Of a DNA stretch of 55,367 bases, positions 1-55,367 are shown piece after piece. The notes beneath the pieces were generated by a model. It was given only the letters and a program-made list of their open reading frames with translations. It was not told the origin of the DNA and searched no databases. The position numbers were made by a program, and so were the translations under genes. How positions within the stretch are numbered: position 1 is the stretch's first letter; the number at the start of each line of letters is the position of its first letter. This stretch comes from Actinomycetes bacterium (GTDB taxonomy: Bacteria > Actinomycetota > Acidimicrobiia > Acidimicrobiales > RAAP-2). Where the stretch lies: the NCBI GenBank assembly GCA_021809495.1, contig JAKAZI010000002.1, forward strand, positions 1 to 55,367, read 5' to 3'.

Positions 1-1
1 C

Positions 2-1144
2 CTACTTCAACAGGTGCTTGGCGACAACGACGCGCTGCACTTGGTTGGTGCCCTCGTAGATCTGGGTGATCTTGGCGTCGCGCATGAACCGCTCCACCGG
101 GAAGTCTTTCGTGAACCCGTAGCCGCCGAGCAGCTGAACGGCATCGACGGTGACGCTCATCGCCGTGTCCGACGCGAAGGACTTGGCCGCCGCCGTCAGG
201 TAGCTGAGGTTGTGGTCTGGGTCACCGTCGTCGATCGCGGCGCAGGCGCGGTAGACCAACGCCCGGGCGGCTTCGGTGCGAATGGCCATGTCGGCCAGCA
301 TGAACCGCAGGCCCTGCAGATCGCCGATCGGCGCGCCGAATGCGCGACGCTGGGTCATGTAGTGGGCCGCGTAGTCGATCGCCCCCTGGGCGATCCCCAC
401 GGCCTGGGCACCGATCGTCGGGCGTGAGCGGTCCAGGGTGTGCATGGCGATCTTGAAGCCGTCGCCTTCGGCTCCGATCCGGTGCGACGCCGGTACTCGC
501 ACGTCGTTAAAGACCACCTCGCCCGTGGGCGACGCCCGCAGGCCCAACTTGTCCTCGTGCTTGGGGAACTCCACGCCCTCGCCCTTCTCGACGAGGAAGC
601 ACGTGATGCCGCGCCCCTTCGCGTCGGGGTCGGTGCTCGCGAAGACCGTGTAGGTCTCTGAGACGCCCGCGTTGGTGATCCAGTACTTCGAGCCATTGAT
701 GATGTAGTCGTCGCCGTCGCGAACCGCTCGCGTGCGCATCGCCGCGACGTCAGAGCCGGCGTCGGCCTCCGAGAGGCAGTAGCTCGCCTGAATCTCCCCC
801 GTCGCGATCCGTGGCAGGTACGCCTGCTTGACCTCCTCGGAGGCGAAGTTGATGACGGGCAGCATGCCCAACTTCGAGATCAACATCGTCACCGACGTCG
901 ACGCGCAGGCCCGCGCGATCTCTTCAGCCATGATCGCCTGGGTCACCGTGTCCGCGCCGGCGCCGCCGTAGGCGGCCGGCACACCGAGTGAGGGCAGTTC
1001 CATCTCGACGCAGGCGTCGAAACTCTTCTGGGGAAACACCTGGTCACGGTCGTACTCGGCGGCGAACGGCGCGATGCGCTCGTCCACGAAACCGCGCATG
1101 ACGTCACGAAATGCCCGTTGTTCGTCAGTGAGTGTGTAGCTCAT
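2..1144 (-). CDS. Acyl-CoA dehydrogenase
   Basis: Flavoprotein of 380 residues expected to oxidise acyl-CoA thioesters at the alpha-beta position and pass electrons to ETF. The family pattern is complete: the CLSEADAGSD stretch near residue 125 and the ITNAG stretch near 160 line the flavin and substrate site. IYEGTNQ near the C-terminus supplies the catalytic base, Glu364. Length is normal for the short-chain/branched-chain group. The ATG at 1144 follows an AGAGG ribosome site. It is the last gene of leuB-ilvE-hypothetical-this gene, 17 bases after its neighbour. Next to ilvE, a role in branched-chain acyl-CoA degradation is attractive, but substrate chain length cannot be read from the sequence. 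The stop codon is at 4..2, so the gene is complete. Confidence 0.93.
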   Translation of the reverse strand: MSYTLTDEQRAFRDVMRGFVDERIAPFAAEYDRDQVFPQKSFDACVEMELPSLGVPAAYGGAGADTVTQAIMAEEIARACASTSVTMLISKLGMLPVINFASEEVKQAYLPRIATGEIQASYCLSEADAGSDVAAMRTRAVRDGDDYIINGSKYWITNAGVSETYTVFASTDPDAKGRGITCFLVEKGEGVEFPKHEDKLGLRASPTGEVVFNDVRVPASHRIGAEGDGFKIAMHTLDRSRPTIGAQAVGIAQGAIDYAAHYMTQRRAFGAPIGDLQGLRFMLADMAIRTEAARALVYRACAAIDDGDPDHNLSYLTAAAKSFASDTAMSVTVDAVQLLGGYGFTKDFPVERFMRDAKITQIYEGTNQVQRVVVAKHLLK

Positions 1145-1161
1145 AGTGATCCTCTCAACCT

Positions 1162-1623
1162 TCAGCGATCGGTCGCGGTGACCAGTTCATCGCCGTTCAC
1201 GGCGTCCGCGAAGGCCCGTTGGGCCACGTAACTGTGGGCGAGACCGGCGAAGGGGCTCGCGAGATGGTGGTCAACCGCGGTCGCGCTGAGCAGACCGAAG
1301 TGGTCGAGGGCGGCGCGAACGTCGCCGACCGTCGGACCCCGTCCGATCAGGCTCGCTCGCTTCGCGGCGACGACGGCGACACCGACGACGACGTCGTGAC
1401 GGTCGTGCTCGTGGTCGAAGACCAACTTGGCGACTTCGTGCTCGGCGATGGTGTAGGCGTACCCACCGCCCGGCGCCGGCGTGCCCGCGCCGCTCCCGGC
1501 GAAGGGGTGCGGGGTGCGCTGGAGGCCAGCCTTGGGCGTACGGGCGAAGTCGGGGGTCGGCGTGGGCATCGTCGGACGCACCTCGCCGGCGGCGGGAATC
1601 GGAATAAACGTCGGTTGAGTCAC
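1162..1623 (-). CDS. Conserved hypothetical protein downstream of ilvE
   Basis: A 153-residue protein with no family I can name securely. The first 50 residues are proline-rich and probably disordered; the rest looks like one small helical domain with a hydrophobic stretch (VVVGVAVVAAK). No signal peptide or membrane segment is convincing. The GTG start at 1623 is chosen because TAGTCT lies six bases upstream, the spacing of a leaderless actinobacterial promoter. It can therefore be transcribed alone as well as from the leuB-ilvE operon. It starts 25 bases after ilvE and ends 17 bases before the acyl-CoA dehydrogenase. Codon use matches its neighbours, supporting a real gene. Function unknown. 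Confidence 0.75.
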   Translation of the reverse strand: MTQPTFIPIPAAGEVRPTMPTPTPDFARTPKAGLQRTPHPFAGSGAGTPAPGGGYAYTIAEHEVAKLVFDHEHDRHDVVVGVAVVAAKRASLIGRGPTVGDVRAALDHFGLLSATAVDHHLASPFAGLAHSYVAQRAFADAVNGDELVTATDR

Positions 1624-1629
1624 CGTACG

Positions 1630-1635
1630 AGACTA
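1630..1635 (-). promoter_or_regulatory. -10 box TAGTCT, leaderless promoter of the 1162-1623 gene
   Basis: TAGTCT (TANNNT) is followed by six bases and then the GTG at 1623, so transcription would begin at or next to the start codon. Seen in sequence; promoter activity is inferred. Confidence 0.5.
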
Positions 1636-1648
1636 TCGCCGAACGCCG

Positions 1649-2575
1649 TTACACCTCGGTGAGCCACCCGTTGTAACGGTCGAGCTCGCCGCGCACCGCT
1701 TGAAAGTACGTCGACTGCAGCGTCGTGGTGACCGGTCCGGGCTTTCCCTCGCCGATTACGCGGTCGTCCACCGACGCGATCGGCACGACCTCGGCCGCGG
1801 TCCCGGTCAAGAACGCCTCGTCAGCGAGGTAGAGATCAGTTCGAATGAGCGTCTCGAAGCGCACCGTGATGCCGAGGTCCGTCGCGATCCGCACGATCGT
1901 CTCCTGGGTGATGCCCGGCAGCGCGCCGGCCTCGGAGGGCGGTGGGGTGAGCACGACGCCATCGCGCACGACGAACAGGTTCTCACCCGTGCACTCAGAG
2001 ATGCGTCCGTCGGGCCCCAGCATGATGGCCTCGTCGTAGCCGGCCTTGATCGCTTCGACCTTGGCCAACCCGGAATTGAGGTACATCCCGGTGCCCTTGG
2101 CGGCGGTAGGCATGGCGTTGGGGTTGTGACGCTGCCACGAGGAGATCTTCATGCGCACGCCGTTCGCGAGACCATCGTCGCCGAGGTAGGCCCCCCACGG
2201 CCAGGCGGCGATCGCCACCTGGACCGGAGCCGGCAGGGGGTTCACGCCCATCTCGCCGTAGCCCAGGTACACCAGGGGGCGGATGTAGCACCCGTTGGGA
2301 AGGTCGTTCACGCGCACGACCTCGGTGACCGCGTCGCAGAGTTCGTCCAGGGAGAACGGCACCTCGATCATGAGGATCTTGCAGCTGCGCAGGAGGCGCG
2401 CCATGTGCTCACGCAACCGGAACACCGCGACCCCGCGGGGCGTCTTGTACGCGCGGATCCCCTCAAACGCACCGGTCCCGTAGTGCAGCCCGTGACTCAG
2501 GACGTGGGTCGTCGCGTCGTTCCAGTCGACGAGCGCGCCGTCCATCCAAATTTTCTCCGTCGGCGTTATGGGCAT
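1649..2575 (-). CDS. ilvE: Branched-chain amino acid aminotransferase
   Basis: Class IV PLP aminotransferase of 308 residues that interconverts Leu, Ile and Val with their 2-oxo acids, the final step of the pathway encoded across this window. Lys160, in TAAKGTGMYLNSGLAK, is the Schiff-base lysine, and the ISECTGENLF block around Glu194 contacts the PLP ring nitrogen. The size is that of the 300-residue bacterial IlvE group. Its ATG overlaps the TAA of leuB by one base (TAATG), so translation is probably coupled, and GAGAGG upstream is a plausible ribosome site. D-amino acid transaminases share the fold, but the context and motif favour IlvE. Confidence 0.95.
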   Translation of the reverse strand: MPITPTEKIWMDGALVDWNDATTHVLSHGLHYGTGAFEGIRAYKTPRGVAVFRLREHMARLLRSCKILMIEVPFSLDELCDAVTEVVRVNDLPNGCYIRPLVYLGYGEMGVNPLPAPVQVAIAAWPWGAYLGDDGLANGVRMKISSWQRHNPNAMPTAAKGTGMYLNSGLAKVEAIKAGYDEAIMLGPDGRISECTGENLFVVRDGVVLTPPPSEAGALPGITQETIVRIATDLGITVRFETLIRTDLYLADEAFLTGTAAEVVPIASVDDRVIGEGKPGPVTTTLQSTYFQAVRGELDRYNGWLTEV

Positions 2576-3597
2576 TACAACCTCTCTATCAGTCGTTGCG
2601 TGACGGCCGCCGTACCTCCGGCGACACCGTCGCGCTCAAAGTCTGCCACTGCGCGGGCGATGCGTTGTGCAGCATCACGTTCACCGAGGTGTTCGAGCAT
2701 CAGCACCGCCGACGACACCGCCGCCAACGGGTTGGCCGTATCGGTTCCGACTATGTCGTGCGCGGCGCCGTGCACCGGCTCGAAGAGTGACGCACCGGTG
2801 CGAGCGGGGTTGAGGTTTGCGCTGGCGGCGTAGCCGATCCCCCCGCTCACCGCCCCCGCCAGATCCGAGAGGATGTCCCCGAACAGATTGTCGGTGACGA
2901 TGATGCCGTAGCGGGCGGGGTTCTCCACCAGGTAAATACAGGCGGCGTCGACGTGGTTGTAGTCGACCGCCACCGAGGGGTACTCGGCGCTGACTTCGTC
3001 AACGACCCTCGACCACAGGTTGCCCGCGAAGGTGAGCACGTTGGTCTTGTGGACGAGGGTCAGTCGGGGTCGCTCGAGCGCCGCCGCGCGTTCGAAGGCG
3101 TAGCGAACGCAGCGCTCGACCCCGAAACGGGTGTTCACCGAACCCTGGGTCGCCACCTCGTGGGCGGTGCCGAATCGCAGGACGCCGCCCTCGCCGGCGT
3201 AGGGCCCCTCGGTGTTCTCACGGACGATCGCGAAGTCGAGACCCTCGGCGAGCGAGCCGGGCACCCCGTGGAACGGTCGGTAGTTGACGTAGAGGTCGAG
3301 TCCAAAACGCATGCGCAACAGCAGACCGCGCTCCAGGACGCCGCCGGGGATACGCGTGTCGCCGATCGCCGGACCAACCGCTCCGAGCAGGATCGCGTCG
3401 TGTGCGCGCAGCGCCTCGAGGGTCTCGTCGTCCAGGACGAAGCCGTCGCGCAGGTACCGCGCCGCGCCGAGGTCGAAGTTTGTCGTCGCCAGGGCGACGC
3501 CCGCCGCCTCGACCACCGAGAGCGCGGCTCGGACCACCTCGGGCCCGATGCCGTCTCCTCCGATAACCGCCACCCGATACGGCTCGTTGCTCGCCAC
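2575..3597 (-). CDS. leuB: 3-isopropylmalate dehydrogenase
   Basis: Oxidises and decarboxylates 3-isopropylmalate to 2-oxoisocaproate using NAD, the third leucine-specific step. With the GTG at 3597 the protein has 340 residues. Visible are the GGDGIGPE nucleotide region (13-20), the VRENTEG substrate loop (about 125-131), catalytic Lys184 in LVHKTNVL, and metal-binding Asp236, Asp241 and Asp245 in DNLFGDILSD. The reading frame stays open another 67 codons upstream, but that part is low-quality sequence, while AAGGAGG sits five bases before the GTG, so I take the GTG. First gene of leuB-ilvE-hypothetical-acyl-CoA dehydrogenase and divergent from greA-leuCD. Tartrate dehydrogenases are close relatives, but the leucine context decides. 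Confidence 0.95.
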   Translation of the reverse strand: MASNEPYRVAVIGGDGIGPEVVRAALSVVEAAGVALATTNFDLGAARYLRDGFVLDDETLEALRAHDAILLGAVGPAIGDTRIPGGVLERGLLLRMRFGLDLYVNYRPFHGVPGSLAEGLDFAIVRENTEGPYAGEGGVLRFGTAHEVATQGSVNTRFGVERCVRYAFERAAALERPRLTLVHKTNVLTFAGNLWSRVVDEVSAEYPSVAVDYNHVDAACIYLVENPARYGIIVTDNLFGDILSDLAGAVSGGIGYAASANLNPARTGASLFEPVHGAAHDIVGTDTANPLAAVSSAVLMLEHLGERDAAQRIARAVADFERDGVAGGTAAVTQRLIERL

Positions 3598-3678
3598 GCC
3601 CACCTCCTTGATCCCCCCAGTCTGCTTGGCCCGCCCCCGATGGGGCAAACCCGCCCCGAGAACGCGCAACCCGACCAC

Positions 3679-3684
3679 TAGAGT
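3679..3684 (+). promoter_or_regulatory. -10 box TAGAGT upstream of greA-leuCD
   Basis: TAGAGT fits the TANNNT actinobacterial -10 pattern and would give a 5' leader of about 20-25 bases containing AGGAG (3698-3702) before the greA ATG. No clear -35 box. Inference from pattern only. Confidence 0.4.
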
Positions 3685-3712
3685 CAATGTCCTACCCAGG
3701 AGATGACACCTC

Positions 3713-4189
3713 ATGGCTGGCGAGATCCATCGCATAACCAAAGAAACACTGGACAAACTCCGTGACGAATACCACCACCTGACTACCGTCGGGCGCACCG
3801 AGATCGCGCGCGTGATCGAGGCGGCCCGACTCCTCGGAGACCTCTCGGAGAACGGTGACTACCACGCCGCGAAGGACGAACAGGGCAAGATGGAGGCGCG
3901 GATCCGCCAGATCGACACGGTGATCAGAAACCACGAGCTGGTCGAGCGCGACTCGAACGCTGACGTCGTCCAGCACGCCACGATCGTGCGCGTCGTCTAC
4001 GACGGCGACGGCGACGACGACGCCCAAGAGTTCTACATTGGTTCGATCGAGGAGAGGCCCGACGGGGTCCTCGTCGCGTCCCCGACCTCACCACTCGGCT
4101 CGGCCCTCCTCGGCCACGCCGTTGGCGACGAGGTGGAGTACGAGGCGCCGTCGGGCATGTTGCGCGTCCGAGTCGTGGGGCTGCGCTGA
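3713..4189 (+). CDS. greA: Transcription elongation factor GreA
   Basis: A 158-residue Gre factor that inserts its N-terminal coiled coil into the RNA polymerase secondary channel and stimulates transcript cleavage in backtracked complexes. The N-terminal coiled coil carries the acidic tip in [18 protein letters not shown] (about 42-59). The C-terminal FKBP-like domain ends [23 protein letters not shown], both typical of GreA. An acidic insert ([11 protein letters not shown], about 95-105) is a local oddity. It is the first gene of a plus-strand run with leuC one base downstream, so leuCD is probably expressed from the greA promoter. Linking a general polymerase factor with leucine genes is unusual. 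Confidence 0.96.
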
Positions 4190-4190
4190 C

Positions 4191-5591
4191 GTGGCCGGAC
4201 AGACCCTCTTCGAGAAGATCTGGAACGAACACGTGGTCGCCAGCCCCACCGGCGCGCCGACGATCCTCTACATCGACCTGCACCTGATCCACGAAGTGAC
4301 CAGTCCGCAGGCCTTCGACGGCCTGCGACTGAACCACCGCAGCGTCCGTCGACCCGACCGGACCCTCGCCACGGCCGACCACAACGTGCCCACCGACCCG
4401 CCCTCGACCCCGGTGGAGGACCCGATCTCGCGTCGCCAGCTCGACGCCCTCGACGAGAACTGCCGGGAGTTCGGCGTGACCCTGTTCCCGCGGGGTCACG
4501 AGAATCAGGGCATCGTGCACGTCATCGGCCCCGAGTTGGGCGTCACCCAGCCCGGCATGACCATCGTGTGCGGCGATTCGCACACCTCCACCCACGGTGC
4601 CTTCGGCGCCCTCGCCTTCGGCATCGGCACCAGCGAGGTCGAGCACGTCCTCGCGACCCAGACCCTCCCCCAGCAACGGCCCAAGACGATGGCGGTCACC
4701 GTCGACGGCACCCTGCCCGAGGGCGTGAGCGCGAAGGACCTCGTCCTCGCGATCGTCGCGCGGCTCGGCACCGGCGGCGGGGCCGGTTTCGTCATCGAGT
4801 ATCGCGGCAGCGCCATCGCCGCGTTATCGATGGAGGGCCGCATGACCGTGTGCAACATGAGCATCGAAGCCGGGGCCCGCGCCGGTCTCGTCGGGGTCGA
4901 CGAGACCACGATCGAGTACCTGCGCCACCGTCCGACCATCGCCACGGGCGACGCGTTCGAGGTCTTGGCGCAGCGGTGGCGGCACTTCACGAGTGACGCG
5001 GACGCGGTCTTCGACGCCGAGATCACGCTCCACGCCGACGAGATCGTGCCGTACGTGACCTGGGGCACCAACCCCGCCCAGGTGGTCGCCCTCGACGGTG
5101 TCGTGCCGTCCCCCGATGACTACGCCGACCCCGACCAGCGCGAGGCGACCGCGAGGTCGCTCGCCTACATGGGACTCGCCCCGGGCACGCCGATGCGCGA
5201 CGTCGCCGTCGACGTCGTCTTCATCGGCTCGTGTACCAACTCGCGCATCGAGGACCTACGCGCCGCGGCCCGCGTCGCCGAGGGCGGTCACGTCGCGGCG
5301 GGCGTGCGCGCCCTCGTGGTGCCGGGTTCGCATCGCATCAAGGCCGAGGCCGAGACCGAGGGGCTCGACCGCATCTTCCTCGACGCCGGATTCGAGTGGC
5401 GCGAACCCGGGTGTTCGATGTGTCTGGGAATGAACCCCGACCAGCTCACACCGGGTCAGCGCAGCGCCTCGACGTCGAACCGTAACTTCGAGGGCCGCCA
5501 GGGCCGCGGTGGACGAACCCACCTGGTGTCACCCGCGATCGCCGCGGCGACGGCTCTCGCCGGCCACTTCGCCACACCGGCGGTGCGCTGA
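4191..5591 (+). CDS. leuC: 3-isopropylmalate dehydratase large subunit
   Basis: Large subunit of the aconitase-type isomerase that converts 2-isopropylmalate to 3-isopropylmalate with a [4Fe-4S] cluster. The cluster cysteines are Cys348 in GSCTNSR and Cys408/Cys411 in [14 protein letters not shown] near the N-terminus and [20 protein letters not shown] are also diagnostic. The GTG at 4191 gives 466 residues, the usual length; a longer open frame exists upstream but runs through greA in another frame. The start lies one base after the greA stop. The stop overlaps the leuD ATG (TGATG), indicating coupled synthesis of the two subunits. Confidence 0.96.
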
Positions 5592-6211
5592 TGAAGGCCG
5601 TGACACTCATCGAGGGCCGCGGCGTCCCCCTCGGACGCTCCGACGTCGACACCGACCAGATCATCCCGTCGGGGTGGCTGAAGCGAGTCGAGCGGACCGG
5701 GTTCGGACGCGGACTCTTCAGCGAATGGCGCGACGACCCGCAGTTCGTGCTCAACCAGTCCGCCTACCAGGGCGCCACCATCTTGCTCGCGGGACCGCGG
5801 TTCGGCACCGGATCGTCGCGCGAACACGCGGTCTGGGCCCTCATGGACTACGGCTTCGAAGCCGTCATCGCCCCGTCCTTCGGCGACATATTCCGCAACA
5901 ACTCGTCCAAGCAGGGACTCGTCACCGTCCAGCTGCCCGCCGAGGACGTCGACGAGATCGCCCAGATGGTCACGCGCGACCCGGCGTTGCTGCTCGTGAT
6001 CGACGTCGAGGGCCTGAACGTCGAGGTCCCCGCCCTGGGCTGGCACCGCACGTTCGTGCTCGACCCGATGACCCGCGAGCGGCTCCTCAACGGCTGGGAC
6101 GACATCGGGTTGACCCTGCGCCACGTCGACGAGATCGACCGGTACGAAGCGACCACCAACGCCCCGACGCTCGCCGGTCGCTTCGACCACGACGGCCACG
6201 TCGTGGCCTGA
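5591..6211 (+). CDS. leuD: 3-isopropylmalate dehydratase small subunit
   Basis: Small swivelling subunit of isopropylmalate isomerase, 206 residues. The LeuD signature is clear: DVDTDQIIPSGWLKR (about 19-33), GRGLFSEWR, and the substrate-recognition loop RFGTGSSREHAVWAL (about 73-87), then SFGDIFRNNSSKQGL. It begins inside the leuC stop codon and is followed 12 bases later by the asparaginase gene. It acts only as a heterodimer with LeuC in the cytoplasm. Confidence 0.96.
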   Translation: MKAVTLIEGRGVPLGRSDVDTDQIIPSGWLKRVERTGFGRGLFSEWRDDPQFVLNQSAYQGATILLAGPRFGTGSSREHAVWALMDYGFEAVIAPSFGDIFRNNSSKQGLVTVQLPAEDVDEIAQMVTRDPALLLVIDVEGLNVEVPALGWHRTFVLDPMTRERLLNGWDDIGLTLRHVDEIDRYEATTNAPTLAGRFDHDGHVVA

Positions 6212-6223
6212 ACCGGTTACCCC

Positions 6224-7264
6224 GTGTCCCTCTCGTCACGCGGACCCGGGGACGCGGCGCGGGTCGTCGTCTACACCCTCGGCGGCACGATCGCCTCGAC
6301 CGACGTAGACGGCACCGGCGGCGTGCGGCCGAGCCTGGCCGGCGCCGAGTTGCTCGGTCCGGCGGCGCAGTCGCTCGGCGACCTCGTGGTCGACGTGGTC
6401 GGTGTCCGTCAGGTGCCCTCGGGCGAGCTCACGCTTGCCGACGCGATCGACCTGAGCCATCGGATCCGCCGCGACCTCGACGGCGGCTACGACGGCGCGG
6501 TCGTCACCCAGGGAACGGACACGATCGAGGAATTCGCTTTCGCGTTGGACCTGCTCACCTCGGGTGACGCGCCGATCGTCGTCACCGGTGCCATGCGCCA
6601 CCCCGGCGAGCTCGGTGCCGATGGACCGGCCAACGTGGCCGCGGCGCTTCGCGTCGCGAGCGATCCCGTGATGCGCGGCCTCGGTGTCCTCGTCGTCATG
6701 AACGACGAGGTCCACGCGGCCCGCTTCGTGCGCAAGACGAATTCAGCGAACCTCGCCGCGTTCACGTCGTGGACCACGGGGCCCATCGGACGGGTGCTCG
6801 AGGGTCGCACCAGGCGCTACGTCAGCCCACCGCGCCTCGCGCGCGTGCTCGATCCCGCCCAGTGTCTCGGCGACGTGCCCCCCGTACTGCTGGCGAGCTG
6901 CGTGCTCGGCGTCGACGGACGACTGCTGGAACGGGCCGTCGACCTCGGCTACGCGGGGGTCGTCGTCGAAGGTTTCGGCGGGGGCCACGTCCCCGCACGA
7001 CTGGTCGAACCGCTCGCGACCCTCGCCACCGTGATGCCCGTCGTCCTCGCCTCGCGCACCGGCGCCGGCGACGCCCTCGAGTCGACCTACGGCTACGAAG
7101 GCTCCGAACGGGACCTCCTCGCGCGCGGTCTGATCAGCGCTGGCTTCCTCGACGGACGAAAGGCCCGGGTGCTACTCAGCCTGCTGCTCAGCACGGGGGC
7201 CGCCCCGGCGCAGGTCGCGGCGGCGTTCACGCTGCTGCACCAGTCGGCGACGGGTCTCGCGTAA
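6224..7264 (+). CDS. L-asparaginase, type I/II family
   Basis: A 346-residue asparaginase-fold amidohydrolase producing aspartate and ammonia. The nucleophile motif YTLGGTIAS places Thr22 as the primary nucleophile. VTQGTDTIEE provides the second catalytic Thr98-Asp99 pair and VTGAMRHPGELGADGPAN the following active-site loop. There is no signal peptide, so it is probably cytoplasmic. The GTG at 6224 is 12 bases after leuD, placing it in the greA-leuCD run. Asparaginase is not part of leucine synthesis; co-transcription may couple aspartate supply to amino acid demand, which is inference. A glutaminase preference cannot be excluded. Confidence 0.88.
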   Translation: MSLSSRGPGDAARVVVYTLGGTIASTDVDGTGGVRPSLAGAELLGPAAQSLGDLVVDVVGVRQVPSGELTLADAIDLSHRIRRDLDGGYDGAVVTQGTDTIEEFAFALDLLTSGDAPIVVTGAMRHPGELGADGPANVAAALRVASDPVMRGLGVLVVMNDEVHAARFVRKTNSANLAAFTSWTTGPIGRVLEGRTRRYVSPPRLARVLDPAQCLGDVPPVLLASCVLGVDGRLLERAVDLGYAGVVVEGFGGGHVPARLVEPLATLATVMPVVLASRTGAGDALESTYGYEGSERDLLARGLISAGFLDGRKARVLLSLLLSTGAAPAQVAAAFTLLHQSATGLA

Positions 7265-7310
7265 CCCGTCGAGTCGTCCTACGCTCTCGGTAGCACCGAC
7301 GAGGAGCGCC

Positions 7311-8687
7311 ATGGTTCCATTCCCGTACGCCGACGAGTACCCGATCAATCGAGCCCTCCCCGAAGAGGGGGCGCTTCGAAGCGACGTGCTCGCCGAACTC
7401 GAGGACCTCGCCAGACGTGAGGACCGGACCTGGGAGACCGGTCAGTGCTCGGGCACGATGTACTGCGGTGACCACGATCACTACGACTTCTTGAACCAGG
7501 CGTTCTCGTACTTCTCGCACGTCAACACCCTCCAGCGCGACATGTGCCCGAGCGCCACCAAGTTCGAGGCCGAGATCATCGCGATGACCCTGGACCTGCT
7601 CGGGGCCGATTCGCGTTCCGCCACGCCCGCTGGACTCGTCACCTCCGGGGGTTCGGCCTCCATCGCCCACGCCGTGCTCGCCTATCGCGAGGCCGCTGCG
7701 GGGTCGGTCGGTCGAGCCAACATGATCAAGCCCGAGACGGCCCACCCCGCCTTCGACAAGGCGGGCCACCTCTTCGGCGTCGAGATGCGCGTCGCACCCG
7801 TCGATCCCGCCACCGCCCAGGTCGACCTCGACTGGGTGCGCGACCACGTCGACGCCAACACCGTCGCCCTCGTCGGCTCGGCCTGCAACTACGGCTACGG
7901 CACGATCGATCCGATCACCGAGCTCGGCGAGATTGCGCTCGATCGCGGCGTCGGACTTCACGTCGACGGGTGCCTCGGGGGCTTTATCCTGCCCTTCGGA
8001 CGCGAGCTCGGCTACGTGGATGCGCCCTTTGACCTCTCGGTACCCGGGGTCACGTCAATGTCGGCCGACACCCACAAGTACGGGTACGCGCTCAAGGGCA
8101 CGAGCGTCCTGTGCTTCGCCGACCGGGCGCTGCGCAACAGCCAGTACTTCTACCAACCCGACTGGTCCGGCGGCAAGTATTGCTCGCCGGGCATGGACGG
8201 CTCACGTTCCGGCGGTCTGCTCGCGGCCACGTGGGCCGCGATGGTGCACCTGGGCCGATCGGGCTACCGCGACTACGCCCGTCACATCTTCGAGACCGCC
8301 GCCGCGATGCAGCGCGCCGTGCTCGAACACGATCAACTTCGCATCATCGGATCCCCGAGCTTCCTCTTCTCGTTCACCTCAGACGACTTCGACATCTATC
8401 ACGTCAACGACTTCCTGCGCACCCGGGGCTGGCGACTGAACGGCCAGCAGTACCCCAACGCCCTCCACATGGCCGTGACCCGACCCCAGACCCAACCCGG
8501 TGTGCTCGAGCGCTGGCGGGCAGACCTCGCCGACGCCGTCGACTACGCCGTGGCCCACGCCGACGACCCGGCTCAGTCGGGCGCGATCTACGGCGGCGTC
8601 GCGGGCGGGCCGACGTCCGAATCCGACGACATCATCAGGTTCTTCATGGCCGACATGATGGACCAACAACAGTCGATCCCCGATTAG
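7311..8687 (+). CDS. PLP-dependent decarboxylase/lyase, sphingosine-1-phosphate lyase-like
   Basis: A 458-residue fold-type I PLP enzyme. Lys256 in SADTHKYGYALKG is the Schiff-base lysine, and that block is characteristic of the sphingosine-1-phosphate lyase/glutamate decarboxylase group. TSGGSASIAH (about 111-120) is the phosphate-binding region and HVDGCLGGFILPF contains the ring-pairing Asp219. GAGGAG five bases before the ATG fixes the start, and TACGCT upstream is a plausible -10. Unlike the eukaryotic lyase it has no membrane anchor. Bacterial members act on amino acids or long-chain base phosphates, and the substrate is not decidable here. The FGGY kinase begins two bases after its stop, so the two probably work in one pathway. 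Confidence 0.85.
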   Translation: MVPFPYADEYPINRALPEEGALRSDVLAELEDLARREDRTWETGQCSGTMYCGDHDHYDFLNQAFSYFSHVNTLQRDMCPSATKFEAEIIAMTLDLLGADSRSATPAGLVTSGGSASIAHAVLAYREAAAGSVGRANMIKPETAHPAFDKAGHLFGVEMRVAPVDPATAQVDLDWVRDHVDANTVALVGSACNYGYGTIDPITELGEIALDRGVGLHVDGCLGGFILPFGRELGYVDAPFDLSVPGVTSMSADTHKYGYALKGTSVLCFADRALRNSQYFYQPDWSGGKYCSPGMDGSRSGGLLAATWAAMVHLGRSGYRDYARHIFETAAAMQRAVLEHDQLRIIGSPSFLFSFTSDDFDIYHVNDFLRTRGWRLNGQQYPNALHMAVTRPQTQPGVLERWRADLADAVDYAVAHADDPAQSGAIYGGVAGGPTSESDDIIRFFMADMMDQQQSIPD

Positions 8688-8689
8688 CC

Positions 8690-10222
8690 GTGGACGACGC
8701 GCTGTACCTCGTGGTCGACCTGGGCACCGGCGGCCCGAAGGTGGGACTCGTGGACTCAGGTGGCTCGCTCGTCGACCACGTCGTGTACCACGTCACGACG
8801 ACCTTCGCCGACGACGGTCAGGCCACCCAGGACGCGAACGAGTGGTGGACACTCATCGTCCAGGGTGCCCGACGCCTGCTGGGCGATACCGAGCGCGCCC
8901 GACGCGTGCGCGCCGTCGGCGTGACCGGACAGTACGGGTCGACGGTACCGGTGGACGCCGCGGGCATCCCGACGGGGCCCTGTCTCACCTGGATGGACAC
9001 CCGCGGCGGCCCCTTCAGTCGCCGCGCCGTCGGCGGGCCGGTTCAGGGGTACAACCCCCGCGCGGCGCTCACGTTCATCCGTCACAGCGGCGGTGCCCCC
9101 TCGACCGCCGGCGCCGACCCGGTGGGCCAGATCCTCTACCTCGAACACGAGCACCCCGCGATCGTCGCCGCGACGCGCTGGTACCTCGAACCCGTCGACT
9201 ACGTCACGATGCGCTTGAGCGGCGTCGCCTCGGCCACGCACGCGTCGCGCCTGGCGATGTGGATGACCGACAACCGACGCCTGACCGAGTACCGCTACGA
9301 CCCGGTGCTCCTGGGTCTCGTGGGGTTGAGCGACGAACGACTCGCCCCCCTCGTCCCCTTCGGCTCGTGCGTGGGTCCGGTCCAGCCGAGCGTCGCGGCC
9401 GACCTCGGTCTCGCGCCGTCGACCGTGGTCGCGACCGGTATCCCCGACCTGCACGCCGCGACCATCGGGTCGGGTACGACCGAGCTCTACGCCACGCACC
9501 TCGCGCTCTCGACCACGTCGTGGATCAGCTGTCCGGTACCAGCGAAGAAGACCGACATCGTGCACTCGATCGCGTCGATACCGGGACTCGACAACGATCA
9601 CTACCTGGTCATCAACAACCAAGAGACCGGGGCGCGCGCCCTCGCCTGGATCCGCGACCGACTGCTCTCTTCTGGTACCCCCAGCACGTTCGACGAGCTC
9701 ACGGCCCTGGCCCGCACCTCGAACGCCGGAGCGAACGGGGTTCGCTTCTCCCCGTGGCTCGCGGGCGAGCGGTCCCCGGTGGACGACAAACGCGCGCGCG
9801 GCGGCTTCGCCAACCTGTCGGTCACGACCACGACCGCCGACCTCGTGCGCGCCGTGCTCGAGGGGGTGGCCGCGAACAGCGCCTGGCTCTTCGGCCACGT
9901 CGAACACTTCGCCGGCCGACGCCTCGACCCCGTTCGGCTCGTCGGCGGGGGCGCCCAGTCCGATCTCTGGTGTCAGATCTACGCCTCGACCCTGGACCGA
10001 CCCGTCGTCCAGGTACGCGACCCGTTGGTCGCCCAACTGCGCGGCGTCGCCCACGTCGCGGCGAGCGCCGTCGGCGACGCGGCCCTGGACACTCCCCCAA
10101 CGCCGGGACCGGGGCGCGTCTTCGAGCCCGATCCCCACGAACGTGCGACCTACGCTGCGATTGCCCGGGACCTGCCCCGGCGCTTCAACTTCGAACGCCG
10201 GTGGCGTCGCTCGTCTCGGTGA
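8690..10222 (+). CDS. FGGY-family carbohydrate kinase, xylulokinase-like
   Basis: A 510-residue sugar kinase of the actin-like ATPase fold. The N-terminal phosphate-1 loop VVDLGTGGPKVGLVD, the GVTGQYGSTVPVD block and the C-terminal adenosine block LVGGGAQSDLWCQIYA are all present. The GTG at 8690 is chosen because it lies two bases after the upstream gene and directly begins the ATPase core; the open frame continues upstream only as a shadow of the decarboxylase. The arrangement resembles xylulokinase more than glycerol kinase, but FGGY substrates are poorly predicted from sequence. Pairing with a PLP lyase suggests a phosphorylated polyol or amino-polyol intermediate (inference). Confidence 0.82.
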   Translation: MDDALYLVVDLGTGGPKVGLVDSGGSLVDHVVYHVTTTFADDGQATQDANEWWTLIVQGARRLLGDTERARRVRAVGVTGQYGSTVPVDAAGIPTGPCLTWMDTRGGPFSRRAVGGPVQGYNPRAALTFIRHSGGAPSTAGADPVGQILYLEHEHPAIVAATRWYLEPVDYVTMRLSGVASATHASRLAMWMTDNRRLTEYRYDPVLLGLVGLSDERLAPLVPFGSCVGPVQPSVAADLGLAPSTVVATGIPDLHAATIGSGTTELYATHLALSTTSWISCPVPAKKTDIVHSIASIPGLDNDHYLVINNQETGARALAWIRDRLLSSGTPSTFDELTALARTSNAGANGVRFSPWLAGERSPVDDKRARGGFANLSVTTTTADLVRAVLEGVAANSAWLFGHVEHFAGRRLDPVRLVGGGAQSDLWCQIYASTLDRPVVQVRDPLVAQLRGVAHVAASAVGDAALDTPPTPGPGRVFEPDPHERATYAAIARDLPRRFNFERRWRRSSR

Positions 10223-10233
10223 GTTGGCTCGGA

Positions 10234-10239
10234 TAACGT
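10234..10239 (+). promoter_or_regulatory. -10 box TAACGT upstream of the ACC deaminase gene
   Basis: TAACGT fits TANNNT and would give a leader of roughly 25 bases that includes the strong AGAGGAGG ribosome site just before the ATG at 10270. Pattern only. Confidence 0.4.
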
Positions 10240-10269
10240 CGGGTCAAGGTTGCATCAGAGAGGAGGACC

Positions 10270-11277
10270 ATGTCCCTCGATCAGTTCCCCCGGTACCCGC
10301 TTCGCTTCGGCCCGTCCCCGATCCACCGACTCGACCGACTCAGCGAATATCTGGGCGGAGCGACCGTCTGGGCCAAACGCGAGGACGTGAATTCAGGCCT
10401 CGCCTTCGGCGGGAACAAGGTCCGCAAGTTGGAGTACCTGGTCGCCGACGCGCTCGCTCAGGGCTGTGACACTCTGGTCTCGATCGGCGGCGTCCAGTCC
10501 AATCACACCCGCCAGGTCGCCGCCGCGGCGGCGGCCGTCGGCATGAAGTGCGTGCTGATCCAAGAGAGTTGGGTCAACTGGCCCGACGTCACCTACGACC
10601 GGGTGGGCAACATCCTGCTCAGCCGACTCATGGGGGCCGACGTGCGCCTCGTGGACGCGAACTTCGGCATCGGCTTCAAGGCCAGCTGGGAGCGCGCCAT
10701 CGCCGAGCTCGAGGCCGCGGGCCACCGGCCCTACGCCATCCCCGCCGGGGCGTCCGACCACCGCCTCGGCGGACTCGGTTTCGCCGGCTGGGCCCTCGAG
10801 GTCGAGGACCAGGAGCGCGAACTCGGGGTCGCCTTCGACTACGTCATCGTCTGCTCGGTGACCGGATCGACCCAGGCGGGGATGATCGCCGGATTCGCGA
10901 TCAACGACCTGCCGCGCAAGGTCATCGGGATCGACGGCTCGGCCAAACCCGCCGAGACCTGGGACCAGGTGGCGAGGATCGCGCGCGCGACGGCGACCCT
11001 GATCGGGGTGGAGCGTCCCATCCTCGACGAGGAGATCATCCTCGACGACCGCTACCACGCCGGCACCTACGGCATCCCCGACGACCGGACCATCCACGCG
11101 ATGAAACTGGGCGCCTCGCTCGAAGCGATGATCACCGACCCGGTCTACGAGGGCAAGTCCCTCGCCGGACTCATCGACCTCGTCCAGCGCCACGAGCTCG
11201 AGCCCGACGCCAACGTCCTCTTCGCCCACCTCGGTGGGCAACCGGCAATCAACGGCTACGCGAGCCTCTTCGACTAG
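10270..11277 (+). CDS. acdS: 1-aminocyclopropane-1-carboxylate deaminase
   Basis: A 335-residue fold-type II PLP enzyme that opens the cyclopropane ring of ACC to give 2-oxobutyrate and ammonia. Lys50 in [11 protein letters not shown] is the PLP lysine. The two residues known to separate true ACC deaminases from D-cysteine desulfhydrases are in the deaminase state: Glu294 in DPVYEGKS (Thr/Ser in desulfhydrases) and Leu321 in AHLGG (Thr in desulfhydrases). Tyr293 is also kept. The length matches the family. AGAGGAGG precedes the ATG. The product 2-oxobutyrate is a substrate of IlvBN, linking it to the neighbouring pathway. Its TAG overlaps the stop of the facing PQ-loop gene. Confidence 0.9.
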
Positions 11278-11894
11278 TACGCGAAGACCTCGTCGCGGAT
11301 CATCGCGCGGCGCAGCTGGCGGTGACGCCAGGCGGCCAGGGCGGCGATCGCCAGGTTCGCCAGTCCAGCGGCGCCGGTCGCGACGAGGGCCGCCACCAAG
11401 TGGTCGCCGTCGTAGTAGAGGACCCAGAGCACCGACCCGAATGCCGCCAGCGACCACGAGGCCGCAGACACCCCCACCACCTCGGGGCTGCGCACCAGTT
11501 CGACCAGTTGGGGGGCCCGGGTCAATGACATCGCGACCCCGATGCCGTAGACGCCAGCTGACCAGCCGCCAATAAAGGCTGGCATCAGGCACGTCGCAGT
11601 AAACAAGCCGAAGGACCACCCCACCGTTCGCCAGTCGCGCCACGGCGCCAACCGCACGAGGATCGCGGCCTGGATGGGCAGCACGATGAGGCTGCCGAGC
11701 ACGACCGGCCAGGACCGCACCGCGACGCCGTAGCTGATCCAAAAGCCGCCCATCATCGCAAAGAGCGACCACGTGGCGAGCGACACGCCCTCCACGCCCT
11801 CGACGCTCACGCGACGCCACTGCACGACCGTGCTGACGAGACCCACCGCGACGGCCACCCAGCCGATGGCGGCCGTTAGCGCGTGTGAACTCAC
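11274..11894 (-). CDS. PQ-loop (SWEET/MtN3-like) membrane protein
   Basis: A 206-residue integral membrane protein with about seven hydrophobic segments. Two PQ-loop-like repeats can be seen, one around [22 protein letters not shown] and its second copy around [22 protein letters not shown]; each is a three-helix unit joined by a linker helix, as in SWEET sugar transporters. Known members export sugars or basic amino acids; nothing in the sequence fixes the substrate. It begins 25 bases after leuA on the same strand, so it is probably co-transcribed and controlled by the leuA attenuator. A role as leucine or oxo-acid exporter is speculation. Its stop uses the same CTAG as the acdS stop on the other strand. 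Confidence 0.78.
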
Positions 11895-11919
11895 TCAACC
11901 AGGCTAATGGTCCTCATGC

Positions 11920-13620
<1,701 letters not shown>

Positions 13621-13625
13621 TTAAG

Positions 13626-13653
13626 AAACAAAAAACCCCCGCGGATGCGGGGG
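13626..13653 (-). terminator. Attenuator terminator of leuA
   Basis: On the minus strand a 7-bp GC stem, CCCCCGC-ATCC-GCGGGGG, is followed directly by six T. It lies 24 bases after the leader peptide stop and about 25 bases before the leuA start, the standard place for a transcription attenuator. Confidence 0.85.
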
Positions 13654-13657
13654 CGTC

Positions 13658-13677
13658 GGGCGAGTATGCACTCGCCC
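13658..13677 (-). promoter_or_regulatory. Perfect 8-bp hairpin between leader stop and terminator
   Basis: GGGCGAGT-GCAT-ACTCGCCC on the minus strand; its first base is the last base of the leader stop codon. It occupies the position of the pause (1:2) hairpin in classical attenuators. A competing antiterminator is not obvious by eye: only GGGCG with CGCCC in the terminator arm can pair. Confidence 0.65.
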
Positions 13678-13715
13678 TATTGCAGCAGCAGCTCAACAGT
13701 CGTAGATGCGCTCAC
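13677..13715 (-). CDS. leuA leader peptide
   Basis: Twelve-codon reading frame starting at GTG and encoding M-S-A-S-T-T-V-E-L-L-L-Q followed by TAG, with three consecutive CTG leucine codons just before the stop. It lies between a good promoter and a terminator upstream of leuA. Ribosome stalling at these codons when leucyl-tRNA is scarce would allow read-through into leuA and probably the PQ-loop gene. There is no ribosome site; the -10 box ends exactly six bases before the GTG, so the mRNA is predicted to begin with the leader codon. Too short for standard gene callers. Confidence 0.85.
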   Translation of the reverse strand: MSASTTVELLLQ

Positions 13716-13721
13716 CAGCCC

Positions 13722-13749
13722 AGTCTACCGCCGCGAGCCCGCGTGTCCA
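13722..13749 (-). promoter_or_regulatory. Promoter of the leuA leader and operon
   Basis: Minus strand: TGGACA at 13749-13744 (five of six with the -35 consensus), 16-base spacer, TAGACT at 13727-13722, then six bases to the leader GTG at 13715. Confidence 0.65.
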
Positions 13750-13764
13750 GCGCTCACCCTGGAC

Positions 13765-13770
13765 TAGTCT
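13765..13770 (+). promoter_or_regulatory. -10 box TAGTCT of the small membrane protein gene
   Basis: TAGTCT is followed by seven bases and the GTG at 13778, a leaderless arrangement. It is divergent from the leuA leader promoter. Confidence 0.45.
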
Positions 13771-13777
13771 CAAGCCC

Positions 13778-13930
13778 GTGGGCGTGATTCGAGCATTCAT
13801 CAAACTCGCCGTCGTGGTCGTCCTCGTCGGACTCGCCGCCGGCGCCATTGCCCTGGTCTCACGTGGTCGCAACGCCAGTCCCGTCTCCTATGACGAGTGG
13901 CCGACCGTCCCGCGCAACCCCGCGTCCTGA
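13778..13930 (+). CDS. Small single-pass membrane protein
   Basis: A 50-residue protein: a short basic N-terminus (VIRAFIK), one hydrophobic helix (about 10-29), then a soluble tail ending [14 protein letters not shown]. The GTG start is supported by a TAGTCT -10 box seven bases upstream. It ends 20 bases before the aldo/keto reductase, so the two may share a transcript. The W-P-x-V-P tail looks like a motif of small actinobacterial membrane proteins, but I cannot assign a function. The predicted topology is N-in with the tail outside (inference). Confidence 0.6.
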
Positions 13931-13950
13931 TCCTCGAACTAGGGAGAACT

Positions 13951-14931
13951 ATGGCTACCATGCAGTACCGCCGACTCGGACGTTCTGGACTCAAGGTCAG
14001 CCTCCTGTCCTTTGGCAGCTGGGTCACCTTCGCCAACCAGAATCAGATCGAGACCGCCCAGCAGGCCGCCGACTGCTTGGCCGCGGCCAAAGAGGCCGGC
14101 GTCAACTTCTTTGACAACGCCGAGGCCTACGCGTCGGGCGAGTCCGAGCGGGTCATGGGCGCGGCCTTCCGGGAACTCGGTTGGCAGCGCCACGAGTACG
14201 TGGTCTCAACCAAGCTCTTCTGGGGCCTCCACGACGTGCCCAACATGAAGAACACGCTCAACCGAAAGTACCTCGCCCAGGCGATCGACGGGTCACTGGA
14301 GCGTTTCGGGCTCGACTTCGTCGACCTGGTCTTCTGCCACCGACCCGATCCCAAGACCCCCATCGAGGAGACCGTGTGGGCGATGAGCGACATGGTCAGC
14401 CAGGGCAAGGCCCTCTACTGGGGCACCTCGGAGTGGAACGCCGACGATATTCGCGCCGCGTACGACATCGCCGACCGTCACCACCTTCACAAGCCCATCG
14501 TCGAGCAGCCCCAGTACAACATCCTGTGGCGCGACCGCGTCGAGAAGGACTACCGACGCCTCTACGAGGACATCGGACTGGGCACGACCATCTGGTCGCC
14601 GCTCTCGTCGGGTCTCTTGACCGGCAAGTACCTAAACGGCGTCCCCGACGGATCGCGCGCGACCCTGCCCGGTTACGAGTGGCTGCGCGGCATGCTGACC
14701 GACCCGGCGCGCAACAAGAAGGTCGCCGACCTCAAAGTCATCGCCGACCAGCTCGACATCTCGCTCACCCAGCTCTCCCTCGCCTGGTGCGCGAAGAACC
14801 CGAACGTCTCGACGGTCATCACCGGCGCGTCATCGGCCGCCCAGGTTCGTGAGAACATGACGGCCCTGGACGCGCTTGAACTGCTCACCGACGAGGTGAT
14901 GGAGCGGATCGACCTGATCAGTCTGTTCTAG
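13951..14931 (+). CDS. Aldo/keto reductase, potassium-channel beta-subunit type
   Basis: A 326-residue NADPH-dependent TIM-barrel oxidoreductase. The catalytic tetrad is intact: Asp55, Tyr60 (NFFDNAEAY), Lys88 (VSTKLFW) and His130 (VFCHRPD). Features such as [33 protein letters not shown] and [12 protein letters not shown] match the AKR6/Kv-beta subgroup that also contains bacterial YghZ-type enzymes reducing methylglyoxal and other aldehydes. AGGGAGA precedes the ATG at 13951 and fixes the start. Substrate unknown. Codon use is native. Confidence 0.9.
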
Positions 14932-14948
14932 GCGGTCGACCCGTGCGA

Positions 14949-16523
14949 TCAGCGCAGGGTGATCAGGTGGATGTCCTGGATGCCTTCGGTCGAGCGCAGC
15001 CGATCGATCACGGCTTCGGGCGTCGGGGTGGTCGTCGAGATCACCATGAGGGCCGTCTTGGTCGTCGGGTCCGGTCCGACGGCCATGGACGAGATCGACA
15101 CGTGCGCCTCACCGAGGGCGAGACCCACGTGCCCGATCATGCCGGGGCGGTCGTCGTTGCGCACGACCAGCATCGTGGCGGCGGGCGGGATCTCGACGCT
15201 GTGACCGTCGACGGTCACGATGCGGGTCTCGAGTCGGGTGCCGATCGTCATCAAGGTGCCCGAGACCGCGTGATCGCCCGAGCGCACCGTGATCAGGTTC
15301 ACGTACTCCGGTGACTCGACCGTGGAGACCTCGCCCCACGTGAGACCGTGCTCCGCGGCCATCTGGGGCGCGTTGACGAAGGACACGCCGTCGTGTCCGG
15401 TGGCCCCGAGGAGGCCCTTCAGCGCGCACAGGGTGAGAATCTTGGTGCCGGCACCGGCGAGCTCACCCTGGTAGATCACCTCGAGGTCCGCGGGGTTGCC
15501 GTCGAGCAGGCCACCGATGAACCGTCCGAGCACCTCCGCGAGTCCCATGAAGGGCCGCACGACGTTGGAGACCTCGCCAGCCGCGACGTTCACTGCGAAG
15601 GGCACGAAGTCCCCCGCCAGCGCCAACTGGACCTGTTCGGCGATGGTGACACCGGCCTTGTCCTGGGCCTCGGCGGTCGACGCGCCGAGGTGGGGTACCA
15701 CTACGACCGAGGGGAGCTCGAACAGCGGCGACTCGGTCGTGGGCTCCTTGGCGAAGACGTCCAAAGCCGCGCCGTGGACGTGTCCGGTGCGGATCGCCTC
15801 GGCCAGGTCGTCCTCGTTGACGATGCCCCCGCGCGCCGCGTTCACGATCCGAACGCCGACCTTGGTCTTGGCCAGGGCGGCCGCGTCGAGGAGGTTCGTG
15901 GTCTCCTTGTTCTTGGGCAGGTGGATGGTGATGAAGTCGCTCTGGGCCAGCAGCGAGTCCAGCGTCATCAGCTGGACACCCATGTGCTTGGCCCGCTCCT
16001 CGGAGATGTAGGGGTCAAAGGCGACGATCCGCATGCCAAAGGCGAGGGCGCGCTGGGCGACGAGCGCCCCGATCTTGCCGAGCCCGACGACGCCGAGGGT
16101 CTTGCCGTAGAGTTCGACGCCCTCCCACTTGGAACGCTCCCACTTGCCGGCCTTCAGCGCCGCGTGGGCCTGGGGGATGTTGCGGGCCTGGGCGAGGAGC
16201 AGCGCCATCGCCTGTTCGGCCGCGGAGAGGATGTTGGACTGGGGGGCGTTGACGACCATGACCCCGAGCTCGGTCGCCTTGGCGACGTCGACGTTGTCCA
16301 GACCGATACCCGCGCGCCCGACCACGACCATGTCGCTCGCCGCCTCGAGGGTCGCCGCGTCCACCTGGGTGGCCGAGCGGATGATCAGCGCGTTGGCGCC
16401 CACCACCGCCTCGAGCAGTTCCGCTGGCGACAGTCCGAGCCGGACGTCGACCTCGTGGCCGGCGTTACGGAGCTCCTGGAGCCCCGACTGTGCGATTTCC
16501 TCCGTTACCAGTACACGAGCCAC
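14949..16523 (-). CDS. serA: D-3-phosphoglycerate dehydrogenase
   Basis: First enzyme of the phosphorylated serine pathway, oxidising 3-phosphoglycerate with NAD. The 524-residue long form has the catalytic and Rossmann domains (VVGLGKIGALVAQRALAFG near 145-165, NAARGGIVNEDDLA, and catalytic His in VVPHLGAST). An intervening ASB domain and a C-terminal ACT domain (MLVVRNDDRPGMIGHVG, about 452-524) follow; the ACT domain binds serine for feedback control. The GTG start follows GAAAGG. It lies 36 bases after the aminotransferase, probably one operon, while serC is divergent. Confidence 0.96.
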   Translation of the reverse strand: MARVLVTEEIAQSGLQELRNAGHEVDVRLGLSPAELLEAVVGANALIIRSATQVDAATLEAASDMVVVGRAGIGLDNVDVAKATELGVMVVNAPQSNILSAAEQAMALLLAQARNIPQAHAALKAGKWERSKWEGVELYGKTLGVVGLGKIGALVAQRALAFGMRIVAFDPYISEERAKHMGVQLMTLDSLLAQSDFITIHLPKNKETTNLLDAAALAKTKVGVRIVNAARGGIVNEDDLAEAIRTGHVHGAALDVFAKEPTTESPLFELPSVVVVPHLGASTAEAQDKAGVTIAEQVQLALAGDFVPFAVNVAAGEVSNVVRPFMGLAEVLGRFIGGLLDGNPADLEVIYQGELAGAGTKILTLCALKGLLGATGHDGVSFVNAPQMAAEHGLTWGEVSTVESPEYVNLITVRSGDHAVSGTLMTIGTRLETRIVTVDGHSVEIPPAATMLVVRNDDRPGMIGHVGLALGEAHVSISSMAVGPDPTTKTALMVISTTTPTPEAVIDRLRSTEGIQDIHLITLR

Positions 16524-16559
16524 TGTTCACCTTTCTTTGATCACCCACGTTAATAAGCG

Positions 16560-20391
<3,832 letters not shown>

Positions 20392-20392
<1 letters not shown>

Positions 20393-20422
20393 CTCAGTCG
20401 GTGTCCCCGCCCGAGACTTCCG
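20392..20422. repeat. 31-bp direct repeat, left copy
   Basis: Identical over 31 bases and in the same orientation to 22911-22941, which is the 3' end of ilvC. The two copies bracket a lower-GC segment. Here the repeat supplies the last eight codons and stop of the exported-protein gene on the minus strand, and its first base is the last base of the epimerase stop codon. Confidence 0.95.
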
Positions 20423-21305
20423 CCGCCAGCTGCTCGCCGGCGGCCGTGGCGCGCATCGAGCAGCTGTCGGCGGCGGACCCCCGCGGGCCAGTCTGTACCG
20501 AAGCCGTCCCTCTGGGTGTGAGATCACCTGTCGCTGAGCCCGCCTCAGAGCGCTCGCGTGATGCTGATGCTCGGCGGGTGATGAAGCGGGTTCCCACGAA
20601 CAGGCCTCCGATGACGCCAAGCGAGAGTAGAACCCATAGGAGCACGTAGAGCACGCGAACGCCTCCGGAACTAGGTGACGGCGCCGTGGTCCACGCCACA
20701 CCGGTATTCATAGCGGCTGCCCCAACGGCTCCGGGTACGGGGAAGCAGACGTTCTTCATCCGTCGCGGGAAAAACTTACCGACCGAGGGAACGGGTTTGG
20801 CGTAGCCCTGAACCAGGAGGCCAGTCGCCGTCTCAGATTGGCAGTCAGCTGCGCCCTTGGGAATCGTGGAGCCGAAGAGGAATAGAGCCTCGGCCCTCTG
20901 GTGGAGCTGAAGCACCACGCGCTTCGTCGTGGGGAGCGGCGGATTCGGGATGGTCATGTTGGCGACGGTGACCGTAGAGGCGCTGGTCGCGTCCTTCACG
21001 GCGGCGATGTCCGGGGCGCCCATCAAGAGGTGGCAGACGGGACCCCGGTTGTAGAAGAAGACCGGCACCGCCATCTTCGAGAATGCGTGAACGTTCCCCG
21101 TTTGAGTCGGGTATTGGTACGACACGTCGGAGATAGTCACCCCAGCGGTGACCACGATCTGGGATGTCACGCAGGCCGGGTAGCGCGTTGTGGCTTGGGC
21201 GACCGATGAGATGGAGCCCACTGAGATAGATGACGCAAGGGAAAGGAAGACAACCAGCGCGAGTAGTACGAGATTGCGACGAGCACGCCTTTTGGTGAGC
21301 CTCAT
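20394..21305 (-). CDS. Exported membrane-anchored protein with captured ilvC C-terminus
   Basis: A 303-residue protein. A basic start and hydrophobic helix (about 8-38, ending SSVAQA) form a signal peptide. A cysteine-containing extracellular domain has VPVFFYNRGPVCHLLMGAP, reminiscent of the DUF4232 family of actinobacterial exported proteins. A single membrane helix (about 218-240) is followed by a 59-residue cytoplasmic tail. The last nine residues, EVSGGDTD preceded by part of a codon, are identical to the IlvC end because of a 31-bp repeat, and the residues before that are encoded by the reverse strand of a 37-bp serC copy. The ATG at 21305 follows GGGAGG by seven bases. Codon use is less GC-rich than its neighbours. 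Function unknown. Confidence 0.65.
   Translation of the reverse strand: MRLTKRRARRNLVLLALVVFLSLASSISVGSISSVAQATTRYPACVTSQIVVTAGVTISDVSYQYPTQTGNVHAFSKMAVPVFFYNRGPVCHLLMGAPDIAAVKDATSASTVTVANMTIPNPPLPTTKRVVLQLHQRAEALFLFGSTIPKGAADCQSETATGLLVQGYAKPVPSVGKFFPRRMKNVCFPVPGAVGAAAMNTGVAWTTAPSPSSGGVRVLYVLLWVLLSLGVIGGLFVGTRFITRRASASRERSEAGSATGDLTPRGTASVQTGPRGSAADSCSMRATAAGEQLAAEVSGGDTD
20430..20466 (+). repeat. Displaced exact 37-bp copy of serC
   Basis: Exact copy of 18419-18455, starting seven bases after the left 31-bp repeat. It is read on its reverse strand as part of the C-terminal tail of the exported protein, so the copy here is out of its proper coding sense. Confidence 0.9.
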
Positions 21306-21907
21306 CCACTTACCTCCCACTGACTCAACCTACGCACCTGGGGACGGTCCTGGTGGCAAGTTCGAACACCATCAGTCGCGGCTGACCAGGGAAACTGCAT
21401 GCCTGTTTTTTCCGAGCCCAATCCCATATTCGATCTATCCCAGGGGTGGGTCGCGACCGCCCAGAATCACCGAGCGACTCGGGGTAGATTCAGCGTTAGT
21501 CCAGTGACTGATGAACAGGTGGTCGCAAAACGTGGCGAGAACTCTGTCACGCGTTACCACCAACGAGGAGTCAATGGCTCACGCGAAGTCGTGAAAGTTC
21601 TTGGCAAGACTGGAAGCAAAGTCGATGAGCACGCGCAGGTTGAACGGTAGGAGTGTCAGTCGCGAAATGCTCCGACCCTCTATTACCAAGCGGCCAACAA
21701 CTTACGCGCGACTCGTTCGGTTGAACTCCAACGAGAACAAGAGGGGACGCTGAATGAAGCACCTGACAACTTCATTCCAGTGCCAGGGAATTTCGCCGAG
21801 TGGGCGCAGGTGGAAAAGTGTCGACAGGCGTGCGATAACCGCAGGTTGCCTACTTGCCTCGGCTCATGATCTCCTGGTGGTTGCCAACGAAAACGCGGAA
21901 GCATGAC
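21306..21907. other. Intergenic part of the islet, 602 bp
   Basis: Reduced GC and no gene I can support. TAGGTT near 21328-21333 on the minus strand could be the -10 of the exported-protein gene. On the plus strand a frame runs from GTG 21504 to a TAG at 21648-21650 and stays open in the same frame for about 72 further codons, ending near 21870; it may be a broken gene, but third-position GC is no higher than background. Confidence 0.35.
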
Positions 21908-22501
21908 ATGAAGAACTGGACCGTCGGTTTGCCATTCTCGCGTTCTCACCGAGACGAAACACCACAACGAGTCTTGGGTGCGCGACGACATACGTCGAAT
22001 CGACGCCACATTCGAATAGGCGCACTCACCCTCGTGCTTACGTTGGGCGCTGGTTCATCGGTGGCGGCCGCCGGAATTCGAAGTGCCAGTACGTACTTTC
22101 TGTCGTCGGGTTCAACGATCCAAATGTCTGGTGACCGAATCCACAAGGACGTCAGTTATGTCTTCACGCTTGTCAACGGGAACGCACGGAAAGTATTCGT
22201 TCGCGGAATCGGACGGAGCGGACCCGGCCTGGAACTTCTCGTTCCTCGTGGCTCCGGGACAACGATGAGACTGGATCCTCCGTCGGGACCGGGAACAACG
22301 CACACGGTTCCGGCGCACAAGTCAATACGTTTGACCGTGTGGTTCCACGTCAGTGATTGCTCCACGGTTCCACGAGGATCGTGGCCACTCACGATGGATG
22401 TCGCGTGGAGTCCTGGGAAGTGGAACCGGGTGGGCTTGCAGATGACCAGTGGTCTGTCAGTGCAGTGGCAGAAATCCCTTGCCAATCTGGTTTGCCCGTA
22501 A
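21908..22501 (+). CDS. Exported hypothetical protein
   Basis: A 197-residue protein beginning MKNWTVGLPF. A basic region with many Arg is followed by a hydrophobic helix (about 36-54, IRIGALTLVLTLGAGSSVAAAG) consistent with a Sec signal peptide. The remainder is beta-rich with two cysteines, one two residues from the end (LVCP), and looks like a small extracellular immunoglobulin-like domain. The ATG at 21908 is chosen because GGAAG is close upstream and the signal sequence follows naturally; the open frame extends 18 codons further. Third-position GC is clearly lower than in flanking genes, consistent with acquisition. Convergent to ilvC. Function unknown. Confidence 0.55.
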   Translation: MKNWTVGLPFSRSHRDETPQRVLGARRHTSNRRHIRIGALTLVLTLGAGSSVAAAGIRSASTYFLSSGSTIQMSGDRIHKDVSYVFTLVNGNARKVFVRGIGRSGPGLELLVPRGSGTTMRLDPPSGPGTTHTVPAHKSIRLTVWFHVSDCSTVPRGSWPLTMDVAWSPGKWNRVGLQMTSGLSVQWQKSLANLVCP

Positions 22502-22912
22502 CTCAGTTCGGATCCCGTGTATCGGCCGTGCGGGACGACGTATGAGCGCAAGCCACGATCGTCTGCCGTTCCTCGTGGTGCCTTGACCGCCAGTTGTGAA
22601 AGATCGTTCTCCCGTAGGCGGGAAATTTAACCAATCACCTCCAGCCAGCCCGTGGCCCAGCGACGGGAAACGGTTGGTCGCTTACGCACCTCTATTCACC
22701 TCGAGCAAGATCCGGGTGGCGCCCAGTGCTCCCACCCGGGCGGTTCGCCCGGCGGTCGAGAATATTGCGCCGCACGTGCGCATAGACATGAGGCGCCGAA
22801 TCGTTCGCTCTCGGTCGGGCGGCGTTCTGCTCGATCGGCGTCGCGCCATTTCGGCGAGACGCCTTGTGATCGATGACGTTGACAATCAATCCCGACTTCG
22901 GTCAGGCATCAC
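22502..22912. other. Intergenic right end of the islet, 411 bp
   Basis: No supportable gene. A short plus-strand stem TCCCG-TAGG-CGGGA near 22614-22627 is followed by AATTTAA and could be a weak terminator for the exported-protein gene. Open frames on both strands here have no recognisable domain. Confidence 0.3.
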
Positions 22913-22941
22913 TCAGTCGGTGTCCCCGCCCGAGACTTCCG
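22911..22941. repeat. 31-bp direct repeat, right copy (ilvC 3' end)
   Basis: Encodes EVSGGDTD and the TGA of ilvC on the minus strand and extends two bases past it. Identical to 20392-20422. Confidence 0.95.
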
Positions 22942-23947
22942 ACACCTTCTGCTTGCCCGCCGACACGAAGGGCATCATGGCGCGCAACTTCTTGCCGATG
23001 TCCTCGATCGGGTGCTTCTTACCGACCTCGCGCAACTCGCGGTAGCGCGGGCGGCCGATCTCGTTCTCCTTGATCCACTCGGCGGCGAAGGTGCCGTCTT
23101 GGATCTCGGTGAGCACCTTCTTCATCTCGGCCTTCACCTGGCTCGTGATGATCCTCGGCCCGCGGGTCAGGTCGCCGTACTCGGCGGTGTCCGACACCGA
23201 GAAGCGCATGCCGGTGATCCCCTCTTCGTACATCAGGTCCACGATCAGCTTGAGCTCGTGCAGACACTCGAAGTAGGCGCTCTCGGGCTGGTAGCCCGCC
23301 TCGACGAGCGTCTCGTACCCGGCGGTCACCAGAGCGCTCACGCCGCCGCAGAGCACGGCCTGCTCGCCGAACAGGTCCGTCTCGGTCTCCTCGGTGAAGG
23401 TCGTCTCGAGCACCCCGGCGCGGGTCGCGCCGATGCCGTGGGCGTAGGCGAGGGCGATCGCGTGCGCCTGACCGGTGGCGTCCTGGTGGACGGCGATCAA
23501 CGACGGCACGCCGCCGCCCTCGACGTAGGTGCGCCGCACCAGGTGGCCGGGGCCCTTGGGCGCCACCATCGCGACGTCCACGTCAGCGGGCGGCGTGATG
23601 AGGTCGAAGCGGATATTGAAGCCGTGGGCGAACAGCAGGCACTTGCCGGCCGACAGGTGCGGCGCGACCTCGAGGTCGTAGATGCGCTTCTGCTCGGTGT
23701 CGGGTAGCAGCATCATGATGATGTCGGCCTCGGCGACGGCGTCGGCGATGCCGAGCACCCGCAGGCCCGCCTCTTCGGCCTTGAAGACCGACGAGGACTC
23801 CGGACGAAGACCCACCCGCACGTCCAGTCCCGAATCGTGGAGGTTCAGCGCGTGCGCGTGGCCCTGGGAGCCGTAGCCGAGGATCGCGATCTTCTTGCCC
23901 TCGAGGATCTCGGGGTGGGCGTCGCCTTCGTAGTACATCGTGGTCAT
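22913..23947 (-). CDS. ilvC: Ketol-acid reductoisomerase
   Basis: A 344-residue class I KARI that isomerises and reduces acetolactate or acetohydroxybutyrate with NADPH and Mg. [20 protein letters not shown] (about 24-43) is the Rossmann loop, followed by [10 protein letters not shown] for the NADPH phosphate. The knotted C-terminal domain has the metal ligands in [11 protein letters not shown] and [17 protein letters not shown]. The C-terminal tail [13 protein letters not shown] reappears on the neighbouring islet protein. Last gene of ilvB-ilvN-ilvC, 12 bases after ilvN. Confidence 0.96.
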
Positions 23948-23959
23948 GGTCCTATCCTT

Positions 23960-24514
23960 CTAGTGTTCGACGGTGGCCGGAGTGCTTCGGCCAAGTCTAG
24001 GGAGTGCGACGCGACCCGTTCGGTGTAGTTCGACCTCGGCGAAGGCCTCGAGGGCTCGTTCGAGGTCGTCGCACGCGCTCGGCGTTCCGGCCAGCATGAC
24101 CGTGACCGCACCGGGATCCACGTCGACGATGGCCGCACCCGCGTTGCCGAGCGTGTCGAGCAGCGAGGTCCGGTTCGCCACGTCGGTCTTGATCGTCGCG
24201 AGCAGCAACTCGCGTTCGACGGCCTCGCGGGGGGCGATGTCGGAGATGGCGACGACGTTCACCAACTTGTCCAACTGGCCCACGATCTGTTCGAGGGGCG
24301 TCGACTCGGCGTCGACGACGATGGTCACCCGCGAGAACCGGGCGTGGCTCTCCGACGGCGCGACGGCCAGTGAGTAGATGTTAAAGCCGCGCCGGGCGAA
24401 CAGCCCGGCGATGCGCGCGAGCACGCCCGACTTGTTCTCGACCAGCACCGAGAGGATGTGGTGACGCACCGGGGAGTGGACCGGCTCGCCGGCGAAGGGC
24501 TCGGGAACGTTCAT
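23960..24514 (-). CDS. ilvN: Acetolactate synthase small regulatory subunit
   Basis: A 184-residue regulatory subunit that activates IlvB and gives valine feedback inhibition. The N-terminal ACT domain reads HILSVLVENKSGVLARIAGLFARRGFNI in two stretches (about 19-46), with the valine-site region FNIYSLAVAPSE. The C-terminal domain contains RELLLATIK and a second alpha/beta half. The ATG overlaps the ilvB stop by four bases, so translation is coupled and subunit ratio controlled. Confidence 0.95.
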   Translation of the reverse strand: MNVPEPFAGEPVHSPVRHHILSVLVENKSGVLARIAGLFARRGFNIYSLAVAPSESHARFSRVTIVVDAESTPLEQIVGQLDKLVNVVAISDIAPREAVERELLLATIKTDVANRTSLLDTLGNAGAAIVDVDPGAVTVMLAGTPSACDDLERALEAFAEVELHRTGRVALPRLGRSTPATVEH

Positions 24515-26226
24515 CGCGCACCGCCGCGCTGGCTGGGGTGCACCAGGATGTCGTCGTTGGAGACGCCGGCGGGCACCATCGGGAAGACCTTCTCGGTGCT
24601 ATCGGTGCGAAAGTCGATCACGACGGGCACGTCGTTGATCTGATTGGCCTCGTCGATCACGTCGTTCATCTCCTTCACGTTGGTCGCGCGCAGGCCCACG
24701 CAGCCCATCGCCTCGGCCCACTTGACGTAGTCGGGCAGGTCCGGCGAGAGGTAGACCTCGCTATATCGCTCGTCGTAGAACATCTCCTGCCACTGGCGGA
24801 CCATGCCGAGGTAGGCGTTGTTCAAGATCGCCACCTTGATGGGAATCCCCTCGGAGCGCGCCGTGACGAGCTCTTGAGCGGTCATCTGGAAGCACCCGTC
24901 GCCGTCGATGCACCACACGGTCCGGTCCGGTCGTCCGACCTTGGCGCCGATCGCGGCGGGGACGCCGAAGCCCATGGTCCCCGCGCCACCGGAGTTGACC
25001 CACGTGTTGGGCTCTTCGAAGGGCCAGTGCTGGGCCGTCCACATCTGGTGCTGGCCGACGCCCGAGGCGACGATCGTTCCCGCCGGCGCCGTTCGGGCGA
25101 TCGACTCGATGACGTGTTGGGGCCGCAGTGGCCCGTCGACCTCGGGTTCGTCGTAGACCAGGGGGTAACTCGCCTGCCAGGAGCGGATCTCGCGCCACCA
25201 GCCGTCGAGGCCCTTCGGGGTCGCGCCCGCGGCGTCAAAGGCGCGCAGCGCCGAGGCGACGTCGCTCTGCAGGGCGACGTCCGGCCGACGGATCTTGCCG
25301 AACTCGGCGCGGTCGATGTCGACGTGGATCACCTTCGCGTCGGGCGCGAAGGACGCGATCTTGCCGGTGACCCGGTCGTCGAAGCGCGCGCCCAGGGTGA
25401 TCAACAGGTCACTGCGCTGGATGGCGGTCACCGCGGCGTAGACGCCGTGCATCCCGGGCATGCCCAGGTGCTGGTCGTGGGAGTCCGGGAAGACGCCGCG
25501 GGCCATGAGCGTGGTCACCACGGGGATGCGCGTGCGCTCGGCGAAGGCGAGCAATTCGCCCGACGCGCGGGACTTGAGGGTCCCGCCGCCGACGTAAAGC
25601 ACCGGCCGCTCGGACCCGTTGATCATCGCCACGCAGCGCGCCACGGCCGACTCGTCCAACTCGACCGTCGGGCGATAGCCCGGCAGGTCGAACTCCTCGA
25701 CCCCCGCCGGGTACCACCACTCCATCGTGGACTGCGCCACGTCCTTGGGCACGTCAATCAGCACCGGACCGGGCCGTCCCGTGGTCGCGAGGTGGAAGGC
25801 CGCCGCCACCGCGCGCGGCAGCTCGTGGGCCGACTGGACGAGGAAGTTGTGCTTGGTCACGCCCATCGTGATGCCGGTGATGTCGCACTCTTGGAACGCA
25901 TCCAGGCCGATCGAACTGGTCGCGACCTGGCCGGTGATCACGACGAGCGGTGTCGAGTCCATGTGCGCGTTCGTGATCGGCGTGACGATGTTGGTCGCGC
26001 CCGGACCGCTCGTGACCATCGCGACCCCCGCGCGACCGGTCGCCATCGCGTACCCCTCGGCCATGTGACCGGCCCCCTGCTCGTGGCGCACCAGGATGTG
26101 GCGGATCGACGAGTCGAGCAGCGGGTCGTATACGGGCAGGATCGCGCCGCCGGGCAGGCCGAAGATCGTGTCGACCCCCTGCTGTTCGAGGCTCTTGATG
26201 AGGGCTTGCGCGCCTGTGAGTTCCAC
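24511..26226 (-). CDS. ilvB: Acetolactate synthase large subunit
   Basis: Catalytic subunit of acetohydroxyacid synthase (ThDP, FAD, Mg), 571 residues, forming acetolactate or acetohydroxybutyrate. LVRHEQGAGHMAEGYA contains the ThDP-activating Glu near residue 48. GDGCFQMTAQEL with AILNNAYLGMVRQWQ forms the ThDP/Mg motif. QVATSSIGLDAFQECD is the quinone-like and herbicide-site region. The GTG at 26226 follows a GTAGGA site. Preceded by a leader peptide and intrinsic terminator, so expression of ilvBNC is attenuated. Confidence 0.96.
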   Translation of the reverse strand: MELTGAQALIKSLEQQGVDTIFGLPGGAILPVYDPLLDSSIRHILVRHEQGAGHMAEGYAMATGRAGVAMVTSGPGATNIVTPITNAHMDSTPLVVITGQVATSSIGLDAFQECDITGITMGVTKHNFLVQSAHELPRAVAAAFHLATTGRPGPVLIDVPKDVAQSTMEWWYPAGVEEFDLPGYRPTVELDESAVARCVAMINGSERPVLYVGGGTLKSRASGELLAFAERTRIPVVTTLMARGVFPDSHDQHLGMPGMHGVYAAVTAIQRSDLLITLGARFDDRVTGKIASFAPDAKVIHVDIDRAEFGKIRRPDVALQSDVASALRAFDAAGATPKGLDGWWREIRSWQASYPLVYDEPEVDGPLRPQHVIESIARTAPAGTIVASGVGQHQMWTAQHWPFEEPNTWVNSGGAGTMGFGVPAAIGAKVGRPDRTVWCIDGDGCFQMTAQELVTARSEGIPIKVAILNNAYLGMVRQWQEMFYDERYSEVYLSPDLPDYVKWAEAMGCVGLRATNVKEMNDVIDEANQINDVPVVIDFRTDSTEKVFPMVPAGVSNDDILVHPSQRGGAR

Positions 26227-26250
26227 GATTCCTACTTCCGTCGATATAAA

Positions 26251-26277
26251 GAAAAAAGCCTCCCGATTGGGAGGCTT
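26251..26277 (-). terminator. Attenuator terminator of ilvBNC
   Basis: Minus strand: AAGCCTCCC-AATC-GGGAGGCTT followed by T, a 9-bp stem with a six-T run, about 25 bases before the ilvB start. Its 5' arm can also pair, with a two-base bulge, with 26307-26316 in the end of the leader peptide, a possible antiterminator. Confidence 0.85.
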
Positions 26278-26298
26278 CCGGTGAACGCGTGTACGTGA

Positions 26299-26349
26299 CT
26301 ACCGGTGCCTATCCCCTACTACTACCAGAATCAGGCGGCCCGTGGTCAC
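26299..26349 (-). CDS. ilvB leader peptide
   Basis: Sixteen codons from GTG, encoding MTTGRLILVVVGDRHR and ending in TAG. It contains Leu-Ile-Leu followed by three identical GTA valine codons, the three amino acids made by the operon. It lies between a promoter and the terminator at 26251-26277. Stalling at Ile, Leu or Val codons is expected to permit read-through into ilvBNC. There is no ribosome site; TAGATT ends five bases before the GTG, so the mRNA probably starts at or next to the start codon. An in-frame GTG six codons upstream would overlap the -10 and is less likely. Confidence 0.83.
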   Translation of the reverse strand: MTTGRLILVVVGDRHR

Positions 26350-26354
26350 GGTCC

Positions 26355-26384
26355 AATCTAAGCACACCGGCGACACCGACACAA
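26355..26384 (-). promoter_or_regulatory. Promoter of the ilvB leader
   Basis: Minus strand: TTGTGT (26384-26379), 18-base spacer, TAGATT (26360-26355), five bases, then the leader GTG. Confidence 0.5.
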
Positions 26385-26385
26385 G

Positions 26386-26427
26386 ACGGCCCCGGGTTCG
26401 CCCGCGTCCAGCGAGCGCCGGGGCCGT
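26386..26427 (-). terminator. GC-rich hairpin after ilvD
   Basis: ACGGCCCCGG and its exact complement form a 10-bp stem around a 22-base loop, 23 bases past the ilvD stop and just upstream of the ilvB leader promoter. There is no T run, so it would be a non-canonical terminator insulating ilvD from ilvB. Confidence 0.4.
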
Positions 26428-26449
26428 GGCGTCGAACGCGTCAGACCGG

Positions 26450-28129
26450 TCAGCGTGACGTCACCGCACCGGTTTCGGCCCCCTGGACCAGTCGGGCGAA
26501 CTTCTCCAAGACCCCGGTCGTGTACCGGGGCACGAACGGTGCTCGGCGCTCGGCGCGCGCCGCGAGGACCGCGTCGTCGACGAGCAGATCGATCGTGTTG
26601 GTCGTCACGTCGATTTCGATGACGTCGCCGTCTTCAACGAGGCCGATCGGCCCCCCGTCGAGCGCCTCGGGCGCCACGTGGCCCACGCAAAAACCGTGGG
26701 TGCCGCCACTGAATCGTCCGTCGGTGACGAGTGCCGAGTCACTGCCGCGGCCCACGCCCTTCATCGCGCCGGTGACCGCGAGCATCTCGCGCATGCCCGG
26801 ACCGGACTTCGGGCCCTCGTAACGAATGACCACCACGGTCTCGGGCTCGATCTCACCGGCGAGGATCGCGGTCATCGCCGCGTCCTCACCGTCAAAGACC
26901 CGCGCGGTGCCTCGAAAGTGCAGGTTGTCGATGCCCGCGACTTTCACGACGGCGCCCTTGGGCGCGAGCGAACCGCGCAGCACCGCGATGCCGCCGCGGT
27001 CGTGGATCGGGTGGTCGACGTCGTGGATGACCTCACCGTCGGGTCGCCGGGCGGCGAAGGCCTCGAGGCTCGTCGCCATGGTCTCACCCGAAACGGTCAT
27101 CACGTCGCCGTGCAGCAGGCCCCGCTCGAGCAGGTGCGCGAGCACGACCGGCACCCCGCCGATCTCGTCGATGTCGCTCATGTGATATTTGCCGTGCGGC
27201 TTGGTGTCGGCGATGTGGGGTACGCGCGCGGCGATCGTGTTGAAGTCGTCGAGCTCGAGTGGCACGCGCGCCTCGTGGGCGATGGCGAGCAGGTGCAGCA
27301 CCGCGTTCGTCGAACCACCGAGGGCCATCACCACCGCGATGGCGTTCTCGAACGCCTCGCGGGTCATGATCTGGCGGGCGGTGATCCCACGGTCGAGCAG
27401 GTTCACCACGGCCAGTCCCGAGTCGTAGGCGTACTGGTCGCGTCGCGGGTCGATCGACGGCACGCTCGCGCTGCCGAGCAGCGACATGCCGAGCGCCTCG
27501 CCGACGCTCGCCATCGTGTTGGCCGTAAACATCCCCGCGCAGCTACCCTCGCCGGGGCACGCCGCGAGTTCGATCTCGCGCAGTTCGCCGTCGCTCATCG
27601 AGCCGACCGCGTTCGCACCGACCGCCTCGAACACCGACGTGATGTCGAGCGACTGGCCGTGGTGATGGCCCGGCATGATGGTGCCACCGTAGAGGAAGAC
27701 CGCGGGCACGTCCAAGCGCGCGGCCGCCATCAGCATCCCCGGCAGCGACTTGTCACAGCCCGCGAAGGTCACCAGCGCGTCGAAACGCTCCGCGTGCATC
27801 ACGGTCTCGACCGAGTCGGCGATGACCTCACGCGAGACGAGCGAAGCGCGCATTCCCTCGTGACCCATCGAGATACCGTCGGAGACCGCGATGGTGACGA
27901 ACTCGAAGGGCACGGCCCCCGCGTCGCGCACCGCGACCTTCGCGCGCTTGGCCAGTCGGTCGAGCGGCAGGTTGCACGGCGTCACCTCGTTCCAGCTCGA
28001 CGCCACGCCGATCTGAGCCTTGACCATGTCGTCGTCACCTAAGCCCATGGCGCGCAACATCGCGCGCGCGGGCGCGCGGCCCTTGCCGAGGGTGACGTCG
28101 GTGCTGCGGGGGGTGGGATGGGTCGTCAT
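26450..28129 (-). CDS. ilvD: Dihydroxy-acid dehydratase
   Basis: A 559-residue Fe-S dehydratase giving 2-oxoisovalerate or 2-oxo-3-methylvalerate. The cluster cysteines lie in [12 protein letters not shown] (about 120) and [11 protein letters not shown] (about 190), with a further conserved Cys in [28 protein letters not shown] and [20 protein letters not shown] are diagnostic of IlvD rather than Edd. The ATG at 28129 is six bases after a TAGACT -10 box, so the gene has its own leaderless promoter and is not in the ilvBNC transcript. Confidence 0.95.
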
Positions 28130-28135
28130 GGTGGC

Positions 28136-28141
28136 AGTCTA
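28136..28141 (-). promoter_or_regulatory. -10 box TAGACT, leaderless promoter of ilvD
   Basis: TAGACT is followed by exactly six bases and the ATG of ilvD on the minus strand. The same hexamer drives the leuA leader. Confidence 0.5.
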
Positions 28142-28157
28142 CGAAATGCGCCGCGGC

Positions 28158-29183
28158 TTACCCAGCCGGCGCGTAGAGGTCCACCGTCTCGCCGGGTGCG
28201 AGCAACTCCACCCAGGTCTGACCCGGTCGAAGCGCGATGACCTTGCCGGTTGACGTGCGATACGCCGTCGCCCGGGCCACGCCCGAGCGGAACCACGAGC
28301 CTCGCTGGAGCCGTCCATCGCTCAGCACCATGGCGGGACCGTGGCCGACGAGGTCGGCCTCGGCCCCCATCGCGCCCACCCCACCGATGTAGTTGACCTG
28401 CATCACGATCACGTTGACCGGCGAGACGCGCGCGCCGCTCGCGGTGACGTCGGGCGCGCCGAAGATCGACCGGTCCCAGGAGCCGGTCTGGGCGTTCCAG
28501 TCGTAGTGGACCGCGTAACCGGCGGGGAAGTTGACGGTGAAGGCGCCGACGGGGGCGCCGATCGGTGGGGCGCTCTTGGCGACGTACGTGAAGATCGGGT
28601 GCGGCGGTACTGGCCGGCCGGCCATCGCCATCAGCTTCACCGGGTTCAGCAGCAGGTTGTGGGGGGCGTAGCGCGCCGGATCGCGGTACATCGCCGATCC
28701 CGCCGTCGCCTCGTCGTAGCGCTCGACCGGCGCCGTCGCGATGCTCGCGAGCGCGTACGCCGCGCCGCCGGAGAAGGCGAAGATCCCCTTCAGGGGGAAC
28801 ACGATCTCGCGGTCGGTGCGACGCACCGACCGCACCGGGCCCACGACCGGCGGCAGGTGCGAGTTGAATACGGCCGCGAGGCGCGTGATGCCGCCTTCGA
28901 CGATCTCCTCGTAGACGACGTCGGCCTCGTTGATCCCGAACTGGGGGTGAGCCATCGGGGTGTTATCGATCTTCACGGTCAGCGCCGAGCGACGCATCGA
29001 CACCGCCGTCGGGTCGGGTAGTCCCGTCAGCGGCGCCACGCGGCGGTGGCGCGCGAGCGCTCGCTCATGGACGGCTGCGCGGCCCGGTCGCCCCGACGCG
29101 GCGCCGGCGACCGGCGCGATCGTCAACGAGGCGGCGAGTACCAGTGCCACGCGTCGTGAACGAGACGGCCGGTGGGATCTCAT
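28158..29183 (-). CDS. DUF3048 (YerB-like) exported protein
   Basis: A 341-residue protein with an N-terminal signal peptide (RRVALVLAASLTIAPVAGAAS, in positions about 10-30, no lipobox Cys). It then has the DUF3048 pattern: PLTGLPDP, VKIDNTPMAHPQFGINEADVVYE-type text in two stretches, EGGITRLAAVF, GPVRSVRRTD, and in the C-terminal half VIVMQVNY and GRLQRGSW. Bacillus YerB is the named relative; function is unknown, with a cell-envelope location expected. It starts three bases after gatB and is probably the last gene of the esterase-gatCAB operon. Confidence 0.85.
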   Translation of the reverse strand: MRSHRPSRSRRVALVLAASLTIAPVAGAASGRPGRAAVHERALARHRRVAPLTGLPDPTAVSMRRSALTVKIDNTPMAHPQFGINEADVVYEEIVEGGITRLAAVFNSHLPPVVGPVRSVRRTDREIVFPLKGIFAFSGGAAYALASIATAPVERYDEATAGSAMYRDPARYAPHNLLLNPVKLMAMAGRPVPPHPIFTYVAKSAPPIGAPVGAFTVNFPAGYAVHYDWNAQTGSWDRSIFGAPDVTASGARVSPVNVIVMQVNYIGGVGAMGAEADLVGHGPAMVLSDGRLQRGSWFRSGVARATAYRTSTGKVIALRPGQTWVELLAPGETVDLYAPAG

Positions 29184-29186
29184 GGT

Positions 29187-30611
29187 CTAGCGCCGAGCGT
29201 TCAACTCGGCGATGACGGCCTTGCCGTTGGCTCGGCCCTTGGTTTCACGCATCACGAGTCCGATGAAGAACTGAGCCAGCTTGTCGTCGCCATCGCGAAA
29301 GCGCCCCCACTCGTCGGGGTGGGCGTCGATCAGTGTCGAGACGACGTCACCCAGCGAGTCGGCCGACAGTTGCTCGAAGCCCCGGGCCGCGGCGATCGAC
29401 ACCGGATCGCCGCCCGACGCGAGCAGATCGACGAGGACGGACTTCGCCTGGGTCGCCGAGAGCCGACCGCTCGCCTCCATCGCCACCGTCGCCACGAACG
29501 CGGCCTCGGTGAGTTTTGAGACGTCGTCCGCGCCCGCGAGTTCGTTGGCGACGCGCGCCACCGCCACGGCGACGTCGCCGCCGGCGGCGGCCGTCGCGTG
29601 AACGTAGCGCTCGAGCCCGAGGTCGATGACGACGTCGATCGCGTCTCGCTGGGCGTCATTCACCCCACCGAGCAGCGCCACGACCGCGGCCCGACGCTCG
29701 GCCGGCATCGGGCCCAGCGAATCGGCCACGCGCCGTTGCCACGCGGCGTCGGGCGCCAGGTCGACGAGGTCGGGTTCGCGGAAGTAGCGATAGTCCTCGG
29801 CCTCTTCCTTGACGCGCATCGTCGAGGTCGCCCCCACCGTCTCGTCCCAGTGGCGCGTCTCTTGACGAACGACGCCGCCACCCTCGATGAGCACCACCTG
29901 ACGCTCCGCTTCGAACTCGATCGCGCGTTGGAGGCTGCGAAGCGAATTGAGGTTCTTGATCTCGCACCGGGTTCCGAACGGGGCGCCGGCGTGACGGACC
30001 GAGACGTTGGCGTCGATGCGCATCGACCCCTCCTCCATCCGCCCGTCGGAGGCACCCGTCGCGATCAAGACCCCGCGCAGTTCGCTCGCGTAGAGGCGGG
30101 CCTGGGCGGAGGAACGGATGTCGGGCCCCGAGACGATCTCGACCAGCGGCACGCCGGACCGGTTGTAGTCCACGAGTGACCGGTCGGCGCCATGGATGCG
30201 TCCGCTCGCGCCCAGGTGCGTCGACTTACCCGTGTCCTCTTCGAGGTGAGCGCGTTCGATACTCACCCGAGACCCATCGGGCAGGTCGAGGTAGCCGCCG
30301 GCGTTGATCGGCAGGTCGTACTGGGAGATCTGGAAGTCCTTGGGCATGTCGGGGTAGAAGTAGTTCTTGCGGTGGAAGGTCGACGGCGCGATCGTGGCGT
30401 GCAGCGCCATGCCGATCGCCATCGCCATCGAGACCGCCCGTTCGTTCAACACCGGCAGTGACCCGGGCAGGCCCAGGCAGACCGGACAGACGTTGGTGTT
30501 CGCCTCGGCGCCAAAGACGTTGGCGCAGCCACAGAACATCTTCGTGGCGGTACGCAACTCGGTGTGGACCTCGAGGCCCACCACCATCTCCCAGTCGTCA
30601 GGTAACGTCAT
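29187..30611 (-). CDS. gatB: Asp/Glu-tRNA(Asn/Gln) amidotransferase subunit B
   Basis: A 474-residue subunit that binds the misacylated tRNA and phosphorylates the attached Glu or Asp before amidation. The cradle domain shows VGLEVHTELRTATKMFCGC and the Zn cysteines C-G-C and NVCPVCLGLPGSLPVLN, then HRKNYFYPDMPKDFQISQYD and RSGVPLVEIVS. The C-terminal YqeY-like helical tail (about 330-474) is present. The ATG overlaps the gatA stop by four bases. With gatC and gatA it implies indirect synthesis of Gln-tRNA and/or Asn-tRNA. Confidence 0.96.
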   Translation of the reverse strand: MTLPDDWEMVVGLEVHTELRTATKMFCGCANVFGAEANTNVCPVCLGLPGSLPVLNERAVSMAMAIGMALHATIAPSTFHRKNYFYPDMPKDFQISQYDLPINAGGYLDLPDGSRVSIERAHLEEDTGKSTHLGASGRIHGADRSLVDYNRSGVPLVEIVSGPDIRSSAQARLYASELRGVLIATGASDGRMEEGSMRIDANVSVRHAGAPFGTRCEIKNLNSLRSLQRAIEFEAERQVVLIEGGGVVRQETRHWDETVGATSTMRVKEEAEDYRYFREPDLVDLAPDAAWQRRVADSLGPMPAERRAAVVALLGGVNDAQRDAIDVVIDLGLERYVHATAAAGGDVAVAVARVANELAGADDVSKLTEAAFVATVAMEASGRLSATQAKSVLVDLLASGGDPVSIAAARGFEQLSADSLGDVVSTLIDAHPDEWGRFRDGDDKLAQFFIGLVMRETKGRANGKAVIAELNARR

Positions 30612-32029
30612 GATCCTCGCTCCGCGTCTTCGAGCACCTGGGCGGCCGCGAGGAGTTGGGCTTCGCTGCGGCCCGGTCCGAGCAACTGCACGCCGATCGG
30701 CAGGTCGGCCTCGCCGCGGCCGAAGGGAACCGAGAGCGCGGCCTCACCGGCGAGGTTGGTCGGAATGGTGAAGACGTCCGACAGGTACATGGCCATCGGG
30801 TCGTTCGTCTTGGAGCCGAACGTGAAGGCGACCGAGGGCGTCGTGGCCCCGAGCAGCAGGTCGACCTCGTGGTACGCGCGCTTGAAGGCGTCGCGCATCT
30901 GGGTGCGGACCTTGAGCGCCTGGCCGTAGTACGCGTCGTAGTACCCCGCCGACAGCGCGTACGTGCCGAGCATGATCCGCCGTTTGACCTCGGCGCCGAA
31001 GCCCGCCGTGCGGGTCGCCTCGTTCATCGCGGTGACGTCCTGCGCGTCGACGCGCAGTCCGTAGCGCACGCCGTCGTAGCGAGCGAGGTTGCTCGACGCC
31101 TCGGCCGGTGCGATGAGGTAGTACGCGCTGAGCCCGAGGCGCAGCTCGGGGATGGACAGTTCGACGACGGTCGCGCCGCCGTCCACGAGCACGGCGGCGG
31201 CGCGCTCGACGGCCGCCACGATCTCGGCGTCGGCGCCGTCGATCAGCTCGCGCACGAGGCCGACCCGCTTTCCCGCCACGCCGTCGCGAAGGTGCGCGAC
31301 GAGACTCGGCGCCGGTTCGGGCAGGGACGTCGAATCCATCGGATCGTGGCCCGCGATGACCTCGAGCAGCAGGGCCGCGTCGGCGACGTTCGTGGCGAAG
31401 GGACCGATCTGATCGAGTGAACTCGCGAAGGCGATGAGTCCGTACCGCGAGACCAACCCGTAGGTGGGTTTCACCCCGACGATGCCACAGAGCGCGGCGG
31501 GCTGGCGGATCGACCCGCCGGTGTCGCTGCCGAGCGCGAGCGGTGTCATGGCCGCGGCCACGGCCGCGGCCGAGCCGCCCGATGAGCCGCCGGGCACCCG
31601 GGTCGGGTCGAGGGGGTTACGCGTCGGACCGAAGGCGGAGGTCTCGGTCGACGAACCCATCGCGAACTCGTCGAGGTTGGTCTTGCCCACCGCGACGGCG
31701 CCGGCTCCGATCAGCCGGTCGATCACCGTGGCGTTGTAGGGCGGACGCCATCCCTCGAGGATCCGCGACGAGCAGGTCGTCGGAATCCCGATCTGGCAGA
31801 GGTTGTCCTTCAGGGCGATCGGCACCCCGGCGAGGCGTCCCGGGTCGACGCCGCGTTTGACCGCGTCATCGACGCGCGCCGCGGCCGCCATCGCGCCGTC
31901 CTCGTCGACGTGTAGGAACACGTTCAACTCGTCGTTGCGCGCCCGGATGGCGCGCAACGACTCCTCGGCGAGCGCCGTCGCGCTCAGCTCGCCTCGGCGC
32001 ACGCCCTCGGCCATCGTGGTCGCGTTCAC
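30608..32029 (-). CDS. gatA: Asp/Glu-tRNA(Asn/Gln) amidotransferase subunit A
   Basis: Glutaminase subunit of 473 residues in the amidase-signature family. The Ser-cisSer-Lys triad is visible: Lys in ALKDNLC (about 74), cis-Ser and nucleophile Ser in GGSSGGSAAAVAA and GSDTGGSIRQPAALCG. Ammonia released from glutamine is channelled to GatB. The GTG start overlaps the gatC stop by four bases and the stop overlaps the gatB start by four bases. Confidence 0.96.
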   Translation of the reverse strand: MNATTMAEGVRRGELSATALAEESLRAIRARNDELNVFLHVDEDGAMAAAARVDDAVKRGVDPGRLAGVPIALKDNLCQIGIPTTCSSRILEGWRPPYNATVIDRLIGAGAVAVGKTNLDEFAMGSSTETSAFGPTRNPLDPTRVPGGSSGGSAAAVAAAMTPLALGSDTGGSIRQPAALCGIVGVKPTYGLVSRYGLIAFASSLDQIGPFATNVADAALLLEVIAGHDPMDSTSLPEPAPSLVAHLRDGVAGKRVGLVRELIDGADAEIVAAVERAAAVLVDGGATVVELSIPELRLGLSAYYLIAPAEASSNLARYDGVRYGLRVDAQDVTAMNEATRTAGFGAEVKRRIMLGTYALSAGYYDAYYGQALKVRTQMRDAFKRAYHEVDLLLGATTPSVAFTFGSKTNDPMAMYLSDVFTIPTNLAGEAALSVPFGRGEADLPIGVQLLGPGRSEAQLLAAAQVLEDAERGS

Positions 32030-32325
32030 GGCGCCTCCCCCATGATGCGCGGCACCGCGAAGCAGCCGTCCTCGGCGTCGGGGGCCGCCGCGAGCACGAC
32101 GTCGCGCTCCAGACTCGGGCGCACGACGTCGTCTCGAACCACGTTGATGAGGTCGTACGGGTGGGCCGTCGCGACGACGTCAGCGAGGTCCAGGGACTGC
32201 ATGTCCGCCGCGTGATCGAGGATCCGCGCGAGCTGGACGGTGAAGAGGTCGAGCTCCTCGTCGCTCAGACGAAGCCGCGCCAACTTGGCCACGTGGGAAA
32301 CCTCGGCCCGGGTCAGGCCACTCAC
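32026..32325 (-). CDS. gatC: Asp/Glu-tRNA(Asn/Gln) amidotransferase subunit C
   Basis: A 99-residue belt subunit that holds GatA and GatB together. Typical pattern: LTRAEVSHVAKLARLRLSDE in two halves near the N-terminus, followed by helical LARILDHAADM and the C-terminal AEDGCFAVPRIM strand. Starts with GTG overlapping the esterase stop by four bases, so est-gatC-gatA-gatB are all translationally coupled. Confidence 0.93.
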   Translation of the reverse strand: MSGLTRAEVSHVAKLARLRLSDEELDLFTVQLARILDHAADMQSLDLADVVATAHPYDLINVVRDDVVRPSLERDVVLAAAPDAEDGCFAVPRIMGEAP

Positions 32326-33074
32326 GATGCCACCGTCTGGCGAATGAAGTCACGCGTGAGTGACTGCACGACCGGCTGGTCGTGATCGATCGTGGCGACG
32401 TGGTAGGAGTTCTCGAGCCACACCCGTTCGATGGGTCCGCGCACCCGCGCCACCAGGTCATCGCCGTTGTCGGCGCTGACTACGTGATCCTCGCGACTCG
32501 AGAGCAGCAGACTCGGCGCCACGATCGCGTCGAGCAGTTCATAGACCCCACCGATGCCCTCGAAGAGGCTCTTCGCGCACTGGAGCGGCGTCGCGTCGTA
32601 GGCGATCTCGCTCACCCCCTCACGCTTCACGTCCGATCCGATGGCGTCGATCGTGCTGAGTCCCGCGTCGATGAGCTGGTTGAGACCGTCGATCATCTCG
32701 GGCGCGGGGGGCTTGACCAGTGGGTTGATGAGCACCAGCGCGCCCACGTCGCGGCGTTGCGCGACGAAGGCGCTGAGTCCGCCGCCCATCGACAGGCCCA
32801 CGACGGCGACGCGCCGGGTGCGTCCGGCGAGGTCGTCGTAGGCGTCCAGTGCGGCGCCGGTCCAATCGGACCAACTCGTGGTCATCATGTCCTCCACCGA
32901 CGTCCCGTGACCGGGTAGGCGCGGCAGCGAGACCGTGAACCCGTCGGTGGCGAGGAACTCGGCGAGCGGTCGCATCGAGGAGGGGTTGCCGGTGAACCCG
33001 TGCAGCACGAGTACCCCGACGTCGCCCCCGGCGGCCTCGAATGGCTCACAACCGGGGAGAATGGCAGTCGTCAT
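32322..33074 (-). CDS. Alpha/beta hydrolase, carboxylesterase/monoacylglycerol lipase type
   Basis: A 250-residue cytoplasmic hydrolase. LHGFTGNPSSMRPLAEFLA gives the oxyanion HGFTG loop, GLSMGGG contains the nucleophile Ser (about 95), and SREDHVV and NSYHVAT supply the acid and His of the triad. The pattern matches the Est30/monoacylglycerol lipase group. The ATG at 33074 lies seven bases after TAGTCT, a leaderless promoter for the whole esterase-gatCAB-DUF3048 operon. Co-expression with a tRNA amidotransferase has no obvious metabolic logic; hydrolysis of lipid or small esters is the safest call. Confidence 0.88.
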   Translation of the reverse strand: MTTAILPGCEPFEAAGGDVGVLVLHGFTGNPSSMRPLAEFLATDGFTVSLPRLPGHGTSVEDMMTTSWSDWTGAALDAYDDLAGRTRRVAVVGLSMGGGLSAFVAQRRDVGALVLINPLVKPPAPEMIDGLNQLIDAGLSTIDAIGSDVKREGVSEIAYDATPLQCAKSLFEGIGGVYELLDAIVAPSLLLSSREDHVVSADNGDDLVARVRGPIERVWLENSYHVATIDHDQPVVQSLTRDFIRQTVAS

Positions 33075-33081
33075 GGTTCAC

Positions 33082-33087
33082 AGACTA
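33082..33087 (-). promoter_or_regulatory. -10 box TAGTCT of the esterase-gatCAB operon
   Basis: TAGTCT followed by seven bases and the ATG at 33074, near-leaderless. Confidence 0.45.
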
Positions 33088-33132
33088 CCGGCCACGCCGT
33101 TGCCCGCCGATGGTCAGGGTGTCGCGGCGAAG

Positions 33133-34011
33133 TCAGTCGAGCAGGCTCGGGAGTTGAACGGCCAGTTCGGCGACGTCCCAGCGGTCGCCGCGTTCGAGGG
33201 TCTGGGTCATCGTCCAGTTCTGGAAGAGACGGACGGTGCCGCCCTGGACGAAGAAGACCCGCCCGGTGGCGGTGCAGTCCGCCATCGCCAGCGTCGCCAC
33301 CAAGGGCGAGACGTTGGCGGGATCCCACGCGTCAAAGGTCGCCGCGTCGCTCGGCTTGACGACGTAGTCCGCGAGGCCCGGGGTCGACTCGGTCATCCGC
33401 GTTCGTGCGGCCGGCGCGATGGCGTTGACCCGCACGCCGTAGCGACCCAACTCCTCGGCGATGATGACCGTGAACGCCGCGATGCCGGCCTTGGCGGCGC
33501 CGTAGTTGGACTGGCCGATGTTGCCGAGCAGCCCCGAGGTCGATGACGTGTTGATGACCGACGCGTTGACCGGGTGGCCGGCTTTGGCCCGCTCGCGCCA
33601 GTACGTTGCGGCGTGGCGCGTGGGCACGAAGTGGCCCTTCAGGTGCACGTTGATGACGGCGTCCCAGTCGTCTTCCGAGAGGTTCACCAGTACCCGGTCA
33701 CGCAGGATCCCGGCGTTGTTGACCAGGACATCCAGTTCGCCGTAGGTGTCGAGGGCCGCTTGGATCAGCCGAGCGCCACCCTCCCACTCGGCGACGTTGT
33801 CGTGGTTCGCGATGGCCTCGCCACCGAAGGCGCGGATCTCGGCGACCACCTCTTCGGCCGGTGTCGCCGTACTCGATGATCCGTCGAGGGCGCCACCGAG
33901 ATCGTTCACGACAACCTTCGCGCCTTCGGCGGCGAACAGCAGTGCGTGCTCGCGGCCGATCCCGCGACCGGCCCCCGTGATAATCGCTACGCGACCGTCT
34001 AACGCACCCAT
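33133..34011 (-). CDS. Short-chain dehydrogenase/reductase, hydroxyacyl-CoA dehydrogenase-like
   Basis: A 292-residue classical SDR. IITGAGRGIGREHALLFA is the NAD(P)-binding motif, NDLGG gives the Asp typical of NAD users, NNAGI is the structural motif, and Ser-Tyr-Lys is in STSG, then SNYGAAKAG. The NDLGGALDG insert and the long C-terminal extension resemble the dehydrogenase half of peroxisomal multifunctional enzyme type 2, so a 3-hydroxyacyl-CoA substrate is likely. GGGAG five bases before the ATG at 34011 decides the start. Confidence 0.88.
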   Translation of the reverse strand: MGALDGRVAIITGAGRGIGREHALLFAAEGAKVVVNDLGGALDGSSSTATPAEEVVAEIRAFGGEAIANHDNVAEWEGGARLIQAALDTYGELDVLVNNAGILRDRVLVNLSEDDWDAVINVHLKGHFVPTRHAATYWRERAKAGHPVNASVINTSSTSGLLGNIGQSNYGAAKAGIAAFTVIIAEELGRYGVRVNAIAPAARTRMTESTPGLADYVVKPSDAATFDAWDPANVSPLVATLAMADCTATGRVFFVQGGTVRLFQNWTMTQTLERGDRWDVAELAVQLPSLLD

Positions 34012-34061
34012 CGGAACTCCCTTACTCGTCGTTGCCCGATTGTACCGAGACGCCGACGCAC

Positions 34062-34349
34062 CTACCGACGCCAGAAGAACGGTGGTCTCGCGTGGGCGTG
34101 GTAGTGGTCGGGGATGTTGCGCATGTGGTCGTCGATCGTCCACTGGCCGACCCCGAGCTCACGGTCCGCCACGGCGGCCAGTCGCTCGTGGAGCTGTCGC
34201 TTCAAGTCCTCCGGGGGCGTCGCGTCGTGACTGCGCCACACCACCATCGGTACCAGACAGATCTCGCAGTCCGCGATCCAGCAGAGGTCGTCCTCGGCGT
34301 AGCGCGTCGTGATGACTGCCGCCTGGCAGAGTTCGCAGTCCCCGCTCAC
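34062..34349 (-). CDS. Small cysteine/histidine-rich protein, HIT-like
   Basis: A 95-residue protein with CELC near the N-terminus and CEIC at about 31-34, a potential zinc ribbon. A conserved-looking WIADCEICLVPMVVWRSH block follows, and near the C-terminus comes IPDHYHAHARPPFF, whose H-x-H-x-x resembles the His triad of HIT-family proteins. I think it is a degenerate HIT-like fold, but this is pattern-based. The GTG overlaps the stop of the pseudokinase gene by four bases (GTGA), so the two are translationally coupled, suggesting linked functions. No membrane segment. Confidence 0.65.
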   Translation of the reverse strand: MSGDCELCQAAVITTRYAEDDLCWIADCEICLVPMVVWRSHDATPPEDLKRQLHERLAAVADRELGVGQWTIDDHMRNIPDHYHAHARPPFFWRR

Positions 34350-36229
34350 TTCACGTTGACGATGATCGTGGAGCGGTACGGCACCATCGTGCCCGGCGCG
34401 GGAATGGTTGACACGACCGTGGTCCACGTGCCCTTGGCGGAGCCCGGTCCCTTGGTGTGAAAGAAGAGGACCGCCTTCTTGAATGCGGCGAACGTCTGGG
34501 CCTGATCCATGCCGATCACGTTGGGCACCGGACGGGGACCAGTCCCGGCGACCGTGCTCGGGGCAACGGCGGTCGTCGAAGTGGTCGGGGTTGTCGTCGG
34601 GGTCGTCGCAGTCGGCGCGGTCGTCGAGGTCACCGGTGCGGTAGTCGTCGTGGCCGCGGGACCGTTACTGAGCGCCAACACCACCTTCACCCCAGCGGGC
34701 ACGGTCTTGGGGTTCGAGTACCCGTGGTAGATCACCGCGGCGACCAGTCCGGCGCCTCGGGCGCTCGCGACCCTGGCCGTGCTCGGGCACGTCGCGGTGA
34801 TCCCCACTTTCGCGAGCGCCGTCGTCGCCGCGGTGCAGGTCTCGCCGAGCACGCTCGGCACGGCGATTCGGGTCGCGCCGTCCGAGACGGTCACCGTCAC
34901 GACCGAACCGGCCTTGGCCGAACTACCCGCCACGGGAGACTGCGAGATGATCTCGTGGGCGGCGACGGTCGTCGAGCGTTGATGCCCGGCGACGCGCACG
35001 CTCAGACCCTCGGCACTGAGCTGACTCGTCGCCTGGCTCGTGGTGAGGCCCACCAGGGACGGAACCGTGTGGCTCTGGGTCAGCAATCCGGTCTTCCACA
35101 CCGCGGCGCCCGCCACGGCGGCGACCAGCACGAATGCAGCGAGCACGAGCGCGGCGCGCCGACGGCGCGGTGGTGGCACGATCGGATAGGGCTCGGAGGC
35201 ACGGGCGCGCGCCCTCGCGTCGGCCGCGGGCGCGCCCGGTGCCACGTGGCGGGCCGGCTGAGGTCGCGGGAATCGAGGTGCGGGCGACTCATCGTGACCC
35301 GTACCGGCGATCTGTTCGGCCGACGGCGCACGGAACCCGATGGAGGTGCGCGGCTCGGACGGCTGATAGTGCGCGAGCAGCGGCATCGACCGGCTGACGG
35401 GCGTAATCGAGAGCGGTGCGGTGTCGGTCACGCTCGCGCTCAGTCGATTCGCGAACTGCTCCGCCGAGAGCCGCAGCAACGGGTCGGGGACGGCGGCCTG
35501 GGCGAGGATCATGTCGAGGGTGCCCAGTTCGGGACGAATCGGCAGCGGCGTGTTCATCCGGGCGCGCAGCATCGCCTCGGCTGACACCGCGTCGAAGGGA
35601 GTCTCGCCCGTCGCGACCTCGAAGAGGATCAGCGCGAGGGCGTAGACGTCGGACTTGGCGTCCCCCGGTTCCCCCTGGGCCTGCTCGGGGCTGAGGTAGC
35701 GCACGTCGTTGATCGAAGCGTGACCGGGGTGCATCGTACGCAGCCCCGCCATCGCGACGTCGCCAACGCGAACGCCACCGTCATCGCCGATGAGCAGTTT
35801 GCTCGGCGACAGGGCGCCGTGAACGATCCCGTTCGCGTGAAGGTAAGCCAGCGCCGAGGCCACGTCGCCGCCCAGCTTCGCCGTGTCACCGACGTCGAGG
35901 CGTCGACCGGCGGCCAAGACGTCTTCGAGCGAGCCACCGCTCATGTACTCACTCACCACGAAGATCGAACCCGACTCTTGACCACCGTCAAAGACCCGCG
36001 CGAGGTGCGGGTGACTGAGCGTCGCCGAGCGGATGATCTTGTCACGGAACGTCCGACGCACGTCCTCGTGCGAGGCCAGTTGGGGAAGCAAGACCTTCAG
36101 CATCACCGTGCGGTGCAGGGTTCGGTCTTCGGCGACGTAGATTTCGGCCGTCGACCCGACGCCAACGGCGTCAGTGATGCGATAACGACCGACGACGTCG
36201 TGACCGGGTGAGAACGAGTACGTAGACAT
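34346..36229 (-). CDS. PASTA-domain membrane pseudokinase (PknB-like)
   Basis: A 627-residue homologue of PknB-type Ser/Thr kinases. The N-terminal kinase fold (about 10-265) keeps a glycine-rich region and the ATP-site Lys45 in VMLKVL. Three hallmarks are lost. The HRD catalytic Asp is Ala139 in VHGALSPSKLL. DFG reads Asp-Val-Ala at 157-159. The helix-C Glu position is Lys64. A long Pro/Ala linker leads to one membrane helix (about 357-378), then three extracellular PASTA repeats with a Thr-rich spacer before the last. PASTA domains bind peptidoglycan fragments or lipid II. I infer a phosphorylation-dead sensor or scaffold. The ATG at 36229 is preferred over TTG 36241; TAGGGT lies 11 bases upstream. 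Confidence 0.85.
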   Translation of the reverse strand: MSTYSFSPGHDVVGRYRITDAVGVGSTAEIYVAEDRTLHRTVMLKVLLPQLASHEDVRRTFRDKIIRSATLSHPHLARVFDGGQESGSIFVVSEYMSGGSLEDVLAAGRRLDVGDTAKLGGDVASALAYLHANGIVHGALSPSKLLIGDDGGVRVGDVAMAGLRTMHPGHASINDVRYLSPEQAQGEPGDAKSDVYALALILFEVATGETPFDAVSAEAMLRARMNTPLPIRPELGTLDMILAQAAVPDPLLRLSAEQFANRLSASVTDTAPLSITPVSRSMPLLAHYQPSEPRTSIGFRAPSAEQIAGTGHDESPAPRFPRPQPARHVAPGAPAADARARARASEPYPIVPPPRRRRAALVLAAFVLVAAVAGAAVWKTGLLTQSHTVPSLVGLTTSQATSQLSAEGLSVRVAGHQRSTTVAAHEIISQSPVAGSSAKAGSVVTVTVSDGATRIAVPSVLGETCTAATTALAKVGITATCPSTARVASARGAGLVAAVIYHGYSNPKTVPAGVKVVLALSNGPAATTTTAPVTSTTAPTATTPTTTPTTSTTAVAPSTVAGTGPRPVPNVIGMDQAQTFAAFKKAVLFFHTKGPGSAKGTWTTVVSTIPAPGTMVPYRSTIIVNVK

Positions 36230-36264
36230 GGACAGACTCAACCCTAGAGCACGGTCTCGTGGTG

Positions 36265-39350
<3,086 letters not shown>

Positions 39351-39384
39351 CGGACCAGTCTGCCAGCCGAACCGCAATCACCGT

Positions 39385-40539
39385 TCAGCGAAGTTGGTGC
39401 ACGATCCCCGCCACGATCGCGATCACGGCGTCCACGTCCTCGGCGGACGTCTCGGCGCCCATCGAGAACCGCAGAGATCCCCGGGCCCGGTCCGCGCCGA
39501 CACCCATCGCCTCGAGGACGTGACTCGCCTGACTCGCCCCGCTCGAGCAACTCGCCGCCGCCGACGCGTAGACACCGGCCTGGTCGAGCAGGAAGAGCAG
39601 TTCGTCGCTGGCGAGTCCCTCCAGGGTCACGTGCACGGTCCCCGCCACGCGTAGGGCGGCCACGCCCGTGACCGAACAGCCGGGCAAGAGTGACAGGGCG
39701 TTCACCATCGTCGTCTGGAGTCCCGCGACCCGCTCGTTGACCTCCTCGAGCTCACGAGCGGTCGCGCGCACCGCCGCGGCGAGTCCGACGGCCGCCGCGA
39801 CGTCAACGGTTCCCCCGCGCCGACCCTGTTCCTGGCCACCACCGGGGACGAGAGCATCAAAGCCGACGTCACCGCGCACCACCAGTGCCCCCGCGTTCAC
39901 GGGTCCGCCGAGCTTGTGCGCGCACAGCGAGACCATGTCGACCGACGCGGTCACGGTCGGCAGGTGCAGCCAGGGCGCCGCGGCCACGGCGTCGGTGTGC
40001 ACGATGGAACCGCCGTCGAAGGCGCCGTGCGCGATCGCCGAGACGCCGTCGAGGGGTTGGCGAACACCCGTCTCGTTGTTCACCGCCATCACGCTCACGA
40101 CGGCGGTGTCGGCGCCGAGGGCTCCGCGCAGCGACTCGAGGTCCACGACCCCATCGCCGTCCACGTCGACGTAGCGCACCGAGACACTGGGGCAGTTCTT
40201 CGCCATCATCGCCGCCGCGTCGAGCACGGCGTGGTGTTCGATGCGAGAGACGACGATCGAGGTCGTGTCGTGGTGGCGGCGGTGGTAGTTCGCCACCCCC
40301 GCGACCGCGAGCTGACACGACTCGGTGCCGCCACCGGTGAAGACGACCCCGCCCGGCTGCGCACCGACGAACTCGGCGACCACGTCGCGGGCCTCCTCGA
40401 CGGCGCGACGGGCCTCGCGCGCTGCGCGGTGGCTGCCCGACGGATTGCCGACGACGCCGTGCAGCCACGGCTCCATCGCCGCGGCCACCTCGTCACGTCG
40501 TGGCGCCGACGCCGCGTGATCGAAGTAGTACGACTTCAT
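39385..40539 (-). CDS. Cysteine desulfurase (NifS/IscS type)
   Basis: A 384-residue class V PLP enzyme that releases sulfur from cysteine as a protein persulfide. N-terminal YYFDHAASAPRRDEV, VFTGGGTES, EHHAVL with the PLP-stacking His, Lys209 in SLCAHKLGGPVNAGAL as Schiff base, and the mobile loop with Cys331 in AAASCSSGASQASHVL as persulfide carrier. The S-C-S-S-G loop is the group I (IscS/NifS) type. Located directly before mnmA, it is likely the dedicated donor for tRNA thiolation. The ATG overlaps the preceding stop (TGATG). Confidence 0.94.
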   Translation of the reverse strand: MKSYYFDHAASAPRRDEVAAAMEPWLHGVVGNPSGSHRAAREARRAVEEARDVVAEFVGAQPGGVVFTGGGTESCQLAVAGVANYHRRHHDTTSIVVSRIEHHAVLDAAAMMAKNCPSVSVRYVDVDGDGVVDLESLRGALGADTAVVSVMAVNNETGVRQPLDGVSAIAHGAFDGGSIVHTDAVAAAPWLHLPTVTASVDMVSLCAHKLGGPVNAGALVVRGDVGFDALVPGGGQEQGRRGGTVDVAAAVGLAAAVRATARELEEVNERVAGLQTTMVNALSLLPGCSVTGVAALRVAGTVHVTLEGLASDELLFLLDQAGVYASAAASCSSGASQASHVLEAMGVGADRARGSLRFSMGAETSAEDVDAVIAIVAGIVHQLR

Positions 40540-41903
40540 CAGACCACGTAGAAGGACTTGACGTTGGTGAACTCCTTGATGCCATAGGTCGAGAGTTCGC
40601 GCCCGAAGCCGGAGTTCTTGGTGCCCCCAAAGGGCAGCTCGGGCATGGAGGCGACGACCGCATTGGCGAAGACGACCCCGACCTCGAGTCCAGCGATGGC
40701 GGCGTCGATTTCGGCGTCGTCGCTCGACCAGATCGACCCACCGAGCCCCCACGGGGTCGCGTTCGCGTAGGCGATCGCGGCCTCGAGGTCGTCGGCGACG
40801 TGCACGACCGCGACGGGACCGAAGAGCTCCTCGTTCCCGGCGCGTGAGTCGCTCGGCACGTCGCTCAGAACGGTGGCCGGGTAGAAGAACCCCTCTCGCT
40901 CCAACGGCGCGCCGCCGGCGTGGACGACCGCGCCGGCCTTCACCGACGAGGCGACCTGGTCGGCGAGTTGGCTGAACTGCGACTGCGAGACGATGGGTCC
41001 GAGCACGGTGGACGGATCCATCGGGTCACCGGTGGGCACCGCGGCCATCGCGTCACTGAATCGGCTGATGAACTCGTCGGCGCGCTCGCGCACCACGATG
41101 AATCGCTTGGACGCGATGCACGCCTGACCGTTGTTCTGCACGCGAGCCGTGACCGCCATCGGCACGGCCGCGTCGAGGTCGGCGTGGACCCCGACGATGA
41201 ACGGGTCCGAGCCGCCCAGTTCGAGCACGCACTTCTTCAGGTGCGCACCGGCCAGCGCCGCCACCGAGCGACCGGCGCGCTCAGAACCGGTGAGGGTGAC
41301 ACCGGCCACGCGCGAATCGGCGATGATGCCCTCGATGGCGTCGACCTCGACGAACAGATTCGTCATGACCCCGGCGGGAAAGCCCGCGCGCGTGAACAGC
41401 TCCTCGATGTACAACGCGCTCCCGGGTACGTTGGGCGCGTGCTTGAGCAGCACCACGTTGCCCGCCATGATCGTGGGCACCCCGAAGCGCACCACCTGCC
41501 AGAGCGGGAAGTTCCAGGGCATGATCGCGAGGATCGACCCGATGGGGTCAAAGCGAACGCCGCTGCGCCGCGCGCTGGTGGCGACGGTCTCGGGCGCGAG
41601 GAACGCTTCGGCGTTGTCAGCGAAGTAGCGCATCGTCGAGGCACACTTGAACGCCTCGCCCTTGGCCGCAGCGAAGGTCTTGCCCATCTCGGCGGTCATC
41701 AGGGCCGCGATGACCGGAATCTCACCCTCGATGAGCTCGGCGGCGCTACGCATCAGGGCGGCGCGCTGGGCGATCGGCGTGTCGCGCCACCGGCGATAGG
41801 TCTCAGCGGCGAGGCTGAGACGGGCCTCCACCTCTGCGCCCGTGTGGGCGGGGTATTCGGCGATGCGCTCGCCCGTGGCGGGGTTCGTGGCAATAAATGG
41901 CAT
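40539..41903 (-). CDS. Aldehyde dehydrogenase, succinate-semialdehyde dehydrogenase type
   Basis: A 454-residue NAD(P)-dependent ALDH. MPWNFPLWQV, LTGSERAG (cofactor loop), catalytic Glu228 in LELGGSDPF and nucleophile Cys262 in NNGQACIASKRF are all present, with C-terminal FGGTKNSGFGRELSTYGI. The shorter length, the missing long N-terminal arm and the N-G-Q-A-C-I-A-S-K-R-F text match GabD2-type enzymes of actinobacteria, which oxidise succinic semialdehyde. It is placed between an MFS gene (four-base gap) and the cysteine desulfurase (one-base overlap). Confidence 0.92.
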   Translation of the reverse strand: MPFIATNPATGERIAEYPAHTGAEVEARLSLAAETYRRWRDTPIAQRAALMRSAAELIEGEIPVIAALMTAEMGKTFAAAKGEAFKCASTMRYFADNAEAFLAPETVATSARRSGVRFDPIGSILAIMPWNFPLWQVVRFGVPTIMAGNVVLLKHAPNVPGSALYIEELFTRAGFPAGVMTNLFVEVDAIEGIIADSRVAGVTLTGSERAGRSVAALAGAHLKKCVLELGGSDPFIVGVHADLDAAVPMAVTARVQNNGQACIASKRFIVVRERADEFISRFSDAMAAVPTGDPMDPSTVLGPIVSQSQFSQLADQVASSVKAGAVVHAGGAPLEREGFFYPATVLSDVPSDSRAGNEELFGPVAVVHVADDLEAAIAYANATPWGLGGSIWSSDDAEIDAAIAGLEVGVVFANAVVASMPELPFGGTKNSGFGRELSTYGIKEFTNVKSFYVV

Positions 41904-41907
41904 GGGT

Positions 41908-43158
41908 CTAGTCTGCCAGTAATTGCGCCTCGCTCTTCGAAGCCGACGCGAACGGTGCCCAAAAGGACGGCTGGGTCAACGTGATACCCACCACGACCAA
42001 CGCCATCGCGCCGGCGCCGAGTCCGGTGACGACGCGCACGCCCCACCATCGGGCCACGGTTGCCTGCACGACGGCGCCGAGCGGGTACGCGACCGAGAGC
42101 GAGAGCGTGTACAGCGACAGGATTCGCGAACGCTCGCGCACCGGCGCGTGCAGTTGCACCGACGTGATCAGGCCCGTCAACGTCCCGACGTAAGCCGCAC
42201 CGAGCACGACGAGGGCCGCCATCGCGAAGGACAGCGACGGCGCGAACGCGTAGAGGGCTTCGCTGAGCACGGCCGCCGCGATCGAGAGCCGCAGCACGAA
42301 TACCCTCGAAGTCCGTCGCGCCACGCCCGGCAGGGTGACGGCGCCCACCACCGCGCCGACCCCCTGGGCGCTGACCAACCAGGACGTGCCCACCTTGCCC
42401 GCGCGCAGGACCTCAATGGCCATCGCCGGTACGAGGGCGATGAAGGGACTGACCGTGACCGCCACCACCGCTACTGCGATGATCGGGTACCGGCACCCGT
42501 CGATCGACCAGGCCCGACGGGCGCCCTCGACGGTCTCGCCCCAGAGCCGCACCGGTGCGACAACCCGCGGTCGTGGCGTGCGGGGCACGAAGAGGAACGC
42601 GACGACGACGAACACGAAGGTCGCGGCGTTGATCGCGAAACACCATCCCGGTGATCCGAGCGTGAGCGTGAGCGCGGCCAACACCGGACCGATGACGCGA
42701 CCGAGGTTGAACTGCGCTGACGAGAGCGATACCGCCGCGAGGACCTCGGAGCGATCGACCAAGTCAGGCAGGAGTGACTGCATCGCCGGCCAGGCCGCAG
42801 CACTCGCGAGACCCTCGACGACCGCGAGCGCGCAGGCCGTCGTCGGTGAGAGGTGTCCGGTGAACTCGGCCGTCGCGAGCAACGCCGCGGCCACGGCCAT
42901 GACCACGTTGTTGATCTGGATCCACCGCTGGCGGTTCCACCGGTCGGCGACGAGTCCCCCGAGGGGCGAGCCGACCAGGCTCGGTACCCACGCCGCGGCC
43001 GTCACCAATCCCAGCCACACGGTGTTGTGCGTCGTCTGGGTGAGGTAGACCCCGAGCGCGACGGACTGCATCCACGTGCCCGTCGAGGACACGAAGGACG
43101 CCGAGAGGACGATGGCGAAGCCGGTGTGTCGAAGCGGTGCGAATGACGCCGACGGCAT
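41908..43158 (-). CDS. MFS transporter
   Basis: A 416-residue integral membrane protein with about 12 hydrophobic helices. The A-motif region between helices 2 and 3 reads GGLVADRWNRQRW, typical of the MFS_3/EntS-like drug and siderophore exporter group. FVSSTGTWMQSVALGVYLTQ begins helix 1. I choose the ATG at 43158 because the 21 codons above it are uncharacteristic. It begins the run to ligA, 26 bases after a tiny membrane-protein frame. Substrate unknown. Confidence 0.9.
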   Translation of the reverse strand: MPSASFAPLRHTGFAIVLSASFVSSTGTWMQSVALGVYLTQTTHNTVWLGLVTAAAWVPSLVGSPLGGLVADRWNRQRWIQINNVVMAVAAALLATAEFTGHLSPTTACALAVVEGLASAAAWPAMQSLLPDLVDRSEVLAAVSLSSAQFNLGRVIGPVLAALTLTLGSPGWCFAINAATFVFVVVAFLFVPRTPRPRVVAPVRLWGETVEGARRAWSIDGCRYPIIAVAVVAVTVSPFIALVPAMAIEVLRAGKVGTSWLVSAQGVGAVVGAVTLPGVARRTSRVFVLRLSIAAAVLSEALYAFAPSLSFAMAALVVLGAAYVGTLTGLITSVQLHAPVRERSRILSLYTLSLSVAYPLGAVVQATVARWWGVRVVTGLGAGAMALVVVGITLTQPSFWAPFASASKSEAQLLAD

Positions 43159-43184
43159 GGGTCCCCGATCGGCCGGTGACGGAC

Positions 43185-43298
43185 TCAACCGCGCCGACGC
43201 CGCGGGCGCAACGCGAACCACCAGATCGACAGCACGGTCACGAGCGCGCCGAGGACCCCGAACGTCGATCGAGACCCTTTGGCGCTGCGCTCGTGCAT
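43185..43298 (-). CDS. Possible 37-residue membrane microprotein
   Basis: ATG to TGA frame encoding MHERSAKGSRST, then a hydrophobic helix (FGVLGALVTVLSIWWFAL), then the basic tail RPRRRRG. The positive tail indicates an N-out/C-in single-pass protein. It lies 26 bases before the MFS start on the same strand and could be co-transcribed. No ribosome site is evident and the frame is short, so it may be a chance ORF. Confidence 0.4.
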   Translation of the reverse strand: MHERSAKGSRSTFGVLGALVTVLSIWWFALRPRRRRG

Positions 43299-43312
43299 GG
43301 ACCCATGGTACC

Positions 43313-43346
43313 GACGAGGCCGGGGGCGTACGCCCCCGGCCTCGTC
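43313..43346. terminator. Perfect 34-bp palindrome after yceI
   Basis: Two 16-base arms (GACGAGGCCGGGGGCG and its exact complement) separated by TA, 24 bases past the yceI stop. Very stable hairpin in either strand, no T run; most likely a T-less terminator for yceI, also shielding the MFS-ligA run. Confidence 0.65.
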
Positions 43347-43369
43347 AACTTCTTGATCGCTACGACGAC

Positions 43370-43915
43370 CTAGTCCTGCTTGCTGGCTTCCACCGAAAGC
43401 TCCAAGACGACCTTGTTGCCGACCACGAGCGACCCGTTTTCGAGGGCGCCGTCGAAGCTCACGTTGAAGTCGCGCCGGTCGATCTCGGCGAAGGCCTCGA
43501 AGCCCGCGACCGTAGCGCCCGGGGCCATGCCGGCACCCGAGCCCAGGAACTCAACGTCAAACGCGACGGACTTGGTGACGCCACGGATGGTCAGGTCAGC
43601 GACCATCTCGATCTTGTCATTGCCCTTGTCGGTGAGCTTCGTCGAGGTCAGGGTCAGCGTGGGGTGGTTCTCGAGGTCGAGGAAGTCCGCGCTCTTGAGG
43701 TGGCCGTCACGCATCTCGTTGTCGGTCGTGATGCTCGCGGCCTGTACGGTCGCCTCGACCTTGGACGTAGCGACCGAGTCACCGATCGTGATCGTGCCGG
43801 CGAAGTCGGTGAAGTGACCACGGACCTTGGCGGCGATCAGGTGGCGTGCAACGAAGCCGACGTTCGAGTGGGTGCTGTCGATGGTGTAAACACCGGGAGC
43901 GGGAAGGTTGCTCAT
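43370..43915 (-). CDS. YceI-family lipid-binding protein
   Basis: A 181-residue lipocalin-like beta barrel that binds isoprenoid or other long lipids. GVYTIDSTHSNVGFVARHL at the start, GTITIGD, SADFLDLENHPTLTLTSTKL in two parts, and DRRDFNVSFDGALE are family marks. No signal peptide, so unlike E. coli YceI it should be cytoplasmic. The ATG follows AGGAGAG by seven bases. Divergent from marR with a palindromic operator in its promoter, hence probably repressed by that regulator. Confidence 0.92.
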   Translation of the reverse strand: MSNLPAPGVYTIDSTHSNVGFVARHLIAAKVRGHFTDFAGTITIGDSVATSKVEATVQAASITTDNEMRDGHLKSADFLDLENHPTLTLTSTKLTDKGNDKIEMVADLTIRGVTKSVAFDVEFLGSGAGMAPGATVAGFEAFAEIDRRDFNVSFDGALENGSLVVGNKVVLELSVEASKQD

Positions 43916-43957
43916 TGTTTTCTCTCCTAGATACGAACACTGGTTTGTGTTGTCTCC

Positions 43958-43987
43958 AGTATAGTTGCACCTACAACTATTTGTCAA
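43958..43987 (-). promoter_or_regulatory. yceI promoter with embedded MarR operator
   Basis: Minus strand: consensus TTGACA (43987-43982), 18-base spacer, TATACT (43963-43958). This is the best promoter match in the window, and the spacer is nearly filled by a palindrome. Confidence 0.75.
43961..43980. promoter_or_regulatory. Palindromic operator, probable MarR site
   Basis: ATAGTTGcacctaCAACTAT: seven-base inverted arms around six bases, the size of MarR-family sites. It covers the spacer and part of the -10 of yceI and lies about 50 bases upstream of marR. A weaker half-site (TTGCAACCTA) is near 43995. Confidence 0.7.
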
Positions 43988-44013
43988 GCAGTAATTGCAA
44001 CCTAAGATTCTGC

Positions 44014-44019
44014 TATACT
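44014..44019 (+). promoter_or_regulatory. Extended -10 TGCTATACT, leaderless promoter of marR
   Basis: TATACT preceded by TG-C (extended -10) and followed by exactly six bases before the marR ATG at 44026. No -35 match. Confidence 0.6.
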
Positions 44020-44025
44020 TAGTTC

Positions 44026-44484
44026 ATGTCGATCGACCCCACTGCCTGTCCCTCGGGAGACGAGCAGGTCACGCTGTTCGGCCTCCTGCTCGAGACCAAC
44101 GCTCGCCTCGCCCGCGGTCTCGGCGTCGAGCTCGAAGCGACGTGTGATCTACCCCTCGCCTGGTTCGAGGTCCTCCTGCAGTTGCGCAAGTCGCCCGATG
44201 GTCGACTCAAGATGAACCAGGTGGCCGACGCCATCGTCCACTCGACGGGCGGCACCACCCGGCTGATCGACCGACTCGAAGAGGCGGGCCTCGTCGAGCG
44301 GACCCTGTGTCCTTCAGACCGGCGCGCGATCCACGTCGCGATCACCGAAGCCGGCAACGCCAAGCTCGACGACGCCCTCGCCGTCCACCTCGACTACCTG
44401 GACCAACGCCTGGCGGGTCGACTCAGCGAGTCCGAGCGCCGGTCGCTGTCCAAGTTGCTCGGCAAACTCAACGCGAGCGTCTAG
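44026..44484 (+). CDS. MarR-family transcriptional regulator
   Basis: A 152-residue winged-helix dimeric regulator. LPLAWFEVLLQLRKSPDGRL in two parts leads into the recognition region MNQVADAIVHSTGGTTRLIDRLEEAGLVER and the wing CPSDRRAIHVAITEAG, the classic MarR layout. It is divergent from yceI with a perfect operator between, so repression of yceI and possibly itself, released by a small ligand, is the likely role. Its TAG shares a CTAG with the ileS stop. Confidence 0.92.
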   Translation: MSIDPTACPSGDEQVTLFGLLLETNARLARGLGVELEATCDLPLAWFEVLLQLRKSPDGRLKMNQVADAIVHSTGGTTRLIDRLEEAGLVERTLCPSDRRAIHVAITEAGNAKLDDALAVHLDYLDQRLAGRLSESERRSLSKLLGKLNASV

Positions 44485-47400
44485 ACCCGCTCGATCCAGA
44501 CCGACGCCGCGCGGCCGTCGTCGAGTTCGAGCGCGTGGGCCGGTGCCGGGTGACTCCCCGTTTCGATCGCCGTCGCGAGCACTTCGCGCGCGAGGACCCC
44601 AAAACCGTCGGCCAGGTCGTCGAGCCCGCTCAGCGTGACGCGAATGTGGTCCGCGACGTCCAGACCCGAGGACTTACGCAGGTCCTGGATCTGGCGCACG
44701 ACGTCGCGCAGGTAGCCGCGACGACGGAGCTCGTCGTTGAGCGTGAGGTCCAACGCGATGACCTCCGCACCGTCGCGCGAGACGGCGAACCCGCCCTGGC
44801 TGCGCACGCGCAATTCCAGGTCCTCGGCGCCGAGGTCGAAGGCACCGGTGGAGAGCTCGACGCGCACCGTCTCGCCCGCGTCGAGCACGGCGGCGGCGGC
44901 CACGGGGTCCAGGGCGGCGAGGGCCGGCTTGAGCTCCTTGACCGCTTCACCGAGGCGTGGGCCGACGGACCGGAAGTTGGGCACTAACTCGAAACTGAGC
45001 ACCTCAGCCAACTCCGTACCGTATTCGAGCACGTCCACGTTGAGCTCGTCCTCGACGACGTCCTGCGGCGGGCGTGGCGCGTCGTTGGGCAGGAACACGA
45101 GGGCGCGGGCCAGTGGCTGGCGGACCTTGATGCCCGCCTCGGCGCGGGCGGCGCGACCGAGTGAGGTGAGCCGTCGAGCCACGACCATCGAGCGCTCGAG
45201 GTCCTCGTCGATCAGGTCGGTCGTCGCGACCGGCCAGTCCTCGAGGTGAACCGACGCTGCGTCGTCGACGTCGTTGAGCGCGCGATAGAGCCGTTCGGCG
45301 ACGAACGGCGTGAACGGGGCGATGAGCAGCGTGATCCGCTGCAGCACCGTCAACAGGGTCGCGTGCGCCGCCAGCGAGTCCGACGCCGGTGCATCCGGGT
45401 CCGTCCGCCAGAAGCGACGACGGCTGCGCCGGACGTACCAGTTCGACAGGTCGTCGATCAGGGCCGCGAGCGCGTCGGTCCCGCCGAGCGGCTCGTACCC
45501 GTCGAGCGCGGCCGTCACCGCGAACGTCGTCGTCTCGAGACGCGAGAGGATCCACCGGTCCATGTCGTTGCGCGCACCCGCCGGCGGCACCCCGGGGTCG
45601 GCGGGGTCGAAGCCGTTGAGCGCGGCGTAGGTCGTAAAGAAACTGAACGTGTTCCAGAGCGTCGCCAGCGTCTCGCGCAGCGACGAGTCGATAGCGCCCA
45701 GGCTGGCCCTCGTCGACGTCCACGGCGATCCTTGCGAGAACATCCACCAGCGCAGCGGGTCGGCACCGCGGGTCGAAAGGACCTCCCACGGGTCGATGAC
45801 GTTGCCGACGGACTTACTCATCTTGCGGCCCTGTTCGTCCACGATGTGGCCGAGACACAGCACGTGTTGATAGGGGGTGCCCCCAAAGACGAGGGTGTTG
45901 ACGGCGAGCAACGAGTAGAACCAGCCACGGGTCTGGTCGATGGCCTCGGCAACCAACTGCGCGGGGAACTGCATCGCCTCGGACGAACCCGCGACGTGCG
46001 GGTAGCCGACCTGGGCCGCGGGCATCGCACCCGAATCGAACCACGCGTCGATCACTGGCTCGACCCGCCGAGCCACCCGAGCGCAGGTCGGGCAGTCAAA
46101 GACCACGTCGTCGATGTAGGGGCGATGCGGATCGAGGTCGCTGAGGTCCCGACCGGCCAGCTCGCCCAACTCGGCGCGCGAGCCGATACAGGTGAGGTGG
46201 CCGTCTTCGCATCGCCAGATCGGCAGCGGCGTGCCCCAGAAGCGGTCGCGTGAAAGCGCCCAGTCGACGTTGTTGGCGAGCCACTCACCGAAGCGACCGT
46301 CGCGGATGTGGGCCGGGTGCCAGTCGATGGTCGAGTTCTCGGCCATCATCGCCTCTTTAAACCGGCTCGTCGCGATGTACCAGCTCGGCTTGCCCCAGTA
46401 GATAAGCACCGTGCCGCAGCGCCAGCAGTGTGGGAGGGCGTGGGTGTAGTCCATGCGCCGAATGAGCAGACCGCGTCGTTCCAGCTCGTCGTTGATCATG
46501 TGATTCGCCTGGCGTACGTCGCGGCCCTCCAGCCACCCGATCGCCGAGGTGAACGTGCCGTCGGGACCGACGGGGTTAACCGTCGGCAAACCGTATTCCC
46601 GGGCCACCTGCCGGTCCACCTCGCCGAAGGCGGGCGCCTGGTGCACCAGTCCGGTGCCCTCGTCGGTCGTGACGTAGTCGGCGGCGACCACGTAGCAGGC
46701 GTCCACGTCGTCAAGTTCGACGTCGGTGAAGGGTCGTTCGTAGTGCAGTCCCACCAACTCGGCGCCCGAGAGTGTCGCCGACGCTTTGACGCTGGGTCCG
46801 AAGACCGATTCCACCAGGTCCGCGGCGACGACGGTGCCGTCCACCACGGCGTAGGTGATCGACGGGTTCACCGCCACGGCGACGTTGGACAGGAGCGTCC
46901 AGGGAGTCGTGGTCCACACCGCGAGGTGCGTGACACCGGCGACGCCGTGGGCTGGCGCGTCGGTCACCGCGAGACGCACGTAGCAGCTCTCGTCGACCTC
47001 GTCGGTGTAGACCCCGGGCTGACCGAGCTCGTGACTCGAGAGGGCCGTGCCACACCTCGGACAGTACGGGACGACCTTGAGGTCCTCGTAGAGCAGTCCG
47101 CGTGCGAAGAGTTGCTGGAGCTGCCACCACACCGATTCGATGTAGGAGGGATTGAAGGTGAAGTACGCGTGCTCCATATCGGTCCAGTAGCCGATGCGCT
47201 CGGTGAGCCGTTCGAATTCACCGACGTAGGTCATCACCGACTCGCGGCAGAGCCGCGTGAACTCGGTGATGCCGACCTCCTCGATGATCGCGCGCTTGCC
47301 CGAAATCCCGAGCTGCTTTTCAACCTGGACCTCGACGGGGAGGCCGTGCGTGTCCCACCCGGCCCGGCGCGCGACGAAGCGACCGCGCATGGTCTGATAG

Positions 47401-47609
47401 CGACAGAACAGGTCCTTGTAGATCCGTGCCCAGACGTGGTGCAGACCCGGCTTACCGTTCGCGGTCGGGGGCCCCTCGTAGAAGACCCACGGCTCGCAGC
47501 CCAGCCGTTGGTTCATCGAGCGAGTGAAGACGTCGTTGGCCTTCCATCTCGCCAACTCGGCCTCTTCGAGGCCCACGAAGTCGAGGTCGGCGCTGACGGG
47601 TTGAAACAC
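44481..47609 (-). CDS. ileS: Isoleucyl-tRNA synthetase
   Basis: Class I synthetase of 1042 residues. The HIGH-equivalent is PTANGKPGLHHVWARIYKD (about 48-66), as in actinobacterial IleS with a His-His variant. KMSKSVGN near residue 595 is the second signature; the CP1 editing domain lies between. A C-terminal anticodon-binding and zinc/extended region follows (EVIALDLTLNDELRRRGYLR). The length and the C-terminal domain suit the eukaryote-like IleS2 type, often mupirocin-tolerant (family knowledge). The GTG start follows AAGGAG by four bases. No T-box is possible in the short upstream gap. Confidence 0.95.
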   Translation of the reverse strand: MFQPVSADLDFVGLEEAELARWKANDVFTRSMNQRLGCEPWVFYEGPPTANGKPGLHHVWARIYKDLFCRYQTMRGRFVARRAGWDTHGLPVEVQVEKQLGISGKRAIIEEVGITEFTRLCRESVMTYVGEFERLTERIGYWTDMEHAYFTFNPSYIESVWWQLQQLFARGLLYEDLKVVPYCPRCGTALSSHELGQPGVYTDEVDESCYVRLAVTDAPAHGVAGVTHLAVWTTTPWTLLSNVAVAVNPSITYAVVDGTVVAADLVESVFGPSVKASATLSGAELVGLHYERPFTDVELDDVDACYVVAADYVTTDEGTGLVHQAPAFGEVDRQVAREYGLPTVNPVGPDGTFTSAIGWLEGRDVRQANHMINDELERRGLLIRRMDYTHALPHCWRCGTVLIYWGKPSWYIATSRFKEAMMAENSTIDWHPAHIRDGRFGEWLANNVDWALSRDRFWGTPLPIWRCEDGHLTCIGSRAELGELAGRDLSDLDPHRPYIDDVVFDCPTCARVARRVEPVIDAWFDSGAMPAAQVGYPHVAGSSEAMQFPAQLVAEAIDQTRGWFYSLLAVNTLVFGGTPYQHVLCLGHIVDEQGRKMSKSVGNVIDPWEVLSTRGADPLRWWMFSQGSPWTSTRASLGAIDSSLRETLATLWNTFSFFTTYAALNGFDPADPGVPPAGARNDMDRWILSRLETTTFAVTAALDGYEPLGGTDALAALIDDLSNWYVRRSRRRFWRTDPDAPASDSLAAHATLLTVLQRITLLIAPFTPFVAERLYRALNDVDDAASVHLEDWPVATTDLIDEDLERSMVVARRLTSLGRAARAEAGIKVRQPLARALVFLPNDAPRPPQDVVEDELNVDVLEYGTELAEVLSFELVPNFRSVGPRLGEAVKELKPALAALDPVAAAAVLDAGETVRVELSTGAFDLGAEDLELRVRSQGGFAVSRDGAEVIALDLTLNDELRRRGYLRDVVRQIQDLRKSSGLDVADHIRVTLSGLDDLADGFGVLAREVLATAIETGSHPAPAHALELDDGRAASVWIERV

Positions 47610-47668
47610 GGTGCTCCTTCATCGGATCTTCTCATCGTACTAATCGACTCGCGACGTTCGATTACCCG

Positions 47669-47674
47669 TAGCGT
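47669..47674 (+). promoter_or_regulatory. -10 box TAGCGT, leaderless promoter of the 47681 GNAT gene
   Basis: TAGCGT followed by exactly six bases and ATG at 47681. Confidence 0.45.
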
Positions 47675-47680
47675 GAAGCG

Positions 47681-48151
47681 ATGCCGATCACCATTACGGA
47701 CGAACCCGTCGGGGCCAGTGGTCCCATGAGCCTCATCTACGCCGCGGTCGACGAACTCGAGCGACGCTACGGCGTCGCCGACGACGCGCCTCACCTTAAT
47801 TACGACGAACTTCGACCACCGCGGGGGTTCTTCCTCGTGGCCCGGGACGAGGGCCACCTGGCCGGTGGCGTCGGCGTTCGCCCGATCGGCGAACCGACGG
47901 CACTGTGCGGTGAGGTTAAACGACTCTGGGTCCGCCCCGACCTTCGGCGACTCGGTGTGGCCAAGTCACTCATGGACGCCGCCGTCGAGCGCGCGCGTGA
48001 ACTCGGCTACCGGCGGCTCTACCTCGAAACGGGCCCGGCGCAGCCCGAAGCCCAGGCGCTGTACCCGAGGATCGGCTGGGAGACGGTCGCCGAATTCCCG
48101 CCGGGCGCCTACTCCCACCCCGGCGCGTCGCGTTTCGCGCGGGCTCTCTAG
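47681..48151 (+). CDS. GNAT-family N-acetyltransferase
   Basis: A 156-residue single-domain acetyltransferase. GGVGVRPIGEPTALCGEVKRLWVRPDLRRLGVAKSLM spans strands 4-5 and the acetyl-CoA pyrophosphate loop (R-R-L-G-V-A). LYLETGPAQPEAQALYPRIGW is the C-terminal substrate/CoA part. Leaderless promoter. Substrate unknown. Its stop shares a CTAG with the HAD phosphatase gene on the other strand. Confidence 0.88.
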   Translation: MPITITDEPVGASGPMSLIYAAVDELERRYGVADDAPHLNYDELRPPRGFFLVARDEGHLAGGVGVRPIGEPTALCGEVKRLWVRPDLRRLGVAKSLMDAAVERARELGYRRLYLETGPAQPEAQALYPRIGWETVAEFPPGAYSHPGASRFARAL

Positions 48152-48804
48152 CGCCCGAAGGCGCGGTCCATCCACAGCGGCGAGAGATCCGCGAGCGATT
48201 CCAGCACCAGGTCGGCGAGCCCGAAGGCCGGCAGTCCCCGATCGAGGGGCGTGGGCACCGCGACGACTGACATCCGGCCGGCCTTGGCGGCGAGAACGCC
48301 GGCCGAGGAGTCTTCGAAGACCAGACAGCTGGTCGGGGGAACCTTGAGGTTGGCGGCCGAGCTGAGAAAGACCCCCGGGTGGGGCTTACCGAACGGCTCG
48401 GTTTCGGCCGAATTGACCGACGCGAAGCGAGTACCCAAGTCGAAGTGCGCAAGACAGCGCTCGATGAGCGCGTAGGGCGTGGAGCTCGCGAGCGCCACCG
48501 GTCCGCGCTCGGCCGCGAGATCGAGCGCTCGAATCGCGCCCGGAAGCAGTCGTCCCCGGGACTCGACGAGGTCCCCGACGCGATCGAGGAGCCGCGCGAC
48601 GACCTCGTCGGTGCTGGCGCCACGCCAGGGGTAGTGCTGGTACCAGTACGACACGACTTCGGCGACGAACATGCCCTTGGTCTTACGGTCCTCATCCTCG
48701 CTGATCGGAACGCCCAGGGACCCGAAGATCTCCACCTCGGCGCGGTGCCACAGCACCTCGGAATCGATCAGGAGCCCGTCCATGTCAAAGAGGGTCGCGC
48801 GCAT
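48148..48804 (-). CDS. HAD-superfamily sugar phosphatase (HxpB/YniC-like)
   Basis: A 218-residue HAD hydrolase. FDMDGLLIDSEVLWHRAE holds the nucleophile Asp and general acid/base Asp, LASSTPYALIE the motif II Ser, and KPHPGVFLSSA the motif III Lys followed by FEDSSAGVLAAKAG with the Mg-binding acids. The YWYQHYPW and LLPGAIRALDLA text strongly resembles E. coli HxpB, a hexitol/2-deoxyglucose-6-phosphatase. The ATG at 48804 is selected because the domain starts at once; longer upstream frames are shadows of the facing GNAT gene. Confidence 0.88.
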   Translation of the reverse strand: MRATLFDMDGLLIDSEVLWHRAEVEIFGSLGVPISEDEDRKTKGMFVAEVVSYWYQHYPWRGASTDEVVARLLDRVGDLVESRGRLLPGAIRALDLAAERGPVALASSTPYALIERCLAHFDLGTRFASVNSAETEPFGKPHPGVFLSSAANLKVPPTSCLVFEDSSAGVLAAKAGRMSVVAVPTPLDRGLPAFGLADLVLESLADLSPLWMDRAFGR

Positions 48805-48831
48805 CGTCACCCCGACACTTTGACACAGCCG

Positions 48832-48837
48832 TAACGT
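48832..48837 (+). promoter_or_regulatory. -10 box TAACGT, leaderless promoter of the 48844 GNAT gene
   Basis: TAACGT followed by exactly six bases and GTG at 48844. Confidence 0.45.
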
Positions 48838-48843
48838 GGGTCC

Positions 48844-49767
48844 GTGCCCACCATCCGCCTGCTCGCGCCGTCGGACGTGGCCGAAGTCGTCGAGGCGGTC
48901 GCGCGCGACCAGCACGTCGCGAGTCAGTTGAATCCCTTCATCGACGCTGAGCTCGACCGAGGCGAACTCGGCGATTCGTATCGGGGTCGGCGCGCACCCA
49001 CGTGGATCGCGATCGACGGAACCCGACTCGTTGGCCACCTCACCGCGACGACGCTTCGAAGACCGTCGGGCCGGGTCAGCGCGTGGGTGAGTCCCGACGC
49101 GGCCTCCTTTGACGGCGTGGCGACCTTGGGTTCGCTCTACGCACTCGCCGGCGCGCGGTGGCTCGCCGACGGTGTCGAGGACCACGAAGTGTGGACGTAC
49201 GATCGTCCCGACGCCCGCGACCCGTGGATTGAAATCGGATTCGCGCAACGGTTCCGTCGCGGGTCCCTCGAACTCTCTTCGCGTGGGGCGCCGTCCTGGC
49301 CGCCGGGGTATCGACTGCGAGACGGGACCCGCCACGACCTCGACCTCGCGGTGCACTTCAATGAGCTACTCGACGTTCAAGAGGTCGCGGGTCCGAGTTT
49401 CGCCCGACCCGAGCCACTCGAGCGCGCCGAACTCCTCGAGACCCTCGAAGACCCCGACACCGTCTACGCCGTGGTCGAATATCGGGGATCGCCGGTCGCC
49501 CAAAGCATGACCTTCCCCCTCTTGCCCGTTCGCGGCGCGCACGAGCGAACACTGCACCTCAGCGCCGTCGTCGTCGAACCATCGCACCGAGGACGCGGTA
49601 TCGCGACGGCAATGCTCGACCAACTCGCGGTACGGGCCCGTCGACAGGGATTCCAATACGCGGACGTCACCTGGCGCACGGCCAACCTCGCGGCGGCCTC
49701 GTTCTGGCGCAACTACGGGATGACCCCGACGTACGTCCGACTCCAGCGTCGCGTCACCGAGGACTAG
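48844..49767 (+). CDS. GNAT-family acetyltransferase with extra N-terminal half
   Basis: A 307-residue protein. The C-terminal half (about 155-307) is a good GNAT domain: LSAVVVEPSHRGRGIATAMLDQLAVRA contains the R-G-R-G-I-A CoA loop, and TANLAAASFWRNYGMTPTY the terminal helix and strand. The first 150 residues look like a second, degenerate GNAT fold without a CoA loop, as in tandem GNAT proteins. The GTG at 48844 is six bases after TAACGT. Stop shared with the glutathione peroxidase gene through CTAG. Substrate unknown. Confidence 0.82.
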   Translation: MPTIRLLAPSDVAEVVEAVARDQHVASQLNPFIDAELDRGELGDSYRGRRAPTWIAIDGTRLVGHLTATTLRRPSGRVSAWVSPDAASFDGVATLGSLYALAGARWLADGVEDHEVWTYDRPDARDPWIEIGFAQRFRRGSLELSSRGAPSWPPGYRLRDGTRHDLDLAVHFNELLDVQEVAGPSFARPEPLERAELLETLEDPDTVYAVVEYRGSPVAQSMTFPLLPVRGAHERTLHLSAVVVEPSHRGRGIATAMLDQLAVRARRQGFQYADVTWRTANLAAASFWRNYGMTPTYVRLQRRVTED

Positions 49768-50246
49768 GACAGGGACGCCTCAATGGCGGCGACCAGCACC
49801 GGGTCGTCGGGGGTCACCGTCGGGGCAAAGCGCTGAATCGACCCGTCGGGCGCGAGGAGGAACTTCTCGAAGTTCCAACGGATGTCGCCGACGTGGCCGT
49901 CGGCACCCGCCACCGATGTGAGCGTCTCGTAGATGGGGTGACGATCATCGCCGTTCACTTCGATCTTTTCAAAGAGCGGGAAGGTCACGCCGTAGGTGGT
50001 CGAGCAGAACGCTTGGATCTCCTCGGCCGAACCCGGCTCTTGACCCTGGAACTGGTTGCACGGGAACCCAACGACGCTGAACCCACGCTCGGCGTAGCGC
50101 TCGTGCAGTGCCTCGAGTCCCTCGTACTGCGGGGTCAATCCGCACTTGGAGGCCACGTTCACCACGAGCACGCTCTGGCCTCGATAGGGGGCGAGCGACG
50201 CGTCGTCGCCGGCCAGGGTCCGTACAGGAATGTCGTAGACGCTCAT
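49764..50246 (-). CDS. Glutathione peroxidase-family thiol peroxidase
   Basis: A 160-residue thioredoxin-fold peroxidase. Cys35 in NVASKCGLTPQY is the peroxidatic cysteine (Cys, not selenocysteine). FPCNQFQGQEPG carries Cys63 and the conserved Gln, and IRWNFEKFL supplies Trp and Asn of the catalytic tetrad. Actinobacteria usually reduce this type with thioredoxin rather than glutathione (family knowledge). ATG at 50246 is six bases after TATGGT. It is divergent from the quinone oxidoreductase, both from short promoters in a 61-bp gap. Confidence 0.94.
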   Translation of the reverse strand: MSVYDIPVRTLAGDDASLAPYRGQSVLVVNVASKCGLTPQYEGLEALHERYAERGFSVVGFPCNQFQGQEPGSAEEIQAFCSTTYGVTFPLFEKIEVNGDDRHPIYETLTSVAGADGHVGDIRWNFEKFLLAPDGSIQRFAPTVTPDDPVLVAAIEASLS

Positions 50247-50252
50247 GACCCG

Positions 50253-50301
50253 ACCATACCGGTGCCGTGGCGCTCGTCGAACAGCGCCCTACTTCTATGC
50301 T
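50253..50301. promoter_or_regulatory. Paired divergent leaderless promoters of the peroxidase and oxidoreductase genes
   Basis: Minus strand TATGGT (50258-50253) plus six bases to the peroxidase ATG; plus strand TATGCT (50296-50301) plus six bases to the oxidoreductase ATG at 50308. The near-identical boxes and spacing suggest co-regulation. Confidence 0.55.
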
Positions 50302-50307
50302 CCTCGT

Positions 50308-51252
50308 ATGCTTGCCGCCGTACTCACCGATGGGCGCCTCGAGGTCCGCCAGCGTCCAGATCCCGAGCCGGGGCCCGGCGACGTCCTGGTCGTCGTGGCC
50401 GGCGCCGGCGTCAACGCCGCTGACCTGATCCAGCGCCGTGGCCACTACCCCGCTCCGCCGGGCTGGCCCGTCGACGTCCCGGGGCTCGAACTCGCCGGGG
50501 TCGTAAGCGCGGTAGGTCCGGGCGCGGACCCCGGTTTGATCGGACGTCGGGTCTGCGCGATCGTCGGCGGCGGCGCGCAGGCGACCCACTGCGTCGTACC
50601 GAGTGAGCACCTGATGACCGTTCCCGACTCGGTCGATCTCGTCATCGCCGGGGGATTCGCCGAGGCGTTCGTCACCGCTCACGACGCCCTGGTCGCCCAG
50701 GCGGGCGCCACCGCTACCGACCGCGTCCTCGTCTCGGGTGCCGCCGGCGGCGTCGGCACCGCGGCGGTCCAGATCGGCGCGCGTCTCGGCGCCCACGTGA
50801 TCGCCGTCACCCGCACCGCGCAGTTCCACGACGAGCTGAAGCAGCTCGGAGCCGCCGAGACCGTGACCGTGGACCAGGTGGCGACCCTCGACCCCGTCGA
50901 CGTCGTGATCGAGTTGGTGGGCGCGGCGCACCTGACGTTCGCACTCAGCGTCCTCGCCGCGCGCGCCCGAGTGGTCGTCATCGGCGTGGGGGGCGGCGCG
51001 CGCGTCGAGGTCGACCTGCTGAGCGTGATGCAACGACGCGCCACGATCACCGGGTCGACGCTGCGCGCTCGGACGCGCGACGAGAAGGCCCTCGTGATTG
51101 GGCGCGCGAGCGCCGATCTTCTCGAAGACTGGTCGCAGGCACGACTGAGCGTCCCGGTCGCGCGGGTCTTCGACCTGAGCGATATCGCGGCCGCCTACGA
51201 CTACTTCGCCGAATCGGGAAAGTTCGGCAAGGTGCTGGTTCGCGCCTCGTGA
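50308..51252 (+). CDS. Zinc-independent NAD(P)H:quinone oxidoreductase (MDR family)
   Basis: A 314-residue medium-chain dehydrogenase. GVNAADLIQRRGHYPAPPG and GLELAGVVSAVGPGA are the quinone reductase/crotonase-like N-terminal blocks; VSGAAGGVGTAAVQIGARLGA is the NADPH-binding loop. No zinc ligands are seen. The ATG at 50308 follows TATGCT by six bases. The PIG3/QOR-like pattern suggests one- or two-electron quinone reduction. It is transcribed away from the glutathione peroxidase gene, consistent with an oxidative stress unit, and overlaps the DUF5522 gene by four bases. Confidence 0.92.
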   Translation: MLAAVLTDGRLEVRQRPDPEPGPGDVLVVVAGAGVNAADLIQRRGHYPAPPGWPVDVPGLELAGVVSAVGPGADPGLIGRRVCAIVGGGAQATHCVVPSEHLMTVPDSVDLVIAGGFAEAFVTAHDALVAQAGATATDRVLVSGAAGGVGTAAVQIGARLGAHVIAVTRTAQFHDELKQLGAAETVTVDQVATLDPVDVVIELVGAAHLTFALSVLAARARVVVIGVGGGARVEVDLLSVMQRRATITGSTLRARTRDEKALVIGRASADLLEDWSQARLSVPVARVFDLSDIAAAYDYFAESGKFGKVLVRAS

Positions 51253-51485
51253 CAACGTGGTCCGGCGGACCGGTCCCCCGACCGCACCCCTCACGTTGCG
51301 ACCCCGAGCGACCCGACTACGAGGCGATTCTCGACGCGCACGAGCGCGCGGTGCGCACCGGAGAACCGACCTACCTCGATCCGACGACTGGCTTCGTCGT
51401 GCTCACGGTCGCGTCACATCTGCAACGGGGCCAGTGCTGTGATCGCGGTTGTCGTCACTGCCCGTACTTCGGGGCACCGTCGTGA
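51249..51485 (+). CDS. DUF5522 cysteine-rich protein
   Basis: A 78-residue protein of the DUF5522 type. RPDYEAILDAHERAVRTGEP, TYLDPTTGFVVLT, and the C-terminal cysteine cluster RGQCCDRGCRHCPYFG (four cysteines and a His) are the family core. The cluster could bind zinc or iron. GTG overlaps the oxidoreductase TGA (GTGA). Function unknown; coupling with a redox enzyme hints at a metal or thiol role (inference). Confidence 0.85.
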   Translation: MTTWSGGPVPRPHPSRCDPERPDYEAILDAHERAVRTGEPTYLDPTTGFVVLTVASHLQRGQCCDRGCRHCPYFGAPS

Positions 51486-51492
51486 CTCAGTT

Positions 51493-51553
51493 GGTCATCC
51501 GGGTCGCCACTCCGCCGCACGAATCGCGCGGCGCGGTGGCGACCCGGATGACC
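51493..51553. terminator. Long hairpin between convergent DUF5522 and ald genes
   Basis: Two perfectly complementary 18-base arms (51493-51510 and 51536-51553) around a 25-base loop that itself contains CGCCGC/GCGGCG. It fills the 76-bp gap between the two stops. No T run on either strand, so it is a T-less bidirectional terminator candidate. Confidence 0.7.
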
Positions 51554-51561
51554 GAGGACGC

Positions 51562-52680
51562 CTAGAGCAGGTCGCGCAGCGGCGTGTAGTTCAGTCCGTG
51601 AGACTCGGCAACGGGACCGTAGGTGATCGCGCCATTGACGGTGTTGACGCCTTCGGCCAACGCGTCGTCGGCGAGCACGGCCTCACGCCACCCGTGGTGC
51701 GCCAGTTCCATCGCGTAGGGCAGGGTCGCGTTCGCGAGCGCCGCGGTGGAGGTGTTCGGCACCGCGCCGGGCATGTTGGCCACGCAGTAGAAGATCGATC
51801 CGTTCACTTCGAAGACCGGGTCCGAGTGCGTCGTCGGCCGCGTCGCCTCGAAGCATCCACCCTGGTCGACCGAGATGTCCACGAGCACTGAACCGTCGCG
51901 CATCTTCGCCACCAGGTCATTGCTCACCAACTTGGGCGCCTTGGCACCGACGACGAGAACCGCGCCGATGACGATGTCGGCGCCGATGCAGGCCTCTTCC
52001 AGGCTCAAGGTCGACGAGGCGATCGTCTCGAGACGTCCATCGAAGTGATGGTCGACCTGTCGCAACCGGTCCAGGTTCTTGTCGAGAATCTTCACGTTGG
52101 CGTGCAACCCGACGGCGAGCGTCGCGGCGGCCAGTCCGGCGACACCGGCCCCGATCACGACGACGCTCACGGGTGCGACGCCCGGGACGCCACTGATCAA
52201 TGAGCCGTGGCCACCGCCGGGTCGCATGAGGTGGTGGGCACCCATCAGCGGCGCCATCCGTCCAGCGACCTCGCTCATCGGCGTGAGCAGCGGCAGGGTG
52301 TTGTCGCGCAGCCGCACCGTCTCGTAGGCGATCGCGACGTTGTTCGCCGCCACGAGGGCGTCGGTGCATTCGCGCGAGGCCGCGAGGTGCAGGTACGTAA
52401 AGAGGACCTGGTTCTTGTGCGCGGCCAGTCGCGGGTACTCCACCGCGATCGGCTCCTTAACCTTCATGATCATGTCGCTGTCGGCCCAGACGTCGTCCAC
52501 GTCGTCGACGATCGTGGCGCCATTGGCCACGTAGTCCTCGTCACTGATGGACGAGCCAACGCCCGCTCCGCGCTCGATAAGGACCTGGTGACCCGCGCCG
52601 GTGAGCTCGCGAGCGCCCGCCGGCGTGAGCGCCACGCGGTTTTCATCGGTCTTGATTTCCTTGGGTACGCCTATTTTCAT
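51562..52680 (-). CDS. ald: Alanine dehydrogenase
   Basis: A 372-residue NAD-dependent enzyme interconverting alanine with pyruvate and ammonia. MKIGVPKEIKTDENRVALTP is the typical start. Catalytic Lys75 and His98 (MKVKEP, TYLHLA), the Rossmann motif VIGAGVAGLAAATLA and C-terminal NMPGAVPNTSTAALANATLPY are family marks. I select the ATG at 52680, not the one three codons earlier, since it gives the usual N-terminus and lies seven bases after TAGGAT. It recycles ammonium or feeds pyruvate next to a polyamine uptake system. Confidence 0.95.
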   Translation of the reverse strand: MKIGVPKEIKTDENRVALTPAGARELTGAGHQVLIERGAGVGSSISDEDYVANGATIVDDVDDVWADSDMIMKVKEPIAVEYPRLAAHKNQVLFTYLHLAASRECTDALVAANNVAIAYETVRLRDNTLPLLTPMSEVAGRMAPLMGAHHLMRPGGGHGSLISGVPGVAPVSVVVIGAGVAGLAAATLAVGLHANVKILDKNLDRLRQVDHHFDGRLETIASSTLSLEEACIGADIVIGAVLVVGAKAPKLVSNDLVAKMRDGSVLVDISVDQGGCFEATRPTTHSDPVFEVNGSIFYCVANMPGAVPNTSTAALANATLPYAMELAHHGWREAVLADDALAEGVNTVNGAITYGPVAESHGLNYTPLRDLL

Positions 52681-52687
52681 GAAATTC

Positions 52688-52693
52688 ATCCTA
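52688..52693 (-). promoter_or_regulatory. -10 box TAGGAT, leaderless promoter of ald
   Basis: TAGGAT followed by seven bases and the ATG at 52680; supports the shorter start. Confidence 0.5.
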
Positions 52694-52726
52694 ATTTGCC
52701 GTTTGCGGTGCCCTCGTTGGCTCCGA

Positions 52727-53581
52727 CTACGCCTTCTTTCGCGCGAGCACGATGCTCAGGATCGCAAAGCCGATCCCGACGGTGAAGATCGCGGTTCCAA
52801 AGACGAACACTTGTGGCGGGATACCCACGCGGGTCGCACCGAACACCCACACGGGGAACGGCACACTCGTACCACTGAGGAAATTCGACGTCACGAAGTC
52901 GTCGATCGAGATCGCGAAGGCCATGAGCGCACCGGCGAGAACACCGGGCATGATCAGCGGCAACGTCACGCGCGTAAAGGTTACTGCGGGAGTCGCCCCG
53001 AGGTCGTAGGCGGCCTCTTCGAGCGCCGTGTCGAACCCGGCGAGCCGGGCGCGTACGGTGACCGTGACGTAGGCGATTGAGAACATGACGTGGGCGAGCA
53101 CGAGGGTGAGGAAGCCGCGGCCGATGTTGAACGTGACGAACAGACCGAGCAGCGACGCCCCCATGACGATCTCCGGGGCGGCGATGTTCAAGAAGATCAC
53201 CTGCTCGAACGCGCCCTTGCCCCGGAACCGGGGTGGTCGGTAGCGCACGAGCGCGATGGCGAGCATCGTGCCGAGCACCGTCGCGATGAGCGTGCTCACG
53301 AGCGCCAGGCGGATCGATAACCAGAACGAGGCCGTCAGGCCGGGCACGTTGCTCCACTGGTGATACCACTGCGAGGTGAAGCCGTTCCACGAGAAACTCA
53401 CCAACTGCATGCTGCCGATGGTCTTATTGAAGCTGTAAAAGATCATGACGATGATCGGGAACACCAGGTACGCGATGACGAGCCACGAGTAGGTCGGCAG
53501 CAGGAACCGCGTCCAGCGCCGCTTCTTGGCGCCCCGTGCCTGGGGCGCTATCGCGGTGGAAGGTTGGTCGAGCAGCGTCAT
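52727..53581 (-). CDS. ABC transporter permease, PotC-like
   Basis: A 284-residue inner-membrane permease with about six helices. The cytoplasmic EAA loop reads EEAAYDLGATPAVTFTRVTLPLIMPG, the contact site for the ATPase. SFNKTIG and FAISIDDFVTSNFLSG are characteristic of PotC/YdcV spermidine-putrescine permeases. It overlaps the PotB-like gene by four bases. Together with the binding protein it forms an importer for polyamines or a similar cation. The ATPase gene is not in the window. Confidence 0.9.
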   Translation of the reverse strand: MTLLDQPSTAIAPQARGAKKRRWTRFLLPTYSWLVIAYLVFPIIVMIFYSFNKTIGSMQLVSFSWNGFTSQWYHQWSNVPGLTASFWLSIRLALVSTLIATVLGTMLAIALVRYRPPRFRGKGAFEQVIFLNIAAPEIVMGASLLGLFVTFNIGRGFLTLVLAHVMFSIAYVTVTVRARLAGFDTALEEAAYDLGATPAVTFTRVTLPLIMPGVLAGALMAFAISIDDFVTSNFLSGTSVPFPVWVFGATRVGIPPQVFVFGTAIFTVGIGFAILSIVLARKKA

Positions 53582-54489
53582 AGGTACTGCTCGATCGTTC
53601 GCGAACCCAAGAGTCGGGCGTAGAGGAAGATGCCGAGCAGGGCCACGACGAGCAGGATCGCCGAAAGCGACGCCCCACCGGCGTAGTCCAACGTCACGAG
53701 GAACTGATTCTGAATCACCGTCCCGATCATGGTGTTGGAGGTCCCGCCGAGGATCTCCTGGTTGACGTAGTCACCGAACATCGGGATGAACGTCAGCAGG
53801 AAGGCGGCGAAGATGCCGGGCACGGCGAGGGGCATGATGACCTTCATGAAGCCCACTCGCTTGGTCGCGTACAGGTCGTGGGCGGCCTCGAGCACCCGTC
53901 GATCGATTCGTTCCAGGGCCACGTAGAGCGGTAACGCGGTAAAGGGGAGGTAGTTGTAGGCCAACCCGGCCATCACCGCGTAACTCGTGCCCAGGATGTG
54001 GAAGCCCTGGGGCAGCAGGTGGATGTGCTTGAGTGCCCCAAGAACCACGCCGTTGTTAGAGAGCACGAACTCCCAGACGATCGTTCGGATCACGAACGAG
54101 ACGAAGAACGGCACGAGCAGCATCAGCAGGAAGAAGTTCTTGCGACGCCCGCCGTAGAAGGCGATCCAGTAGGCGATCGGGAACGAGATGATCAGGTCCA
54201 CCACCGTCGAGGCGGCGGCGAAGTAGAGACTGGTGATGAACTCCTGGTGATAGAGGCTCATCTCACTCGAGAACTCGCCCCAGTGCCAGGCCATCACGCA
54301 CGCCCCCGTCGAAGGGCTGCACGTCTTGAGCGACAGCGAGAGCATCAGCACCAACGGCACGAGGAACAGCAGCAGGAGCCACAGACCCGACGGCAGGCTG
54401 AGTAGGTAGGGCGCGAGCGCCCTACCTACTCGCCGAGGATGCCGGGTGGTTACGCGCCCTGGATGATCGGGAGGAACAGGTTGTTCCAC
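53578..54489 (-). CDS. ABC transporter permease, PotB-like
   Basis: A 303-residue permease with about six helices. EAAHDLYATKRVGFMKVIMPLAVPG is the EAA loop; ISFPIAYWIAFYG and FIPMFGDYVNQEILGG match the PotB family. The GTG at 54489 overlaps the binding-protein gene by 40 bases and is preceded by GAGGAG at eight bases; no other start lies before the first helix, so the overlap appears real. Partner of the PotC-like permease. Confidence 0.88.
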   Translation of the reverse strand: MEQPVPPDHPGRVTTRHPRRVGRALAPYLLSLPSGLWLLLLFLVPLVLMLSLSLKTCSPSTGACVMAWHWGEFSSEMSLYHQEFITSLYFAAASTVVDLIISFPIAYWIAFYGGRRKNFFLLMLLVPFFVSFVIRTIVWEFVLSNNGVVLGALKHIHLLPQGFHILGTSYAVMAGLAYNYLPFTALPLYVALERIDRRVLEAAHDLYATKRVGFMKVIMPLAVPGIFAAFLLTFIPMFGDYVNQEILGGTSNTMIGTVIQNQFLVTLDYAGGASLSAILLVVALLGIFLYARLLGSRTIEQYL

Positions 54490-55367
54490 GCGTTGATCTC
54501 CTCTTGATTCTTAAAGGGGTAGTAGTTCTTCGACAGCTTGACCCGATCGGGGGTCGGAAAGACCGACGGTGAGTCAGCGGTCACCGACGTGGCGAGCCCG
54601 ATCGACGGGGCCATCGCCTTCAGCGCCGCCGCGTCCCAGCCCGTCGGGTGCAGCAGTTGCTGCTTCGCCGCGGGCACCGGGCAGATGTAGTCGTTGTAGT
54701 ACTCCACGACCGCCTGGGTCATCGGGCTGTAGTAGAAGTCCATCAGATTCATGGCGTCGAGCGGGTTCTGGGCGTAGAGCGGGATCGCCATGTTGTCGGT
54801 CCAGAGCATGAGGCCCTCTTTGGGCACCATGAGTACCAGGCTCTTGTACTTGCTGTTCAGGTTGGCTTGGAAGATGTCACCCGAATAGCACTGGGAGACC
54901 ACGGTGTCGCCGTTCTTGAGGTGCTGGATGTAGCTCTGGTCGTAGTAGGCGGCCACCAGTCCGTCACTGCGCTGCTGCTGGAGCTTCTTGGCGGCCTTGG
55001 CCCAGTCTTTCTCGGTCGAGGAGAACGGTTCGACGCCGATCGCGAGCAAACCGGCACTCCCCAGTTCGAAGGGGTCTGAAAGCATGCCGATCTTGCCGGC
55101 GTACTTCTTGTCGAACAGGATCTGAATGCTGTCGCCCGGGTTCGTCACGTGCTTGGCGTTATAGGCGACCGAGGTCCATCCCGACTGCCACGCCATCGTG
55201 TACTTATTGCCCGGGTCCCACGACGGGCTCTTGACCAGCGGTCCGGCGTACTTGTTGAAGTTCGGCATCAACTTGTGGTCGATTGGCACCAGCCAGCCGT
55301 TCTGCATGAGATAGCCCAACTCGGGGTTGTTGTTGGTCATCACGACGATGTCGTAACCGGTCGACTG
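54450..55367 (-). CDS. Extracellular solute-binding protein, PotD-like (5' end outside window)
   Basis: The C-terminal 305 residues of a spermidine/putrescine-type binding protein; the frame is open to the window edge, so the start and signal peptide are missing. GYDIVVMTNNNPELGYLMQ, MAWQSGWTSVAYN, SCYSGDIFQAN-like text near residue 165 and DNMAIPLYAQNPLDAMNLMDFYYSP are typical of PotD-family lobes. It should capture the substrate at the cell surface for the two permeases downstream. The ATPase (PotA) is expected just beyond the right edge. Confidence 0.9.
   Translation of the reverse strand, partial: QSTGYDIVVMTNNNPELGYLMQNGWLVPIDHKLMPNFNKYAGPLVKSPSWDPGNKYTMAWQSGWTSVAYNAKHVTNPGDSIQILFDKKYAGKIGMLSDPFELGSAGLLAIGVEPFSSTEKDWAKAAKKLQQQRSDGLVAAYYDQSYIQHLKNGDTVVSQCYSGDIFQANLNSKYKSLVLMVPKEGLMLWTDNMAIPLYAQNPLDAMNLMDFYYSPMTQAVVEYYNDYICPVPAAKQQLLHPTGWDAAALKAMAPSIGLATSVTADSPSVFPTPDRVKLSKNYYPFKNQEEINAWNNLFLPIIQGA

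Follow-up and report, generated by a model that had tools for sequence, protein, structure and literature searches.

When a small islet is bounded by direct repeats, these are commonly interpreted as attachment sites or as duplications of the target site. In Acinetobacter, short-patch double illegitimate recombination is said to copy short pieces of the cell's own genome elsewhere through microhomology, where they appear as short substitutions. This differs from the locus described here, in which such pieces border a 2.4-kb insertion.

The MMBIR model (PMC2621351) has as its marks microhomology, stretches copied from elsewhere and a duplication when replication returns behind the point of collapse. 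Our locus has short overlaps between its host-derived pieces, which may correspond to that microhomology, and is like MMBIR/FoSTeS in the nearby templates copied in both orientations and in a duplication that would stem from a return behind the break. It is unlike it in that the model was devised for human copy-number change, whereas here a bacterium, a foreign fragment of 2.4 kb and a single event are concerned. The paper on the four-point model (PMC7954356) treats a hairpin form known from bacteria, and also events whose return precedes the exit. As in the quasipalindrome template-switch mutations treated there, a 7-bp inverted repeat, in our case within serC, is the putative strand-switch point and a hairpin results, but the copy in the islet lies 2 kb from its template and would belong to one of several switches rather than to a local correction.

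Homology-facilitated illegitimate recombination (HFIR) is described in PMC3240628 for three species with natural competence and for conjugation in E. coli. There, as here, foreign DNA enters with one untidy junction, while our locus differs by showing no target deletion, no visible donor tract and extra host-derived pieces. Finally, a survey of gut metagenomes (PMC11317153) verified 2320 transfer events, assigned none of them to FoSTeS/MMBIR and suggested that this mechanism may not act in bacterial gene transfer. In the same survey, microhomology is enriched at the junctions, mechanisms were assigned mainly from donor-side deletions and only five insertions were assigned. Our own literature search, conducted on titles and abstract openings, found no bacterial foreign insertion with multi-template patches.

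The SDR-ilvC site and its empty counterpart

We analysed a stretch of 55,367 nt, hereafter the window, from a draft actinobacterial genome (assembly GCA_021809495.1, contig JAKAZI010000002.1). The site of interest comprises the following features:

17772-18914, forward strand: serC-like class-V aminotransferase gene (PF00266)
18911-20392 (start putative), forward strand: SDR/DUF2867 gene, left neighbour (PF11066, PF13460)
20392-20422, forward strand: left copy of the 31-nt repeat, native SDR-ilvC junction (exact match to 22911-22941; same junction in the relative G464)
20467-22910, no strand: islet proper, 2.44 kb, taken as foreign (absent from the site in G464; DNA search of 61 genomes, own included)
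22911-22941, forward strand: right copy of the 31-nt repeat, 3' end of the intact ilvC (exact match; comparison with G464)
22913-23947, reverse strand: ilvC, right neighbour, open over 344 aa (open reading frame; DNA match to the ilvC end in 86 of 99 genus genomes, own included)

We take the first gene to be serC, Pfam giving only the family, and the last is presumably ilvC.

As the preliminary description of this DNA had stated, the two repeat copies are identical over 31 nt; the identity has exactly this length, the adjoining base differing on either side. The final 29 nt of ilvC, with its stop codon, make up the repeat together with two bases outside the gene. At the left, the SDR stop TGA (20390-20392) is followed by one base and then by the TCA of the left ilvC-end copy. 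In a search allowing 3 mismatches at most, the 31-nt sequence occurs at these two sites only in the whole window, and the maximum number of matches in 100 shuffles was 0. The longest exact direct repeats of the window are one of 37 bp between serC and the left seam, considered below, and that of the ilvC end, the next being of 20 bp. This exact 20-bp direct repeat is found at 26887 and 35983, 9 kb apart. Elsewhere in the window, at 43313-43346, lies a perfect GC-rich palindrome of 34 bp that is possibly a terminator.

The same description had predicted that an islet was inserted into a convergent SDR-ilvC site with one base between the stops, and that a close relative would have a single 31-bp copy. 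G464 has precisely this structure: its SDR stop is followed by one base and by the ilvC stop, and a single, identical copy of the 31 bp runs into ilvC, with no islet. The two genomes share about 86% DNA identity (86.8% and 85.2% over two long colinear blocks) and 95-96% at the protein level for SerC, SDR and IlvC. The G464 contig C25 is colinear with window positions 4355-44483, and over this span the window carries no large insertion besides the islet. Because the empty site in G464 holds one 31-bp copy and no islet, the alignment identifies the islet as a real insertion. G464 has a 2.7-kb insertion of its own (G464:C25 37567-40271; L153, L154), which faces window positions 44483-44487, carries an open reading frame of more than 700 aa, exported as judged by eye, and matches the remainder of its contig over at most 15 nt.

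We read 68 loci of relatives, picked from among the genus genomes with an ilvC match, of which 66 include the ilvC 3' end. The nearest upstream marker is SDR in 26 of these 66, serC in 29 and neither in 11. Where SDR lies upstream, 18 of the 26 loci have the two stops overlapping or no more than 4 bp apart, with less certain distances in G008, G028 and G442, whose SDR matches are short or damaged; the remaining 8 loci carry other DNA of 194-4084 bp between SDR and ilvC. More broadly, the serC-ilvC interval (L063-L084, L112-L151) undergoes strong turnover of gene content in the genus, with SDR found in some loci and missing in others, and with as much as several kb of other DNA.

Composition and genes of the islet

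The lower GC content noted earlier for the islet was borne out, as was the low third-position GC of its two genes. GC content is 59.7% in the islet proper and 67.5% in the window as a whole, and the five lowest-GC segments of islet size, among 530 tested, start at 20501-20901 and overlap the islet. GC3 is 0.73 in gene 1, the patch described below being left out, and 0.61 in gene 2, compared with 0.84-0.95 in five neighbouring genes. The two genes are:

20394-21320, reverse strand: islet gene 1, 308 aa (open reading frame; signal-like start and C-terminal hydrophobic segment by eye)
21854-22501, forward strand: islet gene 2, 215 aa, exported as judged by eye (matched in 13 genomes of the genus out of 99, own included; structure model)

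The body of gene 1 has a relative at 36-37% identity in G178, its sole match among the 396 other genomes of the order; this search covered 397 genomes, 14 of them from the genus (own included) out of its 99. Because of this relative, sequence comparison supports the gene 1 body as a real gene. Searches of protein families gave nothing significant for gene 1 (Pfam Bax1-I at E 0.74 and one PHROG without function at E 0.018), no Pfam or PHROG match for gene 2 and no NCBIfam match for either.

The C-terminal part of gene 2 is predicted to form a beta-sandwich from about residue 72. The overall pLDDT of the model is 72.6, most of the first 71 residues being below 50 and the blocks from residue 81 having means of 75-96. 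The fold search returned loose beta-sandwich matches only, the best being the PCuA copper chaperone (E 1e-4, TM 0.27/0.40), along with complement domains; the model has no clear match in the PDB and we claim no function for it. Matches to gene 2 were found in four named genome contigs, from Acidimicrobiaceae, Actinomycetes (two) and Acidobacteria (the submitter's label), and at least some of these, to go by their lengths, coincide with contigs of the 13 genus genomes. In six loci, relatives of gene 2 also show a lowish GC3 of 0.55-0.74. A relative of gene 2, at L086 411-2337 (G020:C59), lies about 1 kb from serine resolvase and TnpB-like genes (PF00239, PF12323, PF01385, PF07282), which resemble an IS607-type element, and L132 (G457:C40) has the same layout.

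Other sources for the islet were considered. A viral or plasmid cargo was rejected, since viral contigs held no relative of gene 2 (alignment query) or of the gene 1 body (single-sequence query, which detects close relatives only) and plasmid DNA gave no match to the islet. No RNA family was found at E up to 0.5 in 20200-23100. Weak DNA matches of the islet right end to three genomes (E about 7e-4) had suggested a gene remnant; this candidate was dropped, the three loci appearing by eye to be different genes, with poor alignment, and the host genome having no BacA match.

The left seam and the origin of the repeat

The preliminary description does not mention that the left seam is a mosaic of host serC pieces. 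Its components are:

18419-18461, forward strand: template for both serC patches, within serC, with the 7-nt inverted repeat CTGCTCG/CGAGCAG
20421-20436, reverse strand: 16-nt serC patch (exact match to 18446-18461)
20430-20466, forward strand: 37-nt serC patch (exact match to 18419-18455; 42/43 if taken to 20472)
20419-20477, no strand: predicted hairpin of the two serC patches, inverted and direct (DNA fold of 20414-20480)

Thus, within 75 nt (20392-20466), three exact host-derived pieces follow one another: the ilvC end (31/31), an inverted copy of serC (16/16) and a direct copy of serC (37/37), the serC source lying about 2 kb upstream of the seam. The ilvC piece and the inverted patch overlap by 2 bp (CG), which is uninformative in GC-rich DNA, and the two serC patches by 7 bp (CTGCTCG), one arm of the serC inverted repeat. 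The predicted fold of 20414-20480 has an energy of -27 kcal/mol (z -3.7), and none of 200 shuffles was equally stable. As a control, we examined other inserts at the same locus in relatives, 24 in number and each 120 bp or longer. Their longest match to the rest of the locus examined was 18 nt, with local hairpins excluded and the window handled alike.

We set the patch boundaries where the matches end without mismatch. The serC patch could be carried on to 20472 or 20480 (42/43; the later GGACC is common to other serC genes), but this is unneeded. Over 43 nt, the patch is closest to the serC of its own genome (42 identities, against 39 for G464 and at most 37 for other loci among those listed), so the copying most likely took place in this lineage once it had separated from G464. 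With the patch ends taken as those of the exact matches, all 75 host-derived bases have stayed unchanged since, and because the pieces are without mismatch the event looks recent. The mosaic also shapes the end of gene 1: its last 23 codons and stop fall in the patches, as serC read antisense and then the last eight codons and stop of ilvC in frame. Most simply, the piece of foreign DNA would have been broken within gene 1, and repair would have supplied a new tail of 23 residues and a stop.

We propose that the 2.44-kb foreign fragment was probably captured between SDR and ilvC by illegitimate repair of a replication type, with template switching of the MMBIR or fork-stalling kind. We infer the direction and the order of the switches, as well as the enzymes and the entry route of the foreign DNA, and read from left to right the event could have run as follows. 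Synthesis would have passed from SDR into ilvC and abandoned its template 29 nt inside the latter, then primed on 2 bp in serC, 2 kb off, and copied 16 nt in reverse. At the 7-bp inverted repeat CTGCTCG/CGAGCAG it would have switched strand and copied 37 nt of serC forward, after which the foreign DNA would have been joined or copied. Resumption on the first template, 31 nt behind the point of exit, would then create the 31-bp direct repeat without an integrase. Copied stretches at the junction, an inverted segment and a duplication at the point of return, all expected of such a process, are present in the 37-nt and 16-nt serC copies and the 31-bp duplication.

The earlier description had left three origins standing, an integrase acting in trans, a remnant or template switching during replication, and had likened the repeats to attachment sites. 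Among these, we favour template switching, since the two serC pieces of the left seam are not what an integrase would produce, and the attachment-site reading was not upheld. According to that reading, the ilvC 3' end would be the attachment site of an integrase that has since disappeared or acts from another part of the genome. In its favour are the perfect direct repeats of 31 bp at the 3' end of a gene, the single copy in the empty site of G464 against two here, and four tyrosine-recombinase matches above the cut-off on other contigs of the genome. The islet itself, as had been noted, shows no integrase: neither of its genes matches a recombinase family, the tyrosine-recombinase family PF00589 has no match on this contig and the window holds no tRNA. 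The other islets suspected to end at the ilvC 3' end were sought in the 66 relatives' loci, and none has a second ilvC-end copy in the upstream DNA examined, which reaches 7 kb or stops sooner at a contig end (ungapped matches of 15-23/31 at best, against 30/31 here), though 8 of the 26 loci with SDR upstream do carry other DNA. Without such repeats in relatives, and with host serC pieces starting directly after the left repeat where clean seams are expected, we rejected this reading as highly improbable. An artefact has also to be weighed, in that the left seam or the whole islet might be an assembly or amplification chimera that is not in the living genome. Local inverted and direct pieces, like those seen here, are also typical of whole-genome amplification chimeras; moreover, the genome is a draft of 123 contigs, 89% complete, and a 31-bp repeat is able to mislead a k-mer assembler. 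Yet both flanks are colinear with G464, so that two false joins around 2.4 kb would be needed, and the islet looks more like accessory DNA of the genus than stray contamination because both of its genes have relatives in the same genus and those of gene 2 share its lowish GC3. We therefore regard a chimera as unlikely.

HFIR would explain the islet by a linear fragment made of the islet and an ilvC 3' end, with homologous recombination in ilvC at the right and an illegitimate join at the left. Consistent with this, the right seam passes cleanly into ilvC and the left alone is untidy. A search for donors carrying the islet next to ilvC found none, as tblastn (E 1e-5) matched neither islet protein in the 68 ilvC loci of relatives, and ilvC contains no divergent donor tract (identity to G464 of 0.83-0.98 per 60 nt), though none would be expected from a donor of the same species. 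As a rule HFIR deletes target DNA (PMC3240628), whereas here nothing is lost relative to G464 and 31 bp are duplicated. The same paper reports that 56 of 60 recombinants gave a PCR product for a partial duplication (14 sequenced), explained by a single crossing-over of circularised DNA. Such an event might also duplicate the 31 bp, but it would not create the serC pieces, which HFIR alone leaves unexplained as well. We consider HFIR improbable for the whole locus and possible for its right side. Classical Ku-dependent end joining is unlikely because no Ku match (PF02735) was found in this genome, an absence that is uncertain at 89% completeness, and only 8 of 99 genus genomes have one.

Template switching as a possible route of gene gain

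Since the locus is known both empty and filled, and the origin of the 75 host bases is known too, the repeat can be explained as replication stepping back. This is a single event, and what we advance more tentatively is its full extent: a wild actinobacterium without detectable Ku may have taken up foreign genes by serial switching over about 2 kb of its own chromosome, with neither integrase nor homology arm, the same event making a new end for gene 1. Short copies of neighbouring genes at the edge of an islet provide a signature that can be searched for in other genomes. The locus is a candidate counterexample to the suggestion in PMC11317153 that FoSTeS/MMBIR may play no part in bacterial gene transfer, and would, if our reading is true, contradict it. 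If true and common, template switching of this kind would be an overlooked route of gene gain in bacteria, whose flanking repeats are misread as attachment sites.
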